Origin: Gemmiger formicilis
GTDB lineage: Bacteria; Bacillota; Clostridia; Oscillospirales; Ruminococcaceae
Assembly (NCBI RefSeq): GCF_016900095.1
Contig: NZ_JACJJP010000001.1
Span: forward strand, 1-64,000
Reading direction: 5' to 3'
Length of the DNA: 64,000 bases
This document shows positions 1 to 64,000 of the stretch, in pieces; position 1 is the stretch's first letter, and the number at the start of each line of letters is the position of its first letter. The notes under the pieces are model-generated. The model was not told the origin of the DNA and did no database searches. It saw only the letters and a program-made list of their open reading frames with translations. The translations under genes and the position numbers were made by a program.

Positions 1-42
1 GCACAGGAGGTTCTTTCTCTTCACTAAAGTATTTTTTATCCA

Positions 43-61
43 CCCCCAGTTGAACTGGGGG
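43..61. repeat. 19-nt palindrome next to marR terminator
   Basis: Arms CCCCCAGTT and AACTGGGGG flank a single G, giving a 9-bp perfect stem. It is followed by ATTTT, so it could be a second terminator or the end of a mobile element cut by the window edge. No gene is visible to its left. Confidence 0.5.
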
Positions 62-88
62 ATTTTATCATGCCTATTCGGCGCCATC

Positions 89-126
89 AAAAAGCCGTGG
101 ATACCATTCGGTATCCACGGCTTTTT
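89..126 (-). terminator. Terminator of marR (bidirectional shape)
   Basis: A 17-bp perfect inverted repeat (core AAGCCGTGGATACC) with a 4-nt loop and A/T tails on both sides lies 6 bases past the marR stop codon. It would stop marR transcription and any transcript entering from the left. Confidence 0.85.
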
Positions 127-131
127 ACCTT

Positions 132-566
132 CTATTCTTCCTGTTTCAATGCTGACTGTGCAGCCCTGGACAACAGACGCCGGAATATCTCCCGTTCTTC
201 ATCCGACATTCCTTGGGTCATCCTTCGGAAACAGCCTTCCACCTGTTCTTTGATAATCGGATAAACAGCCCATGCCTTGGGTGTCGGGCAGATATCATAG
301 GTTCGCTTGTCCTTGGCGTTCGTGCTCCGCTTCAGGAATCCCAATTCTTCCAATTTCGTGACCGTCTTTGCGATTACGCTCTTATCCAAAGAAAGTCTCT
401 TGGTGATTTCATCCTGTGTCAGCATTTTGAAATCACATACAATCAGAATCACCACCGCTTGCGCCGCGGTAAGATCCTGTGCCGCACATCCGTTGTTCAG
501 CCAGATGTGTGCCTTTCGGTACAGGATGGAAATGTCTTTGAACGGGCTGTCTGTGCTGTAGCTCAT
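132..566 (-). CDS. MarR-family transcriptional regulator
   Basis: This 144-residue protein has the MarR winged-helix layout: N-terminal dimerisation helix, helix-turn-helix (LTQDEITKRLSLDKSVIAKT, about 50-70), a wing with the typical DKR turn (KDKRTYDIC) and C-terminal dimer helices. MarR proteins usually repress a neighbouring efflux gene and release DNA when a ligand binds. It is divergent from the MFS gene, and the space between them holds a palindromic operator, so it probably represses the transporter and itself. The ligand cannot be told from sequence. Confidence 0.88.
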   Translation of the reverse strand: MSYSTDSPFKDISILYRKAHIWLNNGCAAQDLTAAQAVVILIVCDFKMLTQDEITKRLSLDKSVIAKTVTKLEELGFLKRSTNAKDKRTYDICPTPKAWAVYPIIKEQVEGCFRRMTQGMSDEEREIFRRLLSRAAQSALKQEE

Positions 567-596
567 CTGAATGCCTCCCCTTTCTCTTCTTTCTTA

Positions 597-624
597 ATTA
601 TAGCTTATTTAGTGGCAATTGCAA
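597..624 (-). promoter_or_regulatory. marR promoter with overlapping operator-like site
   Basis: On the minus strand TTGCAA (624-619), a 16-nt spacer and TATAAT (602-597) form a good sigma-A promoter. The -35 is part of GTGGCAATTGCAAC (612-625), which shares the TGGCAATTGC core of the larger palindrome at 661-686. This fits autorepression by MarR. Confidence 0.75.
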
Positions 625-660
625 CCGGATATTGACGACGCAAGAGGGACGTGTTACACC

Positions 661-686
661 AATATGGTGGCAATTGCCACCATATT
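661..686. promoter_or_regulatory. 26-bp perfect palindrome, likely MarR operator
   Basis: AATATGGTGGCAA is followed directly by its reverse complement. It ends 7 bases before the AAAGGAG ribosome binding site (694-700) of the MFS gene. A possible -35, TTGACG, is at 632-637 but the -10 is poor. A repressor bound here would block transcription of the transporter. Confidence 0.8.
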
Positions 687-707
687 TTTTTGTAAAGGAG
701 TTTTTGC

Positions 708-1886
708 ATGGAAAAAAGTGAAAAAATCTGGAATCGTAAATTCATTTTGCTTTTCATCACCAATTTGCTTGTGCTGGCCGCCTTTTATGCTTCTATTCCC
801 ATCATTCCCATCTATTGTCAGGAAATTGGGATTACCGGTTCCAAAATTGGCATCGTACTGACTGCCATGTCGGTGGCCACCATTCTTTTTCGTCCCGTGG
901 CCGGGTATCTGCTGGATAACTTCAACCGATATCATGTGTACCTGTTGTTCCTTGCCCTGTTTTGCCTTTCCTTCCCTGCGTTCATTCTGTTTCCGGTGTT
1001 CGGCATCCTGATTGTCATCCGACTGTATATGGGGGCCGTATACTCGGTCTGCGGTTCTGCCACCATGACGCTGGCCGGGGATGTGTTGCCCGTTGCCAAG
1101 ATCACCGAGGGAATCAATCGCTTCGCCTTTACCGTCTCCATCGGCATGGCCGTGGGTCCTTATGTGGGGTTACAGGTTCAGAGCCATATGAACAGCCAGG
1201 CTTCCTTTATGACCATCTTTGGGATCACGGTGGCGGCGCTGATCTGCGTTTCCTGCTGCCGCATCCGCTACCCCAAAACCACCCGGAAAAAGTTTTCGCT
1301 GCGCGATACCATTCACGGACCGGCACTTCCTTTTATGTTCAACATGATGTTTCTTATGATTCCATATGGCGCCGTGATTGCCTACTCCTCCATCTTCGCC
1401 CAGGAAAAAGGATTGAGCGCATTTCTGCCGTACTTTTACATTTTCCTGGTCGCCGGAATGCTGGTTTCCAAGTTGTCCACCCAAAAGATGATTGACGCCG
1501 GTCGCCACCGCATCCTGGTGTATATCAGTCTTATTCTTCTGATCGTGACCATGGTCAGTTATCTGTTTATGGACTCCGGCGTACACCTGCTTGCGGCCGG
1601 ATTTTTCTTCGGCCTCGGGTACGGAATTTTGCAGCCCCTGTTCCAATCCTTTGTAACCGGGTCCACTCCTGCGCCCAAGAGGGGTGTGGCCAATGCCACC
1701 TATATGCTCTCCTACGATGTGGGCATCGGCATCGGCTCTCTGCTGATGGGATTTCTGCAGGAAACCACCGGTCTGCCCTTCGGCTTTGCAATTACCGCCA
1801 TCGCTTATGTCATCGGCGGCATTGTGTACATCTCCTATGTGGACGGATATTATCAGCGGCTGAAGGCATCTGCCGAACACAATTGA
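708..1886 (+). CDS. MFS transporter, probable drug/metabolite exporter
   Basis: A 392-residue, 12-helix major facilitator of usual length. It begins with a short cytoplasmic N-terminus and helix 1 (FILLFITNLLVLAAFYASIP). Loop 2-3 carries a motif-A-like stretch (GYLLDNFNRYHV), and helix 5 has a PYVGLQ segment. It would exchange small molecules against protons at the membrane. AAAGGAG sits 7 nt before the ATG. Divergent pairing with a MarR repressor points to an inducible exporter; the substrate is unknown. Confidence 0.85.
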   Translation: MEKSEKIWNRKFILLFITNLLVLAAFYASIPIIPIYCQEIGITGSKIGIVLTAMSVATILFRPVAGYLLDNFNRYHVYLLFLALFCLSFPAFILFPVFGILIVIRLYMGAVYSVCGSATMTLAGDVLPVAKITEGINRFAFTVSIGMAVGPYVGLQVQSHMNSQASFMTIFGITVAALICVSCCRIRYPKTTRKKFSLRDTIHGPALPFMFNMMFLMIPYGAVIAYSSIFAQEKGLSAFLPYFYIFLVAGMLVSKLSTQKMIDAGRHRILVYISLILLIVTMVSYLFMDSGVHLLAAGFFFGLGYGILQPLFQSFVTGSTPAPKRGVANATYMLSYDVGIGIGSLLMGFLQETTGLPFGFAITAIAYVIGGIVYISYVDGYYQRLKASAEHN

Positions 1887-1907
1887 TACAGCAACATCGC
1901 AATAAAG

Positions 1908-1942
1908 AGCCAGCCGGCATTGTTTTTCCGGCTGGCTTTTTT
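1908..1942 (+). terminator. Terminator of MFS gene
   Basis: GCCAGCCGG and CCGGCTGGC form a GC-rich stem over a 10-nt loop, followed by a T run. It lies just after the MFS stop codon. Confidence 0.9.
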
Positions 1943-2040
1943 GATAGACATTGAAACGGCTTCACAAAACCCTGGCAGAGCTCTTCGCCGCTTATTGGGA
2001 GCTATCCCTATCCCCTGCCACCAATCTCGGATGTGCTTTG

Positions 2041-2718
2041 TCAAATTCCAAGACTGCGGCATACACTCTTTCTGGTAAAGCGGTACACGCCGTAGAGCAT
2101 CAACGACAGTACCGCAACCACGGCAGCACAGGCCCCCATGCCCGCCAACTCACCAGGAGTAAAACGATTGTCATTAAAATACATGATCATGGTATAGAAG
2201 GCTGCAATAATCAGAGTACCAACAATAGCAGGCACCAGGAACACCTTGGAAACCTGTCCTTTAACGGAGCGGAAAAGGTAAGACTTCGGGGCTCCGAGAT
2301 GCCGAAGATCGTCGTACACATGCACATTGGTAAGCGCAATCGTCATACAGCGGGTGAAGGCAATTACAATGACTGCCGCAAAGCAAATCAGAGCGATAAA
2401 GATGAAAAGCATAAGAAATACAGCCATCGTGGTAACAAAATCGTTTTGATCCAATACCCGGAACTGGGGCATATAGAGCCAGTAGTTGCGGAACTCTGTG
2501 CTGTCCCGGTCCTCCCGGTCCATCACCGGAAAATCATAGGCTGCCACATTCTCCCGGTCAAACTCATAGGGCTTACCAGCCTCTTCTGCCAGCAGCTCGG
2601 ACACCAGTTCATAGACATCCAGCTGCATCACTTCATCGCCGGAGCGGTCCACAATCTCATTATAAAGAGCCTTTGCAAATGGATAACTGGCATCTACATC
2701 CGCTACATCAAAAAACAC
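2041..2718 (-). pseudogene. C-terminal remnant of FtsX/BceB-type ABC permease
   Basis: The 225 readable residues contain three hydrophobic segments (about 96-120, 158-178, 190-213) in the pattern of the C-terminal FtsX domain of peptide-resistance permeases (BceB/VanR-linked type, normally 600-700 residues). The N-terminal half and the partner ATPase gene are missing. The permease reading frame runs upstream of its first ATG straight into the truncated kinase gene. A deletion of roughly 2 kb (kinase tail, ATPase, permease front) explains this; an assembly join is the alternative. Confidence 0.75.
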
Positions 2719-3554
2719 CCATGTCTCTCGCCAAAGAGCAGATAGCCCCGCCGAAATGGCTTCGTACCCACCCCCTCCGTCTGGTAGTTCCCGGAGCCAC
2801 GGTAAAAGCGTCCGAAAATCTTCGCCTGGTCTGTTTCTGAAATGCCGGGGCCTGTATCGGTAACCCGGATGGCCGAGAACAGTTCATACTGCTTCACATC
2901 CACCGTAATCTTCCCGCCTGAAGGGGTGTATTTCACAGCGTTGTCCAGCAAGTTGCAAAGAGCTTCTTCCGTCCACTTGGGGTCCAATACAGCGGTTTCC
3001 TCTGGCGGTTCTGCCGTCAAGGAGATTCCCTTTTGGGATGCCTTCGGTACATACTGTGCAACCGCCTGTTCTACCACGGGCGCAATTTCGAAGGCTTCAG
3101 GGTGCAATTCTAAAATTCCGTTTTCCAGACGGGAAGTCTTCACCAGAGCTTCCATCAGAGCCTGGAGCTTGTTCGCCTGTGCCGAAATCGCTTGGACGCA
3201 CTCGGTCCCTTGCGGTGTCAGCGGTTGCTCAGCCAGCAACTGGGTATAAAGCTGCAGATTGGCCACCGGCGTCTTGGTCTGGTGGGAGATATCGGAAATC
3301 AGAGAACTGATCTGATTCTTCTGCTCTTTCACCTTTCGTGCGGAAAGTGAGCTGGCTCTCAGGTAACGGGCCAGCCGGCTTTCCAGGGCCGAAAGCCGGC
3401 TTTCATCGAAAGTTTCTTCCGCAAAGTTGCCGTCTATAGCGGTTTCCAGCATCTTGTCCAGCTGCTTTATAGTGTTAATAGTTTGCCAACGCTCCAATAA
3501 CAACACAGCCACTGCCGCTACCACTACCAATCCGATAAAAATATAAATGTCCAT
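2703..3554 (-). pseudogene. Truncated sensor histidine kinase
   Basis: An N-terminal membrane helix (FIGLVVVAAVAVLLL) is followed by a HisKA box with the phospho-acceptor in DISHQTKTPVANLQ, an N box (LCNLLDNAVKYTPSGG) and a G1 box (VTDTGPGIS). The reading frame loses homology just after EGVG, where the second glycine-rich ATP-binding loop should be, and ends in unrelated residues. The ATG overlaps the regulator stop (TGATG), so the two were co-translated. Without the G2 box, ATP binding is unlikely. The family normally pairs with a BceAB-type transporter, whose permease tail is found right here. Confidence 0.8.
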
Positions 3555-4234
3555 CACTTCACCGCCCAGGTGTACCCTATACCGTATACAGTTTTCAGAT
3601 ATTCTGGCTTCGCAGGGTCCTTTTCCAGCTTGCCGCGCAACCGTTTTACAGTGACCGAGAGAGCGTTCTCCTCTACAAATTCAGCACCGTCCGTCCATAC
3701 CCGGTCCACCAGTGTGGATCTGGACACCACATGGCCCCGATTCTCCACCAATACCCGCAACAATTTCTGTTCCGTTTTGGAAAGATCGATTTCAAGATCA
3801 TCCCTGCGATACAGCATTTTGTCAAAATCAAAGACAAAAGGTCCGACTTCCAGTTTGGCAGAGGCGGGACGGCTGCCGCGGCGAAGCTGTGCATGGACTC
3901 TTGCCCGCAGCACCGCCAGTGAAAATGGTTTGGTAATATAGTCATCCGCTCCCGCTTCCAGCCCGGTTACCTCGTCCAGTTCCAGATCGTTGGCAGTCAG
4001 AAGAATCGTGGGCGTTTCGTTTCCTTGGTCGCGCAGCTTGCGCAGCAAATCAAGGCCACTGCCATCCGGGAGATTGATGTCAAGAATCAGAAGATCATAA
4101 GAGGGACCTGCCAGTTTTTCCTGAGCCTGGGTAAGACAATCTGCCAGGATAACCGCGCATTCTGGTCCACTTAGCGCCATACTGATGCCACGGCTCAACG
4201 TAGCGTCATCCTCCAAAAGAAAGATTTTTTCCAT
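3554..4234 (-). CDS. OmpR-family response regulator
   Basis: This 226-residue protein is full length. The receiver domain (about 1-115) has the acidic pair LLEDD, the phospho-acceptor aspartate in LLILDINLPDGSG, the switch threonine in ILLTAND and the lysine in YITKPFS. A C-terminal winged helix (about 130-226) follows, with the recognition-helix region ENALSVTVKRLRGKL. It probably once controlled the adjacent ABC transporter in response to a cell-wall antibiotic. Its kinase is broken, so it may now be unphosphorylated or cross-regulated. Confidence 0.9.
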   Translation of the reverse strand: MEKIFLLEDDATLSRGISMALSGPECAVILADCLTQAQEKLAGPSYDLLILDINLPDGSGLDLLRKLRDQGNETPTILLTANDLELDEVTGLEAGADDYITKPFSLAVLRARVHAQLRRGSRPASAKLEVGPFVFDFDKMLYRRDDLEIDLSKTEQKLLRVLVENRGHVVSRSTLVDRVWTDGAEFVEENALSVTVKRLRGKLEKDPAKPEYLKTVYGIGYTWAVK

Positions 4235-4329
4235 CTAGTGATACCCCTTGGGATCAGAAAGTACAATGGCCGTGCGCTTTTCCCCTTCAAAGCATGAAAA
4301 CCATTTCTTAGATTATAGCAGCATGAGCA

Positions 4330-4500
4330 TTTTTTGAAAACACATTCCGGGAAACGTCATGTAGCAAGCAATGCTTGTTGAGGGCAGTGCCTCCAATCCC
4401 CTCTTGAACACAGAATTTCACTCTGTGGCTGCGCGTTCTTCGAACGCTTCGAGAGGGTACGCCAAAACGCCGTCCCCCTTTGGTCAAGGCTGGAACAATT
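4330..4500 (-). repeat. Putative dispersed repeat (GDGVLAYPLEAFEERAATE type)
   Basis: On the minus strand this stretch reads as GDGVLAYPLEAFEERAATE, stop, then NSVFKRGLEALPSTSIACYM. From memory, such short translated strings recur as spurious small proteins in Faecalibacterium-group genomes, which suggests an intergenic repeat rather than a gene. It directly cuts off the solute-binding protein gene: the last residues of that frame (LFQP) already belong to the repeat. The repeat claim rests on recollection and needs a genome search. Confidence 0.45.
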
Positions 4501-4921
4501 CGTTGCTTCCCTTATTATAGTAATTAACCGCCTGCGGCATGTCATAGCTCATGATTATATCAGGCGCTGTCTGCGCTGCGATCATTTGCATATAATCCTG
4601 CACTTCCGTCGTACGTCCGATTGCCACATACTCTACATTTATGTTGTATTTATCACCAAATTCTGTCTGCACCCAATTTGTATAATAATTATCCGTAGGA
4701 TCCCAACCTTCATATGCCCTGTCATATACCGGAATCTGAATCGTAACTTCTTCTGGGAACCCTTCCGAATAGTCTTTAAAACCGGTTCCATCTTCTGTAC
4801 GGTTAGATGTTGCTTCACTCCCCTGATCTTTGGCTCCGCATCCGGCCAATGTACCAACCACCATTGCCGCTGCCAGAACAACCGCCGCACTCCTCGCTGC
4901 TTTTTTTCTCATCTCAGCCAT
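4484..4921 (-). pseudogene. Truncated sugar ABC solute-binding lipoprotein
   Basis: It starts with a lipoprotein signal peptide (AVVLAAAMVVGTLAGCG; lipobox LAGC), a low-complexity linker, then the start of a LplA/family-1 extracellular solute-binding domain (VTIQIPVYDRAYEGWDPTDN). Full-length members have about 500 residues; only about 140 remain. The frame breaks at about 4500 at the putative repeat. Permease genes that normally follow are absent. It is divergent from araC and probably once imported the oligosaccharide cleaved by the GH95 enzyme. Confidence 0.8.
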
Positions 4922-5039
4922 CCTTTCTTACCTTTCATCTCTCCATTTTGTGCATCAAACAATCAATAAGCGCTTGTTTTTTGTTTATTTTGTATAATCA
5001 GTATATATTCATCCGCCTTTCTCATGTAAGATAATAATG

Positions 5040-5089
5040 CGACATTTCGGGGAGTAATCTGTCATATTTTATCTATAATTTTACGACAT
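5040..5089. promoter_or_regulatory. Triple-box regulatory element R1, candidate AraC site
   Basis: CGACAT (5040-5045), 14 nt, TGTCAT (5060-5065), 18 nt, CGACAT (5084-5089). The same three boxes with the same spacing occur at 6055-6104 in front of the GH95 gene, while the sequence between boxes is not conserved. The element lies between the divergent promoters of araC and the solute-binding gene, ending 8 nt before the araC -35. Confidence 0.7.
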
Positions 5090-5097
5090 GATAGTTA

Positions 5098-5126
5098 TTG
5101 ACCATGGACATCTTTTTTATTAAACT
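5098..5126 (+). promoter_or_regulatory. araC promoter
   Basis: TTGACC (5098-5103), 17-nt spacer, TAAACT (5121-5126). It lies directly downstream of R1, the position expected for activation by an AraC-type protein. On the other strand a TATACT (5005-5000) could serve the solute-binding gene. Confidence 0.55.
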
Positions 5127-5159
5127 CAGAATAAAATAACAGAAGATTGGAGAAATGAC

Positions 5160-6017
5160 ATGGGCGTAGAAACTTTTTCTATTGAGGTAACTTTTCGCTT
5201 TAATCACGCACTGTTTCGGGTTGAAAGCATCAGTCGCGGAATTTTAGAAGAAAGCATGCCGGAGCACAGCCACGGACATGGGAATTATGAAATTCATTAT
5301 ATTTTTTCCGGCAAAGGGAGCGCCGTTATTGACAATTCGTTTTATTCCGTTTTGCCTAATACTCTCTATGTCACCGGCCCACATGTCATACATTCACAGA
5401 CCCCTGACAAAGAGGATCCCCTGACCGAATATTGTATATACTTGTCTCTAGATACGAAAAATATACCGGATTCTAAAAAGAGTCCTCTGGCACATTTCTT
5501 TCTGAATCAGGTTTTCTGGTACGGACAGGATAATCAAAACGTACTGCCTGTACTCAATCAAATTTTCCATGAATTAACAGCTCAAGAATTGGGATACCTC
5601 GATCAAATCAGAGCTTTATTATGCCAGTTTATTATCGCTCTTCTGCGCAATTACAAACAAACCGTCAATTTTCCCACTCTATCCGCGCAAACCACTCTGT
5701 CGGAAAGACGTTCTCTTCTTATAGAACAATACTTTATTTACGAATATGCCACACTTTCGCTTGAAAGCCTTGCCAACCGCATCGGTCTTTCTCCACGTCA
5801 AACCCAACGTTTTCTAAGGGAACATTACGGGAAAACTTTCAGCCAGAAAAAACGTGAAAGTAAAATGGCAGCTGCACTCCAGCTTCTTTCCTCATCACAG
5901 GAAAGCATCACTTCCATTTCAGAAAAGCTCGGATTTTCATCTGTAGAATATTTTTCATCCTCCTTTCGGAAATATTATAAACTGTCCCCGCAGGAGTATC
6001 GCAGACGCCAGACATAA
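5160..6017 (+). CDS. AraC-family regulator with cupin sensor domain
   Basis: A 285-residue protein. The N-terminal half is a cupin-like sugar-binding domain (PEHSHGHGNYEIHYIFSGKG, about 33-55). The C-terminal 100 residues hold two helix-turn-helix units (LESLANRIGLSPRQTQRFLR and ITSISEKLGFSSVEYFSSSF) and the family signature ending in KYYKLSPQEYRR. GGAGA precedes the ATG. Such proteins activate adjacent glycan genes when bound to sugar. The twin triple-box elements in front of this gene and the next suggest it controls itself, the divergent transporter and the GH95 gene. Confidence 0.9.
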   Translation: MGVETFSIEVTFRFNHALFRVESISRGILEESMPEHSHGHGNYEIHYIFSGKGSAVIDNSFYSVLPNTLYVTGPHVIHSQTPDKEDPLTEYCIYLSLDTKNIPDSKKSPLAHFFLNQVFWYGQDNQNVLPVLNQIFHELTAQELGYLDQIRALLCQFIIALLRNYKQTVNFPTLSAQTTLSERRSLLIEQYFIYEYATLSLESLANRIGLSPRQTQRFLREHYGKTFSQKKRESKMAAALQLLSSSQESITSISEKLGFSSVEYFSSSFRKYYKLSPQEYRRRQT

Positions 6018-6054
6018 CTATTAGAGAGCATTCTGTCCCTTTCCTGTAAAAAAG

Positions 6055-6104
6055 CGACATGTTTTTATATAGTTTGTCATGATTTTCTCTGAAAAATCCG
6101 ACAT
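6055..6104. promoter_or_regulatory. Triple-box regulatory element R2, candidate AraC site
   Basis: CGACAT (6055-6060), 14 nt, TGTCAT (6075-6080), 18 nt, CGACAT (6099-6104): the same boxes and spacing as R1. It lies between the araC stop and the GH95 start. AT-rich sequence with -10-like hexamers (TAATAT, TATGAT around 6123-6131) follows, without a good -35, as expected for an activator-dependent promoter. Confidence 0.7.
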
Positions 6105-6195
6105 AGTATATTTATACTGTAGATAATATGATTCTTGTGTAAACCGGAATATTGCTCCCGGTTATCCATCACACACAAGAGCAGAGGAGGAAAAA

Positions 6196-8583
6196 ATGTG
6201 GAAACCAATTATACTCACACGTGACAGTATCTATATGCAGTATCCGTCTTCATGGTGGAGAGAAACATGGAGAGAAGCTTTAGTCAGTGGGAACGGGCAT
6301 ACCGGAGCCAGTTTTTACGGCGGGACAAAAGAACAGACACTCATGGTCACAGATGGCGGTCTATGGTATGGCGGAGAAGCGAACAGGCTTCCGGATGTTC
6401 ACCATGCGCTCGAACGGATGCGCAGCAAAATGGATCAGGGAATGTTTAAAGAAGCCAGCTGGGAGCTTGTTAATGAATTAAAACGACAAGGTTATAATTC
6501 AAAACTGGAATCTCCTCTTCCTGTCGGCGATCTGAAAATACAAATTATTCCTCATGGGACATTTCACGATTATCTGAGGGTACTCCAGATGGATACCGGT
6601 GAAGCATCCTGCCAGTGGCAGGATCAGGACGTCCGTTATCGGTGCGATGGTTTTGTCTCCAGAGCTGATGATATGATCCTATATCGGATCCAGGCCTCCA
6701 GCCCTGTAATCTGCGCAAATTTCATGGCAGATATCCATACAGTTCCCGGGCTTGAAATTCCGGAAAGTTATCAGAAAATCGCGGTCCAAAAACATATCGA
6801 GGTAACGGATGACTGGATCTTATATGAATCTTCCAATCTTGATGACCGCTATTTTGGAATGGCAATACATATCATCTCCAACGGGACTCAAAAAGCTCAG
6901 TTTGGACGGATTTTTGTAGAAAGCGCTGATGAAATTACTGTTATGATACGTCCGTTTATTAAAGAAACCTCTAAAAGAGGTTTGCCAAAAGCGAAAGATT
7001 GGATTTTGTCACACAGCAAAAGCTATGACGACATGCTTGCATCGCATATTCCGTTACATGCAAAACTATACCACAGTGCCGAACTGGAACTGGACGGATA
7101 TAATGAAAAAAGCAATGAATCTTTGCTCCATCAGGCGTTTACTTCCGAGCAGTCACCCGAACTAATGGAAAAGATGTGGAAATTCGGCAGGTATCTTTTC
7201 ATCAGCGGTACATCGGAAAATGATGCTCCATTTGCACTCTACGGAATCTGGAACGGAAATTACCAGCCTATCTGGGCGCACAATATGGCAAATGAAAATA
7301 CTCAGATGATCTACTGGCACAGTTTCGTCGGGAATCTTGCAGATTTCCACCGCTCATTATTCCGGTACTATAATTCCAAAATGGAAACATTCCGTGAAAA
7401 CGCACAGAAACTGTTTGGCTGTCGCGGAATCTATATGACCGCCGGAACAACGCCGGGAGTATCCGAACCCACTCAGGTTGTTCCTGTTATTATCAATTGG
7501 GTCGGAGCCGCCGGATGGATAGCGCAGCATTACAGCACTTATGTATGTTACCGCCCGGAAGACGAAGATTATATAAAAACCGAGATATTACCATATCTTG
7601 AAGAAGTGGCTGCTTTTTACGAAGATTTTATTCAATACAAACAGGATGGCAGCATTAAAGTCTATCCCAGTGTTTCCCCGGAAAATACACCGCAGAACTT
7701 TATGCCGCCCCTTTCGGAAATGATCGCACACCCAATGCCGACGACAATCAATTCCACAATTGACCTTGCGATCATAAAAGAATTTTTCACGAATCTGATC
7801 CATATCAGCGAAAAATACAACTGTTTCCATGAACGCAGGGCAGGATGGGAAAAAATTCTCCGGTCAATCCCGCCTTACAAAACCAATGAACTCGGGGCTA
7901 TCAGAGAATGGCAGGATGAACAGTTTGAAGACCGTTATGACCATCGTCATCTGTCACATATTTATCCGGTGTTTCCGGGCAACGAGGTCAACACTGTTGA
8001 TCAGCCTCAGGAAATTAAAAAATACAAAAAAGCTGTCGCGCTTCGAAAAATAGATGCCCAGACCGGATGGTCCATGGCTCATATGGCTATAATATATGCT
8101 CGTTTTGACGAGGGGGAAACTGCAGCGCAGTGTCTGGATAACATGGCAAAATCATGCCTGCTCCCCAACTTTTTTACGCTTCACAATGACTGGAGAGGCA
8201 TGAGTATCACACTCGACATCGACTCTGCCCCGGTTCAATTGGATGCCGCGCTCGGATACGTAGACGCGATACAGGAAATGATACTCTATGCTTCCAAGGA
8301 TTTGCTGAAAATCCTCCCGGCACTTCCCAAAAGAATGAACGCCGGTAAAGTTCAGCATTTCTGTTATCCCGACGGGGAAATATCCATTAATTGGAACCGG
8401 TCAGAATACAGACTTGACATCGAAATGCAGGCTGCCCGTGCCCATACGATCCGTATTGTTCTTCCGGCATATGCAGATTCCTTTATCTGGGGAAACAGTA
8501 ACGTCCGGAAAATTACTACCGGTATCTATGAAATTTCATTCAGGCAAAAAGGCGATATCATGAAAGGTCAAAATCAAAAATAA
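6196..8583 (+). CDS. Glycoside hydrolase family 95-like (alpha-L-fucosidase/galactosidase)
   Basis: A 795-residue protein with the GH95 layout: N-terminal beta-sandwich beginning WREALVSGNGHTGASFYGG (about 21-40), an (alpha/alpha)6 barrel with LYGIWNGNYQPIW (about 346-358), the SPENTPQ segment (about 494-500) that matches the catalytic-acid region, and DHRHLSHIYPVFPG (about 580-593), then a C-terminal beta domain. GH95 enzymes remove alpha-1,2-L-fucose or alpha-L-galactose by inversion. No signal peptide is seen, so it should act on imported oligosaccharides. Ribosome site AGGAGG is well placed. Its neighbours handle rhamnose-like sugars, so the substrate may be a rhamnose- or fucose-containing glycan; the exact specificity is open. 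Confidence 0.8.
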   Translation: MWKPIILTRDSIYMQYPSSWWRETWREALVSGNGHTGASFYGGTKEQTLMVTDGGLWYGGEANRLPDVHHALERMRSKMDQGMFKEASWELVNELKRQGYNSKLESPLPVGDLKIQIIPHGTFHDYLRVLQMDTGEASCQWQDQDVRYRCDGFVSRADDMILYRIQASSPVICANFMADIHTVPGLEIPESYQKIAVQKHIEVTDDWILYESSNLDDRYFGMAIHIISNGTQKAQFGRIFVESADEITVMIRPFIKETSKRGLPKAKDWILSHSKSYDDMLASHIPLHAKLYHSAELELDGYNEKSNESLLHQAFTSEQSPELMEKMWKFGRYLFISGTSENDAPFALYGIWNGNYQPIWAHNMANENTQMIYWHSFVGNLADFHRSLFRYYNSKMETFRENAQKLFGCRGIYMTAGTTPGVSEPTQVVPVIINWVGAAGWIAQHYSTYVCYRPEDEDYIKTEILPYLEEVAAFYEDFIQYKQDGSIKVYPSVSPENTPQNFMPPLSEMIAHPMPTTINSTIDLAIIKEFFTNLIHISEKYNCFHERRAGWEKILRSIPPYKTNELGAIREWQDEQFEDRYDHRHLSHIYPVFPGNEVNTVDQPQEIKKYKKAVALRKIDAQTGWSMAHMAIIYARFDEGETAAQCLDNMAKSCLLPNFFTLHNDWRGMSITLDIDSAPVQLDAALGYVDAIQEMILYASKDLLKILPALPKRMNAGKVQHFCYPDGEISINWNRSEYRLDIEMQAARAHTIRIVLPAYADSFIWGNSNVRKITTGIYEISFRQKGDIMKGQNQK

Positions 8584-8594
8584 ACTGTTTTTTC

Positions 8595-8640
8595 AAGGTG
8601 CTGACGGCATCAATGGCGACAGCACCTTTATTCTGATTTT
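8595..8640 (+). terminator. Terminator of GH95 gene
   Basis: AAGGTGCTG (8595-8603) pairs with CAGCACCTT (8620-8628) and is followed by a T-rich tail. It separates the convergent GH95 and mutarotase genes. Confidence 0.65.
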
Positions 8641-8658
8641 AAAACTGCTGCCCGCTGC

Positions 8659-8973
8659 TTAATCCAGATGAAATACTTCCTTAAGATCCACAGACACCGG
8701 GCTGTTATCCGGATTTGTCTCCATGATATCCGCCATGAAATCCCACCATTTACGGTTAATCGCCGTATCTGCGCTCTCATCCCATTTTCCGGCGTCTTCA
8801 ATCTCGATATATCCGTAAAGGACCAGCGTCTCCCTGTCAAGGAAGATCGTATAGTTTCTTCCGCCGTACTCGTGGATCATGTCCTGCATCTCCGGCCACA
8901 GTTCATTATGGCGTTTTTCATATTCTGCTTCCATTCCCGGATACAGTTTCATTTTAAATCCTTTTCTGATCAT
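8659..8973 (-). CDS. rhaM: L-rhamnose mutarotase (RhaM/YiiL family)
   Basis: At 104 residues it matches the length of the E. coli enzyme. It has the family pattern MKLYPGMEAEYEKRHNELWPEM (the His is thought to be catalytic), YTIFLD, LYGYIEIED and a WWDFMADIM core. The enzyme interconverts alpha and beta anomers of L-rhamnose (and to some extent related 6-deoxy sugars) in the cytoplasm before isomerisation. It is last in a minus-strand run after the TIM-barrel isomerase and broken dehydrogenase. Confidence 0.88.
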   Translation of the reverse strand: MIRKGFKMKLYPGMEAEYEKRHNELWPEMQDMIHEYGGRNYTIFLDRETLVLYGYIEIEDAGKWDESADTAINRKWWDFMADIMETNPDNSPVSVDLKEVFHLD

Positions 8974-9015
8974 AATGGTTTTCTCTCCTATCTCTGATAT
9001 TCATTAAAGCAGGTT

Positions 9016-9840
9016 TTATATCACTGTGTTTTCCCACAATTCTCTCATATATTTCAGATCCTGCTGCGCTGTCTCCATCTGCAGTTCCTCTCTCACGATC
9101 ACGATATCCGGCTTATTCGTCTTCAGCCATCTGATGATCCTGTCATAGCGGATCACGCCCTCGCCCAGACATACCGGGATATATTCCCCGTTTTCGCCGA
9201 GGACGAAATCTTTCATATGGACCGCTTCTATCTTATCTCCAAGCTCAGACAGCCATTCATCCCAGTATGCGTCCTGGTCGATCTCCGGATGTTCCAGCAC
9301 ATTGGCCGGATCAAATATCATCCTGAGACGGGAACTGTTCATCTTATCGAAGACCATCGCCGTCGTCTCCAGGTCTTTGAGCGGGTGCCAGTACACCGGT
9401 TCAACGGCCATGTCGACTCCCAGGCGCTCTGCCTCTTCCACCAGACGCGCGATGCTGTCCATCATATACGGATGCCAGATCTTCTTTTCCTCATCTGTCA
9501 GATGCGGATATGCGGTCTCGGATCCGACGATGGACGCGCCGAGCATTTTATTGAACGCAAGGCATTTCTTAAATGTGTCTACAGCGTTTTTTCTCACATC
9601 GTCATCCGGATTTCCCAGATCCATATAACAGCCGAGAATGTGGATCTTTATCCCTTCTCTTTCAAAATCAGACCGGATCCTTTCTATGATCTCAGGCGTT
9701 ACATCATCATAGGAACTGATCTCCGTAAATCCTTTCGGCAGCACCAGCTGCGCGGCGTCGATCCCCTCCCCTTTTAAATGTCCCGCCAGACGGTCTATCG
9801 GTTGTTTCCCATAATCATGGGTTCTTGCTGCGATCAGCAT
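9016..9840 (-). CDS. Sugar phosphate isomerase/epimerase (xylose isomerase-like TIM barrel)
   Basis: A 274-residue protein with the AP-endonuclease-2/xylose-isomerase-like fold. Metal-ligand candidates are Glu in DMAVEPVYWHP, Asp in MIFDPANVLEHPE, His in VHMKDF and Glu in VIVREEL, in the order usual for the family. Members isomerise or epimerise sugars or inosose with a divalent metal. It sits between a mutarotase and a KduD-like dehydrogenase, so it may process a deoxyhexose or uronate product. The exact reaction cannot be assigned. Confidence 0.8.
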   Translation of the reverse strand: MLIAARTHDYGKQPIDRLAGHLKGEGIDAAQLVLPKGFTEISSYDDVTPEIIERIRSDFEREGIKIHILGCYMDLGNPDDDVRKNAVDTFKKCLAFNKMLGASIVGSETAYPHLTDEEKKIWHPYMMDSIARLVEEAERLGVDMAVEPVYWHPLKDLETTAMVFDKMNSSRLRMIFDPANVLEHPEIDQDAYWDEWLSELGDKIEAVHMKDFVLGENGEYIPVCLGEGVIRYDRIIRWLKTNKPDIVIVREELQMETAQQDLKYMRELWENTVI

Positions 9841-9928
9841 ATTGTTCCTCCTACTGCACAGGGGCGTGCAGTAAATGCGCGCCCCTGATGTGAAACTATG
9901 TATTTAGATCCTGTTGTCCCCGGACATA

Positions 9929-10496
9929 TTACGGCTGTTTGCCGATGTAGGCAAGGATGCCGCCGTCTACATCCGTTCACGAAGTCAGAAGCGTCGGAAG
10001 CAAGGAATACTGCCGGTCCCTGAAGGTCTTCCGGGTTGCCCCATCTTGCAGCCGGTGTCTTGGACACGATGAACTGGTCGAACGGATGTCTGCTTCCGTC
10101 AGCCTGACGCTCACGCAGCGGAGCTGTCTGCGGTGTAGCGATGTATCCGGGTCCGATGCCGTTGCACTGGATGTTGTACTCGCCGTACTCGGAGCAGATG
10201 TTTCTTGTAAGCATCTTCAGTCCGCCCTTGGCAGCCGCGTATGCGGATACAGTCTCGCGTCCGAGCTCGCTCATCATGGAGCAGATGTTGATGATCTTTC
10301 CGTGACCTTTCTCAATCATTCCCGGGATAACCGCCTTGGAAACGATGAACGGTGCGTTCAGGTCTACATCGATGACTTTGCGGAATTCATTTGCCTCCAT
10401 CTCAAGCATCGGTTTTCTCAAATGCCTCCTCACTTTCGTCCGCCACTTTTTTCCCGGATGTATAACCAGGGCTTGCGGCAGTTCTTTTTTATTCAT
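9929..10496 (-). pseudogene. KduD/gluconate 5-dehydrogenase-like SDR, truncated and frameshifted
   Basis: Homology starts only at about 10410 (MLEMEANEFRKVIDVDLNAP). The NAD-binding front third (TGxxxGxG) is missing and replaced by about 29 foreign residues (MNKKELPQALVIHPGKKW...). The catalytic core is present (NICSMMSELGRETVSAYAAAKGG). After SDFVNG the frame shifts: a loss of about 11 nt at about 9970 puts the expected end (VDGGILAYIGKQP, stop TAA at 9931-9929) in another frame. The enzyme would have reduced a keto-sugar acid with NADH; it is now very likely inactive. Confidence 0.82.
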
Positions 10497-10501
10497 TGAG
10501 T

Positions 10502-10557
10502 CTAAGCTATTATGCTTAGTTCATTGTCGTTATACTAAGCAAAATAGCTTGTGTCAA
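10502..10557 (-). promoter_or_regulatory. Promoter with two XRE-type operators
   Basis: On the minus strand TTGACA (10557-10552), 17 nt, TATAAC (10534-10529). The spacer is filled by an inverted repeat ACTAAGC-AAAATA-GCTTG (10534-10551). A second copy, CTAAGC-TATTAT-GCTTAG (10502-10519), lies just downstream. It would drive the foreign start joined to the SDR remnant and be blocked by the divergent XRE protein. Confidence 0.65.
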
Positions 10558-10601
10558 TCGGAGCAGGCAAAACAAATTAAATAAAATTGTTTAGGATTCT
10601 C

Positions 10602-10630
10602 TTGGCTTTACTAAGCATTTCTGCTACGCT
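10602..10630 (+). promoter_or_regulatory. XRE gene promoter with operator in spacer
   Basis: TTGGCT (10602-10607), 17 nt, TACGCT (10625-10630). The spacer contains a third, imperfect copy of the box (ACTAAGCATTTCTGCTA, 10610-10626), which suggests autoregulation. Confidence 0.5.
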
Positions 10631-10665
10631 TTTCCTAAAGACAACCAACGATTGGAGTGGACGAT

Positions 10666-11154
10666 ATGGCGATTGGCGAACGGATTCACTTTTTCCGTCT
10701 CCTGCGGGGGATGACTCAGAAATATCTCGGCATGGCGCTGGGTTTCCCGGAGAAGTCTGCCGATGTGCGCCTTGCTCAGTATGAAACAGGATCAAGAACC
10801 CCTAAGGCGGACCTTACCGCTGCCCTAGCACAGGTACTGGATGTCTCACCCCATGCCCTCTCTGTCCCGGACATAGACTCCTATGTGGGGCTCATGCACA
10901 CCCTGTTTACCCTGGAGGACAACTACGGGCTTAAGATCAGCGAGACGGATGGAGAAGTCTGCTTGAAGGTCGATGTGCGGAAGAATAAGGACCCCGCCCG
11001 ACTGCATGAAATGCTCTGCTCCTGGCAGCAGACTGCTGCCATGTTGGAGGCTGGCGAGATCTCCAAAGAGGATTACGACAAGTGGCGCTACCGCTACCCG
11101 GAGTTTGACAAAGCCCAGAGCTATGTGAAAGTGCCGCCCCAGGACCTCTTTTGA
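10666..11154 (+). CDS. XRE-family regulator, conjugative-element type
   Basis: A 162-residue protein with an N-terminal helix-turn-helix (MAIGERIHFFRLLRGMTQ ... VRLAQYETGSRTPK) and a C-terminal domain ending in DYDKWRYRYPEFD. From memory this form is common on integrative conjugative elements of gut Firmicutes. The ATG at 10666 is chosen over GTG at 10657 because GGAG at 10654 lies 8 nt upstream of it. Three copies of its probable operator lie in the divergent promoter region. No other element genes remain in the window. Confidence 0.82.
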   Translation: MAIGERIHFFRLLRGMTQKYLGMALGFPEKSADVRLAQYETGSRTPKADLTAALAQVLDVSPHALSVPDIDSYVGLMHTLFTLEDNYGLKISETDGEVCLKVDVRKNKDPARLHEMLCSWQQTAAMLEAGEISKEDYDKWRYRYPEFDKAQSYVKVPPQDLF

Positions 11155-11211
11155 CCCCTCACTTGTAGGCCACGGGAAAGGCCGTTTGTTGCATAAAATA
11201 ATAATAAAAAG

Positions 11212-11257
11212 AAAAAGAGAGCTAACTGACTAATCAAAATCAGTTAGCTCTCTTTTT
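11212..11257 (+). terminator. Terminator of XRE gene
   Basis: AGAGAGCTAACTG (11216-11228) pairs with CAGTTAGCTCTCT (11241-11253), flanked by A and T runs, giving a strong bidirectional hairpin 60 nt past the stop. Confidence 0.88.
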
Positions 11258-11274
11258 ATGAATAATGAAAAAGT

Positions 11275-11292
11275 GTTGCCAAATCGTTGCCA
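11275..11292. repeat. GTTGCCA direct repeats, candidate recombinase arm sites
   Basis: GTTGCCA at 11275-11281 and 11286-11292 repeat with an 11-nt period about 60 bases from the guaA stop codon. Short direct repeats of this kind next to an integration target resemble arm-type binding sites of tyrosine recombinases. No integrase gene is present in the window. Confidence 0.4.
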
Positions 11293-11350
11293 TGAGCCTT
11301 TTCAAAAGCCAAGGAATCGCTTAACTATGCGGTTTTTCAAGGCTTTGAAA

Positions 11351-12895
11351 TTATTCGAACTCGATAGTGGCCGGCGGCTTGGTGGTGTAGTCAAACATAA
11401 CACGGTTGACATGTTTGACCTCGTTGACAATACGGTTGGCCGCGGTGGTCAGGGTTTCGGTAGGCAGCAGGGTAACCTCTGCCGTCATGAAGTCGGTGGT
11501 GGTAACGGCACGCAAAGCAATGGCATAATCATAGGTACGCTCATCACCCATAACACCCACACTCTGCATATTGGTCAGCGCCGCAAAATACTGGCTGGGC
11601 CGCTGTTCCATAGGCAGCTTGTCCACTTCCTCGCGCCAGATGGCGTCGGCGTCCTGCACAATGGCAATCTTCTCGGGGGTAACCTCACCAATAATACGGA
11701 TGGCAAGGCCCGGCCCCGGGAAAGGCTGACGGGAAACCAGATATTCGGGCAGTCCCAGTTCTCGCCCGGCCTGACGGACTTCATCCTTGAACAGGTTGCG
11801 CAGCGGCTCCACCAATTCCTTAAAATCCACGGTATCAGGCAAGCCGCCTACATTGTGATGGCTCTTGATCACGGCAGATTCGCCGCCCAGGCCGCTTTCC
11901 ACAACGTCGGGATAGATGGTGCCCTGTGCCAGGAAATCGACCGCACCGATCTTTTTGGCCTCATCCTCAAACACACGGATGAATTCCTCGCCAATGATCT
12001 TGCGCTTGGCTTCGGGTTCTGTCTTGCCTGCCAGCTTGTCATAAAACCGCTTGCGGGCATCCACACAGATGAAGTTGATATCAAAGGCGCCGCCTTCGCC
12101 AAAAACCTGGCAGACCTCTTCCCGCTCATTCTTGCGCAGCAGACCATGGTCTACAAACACACAAGTAAGCTGCTTGCCAACCGCCTTGGCCAGCATGGCC
12201 GCGCAAACGCTGGAGTCCACACCGCCGGACAAAGCACACAGTACCTTGCCGTTGCCGATTTCAGCGCGGAGTTCCTGCACGGCATGCTCCACAAAGGAGT
12301 CCATCTTCCAGGTTCCGGCGCAACCGCAAACCTTGTACACAAAGTTGTGCAGAATCTGGGTACCGTTTTCGGTATGCAGTACCTCCGGATGGAACTGGAC
12401 ACAATACAGGCCACGGCTGGTATCCTGTGCGGCCGCCACAGGGCAATTGGGGGTGTGCGCCACAATGGAGAAGCCGGGAGCCGCTTCTTTGATATAGTCG
12501 TTATGGCTCATCCAGCAGACATTCTGGTCCGGCAAACCAGCAAACAAGGGGCTGGTGGTATCCAGGTCCACCACAGTCTTACCGTATTCCCGCTCCGGCG
12601 CCTTGCAGACGACACCACCCAAGCTGTGCATCATCAACTGGCTGCCATAGCAGATACCAAGAATCGGCACGCCCCAGCTATAGATTTCCGGGTCGATGGT
12701 CGGCGAATCCGGAAGATAAGCGCTGTTGGGACCACCGGTAAAAATAATTCCCTTGGGATTCTTGGCCTTGATGGTGGCGAGATCGGTACGGTAGGAATAA
12801 ATTTCGCAATAAACATTACATTCGCGAACGCGGCGGGCAATCAACTGGTTATACTGACCGCCAAAGTCCAGGACAATGACTGTTTCCTGCTGCAT
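11351..12895 (-). CDS. guaA: GMP synthase (glutamine-hydrolysing)
   Basis: This 514-residue enzyme makes GMP from XMP, ATP and glutamine in the cytoplasm. The class I glutamine amidotransferase domain (about 1-195) has the nucleophile in GICYGSQLM and the histidine in QFHPEV. The ATP pyrophosphatase domain follows with the PP-loop LSGGVDSS (about 222-229), and a dimerisation domain ends in KPPATIEFE. The ATG at 12895 has GGAG upstream; the longer frame lacks support. Its 3' end is a common integration target, and mobile-element remains lie just beyond. Confidence 0.97.
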
Positions 12896-12937
12896 ATACT
12901 GCTCCTTTCCCCTTTCACTTCTAAATCCTATTCTGTG

Positions 12938-12966
12938 ATTATACCATACTGCATGTACTTTCACAA
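12938..12966 (-). promoter_or_regulatory. guaA promoter
   Basis: TTGTGA (12966-12961), 17-nt spacer, TATAAT (12943-12938) on the minus strand, about 45 nt before the start codon. No purine riboswitch fits in this short leader. Confidence 0.75.
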
Positions 12967-13083
12967 GGTTTCCTTGCTTCTTTCCCACAGTAGACGCAAA
13001 CATCCGGAATACAATTGAACAAATTTGTCTTCAATGATCAGAAAACCAATTTGAAAATTGGCGTCTGCCTTGTTCACAAACAA

Positions 13084-13117
13084 AAACAGAGGCAGACTTT
13101 GACATCTGCCTCTGTTT
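13084..13117 (-). terminator. Terminator of tuf
   Basis: AAACAGAGGCAGA (13084-13096) pairs perfectly with TCTGCCTCTGTTT (13105-13117); a T run follows on the minus strand. It closes the str/tuf cluster. Confidence 0.88.
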
Positions 13118-13176
13118 ATAAGCGAATCATACTGTGCCGGATCGGCAACAGTGAACCCGTTCACAGGAAAGAGAAA

Positions 13177-14382
13177 TTACTTCTCGATCTTGGAAACAAC
13201 GCCGGAACCAACGGTGTGGCCGCCTTCACGGATAGCGAAGCGCATGCCTTCTTCCATGGCTACGGGGGTGATCAGCTCAACATGCATATCGACGTTGTCG
13301 CCGGGCATGCACATCTCGGTGCCTTCGGGCAGAGTGATGATGCCGGTAACGTCGGTGGTGCGGAAGTAGAACTGAGGACGATAGTTGTTGAAGAACGGGG
13401 TGTGACGGCCGCCTTCTTCCTTCTTCAGGATGTAGACGTGGCCATCGAACACGGTGTGGGGATGAACAGAACCGGGAACAGCCAGAACCTGGCCACGCTC
13501 GATCTGATCGCGGTCAATACCACGCAGCAGAGCGCCGATGTTGTCGCCGGCCTGAGCATACTCCAGGCTCTTGCGGAACATTTCCAGACCAGTGATGGTG
13601 GTGGTGAGCTTCTCTTCCTTCAGGCCGACGATTTCCATCTGGTCGCCGACATGAGCGGTACCACGCTCAACACGACCGGTGGCAACGGTGCCACGGCCGG
13701 AAATGGTCATAACGTCCTCAACGGGCATCAGGAAGGGCTTGTCAGCAGCACGGTCCGGAGTGGGGATGTAGCTGTCGACAGCGTCCATCAGTTCCCAAAT
13801 GCACTTGTACTCGGGAGCGTTGGGATCGGTGGAGGTGCTCTCCAGAGCCTTCAGAGCGGAGCCACGGATGATCGGGGCGTTGTCGCCGTCGAAGTCCTGG
13901 CTGCTCAGCAGCTCACGGATTTCCATCTCGACCAGGTCGAGCAGCTCTTCGTCGTCGACCATGTCGCACTTGTTCATGAACACAACGATCTTGGGCACGC
14001 CAACCTGACGAGCCAGCAGGATGTGCTCACGGGTCTGGGGCATCGGGCCGTCGGTAGCAGCGACAACCAGGATAGCGCCATCCATCTGAGCAGCACCGGT
14101 GATCATGTTCTTGATATAGTCGGCGTGGCCCGGGCAGTCAACGTGAGCGTAGTGACGCTTCTCGGTGTGATACTCAACGTGAGCAGTGTTGATCGTGATA
14201 CCACGAGCCTTCTCTTCGGGAGCCTTGTCGATGCTGGAGTAATCCATGAAGTCCGCATCGCCCTTCAGAGCCAGAACCTTGGTGATGGCAGCGGTCAGAG
14301 TGGTCTTGCCGTGGTCGACGTGACCGATGGTGCCAATGTTGACGTGCTCCAAAGAGCGGTCAAATTTTTCCTTTTCAGCCAT
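13177..14382 (-). CDS. tuf: Translation elongation factor Tu
   Basis: A 401-residue GTPase that brings aminoacyl-tRNA to the ribosome. It has the P-loop [21 protein letters not shown] and the switch region [13 protein letters not shown], followed by the two beta-barrel domains and the C-terminal ending VGSGVVSKI. It lies downstream of fusA in the str cluster but has its own promoter in the 115-nt gap, consistent with high expression. Confidence 0.98.
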
Positions 14383-14431
14383 TGGAAGTATCCTCCTTTG
14401 TTTAAGACAAATAGATGCCTGTTATAAGGCT

Positions 14432-14460
14432 ATCATACTAAATTGTTTGAGAAAAATCAA
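14432..14460 (-). promoter_or_regulatory. tuf promoter
   Basis: TTGATT (14460-14455), 17-nt spacer, TATGAT (14437-14432) on the minus strand between fusA and tuf. Confidence 0.7.
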
Positions 14461-14497
14461 GCAATTTTGCATGAATTTTTCCGGTTTACACGCAGAA

Positions 14498-16624
14498 TCA
14501 GTTGTTCTTCGCACGTTCGGTCATGATCTTGTCCGCAATATTCTTCGGGACCTGCTGATAATCGGCAGGCTCCATGGAATACTGGCCACGGCCCTGGGTT
14601 TTGGAACGCAGGTCGGTGGCGTAGCCGAACATCTCGGACAAAGGAACCATCGCGTTGATACGCTGGGTGCCAGCCATAGCTTCCATGCCCTGAATCTGGC
14701 CACGACGGGAGTTCAGGTCGCCAATAACATCGCCCATGTATTCATCAGGCACGATAACCGCAACCTTCATAATGGGTTCCATGATGACCGGATCGCACTT
14801 CTTCATGGCTTCCTTGAAAGCCATGGAGCCGGCGATGGAGAAGGCCATTTCGGAGGAGTCGACTTCATGGTAGGAGCCGTCCCACAGAGTGACCTTGCAG
14901 TCGACAACCGGGTAACCGGCCAGAACGCCAGCTTTCATAGCGCCCTGGATACCGCTGTCAACAGCGGGAATAAATTCTTTGGGAATCGCGCCGCCAACAA
15001 TGCCATTGACGAACTCGTAACCCTTGCCGGGGTTGGGCTCCAGCTTGATCTTGACGTGACCGTACTGGCCCTTACCGCCGGACTGACGAGCGTACTTGGT
15101 TTCCTGGTTGGCGGACTTGCGAATGGTTTCGCGGTACGCAACCTGAGGAGCACCAACGTTGGCTTCGACCTTGAATTCACGCAGCAGACGGTCGACGATG
15201 ATCTCCAGATGGAGTTCGCCCATGCCGGCGATGATGGTCTGACCGGTCTCTTCGTCGGTCCAGGTACGGAAAGTGGGGTCTTCCTCAGCCAGCTTGGACA
15301 GAGCAATACCCATCTTCTCGGAACCGGCCTTGGTCTTGGGCTCGATGGCCACGCGGATAACCGGTTCGGGGAAGTTCATGCTTTCCAGAATGATCGGGTG
15401 CTTTTCGTCGCACAGAGTATCACCGGTGGTGGTGTTCTTCAGGCCAACGGCAGCAGCGATATCACCGGCGTAGCAGATGTCAATATCCTTACGGTTATTG
15501 GCGTGCATCTGCAGGATACGGCCGATACGCTCATCCTGATCCTTGACCGAGTTGTACACGGTGGTGCCGGCTTCGACGGTGCCGGAGTAGACACGGAAGA
15601 AGCACAGCTTGCCGACGTACGGGTCGGTCATGATCTTGAACGCCAGAGCAGCGAACGGAGCGTCATCGCTGGATTCGCGATGCTCCTCTTCGCCGGTCTC
15701 GGGATTGGTGCCCTTGATGTTCTCAACGTCGGTAGGAGCCGGCATATAGTCGACGATGGCGTCGAGCAGCTTCTGGACACCCTTGTTACGGTAAGAAGAA
15801 CCGCAAACGACAGGAACGATCTCGTTGGAGATAGTAGCCTTGCGCAGAGCAGCCTTGATTTCGTCCTTGGTCAGCTCTTCGCCTTCCAGGTACTTCATCA
15901 TCAGGTCTTCATCGGTCTCGGCAACAGCCTCGATCAGCTTGTCGTGATATTCCTGAGCCTGCTCCTTCATGTCGTCGGGAATCTCTTCTACGCGGACATC
16001 GTTGCCCATGTCGTCGTAGTAAACGTCAGCCTTCATATCGATCAGGTCGATGATACCCTTGAAGGTATCTTCCTGGCCGATGGGCAGCTGGATGGGCACA
16101 CCGTTGGCATGCAGACGGTCATGCAGCATCTGCACGCAGCGGAAGAAATCGGCACCCATGGTATCCATCTTGTTGACGTAGACCATGCGGGGAACCTTGT
16201 ATTCGTCAGCCTGACGCCAAACGGTCTCAGACTGAGGCTCAACACCGCCCTTCGCAGCCAGAACGGTCACAGAACCGTCCAGGACGCGCAGAGAGCGCTG
16301 CACTTCGACGGTGAAGTCGACGTGGCCCGGGGTGTCGATGATGTTGATGCGATGGCGGTTCTTTTTGAAAGCTACGGGATCTTTCTGGGTCTCGGTATGG
16401 CTCCAGTAGCAGGTGGTAGCGGCGGAGGTGATGGTGATACCACGCTCCTGCTCCTGCTCCATCCAGTCCATCGTGGCGGCGCCGTCGTGCACCTCACCAA
16501 TCTTGTGATTGATGCCGGTGTAGTACAGGATACGCTCGGTGGTGGTGGTCTTGCCTGCGTCGATGTGGGCCATGATACCGATATTTCTGGTCATTTGCAG
16601 AGAAACGTCTCTCGGCGTTGCCAT
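14498..16624 (-). CDS. fusA: Translation elongation factor G
   Basis: A 708-residue ribosomal translocase GTPase with P-loop AHIDAGKTT, switch [20 protein letters not shown] and NKMD, then domains II-V (GQYGHVKI in domain IV). Length is normal for the family. It follows rpsG after about 30 nt in the str operon and has an AGGAGG site upstream. Confidence 0.98.
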
Positions 16625-16655
16625 GGCTTTAACCTCCTAGGTCTTGCAAAAAGAA

Positions 16656-17126
16656 TCAATAACGGTAGTGCGCGAAAGCCTTGTTGGCCTCAGCCATCTT
16701 GTGGGTATCTTCGCGCTTCTTGACCGCGCCGCCGACGTTGTTGGTGGCGTCGATGATCTCGGCAGCCAGACGCTGGGACATGGTCTTTTCACCACGGCTG
16801 CGGCTGTACAGAGTCAGCCAGCGCAGACCGAGGGTCTCACGACGAGCGGGGCTGACTTCCAGGGGGACCTGGTAGGTGGAGCCGCCGACACGGCGAGCCT
16901 TAACTTCGAGGCTGGGCATGATGTTTTCCATAGCCTTCTCGAACATTTCGAGAGGATCATTGCCGGTCTTTTCCTTCACGATGTCGAAAGCATCGTAAAC
17001 GATCTTCTGAGCAACGCCCTTCTTGCCATCCAGCATGATCGAGTTGACCAGGCGGGTGACGATCTTGGAATTGTAGATAGGATCAGCCAGAACTTCGCGT
17101 TTAGCGACATTACCTCTTCTGGGCAT
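16656..17126 (-). CDS. rpsG: 30S ribosomal protein S7
   Basis: 156 residues from [16 protein letters not shown], the usual S7 length; the longer frame starting at 17189 has no support. S7 binds the 3' domain of 16S rRNA and starts head assembly. It lies between rpsL and fusA, the standard order. S7 often acts as translational repressor of this operon, but no mimic structure was identified here. Confidence 0.98.
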
Positions 17127-17235
17127 CTTTCTTCCCTCCTTCACATAAATGATATCATCGGTACTCGAAAGTATAGAAACTCCCGTCATGCCACAAAAGG
17201 GTCAGCTGACCATTTTATGGCGAAAAGATGTTTCC

Positions 17236-17661
17236 TTACTTCTTGGCACCGGCCTTGGGGCGCTTCGCGCCGTACTTGCTGCGAGCCTGGTTACGGTTCG
17301 CAACGCCCTGGGTATCCAGGGTACCACGGATGATGTGGTAACGCACACCGGGCAGGTCCTTAACACGACCGCCGCGGATCAGGACGACGCTATGCTCTTG
17401 CAGGTTATGGCCGATACCAGGAATGTAGGAGGTGACCTCGATACCATTCGTGAGGCGGACACGAGCAACTTTACGCAGAGCAGAGTTCGGCTTCTTGGGG
17501 GTCATGGTACGCACAGCAGTGCAGACGCCGCGCTTCTGGGGGCTGTTCAGGTTGGTGTACTGCTTCTTCTGGGAGTTGTAGCTCTTCTGAAGGGCAGGCG
17601 CGGTGCTCTTCTGAACCAGGACCTCACGACCTTTGCGCACGAGCTGGTTAAAAGTAGGCAT
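17236..17661 (-). CDS. rpsL: 30S ribosomal protein S12
   Basis: 141 residues from [13 protein letters not shown]. It has the longer N-terminal loop ([17 protein letters not shown]) seen in Clostridia. The decoding-site segment [14 protein letters not shown] keeps the lysine linked to streptomycin sensitivity, and [11 protein letters not shown] is intact. First gene of the str operon, with its own promoter; pepF rather than an L7Ae-like gene lies on its far side. Confidence 0.98.
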
Positions 17662-17758
17662 TTCTTTTCTCCTTTCTTTCGTTATTCTGCGTGGCTTGTC
17701 CCGGATCATCTGCCGCCAAAAGGCCGCACTGACCCCTTTAGGACATCACGCATTTGTT

Positions 17759-17787
17759 ATTTTAAGGCATAAACAACGGGTTGTCAA
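17759..17787 (-). promoter_or_regulatory. rpsL (str operon) promoter
   Basis: TTGACA (17787-17782), 17-nt spacer, TAAAAT (17764-17759) on the minus strand, about 95 nt ahead of rpsL. It shows that the str operon is transcribed apart from rpoBC. Confidence 0.8.
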
Positions 17788-17815
17788 GAGAATTCTCAAA
17801 AAAATCCAAAAGCGG

Positions 17816-19621
17816 TCATTTTCCCAGCTTGGCGGCGCAGGTTTCGGCATCGTCCAGCAGACGGCCAAATTTTTCCAGAGCCGCGTTCACCGGTGCGGGC
17901 GTGGTCAGATCCACTCCGGCGTGACGCAGTTCGTCCAGCGGCCAGGCGCTGCCGCCCATGGAAAGGAATTCCAGATACCGCTTGCGGGCCGGTTCCCCTT
18001 CTTTCAGGATGCCTTCGGACAGTGCCACGGCGGTAGAGTAGCCCGTGGCGTACTTATATACATAGAAAGGACGGTAGAAATGCGGAATGCGGGCCCATTC
18101 CAGCTGTACTTCCTCATCCATGACCAGTTCGGGGCCAAAATAATCCTTTACCAGGCTGCCATACAGCTTGTTGAGAGCCGCGGGGCTCAGGGCCTCTCCC
18201 CTTTCCCGCATGGCGTGGGCTTCCCGCTCGAACTCCGCAAACATGGTCTGGCGGAAAACCGTCCCCTTGAAATTCTCCAGATACTGGTTCAGCAGGAACA
18301 ACCGCACATCGGGACGCTCTTCGGTCTTCAGCAGCTGCTCAATCATGAGGTTTTCATTGACGGTAGACGCCACCTCAGCCACAAACAGGGTATAGTCGGC
18401 ATATTGGGCCGGCTGGTGGCGGCGGGACAGCAGGCTGTGCATGCTGTGGCCCATCTCGTGGGCCAGGGTGGAAACGCTGTCCAACGTGCCGGTAAAATTG
18501 GTCATGATATAGGGTTCGGAATCGTAGGTGCCGGTGGAGTAGGCACCGCCGCTCTTGCCCTTGTTGGGGTACACATCCACCCAGCGGGCGTCAAAGCCGC
18601 GCCGGACTTCGGCACAGTATTCTTCTCCCAAAGGCGCCACGGCGTCCAGCACCATCTGTTTGGCCTGTTCATAGGTGTAACGGGCGTTGGACTCTCCGGT
18701 AAGAGGCGCATACACATCATAGTAATGCAGCTCTTTGATGCCCAGCAGCCGTTTGCGCAGGGACACATACCGGTACATCAGCGACAGATGGGCCCGCACG
18801 GCAGCCACCAGGTTGTCGTACACCTCAACAGGGATGTTCTCCCCCGCCATGGACATGGCCCGGGAGGATTCATAATGCCGGGCGGCCGCTTCGGCGGTGG
18901 CCGCCTTGACCGCCCCCGCATAGGTGGCGGCAAAGGTGTTGATGTGGCCGCGGTAGGTCTTGTAAAAGCTGCGGAAAGAGTTTTCCCGCAGGGTACGGTC
19001 AGAGGAGGTCTGCAACAGAATATAGTTGGAGCCGGTAACCTGATGTTCCTCCCCCGCTTCGTCCTTTACGCTGTCAAACGCCAGGTCGGCGTCCTGCAGG
19101 CTGTCGGCGATGTCGGCCGGTGCTCCCATCACTTCGCTGAGGGAAGCCAGCAGTTTTTCTTCCGGTGCGGAAAGGGTGTGGGGCTTCTGACGGATCAGAT
19201 TTTCCAGCACAAAGCGGTATTCTTTCAGACAATCGGCCTTCTGGATTTCCTGCAGGGTTTCCTCCGGCAGGGCCAGAATTTCCGGTTCCGCAAAGGACAG
19301 CGCCGCCACCGCCCCAGCATAGGCCGCCGAGATGCGGGCGTACATGCTCTGAGCCGCTTCGGCCCGGGTGTCCTCGCTGCGGCGCATGGAGGCGTAACAG
19401 TACAGGTTGGACAGGGTGCGGGACAAGGTGACGGATGCATCCAGATAATCCCGGATGGTTCGGGCATCCTTCAATCTGCCGGCAAAGGCTGCCACAGCCT
19501 GTACCTGCTTGTCCAGAACGGCCAGCGTCTGCTCCCAGGCGGCGTCGTCCTTGTACAGGCGGGTCAGGTCCCACTGGTATTGCGGGTCGATCTCGCTGCG
19601 TTCTTTCAATGTATCGGGCAT
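17816..19621 (-). CDS. pepF: Oligoendopeptidase F
   Basis: A 601-residue M3-family zinc peptidase that cuts short peptides in the cytoplasm. The zinc motif is TLAHEMGHSMHSLLS (about 390-404), with the N-terminal PepF helical domain in front (YQWDLTRLYKDDAAWEQ). The start at 19621 has AGGAGGG upstream; the longer frame is not supported. It sits alone between rpoC and rpsL with its own promoter and a terminator on the rpoC side, an insertion relative to the usual rpoC-rpsL order. Confidence 0.95.
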   Translation of the reverse strand: MPDTLKERSEIDPQYQWDLTRLYKDDAAWEQTLAVLDKQVQAVAAFAGRLKDARTIRDYLDASVTLSRTLSNLYCYASMRRSEDTRAEAAQSMYARISAAYAGAVAALSFAEPEILALPEETLQEIQKADCLKEYRFVLENLIRQKPHTLSAPEEKLLASLSEVMGAPADIADSLQDADLAFDSVKDEAGEEHQVTGSNYILLQTSSDRTLRENSFRSFYKTYRGHINTFAATYAGAVKAATAEAAARHYESSRAMSMAGENIPVEVYDNLVAAVRAHLSLMYRYVSLRKRLLGIKELHYYDVYAPLTGESNARYTYEQAKQMVLDAVAPLGEEYCAEVRRGFDARWVDVYPNKGKSGGAYSTGTYDSEPYIMTNFTGTLDSVSTLAHEMGHSMHSLLSRRHQPAQYADYTLFVAEVASTVNENLMIEQLLKTEERPDVRLFLLNQYLENFKGTVFRQTMFAEFEREAHAMRERGEALSPAALNKLYGSLVKDYFGPELVMDEEVQLEWARIPHFYRPFYVYKYATGYSTAVALSEGILKEGEPARKRYLEFLSMGGSAWPLDELRHAGVDLTTPAPVNAALEKFGRLLDDAETCAAKLGK

Positions 19622-19720
19622 GGATTTCCCTCCTTGGTCTTCCTGATAGTGTGGGCGATCACAGCCGCCCGTATTCATCCCCGCGAATTTTTTCCATATA
19701 GGCAAGGCGGGGCCTTCTTT

Positions 19721-19749
19721 ATTATACACGCCCAGCTCCCAACATACAA
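19721..19749 (-). promoter_or_regulatory. pepF promoter
   Basis: TTGTAT (19749-19744), 17-nt spacer, TATAAT (19726-19721) on the minus strand, immediately downstream of the rpoC terminator. Confidence 0.65.
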
Positions 19750-19783
19750 ATAACCCCGCCACAAAAACTTGCAGCGGGGTTAT
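19750..19783 (-). terminator. Terminator of rpoBC
   Basis: TAACCCCGC (19751-19759) pairs with GCGGGGTTA (19774-19782) about 20 nt past the rpoC stop. The T run is weak (TTTGTATGTT), and this tail doubles as the pepF -35. Confidence 0.7.
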
Positions 19784-19801
19784 TTCAGTTACGATTGGGA
19801 A

Positions 19802-23374
<3,573 letters not shown>

Positions 23375-23431
23375 TCAGCGAACCCTCTCATTCACTCAGG
23401 TGTGGCAGGCGGTCAGGACACAGATCCGGCA

Positions 23432-26400
23432 TTATTCGCCGTCAAACAGGTCTTCGCTCTCGATGCTGGCCAGGTCTTCGGCATTGGGCTCCTGGTCTTC
23501 GTCCAGGTCATTGTCAAAGCCTTCGTCAGCGTCCTTCACGCTGTATTCGTCCTGCAATTCGCTCTCCAGCAGAACATTCTCGCCCAGGGGCAGATCGCCG
23601 CCTTCGAAGCCGGCTTCATCGTCGTCATATTCCTGACGGATGTCCACTTCGTTGCCGTCGACGTCCTGAACCACAATGTTCAGGCCCAGGCTCTGCAGTT
23701 CCTTGAGCATGACGCGGAAGCTTTCGGGAATACCGGGCTTCGGCACATCCTCGCCCTTGACGATGGCTTCGTAGGTCTTGACACGGCCCACCACGTCGTC
23801 GGACTTGACGGTCAGGATTTCCTGCAGGGTGTAGGCGGCGCCGTAAGCTTCCAGCGCCCAGACTTCCATTTCGCCGAAACGCTGGCCACCGAACTGGGCC
23901 TTGCCGCCCAGGGGCTGCTGGGTGACCAGGCTGTACGGGCCGGTGGAACGGGCGTGGATCTTGTCGTCGACCAGGTGATGCAGCTTGAGGTAGTACATAT
24001 AGCCGACGGTGACCTTGGAGGGGAACTTTTCACCGGTACGGCCATCGTACACGGTGGTCTTGCCGTCGTCGGTCAGATCGATCTTGCTGAAGTCGATGAT
24101 GTGGCCCTTGGTGCCCATCAGGCGGTCCAGCTTGGTGGGATACTCGGGGGCGTTCTCGCCATGCCACTTTTCGCGGGCTTCGGCGAAGCAGTCACGCAGG
24201 TCGCTTTCGTGGGCGCCGTCGAAGACGGGGGTCTGGACCTTCCAGCCCAGAGCCTTGGCCACGTATCCCAGGTTGACTTCCAGCACCTGCCCGATGTTCA
24301 TACGGGAAGGAACGCCCAGGGGGTTCAGCACGATGTCCAGCGGGGTGCCGTCGGGCAGGAAGGGCATATCCTCCTGCGGCAGAATGCGGGACACAACGCC
24401 CTTGTTGCCGTGACGGCCGGCCATCTTGTCGCCCACGCTGATCTTGCGCTTCTGGGCGATGTAGCAGCGCACGCACTGGCGCACGCCGGGCTGCAGCTCG
24501 TCGCTGTTTTCGGGGGTGAAGACCTTGACGTCAACGACAATGCCGTACTCGCCGTGAGGCACGCGCAGAGAGGTGTCGCGGACTTCGCGGGCCTTCTCAC
24601 CGAAGATGGCGCGCAGCAGGCGCTCTTCGGCGGTCAGCTCGGTCTCGCCCTTCGGGGTGACCTTGCCGACCAGGATATCGCCGGTCTTGACTTCGGCGCC
24701 GATGCGGATGATGCCGCGCTCGTCCAGATCTTTCAGGGAATCATCGCCCACGTTGGGGATGTCACGGGTGATCTCTTCGGGTCCGAGCTTGGTCTCACGG
24801 GCTTCGGATTCGTATTCTTCAATGTGGATGGAGGTGTACACGTCCTCGCGAACCAGCTTTTCGTTCAGCAGGACGGCGTCCTCGTAGTTGTAACCTTCCC
24901 AGGTCATGAAGCCGACCAGGGCGTTCTTGCCCAGGCTGATTTCACCGTTCTTGGTGGCGGGGCCGTCGGCGATGACCTCGCCGGCTTCGATGTGGTCGCC
25001 CAGCTCCACGATGGGACGCTGGTTGACGCAGGTGCCCTGGTTGGAACGCATGAACTTGATCAGTTCATAGGTGTCGGTGGTGCCGTCGTCGCAGCGGACC
25101 ACGATCTTGTCGGCATCCACGGCTTCCACGGTGCCGGCATGGGCTGCCAGGACGCAGACGCCGGAGTCGGTGGCTGCCTTGTATTCCATACCGGTGGCCA
25201 CGATGGGCTGCTGGGTCACCATCAGAGGCACGGCCTGCCGCTGCATGTTGGAGCCCATCAGCGCACGGTTACAGTCGTCGTTTTCCAGGAACGGAATGGA
25301 GGCGGTAGCCACGGAAACCATCATCCGGGGAGAAACATCCATGAAGTCGACCAGTTCGCGGGGGAATTCCTGGATGTCGTTGCGGTGACGGCAGGAGACG
25401 CGGGAACGCACAAAGCAGCCGTTCTCGTCCAGCTTTTCGTTGGCCTGGGCGACGATGTACTCGTCCTCCACGTCGGCGGGCATATAAACCACTTCGTCGG
25501 TGACATGGCCGGTGCCCTTGTCCACCTTGCGGTAGGGCGCCTCGATGAAGCCGTACTTGTTGATCTTGGCGAAAGAAGCCAGATAGGAGATCAGACCGAT
25601 GTTGGAACCTTCGGGCGTCTCAATGGGGCACAGACGGCCGTAGTGGGTGTAATGAACGTCGCGGACTTCGAAGCCTGCGCGGTCACGGGACAGACCGCCG
25701 GGGCCCAGAGCGGACAGACGACGCTTGTGGGTCAGTTCGGCCAGAGGGTTGTTCTGGTCCATGAACTGAGACAGCGGGCTGGAGCCGATGAACTCACGGA
25801 TGGCGGAAACCACAGGGCGGATGTTGACCAGGCTCTGGGGGGTGATCTTGTCCACGGATTCCTGGTTCTGCAGGGTCATGCGCTCACGCACAACACGCTC
25901 CATACGGGCAAAGCCGATGCGGAACTGGTTCTGCAGCAGTTCGCCCACGCTGCGCACACGACGGTTGCCCAGGTGGTCGATTTCGTCGGTGGTGCCGATG
26001 CCGTGATCCAGGCCGATCAGGTAGCTGACCGAAGCAAAGATATCGTCCACGGTGACGGTGCGGCTGATCAGCACGTCATGGTTGCGGCGCAGCAGTTCCT
26101 TCTGCTCTTCCGGATCGGAAGTGGCATCCAGAATCTTGCGGATTTCGGCGAAGGAGGCGCGCTCGTTGATGCCGCACTCCTCCACGTTGAAGCTGAAGAA
26201 GGGCTGTGCATCCACGCAGCCGTTGGAAATGACGATGACCGGGATGGGATCCTCGTTCTTGCGCTCCACCCAGACGGTGGCGCGGGTAACACCGGCGGCG
26301 TCGATCTCAGCGGCCTTCTCGTTGGTGATCTTCTCGCCCTTGGCAGCCAGCAGTTCGCCGGTCAGGGGGGCGATGATGTCCTCGGCGGCACGGTAACCGG

Positions 26401-27262
26401 CAATGCGGCGGGCCAGAGCCAGCTTTTTGTTCATCTTGAAGCGGCCGAAGCGAGCCAGGTCATAGCGGCGGGGATCAAAGAACAGCGCATTGATGTGGCT
26501 GCGGGAGTTTTCCACCGTCGGGGGCTCGCCGGGACGCAGCTTGCGGTAGCATTCCAGCAGGCCTTCTTCGGTGTTGTGGGTGGTATCCTTTTCCAGGGTG
26601 GCCACAATCTTGGGTTCGCCTTCGCCGAAGAACTGGCGGATCTGGTCGTCGCTGCCCAGGCCCAGGGCACGCAGGAAGGTGGTGATGGGCAGCTTGCGGT
26701 TCTTATCGATACGGACGTAGAACACATCGGAAGAATCGGTCTCGTATTCCAGCCAGGCACCGCGGTTGGGGTTCATGGTAGCGGTGAAAAGGTCTTTGCC
26801 GGCACGGTCTTTGGAGGAGGAATAGAACACACCGGGAGAACGCACGAGCTGAGAAACGATAACGCGCTCGGCGCCGTTGGAAATGAAGGTGCCGGAATCG
26901 GTCATGAGCGGGAAATCGCCCATGAAAATCTCCTGATCCTGCACTTCGCCGGTCTGCTTGTTGATCAGACGGGCAGTGACGTACAGGGGCGCGGCATAGG
27001 TGGCGTCGCGCTCCTTGCATTCTTTAATAGAATATTTGGGGTGTTTATCCAGACGGTAATCGATGAATTCCAGGACCAGGTTGCCGGTATAATCCTCAAT
27101 GGCGGCAATGTCGTGGAAGACCTCGTGCAGGCCCTCTTCCAGGAACCAGTTGTACGAGTTTTTCTGGATTTCGATCAGATTGGGCATCCCGATCACTTCA
27201 TTGATGCGGGAAAAGCTCATTCTGGTCGTGCGGCCATTTTGTACGGGCTTGACCTTTACCAT
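23432..27262 (-). CDS. rpoB: RNA polymerase subunit beta
   Basis: A 1276-residue subunit. The rifampicin pocket (about 495-525) reads [20 protein letters not shown] and [14 protein letters not shown], with the key Asp, His and Ser residues of the sensitive form. The C-terminal catalytic part includes [10 protein letters not shown] and the [20 protein letters not shown] segment. An acidic tail of about 80 residues follows. Unlike in many bacteria rplJ-rplL do not lie upstream; the next gene is rpoD. Confidence 0.98.
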
Positions 27263-27419
27263 AAAATGCGACCACTCCTATTCCGTTGAATTAGACAAAG
27301 CTGACCACGCAAAGGGCTCGCTCATGGGTCATCTTCGTCATTTTTAACAAAGTTTTCGTTTCGACCCGAACAGCGCGGTTCCTTTAGGGCGCTCTATTCC
27401 ATTTTTGTGATACTGATTC

Positions 27420-27448
27420 AGTATATAAGATACAGGGTAATTTGTCAA
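27420..27448 (-). promoter_or_regulatory. rpoBC promoter
   Basis: TTGACA (27448-27443), 17-nt spacer, TATACT (27425-27420) on the minus strand, a near-consensus sigma-A promoter with a leader of about 150 nt. The rest of the gap to rpoD (27449-27680) shows no gene or clear motif. Confidence 0.85.
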
Positions 27449-27680
27449 GCATTTTCTGGAAATTGTGGCCGTTCCTGCGCATTTTTTACATTTCCACGAT
27501 GATTCGCTTCAAATTATCGAACGCCCGGGTCCGTGTATGTAATTTCGTCAATTTGCTGTTTTTCCACACCCTTTTGCCGCTTGACAAACCGAAGCCCGCC
27601 TGCTTCCCCGTCATTTTGACCATTCCTATCGGAGCGGATTTGTATATCCTGGCTCTTGACACATCGCCTTTGGGCAGCAG

Positions 27681-27712
27681 AAAAGCCCGCAGGCAGATGC
27701 CCGCGGGCTTTT
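27681..27712 (-). terminator. Terminator of dgt-dnaG-rpoD operon
   Basis: AAAAGCCCGC (27681-27690) pairs with GCGGGCTTTT (27703-27712), a strong bidirectional hairpin 18 nt past the rpoD stop. Confidence 0.88.
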
Positions 27713-27729
27713 GGAAATATGATAAAGAA

Positions 27730-28827
<1,098 letters not shown>

Positions 28828-28934
28828 AAGTAAATCTCCTTTTTAGCCGGCCCGCCCGATCACACGGTGCGGCCTGTTTTCTTCTGCCCGCAAAAGGCGG
28901 AATTTATTCAAAAGTCATCTGCCGCAAACGCAGT

Positions 28935-30719
28935 TCAGGTTGCGTCCGGCGGCGGGTCGTGGACTTTTTCCTTGGTAATAGATGCAAACAACTTCCGGAA
29001 ATCTTCGTCACTGGTCTGTGCGGCCTGTTTGCTTTTCGGCGTGGCGTGACGCAGACGTTCGAGAAACATGTCAATGTCCCGGCGCACCAGCCGCTGACCG
29101 CTGTTCTGTGCCTGGACTTTCATGACTAGCGTATACGCAGCGTCTTCCAGACAGGAGGCCAGCGACGTGGCGTTGACAGGAATCTTCTTGTCCGTGCAAT
29201 CATAGATGGCGCGGATGGCCGCCTGGATTTCCGGCTCCGGGACTTCCTCCAGATCCAGATGCTGGCGCACATACCCGATCTCGTCCGGGTCCTGCAGCAT
29301 GGCCGCCACCAGCTGGCGGGCCGCCGCAGCCGCCCCCATGGCCTCCTGGCCGCCCCGCTCATAGGGAACCCGGATATCGGCACCGTTGCCCTGGGCCACC
29401 ATATCATGCTGCTCTTTGCGATGTGCGCGGCGGGCAGCCCCCTTCAGCGCTCCTTCCATCTGGGAAAGAATGGCCTGTTTGGACACGCCCGTCTCCCCCG
29501 CAATCCGCCCGGCATACACATCCCGGGCCGTGGGCGAAACCGCCCCGGAAGCCAGGATGTCAATGGCTTCCCGAATGTATTCCAGCCGTCCGTCATCGGT
29601 ACGCAGGTCATACTTCTGCTTTACCTTGCTCAGGCGGAACTCGGTGGGATTGGCGGCGCCGTCCAGGATCATCTCAAACCGTTCCTTGCCATAGTGGCGG
29701 ATGAACTCGTCCGGGTCCTTGGCCCCTGGAATGGACAGCACCGACACCTTCACCGGCGTGTTGGAAAACAGCGACAGACTGCGGGCCGTGGCTTTCTGGC
29801 CCGCCTCGTCGGAGTCGTAGCTGAGCACGGCTTCCTCGGCGTATTCGCTGAGCAGCTTGACCTGCTCGGGCGTCAGGGCGGTACCGCAGGCGCACACGGC
29901 AGTGTCAAACCCGGCCTCGTGCATGCTGATCACGTCCATGTACCCTTCGCAGAGAATGAACCGTTTGGAGGCCGATTTCTTGGCCAGATTCAGCGCAAAC
30001 AGGGTGCGGGACTTTTTATAGACCAGCGTTTCGGGGCTGTTGATGTATTTGGGCTTGGAATCATCCATCACACGGCCACCAAAGGCGATGATATTGCCCC
30101 GCACATCGATGATGGGCACCATCACCCGGTGACGGAACAGGTCATACAGATTCCCCTTGGCGCTGCGCTTGGCCAGCCCCGCATCCTCGATCTCGCTTTC
30201 GGAGAAGCCGCGGCGGCGCAGGTAATGCAGCAATCCGCCGAACTCATCCGGCGCATATCCCAGCCCGAAGCGCCGGATGGCGGCATCGGACAGGCCGCGT
30301 TTTTCTTTCCAGTAGCGGCGCGCCTCGGCCGCCTGGGGCGTTTTGGCGTTAAGCTGTTCGTAAAAGTACCGGGCAGCGCAGCGGTTCATTTCCAGCATCC
30401 GGCTGCGCTGGCGGCTTTCCTTGTCGTCCTCCTCCGGCATGGGCATTCCGGCCCGGGCGGCCAACTGCTTGACCGCTTCCACATACCCGAGGTTGTTGAT
30501 CTTGCGCACAAAGGTGATGGCATCCCCCGCCGCTCCGCAGCCGAAGCAGTAGAAGCTCTGGGTGTCCGGATAGACGGTGAAGGAAGGGGTCTTCTCATTA
30601 TGGAAGGGACACAGGCCCGTCAGGGTGCGGCCGCGGCGGCGCAGCTGCACATACTGACCGATGAGCTCCTCAATATCGTTGCGGCGGGCCACTTCCTGTA
30701 CATATTCCTGCGGAATCAT
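28935..30719 (-). CDS. dnaG: DNA primase
   Basis: A 594-residue primase that makes RNA primers at the replication fork. The N-terminal CHC2 zinc finger spans LCPFHNEKTPSF...FYCFGCG (about 36-62); the TOPRIM core has FILCEGYMDVISMH and SYDSDEAGQKA; a C-terminal helicase-binding domain follows. The start has a GGAGG site. It is about 40 nt after dgt and upstream of rpoD. Confidence 0.96.
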   Translation of the reverse strand: MIPQEYVQEVARRNDIEELIGQYVQLRRRGRTLTGLCPFHNEKTPSFTVYPDTQSFYCFGCGAAGDAITFVRKINNLGYVEAVKQLAARAGMPMPEEDDKESRQRSRMLEMNRCAARYFYEQLNAKTPQAAEARRYWKEKRGLSDAAIRRFGLGYAPDEFGGLLHYLRRRGFSESEIEDAGLAKRSAKGNLYDLFRHRVMVPIIDVRGNIIAFGGRVMDDSKPKYINSPETLVYKKSRTLFALNLAKKSASKRFILCEGYMDVISMHEAGFDTAVCACGTALTPEQVKLLSEYAEEAVLSYDSDEAGQKATARSLSLFSNTPVKVSVLSIPGAKDPDEFIRHYGKERFEMILDGAANPTEFRLSKVKQKYDLRTDDGRLEYIREAIDILASGAVSPTARDVYAGRIAGETGVSKQAILSQMEGALKGAARRAHRKEQHDMVAQGNGADIRVPYERGGQEAMGAAAAARQLVAAMLQDPDEIGYVRQHLDLEEVPEPEIQAAIRAIYDCTDKKIPVNATSLASCLEDAAYTLVMKVQAQNSGQRLVRRDIDMFLERLRHATPKSKQAAQTSDEDFRKLFASITKEKVHDPPPDAT

Positions 30720-30759
30720 CGCGGGTACACCTCCTTACAAAACAAATGTGTTCCTTGGA

Positions 30760-31761
30760 TCACAGCACATGCCATTTCTGGGGAACCAGCCAGTCCTCAA
30801 ACAGACGGATGGCAAAATGATCGCTCATGCCGGAAATGTAATCCACCACCGCGCGGTCAATCCCCTCTTTATAGGCAATCTGCATATAAAAGTTGGGCAT
30901 CAGGGAAGGATCGTCGCACAGGCGCGCGTACAGTTCCTCCACCACCTTGTCCACCTTTTTTTCTTCCCGCTTGGCCTGCTTGTCCACATAGACGGTGGAG
31001 TACATGAAATCCTTCAAAAGATGGTAGGCATCCTCCACGTTCGGCGAAAAGTGCATTTCTCCGTCGGCACTGTTGGCCACAAGATCGGTGATCATGGTAG
31101 TGATCCGCTGGCTTTTGGTTTTGCCCAGCACCCGCACCGCATCCGGCGGCAGCGCATCGTTGGAAAGGACCCCCGCCGACAATGCATCCTCAATATCATG
31201 GTTGAGGAAGGCGATGTGGTCGGCATACCGCACAGTCTGCCCCTCCAGGGTGCGGGCCCATTCCCCCGTGGTGTGGGTCACGATGCCATTGCGCACCTCC
31301 CAGGTCAGGTTCAGGCCTTTGCCGTCTTTTTCCAGGTATTCCACCACCCGCAAACTCTGCCGGTAATGGGTGAATCCCCCGGGACACAGGCGGTTCAGTG
31401 CCCGCTCTCCCGCGTGGCCGAAAGGGGTATGTCCCAGATCGTGTCCCAGGGCAATGGCCTCGGTCAGGTCCTCGTTCAGGCGCAGGGCCCGGGCAATGGT
31501 GCGGGCAATCTGGCTGACTTCCAGAGTGTGGGTCAGACGGGTGCGGTAGTGGTCCCCTTCCGGAGAAAGAAACACCTGGGTTTTCTGTTTCAGACGGCGG
31601 AACGCCTTGCAGTGCAGAATCCGGTCCCTGTCCCGCTGGTAACAGGGCCGCATGGGATCTTCCGGCTCGGGACGGGAACGTCCGCGGGAGTTTTCGCTCA
31701 ATGCCGCATACCGGCTGAGCGTCAACCGTTCAATGGTCTGCGTCTGTTCGCGGACATTCAT
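30760..31761 (-). CDS. dgt: Deoxyguanosine triphosphate triphosphohydrolase-like protein
   Basis: A 333-residue HD-domain enzyme. The HD metal-binding residues are in ALGHDLGHTPFGHAGE, with the family N-terminal segment FRRLKQKTQVFLSPEGDHYRTRLTHTLEV (shown in two parts: FRRLKQKTQVF and DHYRTRLTHTLEV). It splits dNTPs into deoxynucleoside and triphosphate and helps control the dNTP pool. It heads the dgt-dnaG-rpoD operon. Confidence 0.92.
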   Translation of the reverse strand: MNVREQTQTIERLTLSRYAALSENSRGRSRPEPEDPMRPCYQRDRDRILHCKAFRRLKQKTQVFLSPEGDHYRTRLTHTLEVSQIARTIARALRLNEDLTEAIALGHDLGHTPFGHAGERALNRLCPGGFTHYRQSLRVVEYLEKDGKGLNLTWEVRNGIVTHTTGEWARTLEGQTVRYADHIAFLNHDIEDALSAGVLSNDALPPDAVRVLGKTKSQRITTMITDLVANSADGEMHFSPNVEDAYHLLKDFMYSTVYVDKQAKREEKKVDKVVEELYARLCDDPSLMPNFYMQIAYKEGIDRAVVDYISGMSDHFAIRLFEDWLVPQKWHVL

Positions 31762-31818
31762 GTCTCTTCCCCCTTTTCCATCTTCCCTGCGGCAGTTTGG
31801 CCGATAAAATTGCTTTCT

Positions 31819-31847
31819 ATATTATAAATACGATAAAAAAGCGCCAA
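31819..31847 (-). promoter_or_regulatory. dgt-dnaG-rpoD promoter
   Basis: TTGGCG (31847-31842), 17-nt spacer, TAATAT (31824-31819) on the minus strand, about 60 nt before dgt. Confidence 0.6.
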
Positions 31848-31899
31848 ACGCTTCTTGAAATTGTGAATTTTTCATGTATTTTGTTGCGCCGTGCCGGTC

Positions 31900-32517
31900 T
31901 CAGTAGGCCGCATAGCGCGCTTGTCCCACCACAGGCCGTGCGGTGCCCCGGGTCAGCTCGCACAGAGCCTCGCACAGAGGGCCTTCCTCCCCCGCCGGCA
32001 TGCGCCAGCAAAGGGTGACGGCGTCGTCAAAGACCGGTTCTTCCAGCCTGGTATCCGCCTGCTCAATCATCCGCTTGGCCGTCTCAAACAAGGGATACGG
32101 CACACGCAGGGTACAGTCCACCACGCTGCGCATGCTGACCGGTTCAGCTGCCTGCAGCGCACCGGATGCCGCCGCCGTATAGGCCCGCACCAAACCGCCG
32201 GTTCCCAGCAATATTCCGCCGAAATACCGGGTGACCACCACGATCACATCCGAAAGACCGGCGTGCTGGATGCACTCCAGCACCGGTGTGCCTGCGGTCT
32301 TGGCCGGTTCGCCGTCGTCGGAATACCGCATGCGGCCATTGTGCAGCACATAGGCATAGACGTTGTGGCGCGCCGTACGGTTGGCGGCCCGCACCGATTC
32401 CAGAAAAGCCTGGGCGGCTTCCTCGGTGTCCACAAAGGACGCCGCACCGATAAACCGGCTGCGTTTTTCCTCGTATTCGAACCGCGCAACACCGCGGATG
32501 GTCTGATAATCGGGCAT
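31900..32517 (-). CDS. YigZ/IMPACT family protein
   Basis: A 205-residue protein with the N-terminal UPF0029/IMPACT domain (RSRFIGAASFVDTEEAAQAF, then SDDGEPAKTAGTPVL and VTRYFGGILLGTGGLVRAY, the family signatures) and a C-terminal DUF1949-like domain. Cellular role is not settled in the family; a link to translation stress or proline peptides has been proposed. Start at 32517 is supported by AAAGGAG. Confidence 0.9.
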   Translation of the reverse strand: MPDYQTIRGVARFEYEEKRSRFIGAASFVDTEEAAQAFLESVRAANRTARHNVYAYVLHNGRMRYSDDGEPAKTAGTPVLECIQHAGLSDVIVVVTRYFGGILLGTGGLVRAYTAAASGALQAAEPVSMRSVVDCTLRVPYPLFETAKRMIEQADTRLEEPVFDDAVTLCWRMPAGEEGPLCEALCELTRGTARPVVGQARYAAY

Positions 32518-32550
32518 GGGCTGCTCCTTTGCTGTGTGGGTCATACAAGC

Positions 32551-32582
32551 AAAAAATACCCCAGATGTTGCCATCTGGGGTA
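32551..32582 (-). terminator. Terminator of rpmE
   Basis: TACCCCAGATG (32557-32567) pairs with CATCTGGGGTA (32572-32582), with a T run on the minus strand. It overlaps the leader of the YigZ-family gene. Confidence 0.88.
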
Positions 32583-32595
32583 AAACGAAACATGA

Positions 32596-32802
32596 TTACT
32601 TGCCAACCTTGGCGTAACGGCGCTTGAAGCGCTCGACGCGTCCGCCGGTGTCAACCAGCTTCTGCTTGCCGGTGTAGAACGGATGGCACTTGCTGCAAAC
32701 TTCGACGCGGATCTCCGGACGGGTGGAACGAGTCTGGATAACGTTGCCGCAGGCGCAGGTGATGGTGCAATCCATATACTTCGGATGGATGCCTTCCTTC
32801 AT
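32596..32802 (-). CDS. rpmE: 50S ribosomal protein L31
   Basis: 68 residues, with the zinc-type cysteines in ITCACGNV and [12 protein letters not shown], so it is the zinc-binding form. L31 bridges the ribosomal subunits and can store zinc. It is a single-gene unit with its own promoter and terminator. Confidence 0.97.
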
Positions 32803-32938
32803 TGCGATTCACCTCTTTCTCGATCATGACTAACGGGAGCCATACTTAATATATGTGCTCATCACAATCTTGACTTATCGGCTACCAGCATACGCCATCC
32901 TGTGCGAACGGAGCAGCCTTTCAAACGATTGCCGTAAA

Positions 32939-32967
32939 AGTATACCAAAGTCCTTTCCATTTGTCAA
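32939..32967 (-). promoter_or_regulatory. rpmE promoter
   Basis: TTGACA (32967-32962), 17-nt spacer, TATACT (32944-32939) on the minus strand, leaving a leader of about 130 nt. Confidence 0.85.
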
Positions 32968-32982
32968 GCCCTGATTTTCTCA

Positions 32983-33864
32983 TCAGGAAAGTGTCTTGGC
33001 AAACGCCCGCACCCGCCGGGTAAATTCACGGGCTGCCGGAGAAAGGGCGTTTTTATCCAGGCAGGCCAGGCCGATGCTGCGCCCCGCCGCCGGCTCCAGA
33101 GCCAGTACCTGCACGCCGGTTTCCTGACTGGGCCGGGTCAAAAGAAGCTGCGGCATGATGGCCACCCCCTGCCCGCAGGCCACCATGCCCACCATGGATT
33201 CGTCGTCAATCACATAGCAGGCCGTGTGTACCCGCAGATCATTGCGCTTAAGAAAACTCTGGATATCCGCATCCGTGTCCGCCCGCTGGCTGACAAAGGG
33301 TACGCCGCGCAGCTCGTCGGCGCTGACCCGTCCGGCCCGTTTGGGCACAAAATCCTTGGGAGCGATACAGACCAGCGGGTCTGTATACATGGGCTCGAAA
33401 TCCAGATCCTGGGAGCAGGAGTCGGACAGAAATCCCAGTTCTGCCGTTCCATTCTTGAGCCAGGCCGCGATATCGGCGTAGCTGCCCTGGTACACCTCTA
33501 CCTTGATGCCGGGATAGTCCTTCTCAAAGGACGGCACCAGACGCGGCAGCCAGACCACGCAGGCGCTGTTGAACACCCCCACGCGCAGCACGCCCTTGTG
33601 AAGGCCGTTGACCTGGGCAATGGACTGGTCCAGGGATTCGCTGCTGGCCAGCACCCGGCGCACGGCGGGCATCAGGCTTTCCGCCGCCGCGGTCATGGTC
33701 ACACCGGCCTTGGTGCGAGTAAATAAGGGAAACCCGCATTCGGATTCCATCCCGGCCACCGCATGGCTGATGGCCGAAGGCGTGAGATGCAGCTGTTCCG
33801 CCGCACGGGCAAAGGTACCTTCCTGGGCAATGGTGGAAAAAATCAGACATCCGAGCAGGGTCAT
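32983..33864 (-). CDS. LysR-family transcriptional regulator
   Basis: A 293-residue protein with an N-terminal winged helix-turn-helix (IAQEGTFARAAEQLHLTPSA and ISHAVAGMESECGFPLF) and a C-terminal periplasmic-binding-like effector domain from about 90 (VLRVGVFNSACVVWLPRLVP). LysR proteins usually control a divergent gene. Here the upstream space holds no gene except an orphan terminator, then the CPBP gene on the plus strand, so its target is not clear. Confidence 0.9.
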   Translation of the reverse strand: MTLLGCLIFSTIAQEGTFARAAEQLHLTPSAISHAVAGMESECGFPLFTRTKAGVTMTAAAESLMPAVRRVLASSESLDQSIAQVNGLHKGVLRVGVFNSACVVWLPRLVPSFEKDYPGIKVEVYQGSYADIAAWLKNGTAELGFLSDSCSQDLDFEPMYTDPLVCIAPKDFVPKRAGRVSADELRGVPFVSQRADTDADIQSFLKRNDLRVHTACYVIDDESMVGMVACGQGVAIMPQLLLTRPSQETGVQVLALEPAAGRSIGLACLDKNALSPAAREFTRRVRAFAKTLS

Positions 33865-34016
33865 GCGGCGCCTCCTTCTTGAGGTGAACGGAATTCATGG
33901 TTTATGTGAAAAAAATGAATTTTACTTATCACGCATACTGTACTATGATTAGTTAAGAAAGTCAAGGGTGCCGCACACGCCCTCGGCTGACACGATTCAT
34001 TTTCCTTCCTCTTAAT

Positions 34017-34055
34017 AGCCTCTTCGGTCCGCACAACCGACGAGGCTGTTTTTTT
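34017..34055 (+). terminator. Orphan terminator between lysR and CPBP gene
   Basis: AGCCTCTTCGGT (34017-34028) pairs with ACCGACGAGGCT (34036-34047) with one mismatch, then a T8 run. No gene lies upstream on the plus strand within 1 kb. It may end a short leader or RNA starting near lysR, or be left from a lost gene. Confidence 0.75.
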
Positions 34056-34094
34056 ATTGCCTTTTTCCCCCGTATCCCCTTCTTGTATGGAAGA

Positions 34095-34122
34095 TTGCCT
34101 TGTGGTACACTAACTGTATAGT
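34095..34122 (+). promoter_or_regulatory. Promoter of CPBP-tadA-SDR cluster
   Basis: TTGCCT (34095-34100), 16-nt spacer, TATAGT (34117-34122), ahead of a 60-nt leader. Confidence 0.6.
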
Positions 34123-34181
34123 AAAAAAGATTGAGTCTGTGCACCAACTCTATCGGTGCACCTGAAACGAGGAAGTTTATT

Positions 34182-35108
34182 TTGCAAAAATTCGCCAAAA
34201 CCCGCGGTGTAAAGGGAGCCGCCTCCTGGTGTGCTCTGGCCGCCGTGGGATATCTGACTGCGCGCTATTTGTTGGAAGCGCTGGTTTCATTGTGCATGAG
34301 TCTGCGTGTGCCGGGCGCCACTCTGGCCAGCCCCACCGGCTTTTCCCAGACCGAAGCGGGCATCCTGTCCATGGTTGCCGCCATCGGCGGAATCCTGTTG
34401 CCCGTTTTTCTCCTTTTACGCCTGACCCGCCTGCGGTCCGAGGATCTGCGGCTGCTGATCCCCGCCCCCTGGAGCCCGGCTTTCTGTCTGCCTGTTTTTC
34501 TGGGGGTCGCCAACGCCGCCAACCTGTTCGGCGGGCTGCTAGGGCATCTGCTGGGCACCGAAGGCAACACCACTTCTCTGCCTGCCGGCGGCAGCGCGCT
34601 GGTGGTCAATTTCCTGGGGCTGTGCGTGGTCCCCGCCATTCTGGAAGAATTGTTTTTCCGCGGCGCCCTGCAAGGTCTGATGCGCCCCTGCGGCAGCGCC
34701 GCCGCCATTTTTGCCCCCGCCCTGCTGTTCGCTCTGCTGCACATGGACCTGGCCCAAGGTATCACCGCCTTTGTGTGCGGGGTGTTCCTGGGTTGGCTTA
34801 CCGAGCGCACTGGCAGTATTTTGCCGGGTATGCTGCTGCACTTTGTCAACAACACCATCGCGTTTATCATCGCCTATCTGCAGTTGTATGCGGCGGATTC
34901 CACCGCCCTTTGCGCCGAACTGTTCGTGCTGCTTTTCTTCCCGCTGGTGGCTTTGTGGATGATCTGGCATGCCATGCGGCAGGGATTCCGCTTTTCCGCC
35001 GGACTGCGCCCCGGGGTGGACGCCTGGGACGTATTTTCCAGCCCCGCCTACACGGTGGCCGTTGTGTTCCTCGCCTTTTTCAGTGTTTACTCCAACCAGA
35101 TCGGGTGA
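34182..35108 (+). CDS. CPBP-family intramembrane metalloprotease
   Basis: A 308-residue membrane protein from TTG at 34182, chosen because GAGGAAG lies 7 nt upstream. It has about eight hydrophobic segments. The Abi/CPBP motifs are present: EELFFRGALQGLM (motif 1, Glu-Glu and Arg), ALLFALLHMDLAQ (motif 2, Phe and His) and LHFVNNTIAF (motif 3, His and Asn). The family includes CAAX-type proteases and bacteriocin-immunity proteins; its substrate here is unknown. It is followed by tadA after 6 nt. Confidence 0.88.
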   Translation: MQKFAKTRGVKGAASWCALAAVGYLTARYLLEALVSLCMSLRVPGATLASPTGFSQTEAGILSMVAAIGGILLPVFLLLRLTRLRSEDLRLLIPAPWSPAFCLPVFLGVANAANLFGGLLGHLLGTEGNTTSLPAGGSALVVNFLGLCVVPAILEELFFRGALQGLMRPCGSAAAIFAPALLFALLHMDLAQGITAFVCGVFLGWLTERTGSILPGMLLHFVNNTIAFIIAYLQLYAADSTALCAELFVLLFFPLVALWMIWHAMRQGFRFSAGLRPGVDAWDVFSSPAYTVAVVFLAFFSVYSNQIG

Positions 35109-35114
35109 TCCAAT

Positions 35115-35621
35115 ATGACTGATCAAGAACTGATGCAGACCGCGCTGGAAGAGGCGCGACTTGCTTTTGAAGCCGGCGAAGTTCCGGTGGGTGCCGTCAT
35201 TGCCAAGGACGGCGAGATCGTCGCCCGTGCCCACAATCTGCGGGAAACCGGAAAAAATGCTTTGTACCATGCCGAACTGATGGCCATCGACAAAGCCTGT
35301 CAGGCGCTGGGCGGATGGCGTTTGTGGCAATGCGAGCTGTTTGTCACGCTGGAGCCCTGCCCCATGTGCAGCGGAGCCATTATCAACAGCCGACTGAAGC
35401 GGATTGTGTATGCGGCCTCCGACCCGAAAGCCGGGTGCTGCGGCTCTTTGACCGATCTCTTCGCACTCCCATTCAACCACCATCCTATCATCGAACACGG
35501 CTTGATGGAATCGGAAGCACAGCAGCTCTTACAACAATTTTTCTCTTCTTTGCGGCAAAAGCGTCTGGAAGCAAAAGCCCTGAAGAAGCAAAAGGAGACA
35601 ACGGATGATTCCCAGTCATAA
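35115..35621 (+). CDS. tadA: tRNA-specific adenosine deaminase
   Basis: A 168-residue enzyme that converts A34 to inosine in tRNA-Arg(ACG). The zinc and catalytic residues are HAELMAID (His-Ala-Glu) and TLEPCPMCSGAI (two Cys). Length is typical. Its 3' end overlaps the SDR gene by 17 nt and carries that gene's AAAGGAG site. Confidence 0.95.
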   Translation: MTDQELMQTALEEARLAFEAGEVPVGAVIAKDGEIVARAHNLRETGKNALYHAELMAIDKACQALGGWRLWQCELFVTLEPCPMCSGAIINSRLKRIVYAASDPKAGCCGSLTDLFALPFNHHPIIEHGLMESEAQQLLQQFFSSLRQKRLEAKALKKQKETTDDSQS

Positions 35622-36360
35622 TCAGCAGACCGTCTTGATCACCGGCGGCAGCCGCGGCATTGGCGCCGCTGCGGTTCTGGCTTTCGCCAAAGCCGGATAC
35701 CGAGTTGCCTTTACCTGGCACAGCCGTCCGGACGCAGCGCGCCGTGTGGTGGACACCGTGCGCGAAATGACGCCGGAAGCACCTTGCCTGGCTATCATGG
35801 CAGATTCCGCCGATTCCGCAGCGGTGCAGGCCGCCGTGGAACAAACAGCTCGCGTTCTGGGCGGTCCGCAGATTCTGGTATGCAATGCGGGCATTGCCCA
35901 GCAAAAACTTTTCACTGACCTCACCGACGAGGATTGGCACCGTATGATGAGCGTGGATCTGGATGGCGTGTTCTACGCCTGCCGTGCCGTCCTGCCCGGA
36001 ATGATCCGGGAAAAATATGGCCGCATTCTTTGCGTGAGCAGTATGTGGGGGCAGACCGGCGGCAGCTGCGAAGTTCATTATTCCGCCGCCAAGGCCGGCG
36101 TGATCGGCATGTGCCGTGCTTTGGCAAAAGAAGAAGGGCCTTCCGGCATCACGGTCAACTGCGTGGCTCCCGGCGTCATCGACACCGATATGATGGCGTC
36201 TTTTTCGGAGGAAGATCGAGCTGCCCTGGCGGAAGAAACGCCTGTGGGGCGCCTCGGCACCGCTGACGAGATTGCACGCACATTGGTCTTTCTGGCCTCT
36301 CCCGAAGCCGGCTACATCACCGGACAGGTCATTGGCCAGAACGGCGGCCTGGTCATCTGA
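35605..36360 (+). CDS. Short-chain dehydrogenase/reductase, FabG-like
   Basis: A 251-residue SDR with NAD(P)-binding TGGSRGIGAA (about 12-21), NAG in VCNAGIA, catalytic Ser in VSSMWGQTGG and Tyr-x-x-x-Lys in HYSAAKAG (about 154-161), and the C-terminal ITGQVIGQNGGL. It resembles 3-oxoacyl-ACP reductase, but lies apart from fatty-acid genes, so the substrate is uncertain. Translationally coupled to tadA. Confidence 0.88.
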   Translation: MIPSHNQQTVLITGGSRGIGAAAVLAFAKAGYRVAFTWHSRPDAARRVVDTVREMTPEAPCLAIMADSADSAAVQAAVEQTARVLGGPQILVCNAGIAQQKLFTDLTDEDWHRMMSVDLDGVFYACRAVLPGMIREKYGRILCVSSMWGQTGGSCEVHYSAAKAGVIGMCRALAKEEGPSGITVNCVAPGVIDTDMMASFSEEDRAALAEETPVGRLGTADEIARTLVFLASPEAGYITGQVIGQNGGLVI

Positions 36361-36371
36361 AACACCACTTC

Positions 36372-36412
36372 CCCCCTTTCTGCATATCCTATGGCAGGAA
36401 GGGGGATTTTTT
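36372..36412 (+). terminator. Terminator hairpin that also buries the GH25 ribosome site
   Basis: A 12-bp stem (36372-36383 with 36394-36405, one G-U pair) over a 10-nt loop is followed by A and T6, a classic terminator after the SDR gene. The 3' arm, GCAGGAAGGGGG, is also the only Shine-Dalgarno sequence of the lysozyme gene, whose ATG starts right after the T run. Confidence 0.8.
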
Positions 36413-37348
36413 ATGAATCTCTTTCAGAATGGCATTGACGTTTCCCGGTATCAGGGCAGCATCAACTGGAACAACGTGGCCGCCGCCGGCAAGCAGTTTG
36501 CCATCGTACGCCTTGGTTCCAGCAACACCAGCGGTCTGTATGTGGACCCTTACTTTTTGCAGAACGTGAACGGCGCCCACGCCGCCGGGTTGCGTGTCGG
36601 GGCTTATTACTATACCTATGCCACCAGCGAAAGCGCTGTGATCAACGAGCTGAGCCTGTTTTTGAATGTGCTGGAAGGATTGCAGCTGGAATATCCGGTT
36701 TTTGTGGATGTGGAGGACAACAAACTGGCCGCTTTGGGACGTACCCAACTGACCGGGTTGGTCCAATACGCTATGGACATCCTGTATCAGCGCAACTGGT
36801 ATGCCGGATGGTACAGCTACACCAACTTCATCAACAATTATCTAAACCCGTCCCAGCTCTCCGGCTATCCCCTCTGGCTGGCCGATTATCGAAGCCAGCC
36901 AGGGTACACCGGCAACCATGCCATGTGGCAGTACTCCTCCACCGGAAGCGTGAGCGGTATCACCGGCGCCTGTGACCTGAATTACAGTTACACCGATTTT
37001 CTGCCTCTGCTGAAAGCTGGCAACTACAATGGATACGGCACTTCCGGCCCCGATATGGAAACGGTGGACGGCATACAGCTGGTGGTGTTCGGCGCACAGA
37101 CCGAATACTTTTATACGGCCAACTTCAATGATGTGGTGGGGTATCTGCCGGTGGGCACCTATCCGGTGGTTCAGAAGAGCAAAGACAAATACAACGGATA
37201 CGAGTGGGTTATCTTCCGGTATCGCGACGGTGAATACTGGACCGCTATTCTGGGCGACCGCAACCGCCTGGAAACCTTGAATTCATGCGAAGTACAGCTT
37301 TCCGAAGCCAAGGCCAAGATTGACGCAGCTAAGGCAGCGCTGGAATGA
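36413..37348 (+). CDS. GH25 family lysozyme (endolysin-like)
   Basis: 311 residues. The GH25 barrel (about 1-205) has GIDVSRYQGSINW, the catalytic Asp-x-Glu in PVFVDVEDN and a WLADYRSQPGYTG region; it cuts muramic acid bonds in peptidoglycan. A C-terminal domain of about 95 residues (YDG-like beta segments, then a helical tail) may bind the wall. There is no signal peptide, as in phage endolysins, so export would need another route or lysis. The start follows a terminator-like hairpin containing its ribosome site. Confidence 0.88.
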   Translation: MNLFQNGIDVSRYQGSINWNNVAAAGKQFAIVRLGSSNTSGLYVDPYFLQNVNGAHAAGLRVGAYYYTYATSESAVINELSLFLNVLEGLQLEYPVFVDVEDNKLAALGRTQLTGLVQYAMDILYQRNWYAGWYSYTNFINNYLNPSQLSGYPLWLADYRSQPGYTGNHAMWQYSSTGSVSGITGACDLNYSYTDFLPLLKAGNYNGYGTSGPDMETVDGIQLVVFGAQTEYFYTANFNDVVGYLPVGTYPVVQKSKDKYNGYEWVIFRYRDGEYWTAILGDRNRLETLNSCEVQLSEAKAKIDAAKAALE

Positions 37349-37354
37349 AGCCGC

Positions 37355-37383
37355 TTGATTTTGAAGCAAAAAACCGGTATAAT
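37355..37383 (+). promoter_or_regulatory. Strong promoter after GH25 gene
   Basis: TTGATT (37355-37360), 17-nt spacer, TATAAT (37378-37383), starting 7 nt after the GH25 stop. Transcription would begin near 37390. Confidence 0.75.
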
Positions 37384-37637
37384 AGGCAAAGGCCACGGGC
37401 CGCGGTTCCACGGTCCGTGGCACAAATGCCTCTTATAGTTGAATGGGATATAACAAGCCCTTCCTCAGAAGTTTCTTGGCATGGGTGAATCGGCATTTTT
37501 GAATCCGAACACTGGTTCGAACGTCATCAGCATTTTTACGGTTTCCTAACGCCAGAGAGATGCAACAATTTCGAGCAAACGTCACAAAATTTACCGAAAC
37601 AGGCAAAAGAGCGCAAAATCAAGGAAAAGTCATATAC
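37384..37637 (+). other. Unexplained leader or candidate non-coding RNA
   Basis: About 250 nt between the promoter and tRNA-Arg with no open frame. It begins with a two-part hairpin: AGGCA/TGCCT (outer) and GCCACGG/CCGTGGC (inner, 37392-37421), then GGG/CCC and CGAAC/GTTCG pairings further on. It may be a small RNA, or an unusually long tRNA leader. I could not match it to 6S, SRP or a riboswitch class. Confidence 0.35.
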
Positions 37638-37711
37638 GTCTCCGTAGCTCAGTTGGATAGAGCGCGAGCCTCCTAAGCCCGAGGCCCCCGGTTCGAGCCC
37701 GGGCGGGGACA
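37638..37711 (+). tRNA. tRNA-Arg (CCT anticodon)
   Basis: The cloverleaf closes: acceptor GTCTCCG/CGGGGAC (one G-U), D arm GCTC/GAGC, anticodon loop CTCCTAA, T arm CCCGG-TTCGAGC-CCGGG. The anticodon stem has an A-C mismatch at its middle pair (CGAGC with GCCCG), which is unusual. CCA is not encoded. It reads AGG codons. Confidence 0.93.
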
Positions 37712-37720
37712 TGATCTTAC

Positions 37721-37760
37721 AATCGCGGAAGATTTTTCATCGAATCTTCCGCGATTTTTT
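37721..37760 (+). terminator. Terminator of tRNA-Arg
   Basis: A 14-bp perfect stem (AATCGCGGAAGATT with its complement, 37721-37734 and 37743-37756) followed by T6. The stretch from here to 37963 contains only one more small hairpin (GGGCAGC/GCTGCCC, 37773-37793). Confidence 0.92.
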
Positions 37761-37963
37761 CTAAAGATTTCCGGGCAGCGCATAAGGCTGCCCGTCGTGA
37801 GACAGCCCGCGGAGACAAAGCCACCGGATACAGGTCGCTCATCAAAAAAAGCGGATGATTGAGTATTAGAAAACCAGATCTAAAAACTTTTCTATTTCAA
37901 GATGTGACCAATTGGATTAAAATGGACCATAGAGTTATTCAATCGAAATAGGACGGTGTTCTT

Positions 37964-38338
37964 ATGAAACGTGAATTGGGAATTGCACGATGCGGGCTTG
38001 CCTGTTGCTTATGTTCCGAGAATACGACCTGCACCGGCTGTGATTCAGGTAAATGCCCGGATAAAAACCGGTGCGAAAATAGGCGATGCTCAATGTCCAA
38101 GAAAATCACGCATTGTTATGAGTGCGATGAAAAATGCAGGAAGGGGCTATTGGCTAAGTGTAAACCCTATGGGTTCACTGAATTTATCAGAAGATACGGG
38201 GAAGAAAAACTTTTAGATTGTCTGGAACGGAACGAGCAAAGTGGGGTGGTTTATCACCGCGAAGGCGTAAACGGCGATTATGACGATTTTGACGACGTGG
38301 AAGCTCTTATAGAGTTTATAAAAACAGGACACAGGTAA
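37964..38338 (+). CDS. DUF3795-type cysteine-rich small protein
   Basis: 124 residues. The first 60 carry nine or more cysteines in short pairs (CGLACCLCSENTTCTGCDSG, then CPDKNRCENRRC and CYECDEKCRKG), the pattern of DUF3795, which suggests metal or iron-sulfur binding. The C-terminal part is helical and acidic (GDYDDFDDVEALIEF). Function is unknown. Sequence here is more AT-rich than nearby housekeeping genes. Confidence 0.75.
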   Translation: MKRELGIARCGLACCLCSENTTCTGCDSGKCPDKNRCENRRCSMSKKITHCYECDEKCRKGLLAKCKPYGFTEFIRRYGEEKLLDCLERNEQSGVVYHREGVNGDYDDFDDVEALIEFIKTGHR

Positions 38339-38395
38339 ATCCTGTGGATAGATATGGGCAGGCTCAACAAGAAATAGGTACAGAAAATTTTATAA

Positions 38396-38762
38396 TCACC
38401 ACCAAAGTGTTTTATCTTTATAGTATTCGTTGAACCCAAATTTTCGTAAAACTCGTTGCGAAGAGAAATCCCCCATCTCTGTTTCTGCAAGGATATGTTT
38501 TGCTTCTTCTTCACTTTTTCCCACATGCAAATTGCTTCAATGCCTTCTGTCATATAGCCATGACGTTGATGAAGACTTTCCCCCCATAGACAACTTCCAC
38601 TTCACCTTTTGCATTCGGAATATTCTTGAAGCAGCCTTCACCCCCTTTACCTTGATAGGCGCACGCCAATTCATCCTCAAATCCAGAAAGATTGTTTGCC
38701 AGCATGTCAAGCTGTTCCGGTGTAAGCGCTAATATTTTTAAGCGTCTTGTTTCGATCTCCAT
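38396..38762 (-). pseudogene. GNAT acetyltransferase remnant
   Basis: Three frames together read as a GNAT-like protein: MEIETRRLKILALTPEQLDM (frame 1, start 38762), then GYMTEGIEAICMWEK (frame 2), then ILAETEMGDFSSQRVLRKFG to KDKTLWW and a TGA at 38398-38396 (frame 3). There are at least two frameshifts, and the middle of the domain is shortened. Inactive. Confidence 0.75.
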
Positions 38763-38806
38763 GTTGTCAAGTCCTTTGTCTGATGAGAAGGAGGAAACCA
38801 CTTGCC

Positions 38807-38835
38807 TTGAAAAAAAATCATGGATGTAGTAAGAT
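38807..38835 (+). promoter_or_regulatory. Promoter of DUF6056-like gene
   Basis: TTGAAA (38807-38812), 17-nt spacer, TAAGAT (38830-38835). The 130-nt leader has GC-rich inverted repeats around GGCCGGGCGGCCGGCC but no clear terminator. Confidence 0.55.
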
Positions 38836-38970
38836 ACAAATACACGGCAACACCGCGCCAGGCCGGGCGGCCGGCCGCTGCTGCGGTCTATCTGCAGGAT
38901 CATTGCTGCCCGGCAATGGTCTTTCTTTTTTGCCGGTATTTTCAATTCCAACTCCGGGAGGACGCTGCCC

Positions 38971-40404
38971 ATGCACGACACTGCCCCTGTTCTGCGCAAA
39001 AGGCTCTTTTTTGCCGTCGCCATCCTCGTCTTTGGATGGATGCTGGTGCTCAACTGTCTGACGCCGTACATTGCCGATGACTTTACCTTTGCTTATGCTT
39101 TCGACACCGGTTTGCGCCTGCACAGTCTGCCCCAACTGCTGAAAAGCCTGGCCTACCACTATTATGAGTGGAGTGGCCGTGTGGTCGTAAAATTCTTTGC
39201 CCAGGGGTTCACCATGTTCCCCAAAATCCTCTTCAATCTTTGCAACGCGGGTGCCTATGTTGCACTGGCTCTGGTGATCTATCGCCTGGCCCGGGGACGA
39301 CGCACCGGTCGATATGACCTGGTCATCTTCGTTCTGATCCTGGCAGCTCTTTGGGAAATCAGCCCCGCGTTCGGGCAGACCAACCTTTGGATGTGCGGTG
39401 CCTGCAACTATCTGTGGGCCAGCCTGGGGTGCCTGACCTTCCTTCTGCCGTGGCGGTATTACCTGCAAAAAAGCTTTGCCGGCAGCTGGCGTTGGAATAT
39501 CGGCATGGCGATTGCCGGTCTGTTGGCAGGATGGCTGAGTGAAAACACCAGCGCCGGCATGCTTGTCTGTCTGGTCCTTTGTCTGGCCGCACTGCGGATT
39601 GACCGCCGGATTATTCCTGTCTGGATGTGGACGGGTCTGGGTGGCTCCCTGGCCGGGTTTGCCATTTTGATTCTGGCGCGGGGCAACTACAACCGGGCGT
39701 CCGTGTATGGGGACTACGAATCTTTTCTCACCCGCTATGCGGTCCGCTTCTTTCAATGCCTGAACATGCTGAAGGAGTATGCCATGCCGCTGTTGCTGAC
39801 CTTTGCGGTTCTATTTGTGCTTCTCTGCTATCAACGCAACGCCCGCGGCGGTGGGTTGTCACCTCTTGTGTGGCCCCTTATCCTGTTGGTGGGCGGGCTG
39901 GCCGCCAATTTTGCCATGATCCTGAGTCCCGATTATTACGAGCGCTCCACGCACGGTCCTTTCTGTTTTCTGACCGCCGCCTGTGCCGCCTGTGCAGTCC
40001 AGCTGAGCGGTGTGCTTCTGCGCAAGATTTTGACCTGCTGTGCCGCCTGCGTGATGCTGCTCTGCACTATACACGCCGCAGAGGCCGGATACGACATTGC
40101 CAGCTATTATGTCATGTACCGAACCCGGGACAGCCTGCTGCGTTCGGAAGTGACCTCGCTGGGGGATGCCGCTTCCAGCGCCGAGCTTGTCAGCTACGCC
40201 ATCGAACCCTATACCCACTGGTGTGCTGCCTATGGCCTGCCCGATATCCGGGAAGACAGCGGCGATTCCATCGGTCTTTGCCGTGCCCGCTGGTACGGCG
40301 TCGGCGGGATCACAGCCACGGAAGCCCACACCTACCCCTTCCCCGGCCACATGAACGATGCCTATGCCGCGGGAGAAGCTGCCGCTGAAAGCGGAACCGA
40401 ATAA
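38971..40404 (+). CDS. DUF6056-like polytopic membrane protein
   Basis: 477 residues with roughly ten or more membrane helices, beginning RLFFAVAILVFGWMLVLN, then an external loop with YIADDFTFAYAFDTG. The DD-containing first loop and the helix pattern resemble DUF6056 and related GT-C-fold glycosyltransferase-like proteins. A soluble tail of about 100 residues ends the protein. GGGAGG precedes the ATG. It may move sugars onto surface polymers, but no catalytic assignment is possible. Confidence 0.7.
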   Translation: MHDTAPVLRKRLFFAVAILVFGWMLVLNCLTPYIADDFTFAYAFDTGLRLHSLPQLLKSLAYHYYEWSGRVVVKFFAQGFTMFPKILFNLCNAGAYVALALVIYRLARGRRTGRYDLVIFVLILAALWEISPAFGQTNLWMCGACNYLWASLGCLTFLLPWRYYLQKSFAGSWRWNIGMAIAGLLAGWLSENTSAGMLVCLVLCLAALRIDRRIIPVWMWTGLGGSLAGFAILILARGNYNRASVYGDYESFLTRYAVRFFQCLNMLKEYAMPLLLTFAVLFVLLCYQRNARGGGLSPLVWPLILLVGGLAANFAMILSPDYYERSTHGPFCFLTAACAACAVQLSGVLLRKILTCCAACVMLLCTIHAAEAGYDIASYYVMYRTRDSLLRSEVTSLGDAASSAELVSYAIEPYTHWCAAYGLPDIREDSGDSIGLCRARWYGVGGITATEAHTYPFPGHMNDAYAAGEAAAESGTE

Positions 40405-40412
40405 AATCAAAC

Positions 40413-40444
40413 AGCCCGGAACAGAAACGAAACTGTTCCGGGCT
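40413..40444. terminator. Bidirectional terminator
   Basis: AGCCCGGAACAG pairs with CTGTTCCGGGCT over an 8-nt loop between two convergent genes. The T run is weak. Confidence 0.7.
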
Positions 40445-40467
40445 TGTCGTATTGGGGGTAACTTCTA

Positions 40468-41217
40468 TCAATGGATTTTTGCTTCCGCACCGTTATTGGG
40501 GCGCAGTTTGCGGCAATACTGGGTACACAGTTTATCGGTGCACTGGGAACACTGCAGCGCCGCATTGGAGTGATCCCAGAAGCGTTCCGGATACATCATC
40601 ACACACAGTTCCCACACCAGCCAGGCCGCGGCAGACATCACCACCAGTGAGGTGGCGAAAAAGCCGCCCATAAAAATCAGCGGAGAGAACATCATCAGAT
40701 GGTCCCAGTTGAAGATCCGGCAGGTGGTACAGCAGCGATTTTTCATGATCAGACGAAAGGGACACCAGACCAACACACAGATCAGATCACACACATAGAA
40801 AAATACCGAAATCATGAAGAGCTGAATCTTGTCAATGACGGAGGTATAATACAGCACTCCGATGGCCGCAATAAGCGCACACCAGATCAGAAACACTTTA
40901 TACGCCGCCTTGGTAATGGACACAATATAGTTTTTCAGCGCTTCGTAATTGATCTTATCCCGGATGGGCCGGAACCGGTTGGCAAACAATTTCTGAGACC
41001 CCAGCGGCACTTTGTTCTTGATGGGAAAAATCTGGAGAATCATATCCAGCACCCAGACAAGCCACAAAAGATGCAGCGGCGAAAGTTTCTTGAAGAAATT
41101 CCAGCCGTCCAGTATGGCAAAACCTTCCCGGTATGCAAAACACATCCCCATACAAAGGATAAAAATCAGGCATCTGCCGATCAAGCGTGCCACATAAATT
41201 TTTCTGGTCCTGGACAT
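40468..41217 (-). CDS. Uncharacterised membrane protein with C-terminal cysteine pairs
   Basis: 249 residues, starting at MSRTRKIYVARLIGR (AGAGGG upstream). It has about five hydrophobic segments and cysteine pairs in NRCCTTCRIFNWDH and LQCSQCTDKLCTQYC, which could hold metal. I do not recognise the family. No promoter is visible in the 35 nt between the tRNA-Leu terminator and its start, so it may be expressed by readthrough from the tRNA gene. Confidence 0.7.
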   Translation of the reverse strand: MSRTRKIYVARLIGRCLIFILCMGMCFAYREGFAILDGWNFFKKLSPLHLLWLVWVLDMILQIFPIKNKVPLGSQKLFANRFRPIRDKINYEALKNYIVSITKAAYKVFLIWCALIAAIGVLYYTSVIDKIQLFMISVFFYVCDLICVLVWCPFRLIMKNRCCTTCRIFNWDHLMMFSPLIFMGGFFATSLVVMSAAAWLVWELCVMMYPERFWDHSNAALQCSQCTDKLCTQYCRKLRPNNGAEAKIH

Positions 41218-41250
41218 GATGGCCCTCTTTCTGTCATTGTTTCCTGTTTG

Positions 41251-41286
41251 AAAAAAAATCCCGAACGCAAAAGCGTTCGGGATTTT
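41251..41286 (-). terminator. Terminator of tRNA-Leu copy 1
   Basis: AAAATCCCGAACGC pairs with GCGTTCGGGATTTT over a 4-nt loop; T8 follows on the minus strand. Confidence 0.9.
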
Positions 41287-41288
41287 GG

Positions 41289-41372
41289 TGCGGATGAAGG
41301 GATTTGAACCCACACTCTTTTAAGGGAACTAGAACCTGAATCTAGCGCGTCTGCCAGTTCCGCCACATCCGC
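41289..41372 (-). tRNA. tRNA-Leu (CAG anticodon), copy 1
   Basis: Acceptor GCGGATG/CATCCGC, anticodon stem CTAGA/TCTAG with loop TTCAGGT, long variable arm and T arm GTGGG-TTCAAAT-CCC. CCA is not encoded. It reads CTG, a frequent codon in this GC-rich genome. Confidence 0.95.
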
Positions 41373-41412
41373 ATATCTTGTTTGCCGCCGGTCTTCCCGG
41401 GCGACGTGTATT

Positions 41413-41441
41413 ATTATACACATTCTTCCCTGTTTTGTCAA
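41413..41441 (-). promoter_or_regulatory. Promoter of tRNA-Leu copy 1
   Basis: TTGACA (41441-41436), 17 nt, TATAAT (41418-41413) on the minus strand, a consensus promoter. Confidence 0.88.
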
Positions 41442-41497
41442 CACTTTCCTGCCCTATTTCTTCATATATTTTTATGAAAAAGTTTGTATCACACAAC

Positions 41498-41529
41498 AAA
41501 AAATCCGAACGCATAAGCGTTCGGATTTT
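41498..41529 (-). terminator. Terminator of tRNA-Leu copy 2
   Basis: AATCCGAACGC and GCGTTCGGATT pair over a 4-nt loop; the sequence is a close copy of the terminator at 41251-41286. Confidence 0.9.
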
Positions 41530-41531
41530 GG

Positions 41532-41615
41532 TGCGGATGAAGGGATTTGAACCCACACTCTTTTAAGGGAACTAGAACCTGAATCTAGCGCGTCTGCCAG
41601 TTCCGCCACATCCGC
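41532..41615 (-). tRNA. tRNA-Leu (CAG anticodon), copy 2
   Basis: Identical in sequence to copy 1 and offset by 243 nt. Promoter and terminator are also duplicated but have drifted outside the functional parts. Confidence 0.95.
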
Positions 41616-41656
41616 ATATTTGGTTTGTCGACCGGTCGACCCGAGCGACGAGTATT

Positions 41657-41685
41657 ATTATACACATACCGGGGCAATTTGTCAA
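41657..41685 (-). promoter_or_regulatory. Promoter of tRNA-Leu copy 2
   Basis: TTGACA (41685-41680), 17 nt, TATAAT (41662-41657) on the minus strand. Confidence 0.88.
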
Positions 41686-41773
41686 CACTTTTCTCAAAAA
41701 AAGTCGCACATTTTACATTCGCGCTTTTGTTTCGTTTTATCGATCTTTTTTAAAAACAACAACAGGTACGGGG

Positions 41774-41802
41774 TTGGCCAAGGCACGTTTGCATGCTATA
41801 AT
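41774..41802 (+). promoter_or_regulatory. Promoter of DUF975-like gene
   Basis: TTGGCC (41774-41779), 17 nt, TATAAT (41797-41802). Confidence 0.7.
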
Positions 41803-41850
41803 AAAGAAAATTTTGCCCTGTCTAGGGCTATCCCGGGAGGACTATTTCTT

Positions 41851-42639
41851 ATGTGGACATGCTCACTTCTGAAGAGGAACGCGCGATTGGCACTGGCCGG
41901 CACATACTGGCGCACGTTCGCCCTTTGTATTCTGTTGACTGTTGTTGGTGTAGGCAATTATTCGGCCAGCGCCGTTTACCAGCTGGAAAGCGGCATTGAA
42001 CGGATGAACACCATGATTCACGGCAAGGTTTGGACCGGTGAGACACAACAGGCTGCTCTCATGCAAGAGTATCTGTCCTTGCCCGCCATTGTTTGGTACG
42101 TGATTTTTGCGGTTATGTTGGTGGCTCTGCTGATCGGGCTTTGCTGGAACGCATTTATCACCGCGCCCCTGACCATCGGGCGTAACCGGTATTTAATGGA
42201 GAACCGCCAGAGCCCCGCTCCCCTGGGCACCACCACCACTGTATTCCGTTACCCGTACCTGAATCTGGTCAAGGTCAGTTTTTTGGTATCGCTCAAGATT
42301 CTGTTGGGTTGTATCCTGTTCCTCATTCCCGGCATTTACTGGGCCTATTGCTATAAGATGGTTCCCTACCTGTTGGCAGAAAATCCCTATATGAGCACTG
42401 TACGGGCCATGGAACTGAGCCGGGAAATGATGATGGGCGAAAAGTGGCATGCCTTTGTGCTGCAGCTGTCCTTTATCGGCTGGTTAATTCTGTGTTCCTT
42501 CACCTTTGGCATCGGTCTTTTCTTCCTGGAGCCGTACTACCAGGCCACCATGGCGGAATTGTACGCCGCCCTGCGCAGCAAAGCCTTTGCCATGAACCTG
42601 ACCGACGCCAGCGAACTGGGCGGTTTTGTCCGTCATTGA
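41851..42639 (+). CDS. DUF975-like membrane protein
   Basis: 262 residues with five or so membrane helices. The family pattern is the loop IGRNRYLMENRQ after helix 3, a glycine/proline turn (FLIPGIYWAYCYKMVPYLLAE) and AMELSREMMMGEKWHAFVLQ before the last helices. ATG at 41851 follows GGGAGG. Function is unknown. Confidence 0.78.
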   Translation: MWTCSLLKRNARLALAGTYWRTFALCILLTVVGVGNYSASAVYQLESGIERMNTMIHGKVWTGETQQAALMQEYLSLPAIVWYVIFAVMLVALLIGLCWNAFITAPLTIGRNRYLMENRQSPAPLGTTTTVFRYPYLNLVKVSFLVSLKILLGCILFLIPGIYWAYCYKMVPYLLAENPYMSTVRAMELSREMMMGEKWHAFVLQLSFIGWLILCSFTFGIGLFFLEPYYQATMAELYAALRSKAFAMNLTDASELGGFVRH

Positions 42640-42668
42640 AAAATAAAAGAAAAAAGTCAAAAAAAGCC

Positions 42669-42697
42669 TTGACAGATACAGGTTGCTTTGCTATAAT
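42669..42697 (+). promoter_or_regulatory. Promoter of tRNA-Ser
   Basis: TTGACA (42669-42674), 17 nt, TATAAT (42692-42697): full consensus. Confidence 0.92.
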
Positions 42698-42730
42698 AGC
42701 TCTTGCAGTTCGGCGCTGCCGAGCTGCTAT

Positions 42731-42822
42731 GGAAAGATGGCTGAGCTGGTCTAAGGCGCACGACTGGAAATCGTGTAGGGCCCTGAAAGCCCTCGAGGGT
42801 TCGAATCCCTCTCTTTCCGCCA
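42731..42822 (+). tRNA. tRNA-Ser (GGA anticodon)
   Basis: Acceptor GGAAAGA/TCTTTCC, anticodon stem ACGAC/..TCGT with loop TGGAAA, long variable arm and T arm GAGGG-TTCGAAT-CCCTC. The 3' CCA is encoded (GCCA at 42819-42822), unlike in the other tRNA genes here. Confidence 0.95.
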
Positions 42823-42823
42823 G

Positions 42824-42856
42824 AAAAACCTTTCGGTTATACCGAAAGGTTTTTTC
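42824..42856 (+). terminator. Terminator of tRNA-Ser
   Basis: AAAAACCTTTCGGT pairs with ACCGAAAGGTTTTT directly after the tRNA, followed by more Ts. Confidence 0.92.
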
Positions 42857-42890
42857 TTTTTCTGCATTTTCTTTCTGGATTATCTCAAAT

Positions 42891-42931
42891 AAAAAAGGCA
42901 GCCGTCCTTTCAGCGGAAGGCTGCCTTTTTT
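42891..42931 (-). terminator. Terminator of rnr
   Basis: AAAAAAGGCAGCC (42891-42903) pairs with GGCTGCCTTTTTT (42919-42931), 8 nt past the rnr stop; works in both directions. Confidence 0.9.
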
Positions 42932-42938
42932 ATTTTGA

Positions 42939-45062
42939 TCACTGCGGAATGAATTCAAAATCGATGCGGCCCAGCGGCACATCGGCACCGGCCACCTTGA
43001 TCTTGATGGGGCTGCCCAACATCCAGGTACGCCCGGTCAAAGGATCGGTCAACGAAACACCCTCGGTAACAGCAGCCTCGCCCTTGCACAACTGTGCAGC
43101 GGGTACAAAGCCTTCCACGGTGTTCTCCAGGGCCACAAAGACGCCCCGTGCCGTGATGCCAGAGATGGTGCCGTCATATACCTCACCCAGGTGTTCGTGC
43201 ATATATTCGGCCTTGTAGAGGTCTTCCACGTCACGCTCAATCCGCACGGCGTCCACTTCCTTGCGGCTGGACTGCTCGCTGGCATGGGTGGCAAATTCGG
43301 TATAGCTCTTGACCAGCCGTTCATGGGGAGCGCCCACCAGCATATCGGTCAGAATGCGGTGAATGGCCAGGTCGGGATACCGGCGGATGGGGCTGGTGAA
43401 GTGGGCGTAATCCTTGAGCACCAGACCGAAATGTCCCAGCGGTTCCGGACTGTACCGAGCTTTCTGCATACTGCGCAGAATCCCGGTGTGAACAGGAATC
43501 CGCACCGACGTGTCCCGGGTTTCGTCCAGCAGCGCGGACAGTTCCAGCTGGGTGGGGATTTCACTCTTGAACACAGGGTTCAGACCGCACGCCTTGAGGG
43601 TCGCCCGCAGCTTTTCCATCTTTTCGGCGTCGGGCGCTTCGTGAATACGATAGACAAAGGGGACGCGATGGGTGCGGCCGGCGTTGGCGGCACACTGGTT
43701 GGCCAGCAGCATGAACTCCTCGATCATGCATTCAGACACCCCCCGGCCACGCTTGACGATGTCCACACAGCGCCCGGTCTCGGGGTCGATGACCAGCTTG
43801 GCTTCATCGGATTCGATCTCCATGCTGCCCCGTTCCCGGCGCAGGGCCAGACGCTTTTCGTACAGTTCATTCATCACCGGCAGCTGGGCCAGCACCTCGC
43901 TGTACTTGGTCTGCAGGTCCTCCCCTGCCGTGCCGTCCAGCAGGGCGTTGATCTCCTTGTATACACCCTTCACCCGGCTGCGGATGACCGTTTTGACAAA
44001 CTGGTAACTGTGGATGTTCCCCTTCTCATCCAGCCGCATCAGGCAGGAGAAGGCCAGCCGGTCTTCCCCTTCGTTCAGGCTGCAGATGCCGTTGGACAGC
44101 TGCTGGGGCAGCATGGGAATCACCTTGTCCGCATAATAGATGCTGGTGGCGCGCTCAAAAGCCTCCTTGTCCAGCGCGGTGTCCGGACGGACATAATGGC
44201 TCACATCGGCGATATGCACGCCCAGCTCATAACCGCCGGTCTGCAGGCGCATCAGGCTGATGGCGTCGTCAATGTCCTTGGTCTCAGCGCTGTCAATGGT
44301 GAAGATGGGCAGGCCGCGCAGATCCATGCGATGAGCCGCTTCGGCAGGATCGATCTGGGCATTGTCGTAGGCGGATGCCTCCTGCATGACCTCCTCGGGG
44401 AATTCCTGGCGCACGTCACGACCGTACAGGATGGCCTTGGCACACTCGCAGGCATAGTCGGAAGAGCCGAACCGCTCGGTCACGGAGGCACGGTGGTCCA
44501 TATGACGGCCGCCGCGGCCGGTGAGCACGGCGCCCACCTTATCTCCCAGCTGGGCCCCGTTCAGCCCTTTCTTGTCCAGAATGATCCGCACATCCCGGCA
44601 GCCGTCGGGCTCCACCGCCATGCGGCCATCATCGGTCATGGTGATGGTACCCGCAAAGCTGTTGTGAGGCTCGGTGACCTCGATCACTTCACCCTCGGCA
44701 CTGCCCTCCACGCGGGGACGCTCAAACAGCTTGACCAGGATTTTATCATGGGGCATGGCACCGTGCAAAGCACGGCCGGGAATGAAGATATCGCCGGTGC
44801 CGTCGTCCCGGGCGGCAAAGCCGAACCGGGCCGCCAGTTTGACCAGGGTGCAGGGAATGCCCGTGGGGGCAGCGGCATTTTCCATGGTGGCAAGGCCCGG
44901 GGCATACTGGCCGTCCCGCACGGTCAGAAGGCCGGTGGCCACCATGCCGGACACGGTGCTGCGCAAGCGGGTATTGTCCACCTGCAGGTTGTTCTGCAGT
45001 TCCCGCAGGGTATGGGGACGCCGCTTGACGGCGTTCAGGATATTCTTTTGCAATGGTGTCAT
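42939..45062 (-). CDS. rnr: Ribonuclease R
   Basis: A 707-residue 3'-5' exoribonuclease: winged-helix start (NILNAVKRRPHTLRELQNNL), cold-shock domains, the RNB catalytic domain with the metal aspartates in FTIDSAETKDIDDAIS, and a C-terminal S1 domain (GEVYDGTISGITARGVFVAL). It degrades structured RNA. It follows secG, a frequent Firmicutes pairing; smpB is not found in the window. Confidence 0.96.
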   Translation of the reverse strand: MTPLQKNILNAVKRRPHTLRELQNNLQVDNTRLRSTVSGMVATGLLTVRDGQYAPGLATMENAAAPTGIPCTLVKLAARFGFAARDDGTGDIFIPGRALHGAMPHDKILVKLFERPRVEGSAEGEVIEVTEPHNSFAGTITMTDDGRMAVEPDGCRDVRIILDKKGLNGAQLGDKVGAVLTGRGGRHMDHRASVTERFGSSDYACECAKAILYGRDVRQEFPEEVMQEASAYDNAQIDPAEAAHRMDLRGLPIFTIDSAETKDIDDAISLMRLQTGGYELGVHIADVSHYVRPDTALDKEAFERATSIYYADKVIPMLPQQLSNGICSLNEGEDRLAFSCLMRLDEKGNIHSYQFVKTVIRSRVKGVYKEINALLDGTAGEDLQTKYSEVLAQLPVMNELYEKRLALRRERGSMEIESDEAKLVIDPETGRCVDIVKRGRGVSECMIEEFMLLANQCAANAGRTHRVPFVYRIHEAPDAEKMEKLRATLKACGLNPVFKSEIPTQLELSALLDETRDTSVRIPVHTGILRSMQKARYSPEPLGHFGLVLKDYAHFTSPIRRYPDLAIHRILTDMLVGAPHERLVKSYTEFATHASEQSSRKEVDAVRIERDVEDLYKAEYMHEHLGEVYDGTISGITARGVFVALENTVEGFVPAAQLCKGEAAVTEGVSLTDPLTGRTWMLGSPIKIKVAGADVPLGRIDFEFIPQ

Positions 45063-45160
45063 CTGGTTTTTACTCCTCCCTGACGTCGCCCCGCCGGCCG
45101 GCGGGGCCCTTCCGTGCGGGCCGGGCCCGCAAGACCTTTCGTTTGTATTGACTTTCCCAT

Positions 45161-45196
45161 AAAAAACGGCCCGCGGGTTCCGGCGGGCCGTTTTTT
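45161..45196 (-). terminator. Terminator of secG
   Basis: AAAAAACGGCCCGC pairs with GCGGGCCGTTTTTT, 10 nt past the secG stop; strong in both directions. Confidence 0.92.
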
Positions 45197-45206
45197 GTCG
45201 AATGAA

Positions 45207-45452
45207 TTACAGGCGGGCGTTGACAACGCTGACCACCAGCGCGGCAATCAGGAACACAGCGCCCAGGATCTTGGTGAACTTTGCCAGCTTGGCATCCAGA
45301 CCACGCTCACGGCCGGCTGCCATGAAGGTGTTGTCGCCCATGATAGCGCTGGAAAGGCCGCGGCCCTTCTGCTCCTGCGCCAGAGTGAACACAACGATCA
45401 ACAGGCAGGCAATGATCAGGATCACGCCGAACACGATTTCATAGATTCCCAT
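45207..45452 (-). CDS. secG: Preprotein translocase subunit SecG
   Basis: 81 residues with two membrane helices (IVFGVILIIACLLIVVFTLA and GAVFLIAALVVSVVN) linked by the typical loop QEQKGRGLSSAIMG. Start at 45452, 9 nt after GGAG, is favoured over GTG at 45461. It is part of the SecYEG channel. Confidence 0.93.
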   Translation of the reverse strand: MGIYEIVFGVILIIACLLIVVFTLAQEQKGRGLSSAIMGDNTFMAAGRERGLDAKLAKFTKILGAVFLIAALVVSVVNARL

Positions 45453-45486
45453 TTGTAGCACTCCTTCAAAGTCTCATGCAGGATAT

Positions 45487-45515
45487 ACTATACCACATCA
45501 TACCCCGAATTGCAA
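45487..45515 (-). promoter_or_regulatory. secG promoter
   Basis: TTGCAA (45515-45510), 17 nt, TATAGT (45492-45487) on the minus strand. Confidence 0.7.
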
Positions 45516-45559
45516 GCAAATTTTGGCGTGGTTTCTGCAAAAATATGGTTGTTGCCCTT

Positions 45560-47815
45560 TTACAGGGTCATCTGTTCCATACTGTCGGCTTCCTTGAGCA
45601 AAGCACCGGCCGCCGGCAAGGTGCGAACCCGATACCGGTGCGGGTCGGCCAGTTCCAGTCCGGCCGCCGGACGCACCCGGATAATGCGGGAGTTCTTTTT
45701 CAGATTGACCACGTTGACACCGGCGGTATCGCGGGTGGTTTTTTCCGGAATCAGGGCACTGCCGGCCAGCAGCAGACGGGTGGTGGCCGGGCCCGCGTTG
45801 ACGAAGATGGCCAGTTCCTGTTCCTCGGTCAGATGCAGAATACCGGCCAACTCCGCCTTGTCGCTGTAGGCTTTGAGCAGCTTGCGGCGGTTCTGCTTGG
45901 TTTGGTAGCTGGTCAGCGGCACCTTGGCGCACTTGCCGTTCTGGAAGAAGAAGAACATGTGACCGCTGTAGTCGGCGGTCACCGCCATGAAGATGGGCAC
46001 TTCCCCGTCGTCCATGCCCAGGGTGGAGGCAACGTAATCTCCCAGCACGCTGGCTTTGGAGTCGGCAAAGTCCGCCGCACGGGTCTTGTAGACCTGGGCG
46101 TGGTTGGTGAAGAAGAGCAGCTCCACACTGTTGGTGGACTCGCAGGTGAACGCGATCTCGTCCCCGTCTTTCAGCTTCTGATCCCCCGACATACGCAGGC
46201 TCTGGGGGGTGATCTTCTTGAAGTAGCCTTCCCGGGTAAAGAAGAGATGCACCGGATAATCCGGAATTTCCTGCTGCTCTTCCTCGACGGATTCCTCGGG
46301 CAGATCGTAGAGGATCTCACACCGGCGGGGCTTGCCGTATTTCTTGGCCACATCGGAAAGTTCGGTCATGATGATCTTGTTGATGCGGGCCGGGCGCTTG
46401 AGGATGTCTTCCAGATCGGCAATCTCCTTTTCCAGCTCCTCAATCTCCTCGGTGCGCTTGAGGATGTACTCCCGGTTCAGGTGGCGCAGCTTGATCTCGG
46501 CCACGTACTCGGCCTGTACTTCGTCAATGCCGAACCCGATCATCAGGTTGGGGACGACTTCGCTTTCCTCGGCAGTCTCCCGCACGATACGAATGGCTTT
46601 GTCGATATCCAGCAGGATGGCCGCCAGACCACGCAGCAGGTGCAGGCGTTTCTGCTTGCCCTGCAGGTCATAGTAGGTGCGGCGGCGCACACACTCGGCG
46701 CGGAAGGCCGCCCACTCCAGCAGAATGCCCCGCACACCCAGCACCCGGGGCTGGCCGCCGATGAGCAGGTTGAAGTTACAGGCGAAGGAATCTTCCAGCG
46801 GGGTGGCCTTGAACAGCCGGGCCATGAGTTTGTCCGGTTCCTGGCCGCGCTTGAGGTCGATGGTCAGCTTGAGGCCGTTCAGGTCGGTCTCGTCGCGCAT
46901 ATCATTGATTTCCCGGATTTTGCCCGCCTTGACCAGCTCGGTGATCTTGTCCATGATGGCTTCCACCGTGGTGGTGGGCGGAATGCGGGTGATGTCAATG
47001 CAGTTGTTTTCCTTGTCGTAGGCCCAGACCGCCCGCACCCGGATGCTGCCCCGGCCGTTTTCCAGCACGTTGCGCATCTCGGCGGCGTCATACAGGATAT
47101 TGCCGCCGCCCACAAAATCGGGAGCGGGCAACAGCTGCATGAGGTCGGCGTTTTCGTCCTTCATCAGGGCGATGGTGGCGTTGCACAGCTCGGTCAGGTT
47201 GAAGGAGCAGATGTTGGACGCCATACCGACGGCGATGCCCAGGGTGTTGTTGGCCAGAATGGTGGGGAACGTCACCGGCAGCAGGGTGGGTTCGGTGGTA
47301 GTGCCGTCGTAGTTGGGCACAAAATCCACTGTATCCTTGTCGATGTCCCGGAACAGTTCCTCGCACACCGGTTCCAGCTTGGCTTCGGTGTAACGGGCAG
47401 CAGCGTAGGCCATATCACGGCTGTAGGCCTTACCGAAGTTTCCCTTGGAATCCACAAAGGGCACCAGCAGGCTTTCGTTGGAGCGGCCCATACGCACCAT
47501 GGTGTCATAGATGGCGGCATCGCCGTGGGGGTTCAGGTGCATGGTGCTGCCCACGATGTTGGCGCTCTTGGTGCGGGCCCCCTTGAGCAGCCCCATCCCA
47601 TACATGGTGTACAGCAGTTTGCGGTGGGCCGGCTTGAAGCCGTCGATCTCCGGCAGAGCGCGGGAGACGATGACGCTCATCGCATAGGGCATATAGTTGG
47701 TTTCCAGCGTCTGGGTGATGGGGCTTTCGATCACCTCGCCTGCCGAGAGAATTTCTACGTTATCTCCCAGCTGCGGGCGGGCAGGCGCCTGTTTCTTTTC
47801 ACGTTTCTTTGCCAT
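45560..47815 (-). CDS. parC: Type II topoisomerase subunit A, ParC-like
   Basis: 751 residues. The winged-helix core has the active-site tyrosine in AYAAARYTEAKLEP. The quinolone region reads NPHGDAAIYDTMVRM, with Ala where most gyrases have Ser. The C-terminal beta-pinwheel is short and has no QRRGGKG gyrase box, so decatenation rather than supercoiling is likely. It lies 14 nt after its B-subunit partner, with GGGGAGG in between. Confidence 0.88.
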   Translation of the reverse strand: MAKKREKKQAPARPQLGDNVEILSAGEVIESPITQTLETNYMPYAMSVIVSRALPEIDGFKPAHRKLLYTMYGMGLLKGARTKSANIVGSTMHLNPHGDAAIYDTMVRMGRSNESLLVPFVDSKGNFGKAYSRDMAYAAARYTEAKLEPVCEELFRDIDKDTVDFVPNYDGTTTEPTLLPVTFPTILANNTLGIAVGMASNICSFNLTELCNATIALMKDENADLMQLLPAPDFVGGGNILYDAAEMRNVLENGRGSIRVRAVWAYDKENNCIDITRIPPTTTVEAIMDKITELVKAGKIREINDMRDETDLNGLKLTIDLKRGQEPDKLMARLFKATPLEDSFACNFNLLIGGQPRVLGVRGILLEWAAFRAECVRRRTYYDLQGKQKRLHLLRGLAAILLDIDKAIRIVRETAEESEVVPNLMIGFGIDEVQAEYVAEIKLRHLNREYILKRTEEIEELEKEIADLEDILKRPARINKIIMTELSDVAKKYGKPRRCEILYDLPEESVEEEQQEIPDYPVHLFFTREGYFKKITPQSLRMSGDQKLKDGDEIAFTCESTNSVELLFFTNHAQVYKTRAADFADSKASVLGDYVASTLGMDDGEVPIFMAVTADYSGHMFFFFQNGKCAKVPLTSYQTKQNRRKLLKAYSDKAELAGILHLTEEQELAIFVNAGPATTRLLLAGSALIPEKTTRDTAGVNVVNLKKNSRIIRVRPAAGLELADPHRYRVRTLPAAGALLKEADSMEQMTL

Positions 47816-47829
47816 GGTTCCTCCCCTTG

Positions 47830-49806
47830 TCAGGACACATCCAGATCATCCAGATACTCGGCGCCGTGTTCCGCAATATGCTCTTTCCGGCCCGCCAGGT
47901 TATCCCCCAGCAGCAGGTCGAACACTTCGGAAGTCTGCTTGGCGTCGGTGGGCAGCACCTTGATCAGACGGCGGCTTTCCGGGCTCATGGTGGTCAGCCA
48001 CATCATTTCCGGGTCGTTTTCGCCCAGACCTTTGGAGCGCTGAATGGTGTACTTCTGGCCTTCAATGCGGCGCAGGATGTCCGCCTTTTCCGGCTCGGTG
48101 TACGCAAAGTAGGTTTTTGTCTTGGTGTTGATCTCATACAGCGGGCTTTCGGCGATATAGACGTAGCCCTTGTTGATGAGGGTGGGCGTGAGACGGTAGA
48201 GCATGGTCAGCACCAGGGTGCGGATCTGATAGCCGTCCACGTCGGCGTCGGTACAGATGACGATTTTGTTGAACCGCAGGTTGTCCAGGTTGAAGGTAGC
48301 CAGATCCTTGTTGTGGGACCCGCCCAGTTCCACGCCACAGCCCATGACCCGAATCAGGTCGGTGATGACCTCCGACTTGAAGATGCGGGCGTAATCTGCC
48401 TTCAGACAGTTCAGGATCTTGCCGCGGATGGGCATGATAGCCTGGAATTCGGAGTCGCGGCTCTGTTTGACCGCGCCCATGGCGGAATCGCCCTCCACGA
48501 TATACAGTTCCCGGCGGGAGGCATCCTTAGTGCGGCAGTCCACAAACTTCTGCACCCGGTTGGCAATGTCCATCTGCTGGGTGATGTTTTTCTTGATGGA
48601 GATGCGGGCCTTTTCGGCGTGTTCCCGGCTCTGCTTGTTGATAAGCACCTGCTTGCAGGCTTTTTCGGCCTCGTCAGGGTTTTCGATGAAGTAGACTTCC
48701 AGCTGATGTTTGAGGAAGTCGGTCATGGCCTGGGCCACAAATTTGTTGGTGATGGCCTTCTTGGTCTGGTTCTCGTAGCTGGTGCGGGTGGAGAAGCTGG
48801 AAGACACCAAAATCAGGCAGTCCTGTACGTCGGCGAAGGTGATGGCGCTCTCATTCTTTTTGTACAGGCCCTTGTTTTTCAGCCAGTTGTTGATCTGATT
48901 GACGAAGGCCAGGCGCACCGCACGGTCGGGGCTGCCGCCGTGTTCCAGCCAGCTGGAGTTGTGGTAGTATTCCAGGGCCTGGGTCTGGTTGGAGAAGCAG
49001 AAAGCCACATTCATCTTGACCTGGTATTCGGGCTGGTCCTCCCGGTCGCGGCCCACGGCAGAACCGGAGCAGGCATGTACCGGGGTCAGGGCGTTGTCCC
49101 CTGCCAGTTCGGCGGCATGGTCCACAATGCCGTTTTTATAGTAGTAGGAAATCTTTTCCGGGCGTTCGCCAGAGCGGTCATTGAACACCAGGGTTACCCC
49201 AGCGTTGACCACCGCCTGGCGCTTGAGCATATCCCGGAAGGTTTCGGGGGCCACGGCGATGTCGGTGAAAACATCGGTATCCGGCATCCAGCGGATAACC
49301 GACCCGGTACGGCGGCCGTTGAAGGGTTCCTTTTTCAGGCCCCCCACGTTCTCACCTTTTTTGAAGTCCAGATGATAGTGGAAACCGTCGCGGTAGATAT
49401 CGGCGGTCATCCAGGCACTGGCATACTGGGTGGCACACAGGCCCAGACCGTTGAGGCCCAGGGAGAAATCGTAGGTGCCGCCGCCTTCGCCGTATTTGCC
49501 GCCGGCATACAGTTCACAGAAAACCAGATCCCAGTTCCAGCGCTGCTCGGCCTTGTTGTAATCCACCGGAATGCCGCGGCCGAAGTCCTCTACCTCTACA
49601 CTGTGGTCCGGGTAAAGGGTAACGTTGATTTTGTCGCCGTAGCCGTCCCGGGCTTCGTCAATGGAGTTGGAGACGATCTCAAAAATGGAATGGGCACAGC
49701 CTTCCACACCGTCGGAGCCAAAAATAACGGCAGGACGTTTGCGGACACGGTCCGCGCCCTTCAGACTTTTGATGCTTTCGTTGCCGTAAACCTGTTTTTT
49801 TGCCAT
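47830..49806 (-). CDS. parE: Type II topoisomerase subunit B, ParE-like
   Basis: 658 residues. The GHKL ATPase part has SNSIDEARDGYG, DFGRGIPV and GLNGLGLCATQ; the TOPRIM part has VEGDSAMGAVKQSRD and TDADVDGYQIR, and the C-terminal ends SPESRRLIKVLP. The EGDSAMG in place of the gyrase EGDSAGG marks the divergent clostridial ParE type. Start at 49806 is preferred because GGGGAAG precedes it. It forms an operon with parC. Confidence 0.88.
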   Translation of the reverse strand: MAKKQVYGNESIKSLKGADRVRKRPAVIFGSDGVEGCAHSIFEIVSNSIDEARDGYGDKINVTLYPDHSVEVEDFGRGIPVDYNKAEQRWNWDLVFCELYAGGKYGEGGGTYDFSLGLNGLGLCATQYASAWMTADIYRDGFHYHLDFKKGENVGGLKKEPFNGRRTGSVIRWMPDTDVFTDIAVAPETFRDMLKRQAVVNAGVTLVFNDRSGERPEKISYYYKNGIVDHAAELAGDNALTPVHACSGSAVGRDREDQPEYQVKMNVAFCFSNQTQALEYYHNSSWLEHGGSPDRAVRLAFVNQINNWLKNKGLYKKNESAITFADVQDCLILVSSSFSTRTSYENQTKKAITNKFVAQAMTDFLKHQLEVYFIENPDEAEKACKQVLINKQSREHAEKARISIKKNITQQMDIANRVQKFVDCRTKDASRRELYIVEGDSAMGAVKQSRDSEFQAIMPIRGKILNCLKADYARIFKSEVITDLIRVMGCGVELGGSHNKDLATFNLDNLRFNKIVICTDADVDGYQIRTLVLTMLYRLTPTLINKGYVYIAESPLYEINTKTKTYFAYTEPEKADILRRIEGQKYTIQRSKGLGENDPEMMWLTTMSPESRRLIKVLPTDAKQTSEVFDLLLGDNLAGRKEHIAEHGAEYLDDLDVS

Positions 49807-49865
49807 GCGGCTTCCCCCTGCAATTGCGTTGTGCCAAGTCACTGTGTATTTTGCGCGTATTTATT

Positions 49866-49895
49866 ATTTAACCATGAAATGGAAGGGTTTGTCAA
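49866..49895 (-). promoter_or_regulatory. parE-parC promoter
   Basis: TTGACA (49895-49890), 18-nt spacer, TTAAAT (49871-49866) on the minus strand. Confidence 0.6.
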
Positions 49896-49937
49896 ATAAC
49901 ATCCTCATTGTATCACAACTCATGGTTGTATTGCAAG

Positions 49938-49972
49938 ACAAAAGAACCGCCGGGGCATACTGCTCCGGCGGT
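49938..49972 (-). terminator. Terminator of lipoprotein gene
   Basis: ACCGCCGG (49946-49953) pairs with CCGGCGGT (49965-49972); the minus-strand tail is TTCTTTTG. Confidence 0.75.
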
Positions 49973-50002
49973 ATTTTGCACTGAAACGGCAGACGGGTCA
50001 GG

Positions 50003-50398
50003 TCAGTTGCCGCTGCCTTCTACCTCTTCTTTCAGGTAGGCATCCAGCTGATCCGCCGCTTCATTCAGCACTTCCTGGGCCTCGGAACTGCCATCGCCGG
50101 CACTGCTTGCCTCCAGCTGCGCCGCCTGCTCCTGGATATCCGCCAGCTGTTCCTTCAGTTCTTGTTTCTCTTTTTCCGCTGGCTCGGCATTTTCTTCCTG
50201 TGCAACCGGCTGAGAAGCAGATGACGAAGGCTCCTGGGCCGTGTCATCAGAGGAAGCCTCCGGCGTCTGGGTTTCCATGGCGGCAGCCGGGTCGGAGGCA
50301 GTCTGGGCATCCTCCGCGGGGGCACAGCCGAACAGGCCCAGAGCCAGACCGGCGGCCAGGAAAAGGGCGGCCAAGCGGAATACGATACGGTGTTTCAT
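50003..50398 (-). CDS. Small acidic lipoprotein, unknown function
   Basis: 131 residues from MKHRIVFRLAALFLAAG. A lipoprotein signal peptide with lipobox LFGC (about residues 20-24) is followed by a disordered Ser/Glu/Pro/Gln linker and a predicted coiled coil (KEKQELKEQLADIQEQAAQL, then EVLNEAADQLDAYLKEE). It would be anchored outside the membrane. The longer frame is not supported by a ribosome site. I do not recognise the family. Confidence 0.75.
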   Translation of the reverse strand: MKHRIVFRLAALFLAAGLALGLFGCAPAEDAQTASDPAAAMETQTPEASSDDTAQEPSSSASQPVAQEENAEPAEKEKQELKEQLADIQEQAAQLEASSAGDGSSEAQEVLNEAADQLDAYLKEEVEGSGN

Positions 50399-50470
50399 CG
50401 GTTCGTTCTCTCCTTTGCTGAGGCGTTGTTGTTTTTGGCATCTTCGGCACAAGAAAGCCTTCCTGTTTTT

Positions 50471-50499
50471 AGAATACCATGTTTCCTGCCGCCTTACAA
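50471..50499 (-). promoter_or_regulatory. Lipoprotein gene promoter
   Basis: TTGTAA (50499-50494), 17 nt, TATTCT (50476-50471) on the minus strand. Confidence 0.6.
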
Positions 50500-50533
50500 G
50501 GCAGTTTTCCACGATACAACCGTAAAAGTTTGT

Positions 50534-50959
50534 TTACATCTCCTTGTCGTACCGGATGTAATAATATACGCTGATTCCCACCACCAACAGGTAGGCTCCC
50601 ACCAGAAGAAGAATGAAAACCAGATCCGCCTTCATGAGGGCAAAGGCCAGCATCAGTGCGCCAAAAATATACAGCATACAATCGAACGCGCGGGCCTTGG
50701 CCCGGTTGGCCAGGGCTACATTGCGCTCATCCAAAGCCGCAACCTCCAACTGTTTTTCCAGTTTCGGATCCCCCTTCAGCGCCCGCTGCTTCAGCAGTTC
50801 CCCGCTTCCCCATCCAAAGGCACCGGCCCCGATCCCCAGACAGAGGTAGGGCAACGGGCCGCCCCAGGCTTCCGGCATTCCTCGCAGCATGAGGAACCCC
50901 ACTGCTACAAGGAGCAAGCCAACCACAACAAACACAATTTCTTTTGACTTGGATTTCAT
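50534..50959 (-). CDS. Four-helix membrane protein paired with XRE regulator
   Basis: 141 residues from MKSKSKEIVFVVVGLLLVAV. It has two pairs of membrane helices separated by a polar segment (KQRALKGDPKLEKQLEVAAL DERN). It lies 16 nt after a small XRE regulator, a pairing common in Firmicutes for regulator/membrane-protein modules of unknown purpose. GGAGG precedes the ATG. Confidence 0.75.
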   Translation of the reverse strand: MKSKSKEIVFVVVGLLLVAVGFLMLRGMPEAWGGPLPYLCLGIGAGAFGWGSGELLKQRALKGDPKLEKQLEVAALDERNVALANRAKARAFDCMLYIFGALMLAFALMKADLVFILLLVGAYLLVVGISVYYYIRYDKEM

Positions 50960-50975
50960 CGAAAAGGCCTCCTTT

Positions 50976-51188
50976 TCAGTTCTGTTCAGATTCTTCTTCA
51001 TACAGGAAAATTTCCTCAATGGGCAGGCCAAAATAGCGGGAAATTTTGAAGGCCAACAGAATCGACGGATTATACCGCCCGTTTTCCAGTGAACCGATGG
51101 TCTGGCGGGATACCTCCAACGCTTCGGCCAGTTCCTCCTGCCGGATTCCTCGCTGTTTTCGCAGCTCTTCCAGTCGGTTTTTCAGCAC
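50976..51188 (-). CDS. Small XRE-family regulator
   Basis: 70 residues, almost all helix-turn-helix (RKQRGIRQEELAEALEVSRQ, then TIGSLENGRYNPS) with a short tail FGLPIEEIFLYEEE. This is the YozG-like minimal form. GTG at 51188 is chosen since GGAGG lies 5 nt upstream; GTG at 51194 overlaps it. It likely represses its own operon. Confidence 0.85.
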   Translation of the reverse strand: MLKNRLEELRKQRGIRQEELAEALEVSRQTIGSLENGRYNPSILLAFKISRYFGLPIEEIFLYEEESEQN

Positions 51189-51205
51189 TGTCACCTCCTC
51201 GTTTT

Positions 51206-51263
51206 GGAAAGTTCGCTTTCCATTTCTGTAATTTCAGTATAACACAGTCTGGCAGAATGTCAA
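51206..51263 (-). promoter_or_regulatory. XRE operon promoter and palindrome
   Basis: TTGACA (51263-51258), 16 nt, TATACT (51241-51236) on the minus strand. Downstream lies GGAAAG-TTCG-CTTTCC (51206-51221), a likely operator; a half site CTTTCC is at 51269-51274. Confidence 0.65.
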
Positions 51264-51284
51264 GTAGACTTTCCATTTTGCTGC

Positions 51285-51322
51285 AAAAAAAGAGCCCCTC
51301 CACAAGTGCGTGGAAAGGCTCT
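51285..51322 (-). terminator. Terminator of polC operon
   Basis: AGAGCC and GGCTCT with inner pairing CTCCAC/GTGGAA, then T7 on the minus strand, 27 nt past the polC stop. Confidence 0.8.
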
Positions 51323-51348
51323 ATGAATTTTGCAAAACGAAGGGGCGA

Positions 51349-54300
51349 TCAGCCCATCATGCTGAAGAAGTCTACCTGGCTGGTCTCGGGCAGCTTGCCA
51401 AGAGCCCCCACATCCCGCAGCTTATCCAGAATGGACTGGGCCACGCCGGAAGCCTGCTGCAGTTCTTCGATGGAGATATACTCCTGCCCGTGGATGGTGG
51501 CCTGTTCCAGGGCAATGGCGGCGCTTTCGCCCAGGCCCTTCAGGGCCGTGAACGGCAGACGGACCTTACCATCCTCCACAATATACTTGCTGGCGTAGCT
51601 CTTGCCCAGCTCAATGGGCAGGAACTGGCAGCCCCGCTGCAGCATCTCATTGACCAGCTGCAGACTGACCAGGGCATCGTCGTCCTTGGCAGTACGCTCA
51701 TCCTTGGGGATACGCTCGTTGTCCCGCAGATGTTCCTTGGCCACCCGGACACCGCCCACAGCGGCCTCGTAGTCGATATCGGCGCCGCGGACGGTAAAGT
51801 AAACCGCATAGAAGATGGCCGGATGATAGACCTTGAACCACATCAGACGGATGGCGGCCATGAGATAGGCCACGGCGTGGGCCTTGGGGAACATATACTT
51901 GATCTTGCGGCAGGATTCGATATACCAGTCGGGCACATCGTGTTCCCGCATGGCTTCCTCCCAGCCGGGCTTGAATCCGCCCTTGGCCACCTTGCCTTTA
52001 CGCACAGCCTCCATGATGTCAAAGGACATCTTGGGTTCCAGGCCCTTGCGCAGCAGGTACAGCATAATGCTGTCACGGCAGCCGATCACCTCGGCGATGG
52101 TGCAGGTCTTGGAGCGGATGAGCTCGTCGGCGTTGTTGGTCCAGACGTCGGTGCCGTGGGACAAACCGGAAATCTGAATCAGTTCCGAGAAGTTCTTGGG
52201 CTGGGCGTCCAGCAGCATTTGGCGCACGAAGTTGGTGCCCATTTCCGGAATGCCGAAAGTGCCGGTCTGGCTTCCAATTTGTTCCGGCGTCACGCCCAGG
52301 GCCTCGGTGGAGGTGAGCAGGCTGTACACCTTGGGGTCGTTCATGGGTACCGAGTTGATGGGGATGCCGGAATACTCCTCGAAATACTTATAGAAGGTGG
52401 GCACATCGTGGCCCAGCTCGTCCAGCTTGAGCAGGGTATCGTGCAGGTATTTGAATTCGAAATGGGTGGTCAGCAGGCCGCCCTTCACATCGTCCGCCGG
52501 GTGCTGGATGGCGCAGAAGTCGTAGATATCAAAGGTATCGGGCACAACGACCATGCCGCCGGGGTGCTGGCCGGTGGTGCGTTTGACACCCGTACAACCG
52601 ATGCACAGGCGGTTTTCCTCCGCACGGTTGACGGTGCGGCCCCGCTCTTCCAGGTACTTTTTCACATAGCCGTAGGCAGTCTTGTCCTGCAGACCGGAGA
52701 CGGTGCCCGCCTTGAACACGTTTTCCTTGCCGAAGAGTTCCTCGGTATAGCGGTGCACGTTGGACTGGTACATACCGGAGAAGTTCAGGTCGATATCCGG
52801 TTCCTTGTCACCGTAGAAGCCCAGGAAGGTTTCGAAGGGAATGTCGTGACCTTCCATGATCATGGAAGTGCCGCAGACAGGGCACTTTTTGTCCGGCAGG
52901 TCGAAGCCGTCCATGGTATGGCCGTCATCAATCCATTCGCTGTGCTGACACTCCGGGCACAGGTAATGGGGCGGCATGCTGTTGACTTCCGAAATGCCTG
53001 CAAAGTGAGCCACAGCGGAAGAGCCGACGGAACCACGGCTGCCCACCTGGTAGCCGCCCGCATTGGAGAAGGCCACCAGCTTGACGGCAATGACATACAG
53101 AACGGCGTAACCATGGCCGCAGATGGAATCCAGCTCCTTCTTCAGGCGCTTTTGCAGAATATCGGGCAGAGGGCTGCCGTAGTCCTTCCGGGCATGCTCC
53201 CAGGTACCGGAGCGCAGCTGCTCCTCGGCCCCCTTGATGGAAGGCGGGTAGGTGCCTTTGGGAATGGCACGCAAGTTGCCGTCGATGGTGGCGGCAATCT
53301 TGTTGGGGTTGGTGACCACCACTTCATAGGCTTTGTCCTGGCCCAGGTAACTGAATTCCTCCAGCATATCCTGGGTGGTGCGGTAGAACAGCGGGGCCTG
53401 GTTGTCCGCATCCTTGAAGCCGTTGCCCGCCTGCAAAATGGCGCGGTAAGCCGCATCCTCCGGTTCCTGGAAATGCACGTCGCCCGTGGCCACCACCGGC
53501 TTGTGCAGTTCCTCCGCCAGGGCAATGACGGTGCGGTTGAAGTTCTTGACCACCTCAATGGAATCCACCTGGCCGTTGCGGACCATGAATTCATTGTTGC
53601 CCAGGGGCTGGATTTCCAGCACGTCGTAGTAGTCGGCAATGCGCAGCAGGTCTTCGTGGCTGCGGCCGGCCACAATGGCACGGTACAGCTCCCCCGCCTC
53701 GCAGGCCGAAGAAAGGATCAGGCCTTCCCGGTACTGGTTGAGGAGGCTGCGGGGCACACGGGGCTTCTTGAAGAAATACTTGGTGTGGGCCGCACTGACA
53801 ATGCGGTACAGGTTTTTCAGGCCGGTCTGGTTTTTGACCCAGATGATCAGGTGGTAGTACTTCTTTTTCAGCACCTCTTTGTTGCCGCCCAGGCCGGTGT
53901 TAATCTCCTCCACGTTGTAGATCTCTTTTTCATTGAGGTCTTCCAGCATCTTCTCAAAGATGCGGGCCAGGGCCATGGCATCGTCCACCGCCCGGTGATG
54001 GTTGAAGGGCGGAATTTCCAGGTGCTTGTTGATGGTGTCCAGCTTATAGTTGCGCAGCCCCGGGAACAACGCCTGGGCCATGGGAATGGTATCGATATAG
54101 GGGTTATTGAAGGTGATGCCCGCCCGCTCGGCGGCCTTGTGCAGAATCAGCATATCAAAGCCACTGGCATTGTGGGCAATGACAATGTGGTCCCCGCAGA
54201 ATTCCTTGAAACGGCGGATAGCCTCGTCCGGGGTGGGCGCGTCGGCCACCATGGCATCGTTGATACCGGTCAGCTCCACCACCCGGGCCGGGATGGGCCG

Positions 54301-55656
54301 TCCCGGATTGACAAAGGTGGAAAAACTCTTTTCTTCGTTGATCTTGCCGTTCTCCACAAAGACGGCGCCGATCTCGGTCATGACATCATTGTTGGTGTCC
54401 AGGCCGGTGGTCTCGGTATCGAACACCACAAAACTGCCGGTCAGGGGCATCTGAACCTTGCCGTACACCGTGGGCACCATGTCATCCACAAAGTAGGCTT
54501 CGCACCCGTAAATCAGCTTGAAATTGGGGTCGGAACCGTGGATATCGTCCGCAGCCAGCATGGCTTCCGGGTAGCCCTGGCAGACGCCGTGGTCGGTGAT
54601 GGCAATGGCACGGTGGCCCATGCGATGGGCCAGACGCACCACCTTGCCGGGGTCGCAGAAGCCATCCATAGAGCTGGACTTGGTGTGCAGGTGCAGCTCC
54701 ACCCGCTTGTGGCCTTCGGGGGCGGTGTCCTGGCGGGGTTCCCGCTCCACCTGCAGCACGTCGTAAGGCAGCAGAACGTAGTCCCGCTCATATTTATCGT
54801 AGGTATAGTTGCCCCGCACAATGAGGGTGGTGCCGGGCTTGAGGCCCTCCCACTTGGACATGTCTTCCCCGTCGTCCCCCAGAACTTTGAGGTTGATGGA
54901 GCCGTTGTAGTCGGTGATGGAGGTGAAATAGATCTTGCGGCGGTTGCCTTTGACCTCGGTGGCAAAGACATCGCCCCACACCGTAACCTTGCCGCCGTCG
55001 CCCAGGTCGTTGAGGGGACGCAGGTCGGCGGGTTTGAATGGCTTGCCATGGAAAAGTTTGGGCGCTTTGGGAGCCAGATTCAGCCCGTCGATGGTGAAGG
55101 GGGCCACCTCTTCCTTGGCCTTGAACTGTACGGCGGGGGTCTTTTCGGCCACACGGCGCTCCAGGTCCTCGGCGTTGAGCTGGGCAGCCACATCCTTCAA
55201 CCGCACCACCGGCAGAGAGCCTGTGCGCTCCTGGATGAGTTCCGCCAGACGGCGGGGCAGCTCCACACTTTCCAGGATGGTGCGCCCGGCATTGACCCGC
55301 ACGGTCAGGCCGTCCGGTTCAAAGGCCACCGGCTGGTTCTTGTCCAGGAATCCGTTGACCGGCATCCCCTGCTGCTTCAGCTCCTCAATGAGCAGCGCCA
55401 CAGAATCCGGCGTGATGGCATTGTAATTGAAGTAGTTGCGCATGGCCAGTTCGTACCCGGCAAACACCGGTTCCAAAGAGGCCATCAGCCGGGCGCAGAG
55501 ATCCTTATCCAGGGGCTCGGCACTGCGCAGGCTGATGACCACCTTGCGGGAGGTGCGGAACAGTTCCACTTTTTCCACCACCACGCCGCCGAAGCAGGCG
55601 TTGAACTGGGCGTCGGCCGTAAACTGCGGCCAGACCTGAGTGACAAAAGGTTTCAA
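51349..55656 (-). CDS. polC: DNA polymerase III, PolC type
   Basis: A 1435-residue replicative polymerase of low-GC Gram-positive bacteria. Order: N-terminal domain, OB fold (KVTVWGDVFATEV), PHP domain (HLHTKSSSMDG, about 320), proofreading exonuclease (FVVFDTETTGLD, about 413; HHRAVDDAMA near its end), polymerase core with a zinc finger (CPECQHSEW ... CPVCGTS, about 905) and PDIDLNF, then the beta-clamp region. Last gene of the ispG operon. Confidence 0.98.
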   Translation of the reverse strand: MKPFVTQVWPQFTADAQFNACFGGVVVEKVELFRTSRKVVISLRSAEPLDKDLCARLMASLEPVFAGYELAMRNYFNYNAITPDSVALLIEELKQQGMPVNGFLDKNQPVAFEPDGLTVRVNAGRTILESVELPRRLAELIQERTGSLPVVRLKDVAAQLNAEDLERRVAEKTPAVQFKAKEEVAPFTIDGLNLAPKAPKLFHGKPFKPADLRPLNDLGDGGKVTVWGDVFATEVKGNRRKIYFTSITDYNGSINLKVLGDDGEDMSKWEGLKPGTTLIVRGNYTYDKYERDYVLLPYDVLQVEREPRQDTAPEGHKRVELHLHTKSSSMDGFCDPGKVVRLAHRMGHRAIAITDHGVCQGYPEAMLAADDIHGSDPNFKLIYGCEAYFVDDMVPTVYGKVQMPLTGSFVVFDTETTGLDTNNDVMTEIGAVFVENGKINEEKSFSTFVNPGRPIPARVVELTGINDAMVADAPTPDEAIRRFKEFCGDHIVIAHNASGFDMLILHKAAERAGITFNNPYIDTIPMAQALFPGLRNYKLDTINKHLEIPPFNHHRAVDDAMALARIFEKMLEDLNEKEIYNVEEINTGLGGNKEVLKKKYYHLIIWVKNQTGLKNLYRIVSAAHTKYFFKKPRVPRSLLNQYREGLILSSACEAGELYRAIVAGRSHEDLLRIADYYDVLEIQPLGNNEFMVRNGQVDSIEVVKNFNRTVIALAEELHKPVVATGDVHFQEPEDAAYRAILQAGNGFKDADNQAPLFYRTTQDMLEEFSYLGQDKAYEVVVTNPNKIAATIDGNLRAIPKGTYPPSIKGAEEQLRSGTWEHARKDYGSPLPDILQKRLKKELDSICGHGYAVLYVIAVKLVAFSNAGGYQVGSRGSVGSSAVAHFAGISEVNSMPPHYLCPECQHSEWIDDGHTMDGFDLPDKKCPVCGTSMIMEGHDIPFETFLGFYGDKEPDIDLNFSGMYQSNVHRYTEELFGKENVFKAGTVSGLQDKTAYGYVKKYLEERGRTVNRAEENRLCIGCTGVKRTTGQHPGGMVVVPDTFDIYDFCAIQHPADDVKGGLLTTHFEFKYLHDTLLKLDELGHDVPTFYKYFEEYSGIPINSVPMNDPKVYSLLTSTEALGVTPEQIGSQTGTFGIPEMGTNFVRQMLLDAQPKNFSELIQISGLSHGTDVWTNNADELIRSKTCTIAEVIGCRDSIMLYLLRKGLEPKMSFDIMEAVRKGKVAKGGFKPGWEEAMREHDVPDWYIESCRKIKYMFPKAHAVAYLMAAIRLMWFKVYHPAIFYAVYFTVRGADIDYEAAVGGVRVAKEHLRDNERIPKDERTAKDDDALVSLQLVNEMLQRGCQFLPIELGKSYASKYIVEDGKVRLPFTALKGLGESAAIALEQATIHGQEYISIEELQQASGVAQSILDKLRDVGALGKLPETSQVDFFSMMG

Positions 55657-55707
55657 GGCTTCTCCTTTTTATTTTCCAGGTATGTTGGAAAGGTAAAAAT
55701 CGGGCGG

Positions 55708-55950
55708 TCAGCGGCCGGGGCGTTTTCTGTGGATATCACGGCGGAACTCTCCATTGCGAAGCAGCCGAAAGAACAGCGCCGCCGTAGCCACGGCAAGCAC
55801 CAGAAAGATGATGAAGCCCGTCCACTGTGCCGTATCAAAGAAAACATAGGCACAAAAGCCGAACAGTGCTGTGGCCAACACCAGCAGCACTGCGGTAAAG
55901 CGCGGACAAGTGGCCACCAGCAGATCAACAACAAGTTGCAGCAGGTCCAT
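55708..55950 (-). CDS. Small two-helix membrane protein
   Basis: 80 residues: MDLLQLVVDLLVATCPRFTA, then two hydrophobic stretches (VLLVLATALFGFCAYVFF and GFIIFLVLAVATAALFFRLL) and a basic tail (RRDIHRKRPGR). GGAGG lies 7 nt before the ATG. It fits between ispG and polC without overlap; other frames in this gap look artificial. Function is unknown. Confidence 0.65.
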   Translation of the reverse strand: MDLLQLVVDLLVATCPRFTAVLLVLATALFGFCAYVFFDTAQWTGFIIFLVLAVATAALFFRLLRNGEFRRDIHRKRPGR

Positions 55951-55974
55951 GGGGTCTTTCCTCCGCGTGTCTGT

Positions 55975-57024
55975 TTACAGTTTATAGATCTCGTCCACAA
56001 ACTGGTCCACAATATTATCTTTCAGCATACGCACCTTTTCGCCCCGGATAAACAGCAGGGCGCAGTCCTTGCCGCCGGCGATGCCGATATCGGCGTCGGA
56101 TGCTTCACCGGGACCGTTGACGATGCAACCCATGATGGCGATCTTGATGGGCTTTTTGAACCCGTCGGCCCGCAGGCGTTCCTCCACCTGCCGGGCAATG
56201 TCCATCATGGGATACTGGGTACGCCCGCAGGTGGGACAGCTGATGATTTCAGGCCCTGCCACGGCGTAGCCCACCGCCCGCAGAATATCATATCCGGCCA
56301 GCACTTCGTTTTCCGGCTCGTCGGTCAGGGAAACACGCAGGGTATCGCCGATACCTTCCATCAGCAGCCCGCCGATGCCCATGCCGGATTTGATCAGGCC
56401 CATGCGGTTACCGCCCGCCTCGGTCACCCCCACATGCAGCGGATAATCGGTCCGGGCACTGAGCATGCGATAGGCCGCCATCATGCGGGGCACGTTGGAC
56501 GACTTGATGGAGATGACAATGTTGTCAAAGTCGTGCTTTTCCAGCAAGCGCACATGGTACATGGCACTTTCCACCATGGCTTCGGGCACCGGAGCGCCGT
56601 ACTTGGCCAGAATATGTTTTTCCAGGCTGCCGCCGTTGACGCCGATGCGGATGGGCACGTTTTTGGCGTTGCAGGCATCCGCCACCGCCTTGACGCGGTC
56701 GTCATCCCCGATGTTGCCGGGATTGATGCGAATCTTGTCGGCCCCCGCATCCAGGGCGGCCAGCGCGGCCTTGTAGTCGAAATGGATATCGGCCACCACC
56801 GGAATGTCCACCGCTTCCTTGATGGCGGAAACCACCGCGGCGTCCTTGGGGGTGGGAACCGTGACGCGCACGATCTGGCAGCCGGCTTCGGCCACACGGC
56901 GGGCCTGGGCCACATTGCCGGCAATGTCCTCCACCGGCACATTCAGCATCGTCTGCACCGCAATGGGGTTGGTGCCGCCGATGGTCACATTGCCGATCCT
57001 GACGGTTCGTTTGAGCTGGCGCAT
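55975..57024 (-). CDS. ispG: 4-hydroxy-3-methylbut-2-enyl-diphosphate synthase
   Basis: 349 residues. The TIM-barrel part has VADIHFDYKAAL and KIRINPGNIG; the C-terminal iron-sulfur domain has the 4Fe-4S ligands in SCPTCGRTQ and MGCIVNGPGEA. It carries out the sixth step of the MEP isoprenoid pathway. Next to dxr and rseP, as in many Clostridia. Confidence 0.97.
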   Translation of the reverse strand: MRQLKRTVRIGNVTIGGTNPIAVQTMLNVPVEDIAGNVAQARRVAEAGCQIVRVTVPTPKDAAVVSAIKEAVDIPVVADIHFDYKAALAALDAGADKIRINPGNIGDDDRVKAVADACNAKNVPIRIGVNGGSLEKHILAKYGAPVPEAMVESAMYHVRLLEKHDFDNIVISIKSSNVPRMMAAYRMLSARTDYPLHVGVTEAGGNRMGLIKSGMGIGGLLMEGIGDTLRVSLTDEPENEVLAGYDILRAVGYAVAGPEIISCPTCGRTQYPMMDIARQVEERLRADGFKKPIKIAIMGCIVNGPGEASDADIGIAGGKDCALLFIRGEKVRMLKDNIVDQFVDEIYKL

Positions 57025-57037
57025 ACAAAGACACTCC

Positions 57038-58159
57038 TTACATAAATTTCGTGATATCCTGGAAAGTAACCAAAATCACCAGGGTCAGCAATGCCACAAT
57101 GCCTGCGGCGTTGAGCGCTGCCTGCACCTTTGCCGGGACAGTTTTGCCGGAAACACATTCCACAGCCAGAAACACCAGCTTGAATCCGTCCAGGCCGGGA
57201 ATGGGCAGCAGATTGAAGATGCCCAGGTTGACCGTGATGAGAGCGGCCAGGCTGACCACGTCTTTCCAGCCGTAGCGCACCGCCTGGCTCACCGCGCTGA
57301 CCAGCCCCACCGGACCGGAGAGCTGGTTGATGCTGACACGGCCGGTGAACATATCAATAAACCCGCGCAGGATGGCCCGCGCATAGTACAGAAAATACCG
57401 GCCCGCCCAGCTGGCCACCGTGCGCGGCGTTTTGGGAATACCATACACCTGGAAGTCCAGCACCATAGTGGTGGTGCCGTCCTCCGCCGTGGTGGAATCA
57501 AAATGCACGGCGGGCAGTTCGATCACATCCTTGCCGCGCAGCACGGTCATGGACGCTGTGTAATCCGGGGTACGCTGCAGTTCATACACAATATCCTCGG
57601 CCACAAAGCAGGCATGCCCGTTCACGGCCAGGATCTCGTCCCCTGCCTGCAGGCCGCTGGCCTGACTGGCGGGGGCATCCCCCAGAAAATCATAGATCAT
57701 GCAGCTGGTGATGGCGTCCTGCCCGCAAAGCAGAACCACCAACAGGAAATATCCCAGCACAAAGTTCATCATGGCGCCGCACAGGATGACAAAAAAGCGA
57801 TGGGAGGGCGGCGCTTCGTCAAAGAACTTTCCCTTGACCGCAGCGGGCAGAACCGGCCGACGACGGTCGTAGGTATCATGAGGCCGGGAAAGATGTTCCG
57901 GCATCTCTTCCGTTTCCTGGTCCTCTTCGGCCGGATTTTCCCCGGGCAGAAGATTGTACCCGCCCAGCGGGAACAGGCGCAGACTGTACCGGGTGCCGTT
58001 TTTTACCCGGGACCAGAGGGCTGGACCAAAGCCGATGGAAAATTCCTCCACCCACATTCCCACGCGCCGGGCCGCCAGAAAGTGGCCGGCTTCATGCACC
58101 AAAACAACCAAACCGAAAATCACGATTGCCACAATGGTGGTGAGAAGGGCGATTGTCAT
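57038..58159 (-). CDS. rseP: RIP metalloprotease RseP (site-2 protease)
   Basis: 373 residues from ATG 58159 (GAGG 7 nt upstream). The zinc motif HEAGH is in helix 1 (LVVLVHEAGHFLAAR), a PDZ domain lies in the middle (ASGLQAGDEILAVNGHAC), and the third motif NLLPIPGLDGFKL is near the C-terminus. It cleaves membrane-bound anti-sigma or signal peptides. A Pro/Glu-rich loop of about 40 residues between helix 1 and helix 2 is somewhat long. Confidence 0.95.
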   Translation of the reverse strand: MTIALLTTIVAIVIFGLVVLVHEAGHFLAARRVGMWVEEFSIGFGPALWSRVKNGTRYSLRLFPLGGYNLLPGENPAEEDQETEEMPEHLSRPHDTYDRRRPVLPAAVKGKFFDEAPPSHRFFVILCGAMMNFVLGYFLLVVLLCGQDAITSCMIYDFLGDAPASQASGLQAGDEILAVNGHACFVAEDIVYELQRTPDYTASMTVLRGKDVIELPAVHFDSTTAEDGTTTMVLDFQVYGIPKTPRTVASWAGRYFLYYARAILRGFIDMFTGRVSINQLSGPVGLVSAVSQAVRYGWKDVVSLAALITVNLGIFNLLPIPGLDGFKLVFLAVECVSGKTVPAKVQAALNAAGIVALLTLVILVTFQDITKFM

Positions 58160-58217
58160 GAAACACCTCAATCAATGGAAACCGCAGCAGACCTTCCGGC
58201 CCGGCTGCGGCAAAAAA

Positions 58218-59369
58218 TTACAGATGGGCTCGGACGTAGGCACGGGCCATGGCGTCACAGTCGTACACATCCTGCAGCGTATAGTCGCCGCCGAATGCTT
58301 CGCTGTCCACCACGCCTTCCACCAGACGGCCGATATCCAAAAAGCCGATCTTGTCCTGCAGGAACAGGGCCACAGCCTCCTCGTTGGCGCCGTTGGCGGC
58401 ACAGGGGGCCAGCCCGCCTTTGCGGATGGCCTTTTTGCAGGCAGCCAGGCAGCGGAAGGTCTCCTCGTCGGCCACATCGAAGCTCAGGGATTTGAGCGCC
58501 GCAAAATCCAGTTCCGGCACCGGGCTGGGCAACCGGTCAGGCCAGGTCAGGGCGTACTGGATGGGAATACGCATATCGGGCACGCCCATCTGGGCAATGA
58601 CCGAGTTGTCGGCAAACTGCACCGCCGAATGGATGATGCTCTCTCGCTGAACCACGATCTGGATTTTGTCTTCGGGCAAACCGAACAGCCAGACCGCCTC
58701 GATGAGTTCCAGCCCCTTGTTCATGAGAGTGGCGGAATCAATGGTGATCTTGGCCCCCATGTTCCAGTTGGGATGCTTGAGGGCATCCTCCTTCTTTTTA
58801 CCGGCCAGCTGGTCCCGCTTCATGCCGAAGAAGGGTCCGCCGGAGGCGGTGAGCAGAATCTTGGTCAGCCGCTTGGCCGAATGCTGGTCCTGCAGGCACT
58901 GGAAAATAGCAGAATGTTCGCTGTCCACCGGCAGCAGGCGCACGCCTTTGCGGCGCACCGCATCGGTGACCAGATGCCCGCCGGTGACAAGACTCTCCTT
59001 GTTGGCCAGCGCCAGATCATGCCCGCTTTCAATGGCCGCCAGAGATGCGGGCAGTCCCGCAATGCCGACCACCGCATTGAGCACCACGTCCGGGCCATCC
59101 ATGGCGGCCAGGGTACGCAGTCCTTGCGCGCCTTTCAGCAGGCGGGGGGCATCCGGCATGCCGGCCAGCTCCCCTTCCAGCCGATCACAGGCGGTTTCGT
59201 CCACCACCGCCACATAGCGGGGATGGAATTCCTGAATCTGCTTGAGAAGAAGTTCCACGCGGGAGTGCGCTGCCAGACCAAAAACGGTGTACCCGTGCAT
59301 GCGGGCCACATCCAGGCTCTGGGTACCGATGGAACCGGTAGAGCCCAGCAGGGTGATGGTTTTACTCAT
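58218..59369 (-). CDS. dxr: 1-deoxy-D-xylulose 5-phosphate reductoisomerase
   Basis: 383 residues: NADPH site LLGSTGSIGTQSLD, NKESLVTGG, the metal-binding VDSEHSAIFQ, the flexible-loop TASGGPF and WNMGAKITIDSATLMNKG. It is the first committed MEP-pathway enzyme. Order dxr-rseP-ispG is conserved. Confidence 0.97.
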   Translation of the reverse strand: MSKTITLLGSTGSIGTQSLDVARMHGYTVFGLAAHSRVELLLKQIQEFHPRYVAVVDETACDRLEGELAGMPDAPRLLKGAQGLRTLAAMDGPDVVLNAVVGIAGLPASLAAIESGHDLALANKESLVTGGHLVTDAVRRKGVRLLPVDSEHSAIFQCLQDQHSAKRLTKILLTASGGPFFGMKRDQLAGKKKEDALKHPNWNMGAKITIDSATLMNKGLELIEAVWLFGLPEDKIQIVVQRESIIHSAVQFADNSVIAQMGVPDMRIPIQYALTWPDRLPSPVPELDFAALKSLSFDVADEETFRCLAACKKAIRKGGLAPCAANGANEEAVALFLQDKIGFLDIGRLVEGVVDSEAFGGDYTLQDVYDCDAMARAYVRAHL

Positions 59370-59388
59370 ACATTCACTTCCTGTTCAA

Positions 59389-60255
59389 TCAAAAAGCGGA
59401 AAGATAAAAGAAATGGCGCACCGCAATGGACACAAAGGGCGCAATGAACATCACGCTGTCAAAGCGGTCCAGAATGCCGCCGTGGCCGGGGAAGATGGTT
59501 CCGTAATCCTTGATGCCCACCTGCCGCTTGACGGCCGAAGCAAACAAATCCCCCAGAATTCCCAGCACCGAGGCGATCGCCCCCAGGCCGAGAATGACCA
59601 GGTAATGATGGGGGTTGATATTCACGGTAAAGACCTGCAGTCGTCCCGAAAGCAAGCTGTACACAAAGGTAACCAGCAGCCCGGCCACCATACTGCCGAT
59701 CACGCCGCCTACGGCACCTTCCACGGTTTTGTGGGGGCTGACGATGGGGGCCAGCTTGTGCCGTCCGAAGGCGCGGCCGGCGAAATAGGCCGAGGTGTCC
59801 CCGCCCCAGGCAAAGCAGAGGATCAGGAGGATGAAATACACGGCGTCGTACCCGTACTGGTCAACGGGCAGCTGTCGCTTGAGGTAAATCAGGGAATAGA
59901 AGCAGAACAGAATAACGCCGCCAAAATAGACGAATCCCGCCAGACGCCCGAAATCCAATGTGCCGTGGTTGGCGATGAGGCAGATATTGTAATACAACAC
60001 CACCAGGAAGCTGACAGGCAGGATCACGGCGCGCACCGCCGCGCTGCTGGACAGCATGATCAGCAATGTGTATGGGACAGCCACTGCGAACAGATACCAC
60101 TGGCGGCGGCCGAACCCCATGGCGGAATACACTTCGTGCATACCGATCAGGCAGATCACGGCCAGGACCAGATCAAAAAAGACGGTGTCAAAAAAAGCCA
60201 GAACAACGGCCAGAAGGCATAAACCCACAACAGCTGTTATGATTCTTGTTTTCAT
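59389..60255 (-). CDS. cdsA: Phosphatidate cytidylyltransferase
   Basis: 288 residues, about eight membrane helices, with the family signature GDTSAYFAGRAFGRHKLAPI then SPHKTVEGAVGG near the C-terminus, followed by KDYGTIFPGHGGILDRFDS. It makes CDP-diacylglycerol for phospholipid synthesis. Located between frr and dxr; the expected uppS is absent from the 140-nt gap to frr, which contains only a GCCGCGC/GCGCGGC hairpin (60353-60371). Confidence 0.95.
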   Translation of the reverse strand: MKTRIITAVVGLCLLAVVLAFFDTVFFDLVLAVICLIGMHEVYSAMGFGRRQWYLFAVAVPYTLLIMLSSSAAVRAVILPVSFLVVLYYNICLIANHGTLDFGRLAGFVYFGGVILFCFYSLIYLKRQLPVDQYGYDAVYFILLILCFAWGGDTSAYFAGRAFGRHKLAPIVSPHKTVEGAVGGVIGSMVAGLLVTFVYSLLSGRLQVFTVNINPHHYLVILGLGAIASVLGILGDLFASAVKRQVGIKDYGTIFPGHGGILDRFDSVMFIAPFVSIAVRHFFYLSAF

Positions 60256-60394
60256 ATGGGAAGAAGTTCCTTTCGGAGACAGGTGTGTGCCCCATCGACG
60301 GGGATGGTTTCAGTATATGCACATACCTGCCGGACTTTGCCAGATATGACGTATGCCGCGCAGAGCGCGGCACACGCAGCAGAAAGCCTGCAAA

Positions 60395-60949
60395 TCAGAC
60401 TTCCATGATCTCCTGATTTTTGGCGGCGCAGGTCTCGTCAATCTTCTTGACGAACTTGTCGGTCAGCTTCTGAATCTCTTCTTCCAGATTCTTCTGGTCG
60501 TCCTCGGTCAGTTCCCCGGCCTTCTTCATGGCCTTGAACTTGTCCATGGCATCCCGGCGCACGTTGCGCACGGCAACCTTGGCTTCCTCGCCCTGCTTCT
60601 GCACATCCTTGGTCAGCTGCTTGCGGCGCTCTTCGGTGGGCGCCGGGAAGATCAGGCGGATGGTATGGCCGTCATCGATGGGGTTGATGCCGATATCGCT
60701 GGTCTGGATGGCCTTGGAAATTTCCTTGACCATCTTGGGGTCCCAGGGGGTGATGGTCAGGATGCGGGCTTCAGCCACGGCCACGGCCGCAATCTGGTTG
60801 ACGGGGGTGGGGGCGCCGTAATAGTCAACTGCCACCTTGTCCAGAATGGCAGGGTTGGCACGGCCGGCACGGATGGTGGCCAGCTCACGGGAAAGGTGGC
60901 TGACGCAGTTGGTCATTTTTTCTTCATAGATCTTGGTCGTGCTGCTCAT
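60395..60949 (-). CDS. frr: Ribosome recycling factor
   Basis: 184 residues with the RRF features: helix LSRELATIRAGRANPAILD, VDYYGAPTPVNQIA and the end KFVKKIDETCAAKNQEIMEV. It splits post-termination ribosomes together with EF-G. Follows pyrH. Confidence 0.97.
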   Translation of the reverse strand: MSSTTKIYEEKMTNCVSHLSRELATIRAGRANPAILDKVAVDYYGAPTPVNQIAAVAVAEARILTITPWDPKMVKEISKAIQTSDIGINPIDDGHTIRLIFPAPTEERRKQLTKDVQKQGEEAKVAVRNVRRDAMDKFKAMKKAGELTEDDQKNLEEEIQKLTDKFVKKIDETCAAKNQEIMEV

Positions 60950-61012
60950 ACATGTGTCTCCTTTTGTTCAAACGGCCTTGCACGGCCGTGTTTTTTTGTG
61001 TTGGGTCCGGAA

Positions 61013-61720
61013 TCATTCGCAGACAAGTGTACCGATTTTCTCACCGCGGACAGCCCGGGCAATGTTGGAACCGTCGCCCAGATCAAACACCAGAATGGGC
61101 AGAGCATTGTCGCGGCAGAGGCTGGCGGCGGTGGAGTCCATCACGGCCAGGCGCTCGTCCAGCACACGGGTGAAGGTCAGGGTATCATACCGCACCGCAT
61201 CGGGGTACTTATGCGGGTCCTTGTCATACACGCCATCCACCATGGTGGCCTTGAGCATGGCATCGGCACCGATTTCCAGCGCACGCAGAGCCGAAGCGGT
61301 ATCGGTGGAGAAGATGGGGTTGCCGGTACCGCCGCCGAACACCACCACTTTGCCTTCGTTCAGAGCCGCGATGGCTTTGTCGCTGGTGAAGGTTTCGGCC
61401 ACCTGAGGCATGACCGCACTGGTCATGACCACAGCGGGCACCCCCTGCTGACGCAGGGCATCCTTGACAGCCAGAGCGTTCATCACCGTGGCCAGCATAC
61501 CGATTTTATCGGCATCCATGCGGTCCATTTTTCCGCTGGAACGGCCGCGCCAGAAGTTGCCCCCGCCCACAACAATGCCGATCTGGACACCCAGATCATG
61601 GGCTTCGCGCACACCTGCGCAGATCGACGAAATGGTCGCCTCATCAAAGCCGGAGCCCTTGCTGCCGGCCAGCGCCTCACCGCTGATTTTAAGCAAAATA
61701 CGATTGTAACGGTTCTCCAT
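61013..61720 (-). CDS. pyrH: UMP kinase
   Basis: 235 residues from MENRYNRILLKISGEALAG; nucleotide-site glycines in VVGGGNFWRG, MDRMDADKIGMLAT and FGGGTGNPIFSTD. It phosphorylates UMP. First gene of the pyrH-frr-cdsA-dxr-rseP-ispG-polC run, with its own promoter. Confidence 0.97.
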   Translation of the reverse strand: MENRYNRILLKISGEALAGSKGSGFDEATISSICAGVREAHDLGVQIGIVVGGGNFWRGRSSGKMDRMDADKIGMLATVMNALAVKDALRQQGVPAVVMTSAVMPQVAETFTSDKAIAALNEGKVVVFGGGTGNPIFSTDTASALRALEIGADAMLKATMVDGVYDKDPHKYPDAVRYDTLTFTRVLDERLAVMDSTAASLCRDNALPILVFDLGDGSNIARAVRGEKIGTLVCE

Positions 61721-61753
61721 AGTAAGCACCACCTGATGTTGTCATATGTAGTT

Positions 61754-61782
61754 ATTTTACAATAGATTGCCCACAAAGTAAA
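61754..61782 (-). promoter_or_regulatory. pyrH operon promoter
   Basis: TTTACT (61782-61777), 17 nt, TAAAAT (61759-61754) on the minus strand, directly after the upstream terminator. Confidence 0.6.
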
Positions 61783-61803
61783 TAAGCGTTCGGAAAAAGG
61801 CAT

Positions 61804-61838
61804 AAAAAATTCACACCGCCGTTGCCAGCCGTGTGAAT
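61804..61838 (-). terminator. Terminator of kinase-like gene
   Basis: ATTCACAC (61809-61816) pairs with GTGTGAAT (61831-61838), with an inner GGC/GCC pairing and a T6 run on the minus strand, 19 nt past the stop. Confidence 0.85.
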
Positions 61839-61856
61839 CTGTAAAGCGTTGTTCTG

Positions 61857-62681
61857 TTATTCCCGCCACAGGGTAGCCGCAAATTCCTGCTGCATACACC
61901 GGCGGCACGCGGCATGACGGCACTCCATCTGTTTGGCGCCATCCGCCAGCACCAGCTGGGAGGGATCCGGGCAATGAGCGGGCAGCACAAAGTCCACCGC
62001 AAACCCTTTTTCCGGCTGCTGTGCCGGGCAGCACTTCCATTCCAGCGCCGCTGCATATTCCCGCACCAGCAAAAGCCCGGTGCCGCCCCGGGCCAAAAAG
62101 GGTTCTTCCGCTTTGCCCTGGGTCAGCAGCGCAAGGGCGGCCGCATCGGCGCCGGAACCGTTGTCCCGGTACAACAGCCGACGGTCCGCCGTGCAGGTCA
62201 GCTCCACCCTGTCTGCTCCCGCCCGTGCCGAATTGGAAAGCAGGTTGGCCAGAAGGCTGTTGATCAGATTGTCATCCGCTTCCAGCCACAATCCGCCCTG
62301 GGTCCTGTCGCGAAAGATTACCTGCAGCGGATGGTCGCAGGCTGCCAGTTCCTCCGACGCGCAGGCGCACAGAGCGCGCAAATGCCCGGTCAGTTCCATG
62401 GGCAGCGGCGCGCGCAGTCTGCGCAGCTGGGCGCCCAATGCCAGATCCGCCGCGTTATCCGCCAGGCGTTCCAGACGCCGGATCCGGCGATTCATCTCCC
62501 GCAAAGAATCCAGCCCCGTACTGCGCACCGGTTCCGGCGCCTGCTGGTCCAGATACCGTGTCAGGGCGTCCACTGCCCCCTGCAAAACACAAAAATCCTC
62601 CGCCAGCCGGCCTTTCAGACCGCCGCGAAGGGAATCCATTTTTTCCGGCCAGACCCGGTCGGTCAGATTGTCTGTGTTCAT
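61857..62681 (-). CDS. Histidine kinase-like ATPase without obvious H box
   Basis: 274 residues from MNTDNLTDRVWPEK (GAGGAG upstream). A helical N-terminal half (RLAEDFCVLQGAVDALTRYL) takes the place of a HisKA domain but has no clear phospho-accepting histidine. The GHKL part has an N box (NSLLANLLSNSARAGADRVE), DNGSGADAA and a G2-like RGGTGLLLVREYAA. The C-terminus adds a cysteine cluster (ECRHAACRRCMQQ). No membrane helix. It follows a Spo0A-like gene by 41 nt, so it may act on that protein or as an anti-sigma-like ATPase. Confidence 0.72.
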   Translation of the reverse strand: MNTDNLTDRVWPEKMDSLRGGLKGRLAEDFCVLQGAVDALTRYLDQQAPEPVRSTGLDSLREMNRRIRRLERLADNAADLALGAQLRRLRAPLPMELTGHLRALCACASEELAACDHPLQVIFRDRTQGGLWLEADDNLINSLLANLLSNSARAGADRVELTCTADRRLLYRDNGSGADAAALALLTQGKAEEPFLARGGTGLLLVREYAAALEWKCCPAQQPEKGFAVDFVLPAHCPDPSQLVLADGAKQMECRHAACRRCMQQEFAATLWRE

Positions 62682-62722
62682 CGCAAGAGTCTCCTCTTTA
62701 TCCGGACGGGCAGGCAGTTGGC

Positions 62723-63487
62723 TCAGCGCCCCATGGCACGACGAATCAATTCGGTCAGGCTGCGGATCAGTTCCAGATTGCTCAACCGGCTCCCCGCGGG
62801 CTTGTTCACCGCCCGGCACAGGCGGTCATAGCCTTCCGGTCCGGTACGGCGCAGGGATTCATTGATGCGCTGCAATGCAGAACAGACGGTTCCCGGCTGA
62901 ATGTGCTGGCCATCCGCCGCATACTGGTACAACTCTTTGGCAATATAATCGTCCGATTCCAGAACGGTGCGAAGCAGGATCCGTTCCAGATAGTTCCAGC
63001 CGCCCAGCCGCCGGTTATAATGCATCTCACAAAGCATATCGTGCAGATATTCCCGCACACGGTACGAATTCCAGGCGCTGTCGCTGCCGCCGCAGCGATA
63101 TACCGCCGCAAACAGCTCCGCCATTGTATATGGCTTAAAGATAATACAATCGGCCCCCATTGTCAAGAAACGGGATGCCGTTTTCTGGGTACAGGGCATA
63201 GCGGTGACCAGAATGCATGGGCGGGATGCAAGATCCAGCCGACCGATCTGCCAAAGCAGCTCTCCCAGGCCGGGACCTTGCAGCAGTGTATCCAGCACCA
63301 GGACCTGCGGACTGAGCCCCTTTTCCAGTATTTCCAATACCTGCAGTCCCGATGTGACGGCCGCACACACTTCCACCGATTGCTGCGCAGCGCCGTACAG
63401 TTTGATCGCACTGCACTGCCCACGGTCACTGTCCGCAAACAGCGCGCTGACCCATTCCTGCTTGTCCCCATTGCGCATCTTCTTCAT
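62723..63487 (-). CDS. Spo0A-like response regulator
   Basis: 254 residues. The receiver (about 12-125) keeps the acidic start ALFADSD, the phospho-acceptor in VLVLDTLLQGPG and the lysine in CIIFKPYT. The C-terminal 110 residues follow the Spo0A DNA-binding layout (YLHDMLCEMHYNRRLGGWNY, then LERILLRTVLESDDYIAKEL). The recognition helix, SRVERAIRHA in Spo0A, reads GTVCSALQRI here, so the 0A-box contacts are gone. It may bind another site. ATG at 63478 is an alternative start with better spacing. Confidence 0.78.
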   Translation of the reverse strand: MKKMRNGDKQEWVSALFADSDRGQCSAIKLYGAAQQSVEVCAAVTSGLQVLEILEKGLSPQVLVLDTLLQGPGLGELLWQIGRLDLASRPCILVTAMPCTQKTASRFLTMGADCIIFKPYTMAELFAAVYRCGGSDSAWNSYRVREYLHDMLCEMHYNRRLGGWNYLERILLRTVLESDDYIAKELYQYAADGQHIQPGTVCSALQRINESLRRTGPEGYDRLCRAVNKPAGSRLSNLELIRSLTELIRRAMGR

Positions 63488-63534
63488 CCCTTTGCTTTCG
63501 GCCTTTTCCGGTGCACATCCTTACGCCCGACCGT

Positions 63535-63837
63535 TCATCCGGCACATTCTTCCGCCACGGTACAGATATCGCGGATCACATCGCAGGCGTTTTCCGGCGG
63601 AATTGCATTTTCATACAGAAACCGCAGCAGTCCCCGTCCGAATTCCAGATCCGCCTCGGCCAAAGTACAGTGCACAGCCCGCGTACAGCTCTGTCCGGCT
63701 TCCCGACAGACAACCACCCCCAGCTGCCCTGCCTTGTCATACAGCGCATACCCAATACGGTGAGCCGCCTGCAAGCCTTTGATTTCCGAAAAGTCCCGCG
63801 CATACGATTCCAACAATTCTGTCTGTGCCGGATTCAT
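63535..63837 (-). CDS. Small protein of unknown function (DUF6514-like?)
   Basis: 100 residues; a central beta-rich part (HRIGYALYDKAGQLGVVVCR) and a C-terminal helix pair (FGRGLLRFLYENAIPPENAC then DVIRDIC). The layout is like DUF6514 proteins of this bacterial group, but that link is from memory. No signal peptide or membrane helix. It is 47 nt ahead of the Spo0A-like gene and probably in the same transcript. The last 160 nt of the window show no gene. Confidence 0.55.
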   Translation of the reverse strand: MNPAQTELLESYARDFSEIKGLQAAHRIGYALYDKAGQLGVVVCREAGQSCTRAVHCTLAEADLEFGRGLLRFLYENAIPPENACDVIRDICTVAEECAG

Positions 63838-64000
63838 CTTCCTCTTGTCTCCCCCACATTAAGATATTCGTCCGGGTGGGTAACGCCTTTTGTTCCGGGT
63901 CCGCAAACGGCGAACACACTCTGCAAAAGATCCTTGCCGTATACCGCAACCGGTTTGGATCTTCTTGATAAATAATCATACCGATTTATCCAAACAAAAT

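Follow-up and report, generated by a model that had tools for sequence, protein, structure and literature searches.

Two copies of a 25-bp imperfect inverted repeat in Gemmiger formicilis (RefSeq assembly GCF_016900095.1, contig NZ_JACJJP010000001.1) are predicted to be the operators of an AraC-family activator encoded between them, with class-II activation of the kind known from RhaS; a probability of about 0.8 is given to this reading. The window, meaning the whole 64,000-nt stretch analysed, covers positions 1 to 64,000 of the contig. The regulator gene (285 aa, AraC_binding and HTH_18 by Pfam) is located at 5160..6017 on the + strand. Predicted operator E1 (5040..5064, - strand) was placed by the exact match of its boxes and by leftward geometry, and predicted operator E2 (6055..6079, + strand) by exact match and rightward geometry. 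Going by the position of the -10 elements, the copy at 6055 would drive the GH95 gene (alpha-L-fucosidase family, 795 aa, 6196..8583, + strand) rightwards, and the copy at 5040 the divergent solute-binding/ABC operon leftwards. On sequence grounds, the neighbouring regulator very probably binds the switch at both promoters.

The GH95 catalytic domain scored 301.4 bits against a Pfam cutoff of 27. The divergent gene at 4484..4921 (- strand) is the remnant of a solute-binding protein gene, with 145 aa compared with 545 aa in locus L004 (Mediterraneibacter agrestimuris); the L004 protein matches SBP_bac_8, and the remnant itself gave no Pfam match. Further members of the same island, identified using Pfam and all on the - strand, are a rhaM-family gene (8659-8973), a xylose-isomerase-like TIM barrel (9016-9840), and a short-chain dehydrogenase (9834-10496) that is 5'-truncated here and intact in L004. 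Window positions 4514-10420 are 96.6% identical to L004, and shorter stretches of loci L005 and L006, the latter a 5-kb contig, match the window at 96-97%. On the transporter side, L004 carries the 545-aa solute-binding gene followed by two ABC permeases, and the solute-binding frame of L005 is shorter at 346 aa. The island in the window (4484-10496) is a fragment, with the solute-binding gene shortened, the permeases absent, and the dehydrogenase truncated at its 5' end. No island copy of 60-90% identity turned up. From these matches and the remnant gene, the locus is, as judged by sequence comparison, a sugar-use island of which several species carry parts, the transporter half having been lost in the window. 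At the island edge in L005 (9857-11272, strain 1xD8-48), the TIM-barrel gene is fused in frame to ParB-like sequence (by eye), and the species therefore hold different fragments.

An earlier note on this DNA described the element as three boxes, CGACAT-N14-TGTCAT-N18-CGACAT, with exact copies at 5040-5089 and 6055-6104. The window scan confirmed both as exact matches, and 100 dinucleotide shuffles of the window gave 0 matches. In the genome of the same strain (3.26 Mb), a search allowing up to 3 mismatches returned the 5040 and 6055 copies plus one 3-mismatch match on another contig, with no further copy at up to 2 mismatches. Boxes 1 and 2 are CGACAT at 5040-5045 and TGTCAT at 5060-5065 in E1, and CGACAT at 6055-6060 and TGTCAT at 6075-6080 in E2. 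The third box, CGACAT, is at 5084..5089 (+ strand) on the araC side of E1, as an extra half-site, and at 6099..6104 (+ strand) in E2, between the -35 region and the -10. The distances between boxes had been thought to look selected, which holds for one copy and partly for the other: among the four island copies compared (window, L004, L005, and L006, 96-97% identical), the 6055 copy has N14/N18 in 4/4, and the 5040 copy in 2/4. In L005, the 5040 copy is N18/N18, with N18 (a G run) in place of N14, and in L006 it is N14/N19 with CGTCAT as the second box. When the related genomes were scanned, as had been proposed, even a looser form (N13-15, N17-19) was found in 1/394 genomes of the order, namely the own genome. 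The note had also held that orthologous loci without the boxes would count against the element; these loci lack the full three-box pattern, and most of them retain boxes 1 and 2.

AraC homologues were searched in overlapping samples of the family (7/197 genomes and 10/396 genomes positive, each at a cut-off of 1e-30), the order (12/394, at 1e-35), and a second family (7/250, at 1e-45), the own genome being counted in the first three. This yielded 21 AraC-homologue loci in 19 other genomes (about 26-47% identity), all of which were fetched, and a homologue was also present in one plasmid record among 72,556. The element recurring at these loci in scans with boxes 1 and 2 is an inverted repeat with the best form CGACAT-N13-ATGTCG and the consensus CGACA-N15-TGTC(G/A). 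In 16/21 homologue loci (one weak), it is part of a composite in which a TATAAT-like -10 follows the repeat by 33-34 nt, usually with a TCTT-like block in between. That the boxes are regulatory and bound by the AraC protein encoded between them, as had been suggested, is upheld in a modified form: since most homologues carry boxes 1 and 2 near their genes, this protein is the best candidate for the binder.

A training set was built from 12 sites facing promoters, namely the two of the window, nine beside homologues, and one elsewhere in genome G335; left out were E1 read forwards, L071b, L073a, L073b, L074, L088, and L090. GACA is present in 12/12 training sites, TGTC in 11/12, and GTC in 12/12. 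The TCTT block, 9-12 nt after the repeat, has T in 11, C in 9, T in 12, and T in 10 of the 12 sites, and the -10 (TATAAT or TATACT) starts at 33 nt in four sites, 34 nt in seven, and 35 nt in one, which is E1. Because orientation and -10 were chosen by eye, these regularities prove nothing alone. In E1, read leftwards, the TCTT block is at 5028-5031 and a -10-like TATACT of the divergent solute-binding gene is at 5000..5005 (both - strand), the latter 35 nt from E1. In E2, TCTG at 6088..6091 takes the place of the TCTT block, at 9-12 nt from the repeat and in the -35 region, and a -10-like TATACT of GH95 is at 6113..6118, 34 nt after the repeat (both + strand); the E2 -35 (CTGAAA) is poor. A site just upstream of or overlapping the -35, which is a trait of AraC/XylS operators, was thus found in the sequences (33-35 nt in training sites, 33 or 34 nt in held-out sites). 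The arrangement of a direct-repeat operator, with two like-oriented half-sites some 21 bp from each other, was not found, GACA and GTC being inverted in 12/12 training sites. Not every exact palindrome fits this geometry: for one in L071, located before GH95, and two in L073, no -10 was seen at 33-34 nt on either side, and all three stayed outside the training set. A prior prediction of an intergenic palindrome with up to 2 mismatches failed in its strict form in 3/3 loci, and all three do have a -10 at 33 nt. In L073 (4551-5450), the frame of the araC homologue stops after the first HTH, and there is an exact palindrome close to each end of the matched stretch.

A matrix of the repeat and its flanks, without the -10, was built from the 12 training sites and run on 12 held-out loci. 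For the null, 24 other loci were scored (about 3 kb each, less than the length of the test loci; maximum 9.2), together with five 10-kb pieces of the window (maximum 6.6). The best hit exceeded 9.2 in 7/12 held-out loci (L015, L017, L054, L069, L074, L094, and L095; scores 14.8-29.0), and all seven hits have at least 5/6 of TATAAT at 33 or 34 nt, compared with 4.1% on shuffling. The other five loci did not rise above the null. Two of them have no sequence upstream of araC (the contig of L016 ends at the araC start, and that of L075 begins inside araC), and the remaining three scored 6.5 (L053, which nonetheless has TATAAT at 34 nt), 8.0 (L055), and 8.8 (L073). Leave-one-out scores of the training sites were 17.3-45.1, except for L019 (3.8). 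In the training loci, the runner-up hits scored as high as 10.4 (L014) and 14.6 (L072, where the hit overlaps the site itself), close to the 14.8 of the weakest held-out hit (L017).

The exact palindrome was found 8 times in 15 homologue-bearing genomes, 5 of them within about 1.2 kb of an araC homologue, including 3/3 in one genome. With one mismatch allowed, a reversed control was commoner than the palindrome in 13/15 genomes, and the bare repeat is therefore not specific. The composite pattern, which misses E2 on account of its TCTG, gave 10 places in 9/23 regulator- or island-bearing genomes, 9 of them within 4 kb of araC, and the control gave 1 match. Across 305 genomes of the order, assumed from their handles to lie inside the order-level sample of the homologue search, it gave 15 places in 12 genomes. 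These are 6/9 homologue-bearing genomes compared with 6/296 others (Fisher p=7e-8), several of the former six having also trained the composite pattern. G000 and G182 contain further exact two-box matches; these fall within coding frames and were put down to chance. The exact CGACAT-N13-ATGTCG of L088 (G129, 1501-1525) lies within a longer inverted repeat (GGCTAG...CTAGCC) and is probably unrelated, and an exact palindrome in L090 (G132) lies inside an ORF; neither was counted as an operator.

The regulator matches HTH_18, the C-terminal double HTH, at residues 204-283 with 71.3 bits (Pfam cutoff 33.6) and AraC_binding, the N-terminal ligand-binding domain, with 45.5 bits (cutoff 21.1), and its solved relatives by sequence include MarA. 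The motif RQxxR in the first HTH is present in 22/22 aligned regulators (20 of the 21 loci, the window, and L108); it is not unique to the clade, since 3oio, a solved family member, has it too. The regulators of L019 and L053 read RQASR in the recognition helix, and their boxes are GGACA instead of CGACA (L019 885-909, L053 5463-5487), a hint only, from sequence, of a possible specificity change. Pfam was run on selected neighbour proteins, whose genes are not all the first after a site. GH29 fucosidases were found in L015, L017, L053, L067, L069, L095, and L096, and GH95 in L071 and, just above the cutoff, in L094. Zinc dehydrogenases are present in L014, L067, L068, L069, L070, and L096, aldo-keto reductases in L014 and L015, amidohydrolases in L019 and L053, UxuB/UxaA-like enzymes in L018, and GH2, GH4, GH38, and GH141-like genes among L077, L071, L072, and L073. 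In Paenibacillus sp. 37 (Bacilli), an AraC regulator, GH95, and ABC transporter genes adjoin, and in the gap between them a repeat with 2 mismatches is followed at 34 nt by TATAAT on the GH95 side; the site has no TCTT and was not ranked first by the matrix. In a third family (L107/L108, L113/L114), the composite occurs between AraC-type and BNR-type genes and also before a rhamnosidase-like gene, and by matrix score the sites of L113/L114 are not conspicuous.

The element, its recurrence, the fixed distance to the -10, and the linkage to a regulator clade were computed, and from them we infer binding, activation, and the ligand as follows. A dimer of the AraC-family protein would bind the 25-bp inverted repeat just upstream of the -35 and would also touch the TCTT-like block on the promoter side. 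From TGTC to the end of TCTT, the near half-site spans 17 nt, which is the usual length of an AraC half-site. With the start of transcription taken from the standard spacing, 7 nt past the -10 hexamer, the repeat would run from about -70 to -46, centred near -58, and TGTC...TCTT from about -50 to -34, matching a promoter-proximal AraC-type half-site in both position and length. The near half-site would thus abut or overlap a poor -35, and from this placement and length class-II activation by the dimer is proposed, RNA polymerase being recruited by the near half-site in the style of RhaS, which recruits it class-II fashion. GH95 would be switched on from E2, and the solute-binding/ABC operon from E1 in its opposite orientation; a 6-deoxysugar of the fucose type, or a fucoside, is the probable inducer. 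The araC gene itself would be transcribed from its own candidate promoter, TTGACC-N17-TAAACT (5098..5126, + strand), which was found by a consensus scan 8 nt after the third box of E1 and scores 9/12 in a scan that is weak (6 sites in the region compared with 3.6 in shuffles). At this candidate promoter, CGACAT at 5084 and GGACAT at 5106 form a 22-bp direct repeat (window 5084-5111), and the 44 bp from 5040 to 5084 is twice that period.

The same half-site position could instead serve repression, with the dimer sitting on the repeat and blocking polymerase until an inducer lifts it, and the reach of the near half-site into the -35 region and the third box between -35 and -10 of E2 are in keeping with this. 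It is considered unlikely, given that the distance from the repeat to the core promoter downstream of it is nearly constant, that the poor CTGAAA of E2 is as expected of an activator-dependent promoter, and that Caldicellulosiruptor AraC-family sites in that position, upstream of promoter elements, are taken to mean activation in the available part of the source (PMC8579813). A different protein, global or two-component, might bind the repeat and make the araC linkage incidental; this appears quite improbable. The composite does occur in the 6/296 genomes without a detected homologue, but 2 of the 8 places there (G254, G430) are next to a more distantly related AraC-type gene that has RQxxR, and face a BNR-type gene, and 5/8 exact palindromes lie close to an araC homologue. 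A second place each in G254 and G430 precedes a rhamnosidase-like gene, three places are inside coding frames (G274, G275, G407), and one is intergenic, beside an HTH-type gene (G419). The identical box order and spacing would also be expected if the two copies descended from one promoter segment by an old duplication. The earlier note had argued from differing bases between the boxes against a recent duplication, and rightly: the spacers agree at 4/14 and 6/18, together 10/32, positions, about chance for AT-rich DNA, and the same repeat is found in different flanks in relatives, which makes this origin highly improbable.

Activation through boxes 1 and 2 leaves the third box to be accounted for. 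It could be part of a single operator with three half-sites bound together, the third being needed for regulation, as the three-box unit of the earlier note implied. Both copies have the box without mismatch and at an identical offset, an event with a chance of about 1e-5 by a rough estimate for a hexamer repeated at one shared offset within 60 nt, and the box is unchanged in all four island copies. However, no box is found at the same place in the 19 other promoter-oriented sites (0/19), the pattern is confined to 1/394 genomes, and the spacing to the E1 third box is 19 in L006, shifted by 1 nt. Relative to their promoters, the two copies are in opposite orientations, and the third box therefore lies upstream of one promoter and between the -35 and -10 of the other. 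A three-half-site operator is for these reasons unlikely, and the claim of a three-box unit is not borne out. In L094 and L054, ATGTCA is at -23 and -26, within 1-2 nt of the place of the E1 third box (-25); this is about the chance rate by a rough estimate and was not counted as support. Two other roles were discarded: as a -35 (CCGACA-N18-GATAAT), the third box fits E2 only, E1 having by eye no -10 at that distance, and as half of a second palindrome, it has by eye no partner at N13 in either copy. The third box is unlikely to be chance, and from the sequences it looks like a local extra beside the shared two-part inverted repeat. Rather unlikely, too, is a reading in which it is the half-site of a switch, the inducer moving the regulator from a pairing with box 3 to boxes 1 and 2 and thereby activating. 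If so, box 2 or box 1 would pair with box 3 without inducer, and the alternative pair would cover the -35 to -10 stretch in E2, silencing GH95, and would reach the araC promoter in E1. Such a switch would be a compact counterpart, with three half-sites, of the looping switch of AraC, and would have arisen on a single mobile fucoside island from an ancestral form with two half-sites that relatives still carry. The extra box in any case offers a natural comparison of two- and three-half-site promoters under one regulator.

Boxes 1 and 2 as the operator of the neighbouring activator give a concrete, testable prediction for a clade of AraC-type regulators often adjoining fucosidase genes, and searching unannotated genomes for repeat, TCTT, and -10 together can suggest fucoside regulons. 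For AraC proteins linked to fucosidases, no published operator with this sequence was found in the open-licence literature, where a DNA motif is not searchable as such. Inverted-repeat AraC sites are known already, and this fucosidase-linked operator sequence appears to be new as far as the literature search reached, in sources available in part. In the gut bacterium Ruminococcus gnavus, GH95 genes are up-regulated on fucosylated glycans and fucosyllactose, but the AraC gene described sits in the sialic acid cluster, and the passages available give no GH95 operator (PMC3808388). The order of GACA and TGTC had been called unusual for AraC sites; it is a plain inverted repeat with precedents, according to the passages available, in RhaR, RhaS, ToxT, AdpA, and SAV742. 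SAV742, AdpA, and the inverted ToxT sites likewise have AraC-family proteins on inverted repeats, with arms of 5 nt that are 10 or 12 nt apart in SAV742 and a distance of 13-14 nt in AdpA, and with sequences and functions that differ from those here (PMC9722767, in part). There is a close likeness to RhaS and RhaR of Escherichia coli, AraC-family regulators of genes for a 6-deoxysugar (L-rhamnose) with an inverted repeat upstream of the promoter, although the host lineage differs and the half-sites of RhaR are 17 bp with a 17-bp spacer, whereas here GACA and TGTC are 15 nt apart at a fixed distance from the -10 (PMC3870299, in part). The far half of the repeat has no conserved AAGA block to match the TCTT of the 17-nt near half-site, and the inner spacing differs from that of RhaR. 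As here, the rhamnose regulators of Bacillales, Bacteroides, and Enterococcus and those of Caldicellulosiruptor are AraC-type proteins of sugar-use genes, but their motifs are direct (tandem) repeats, either with a period of 21 bp or with large spacers; in these literature passages, the AraC-type sugar sites described for Bacillota are direct repeats, in contrast to the inverted repeat described here (PMC3870299, PMC8579813).
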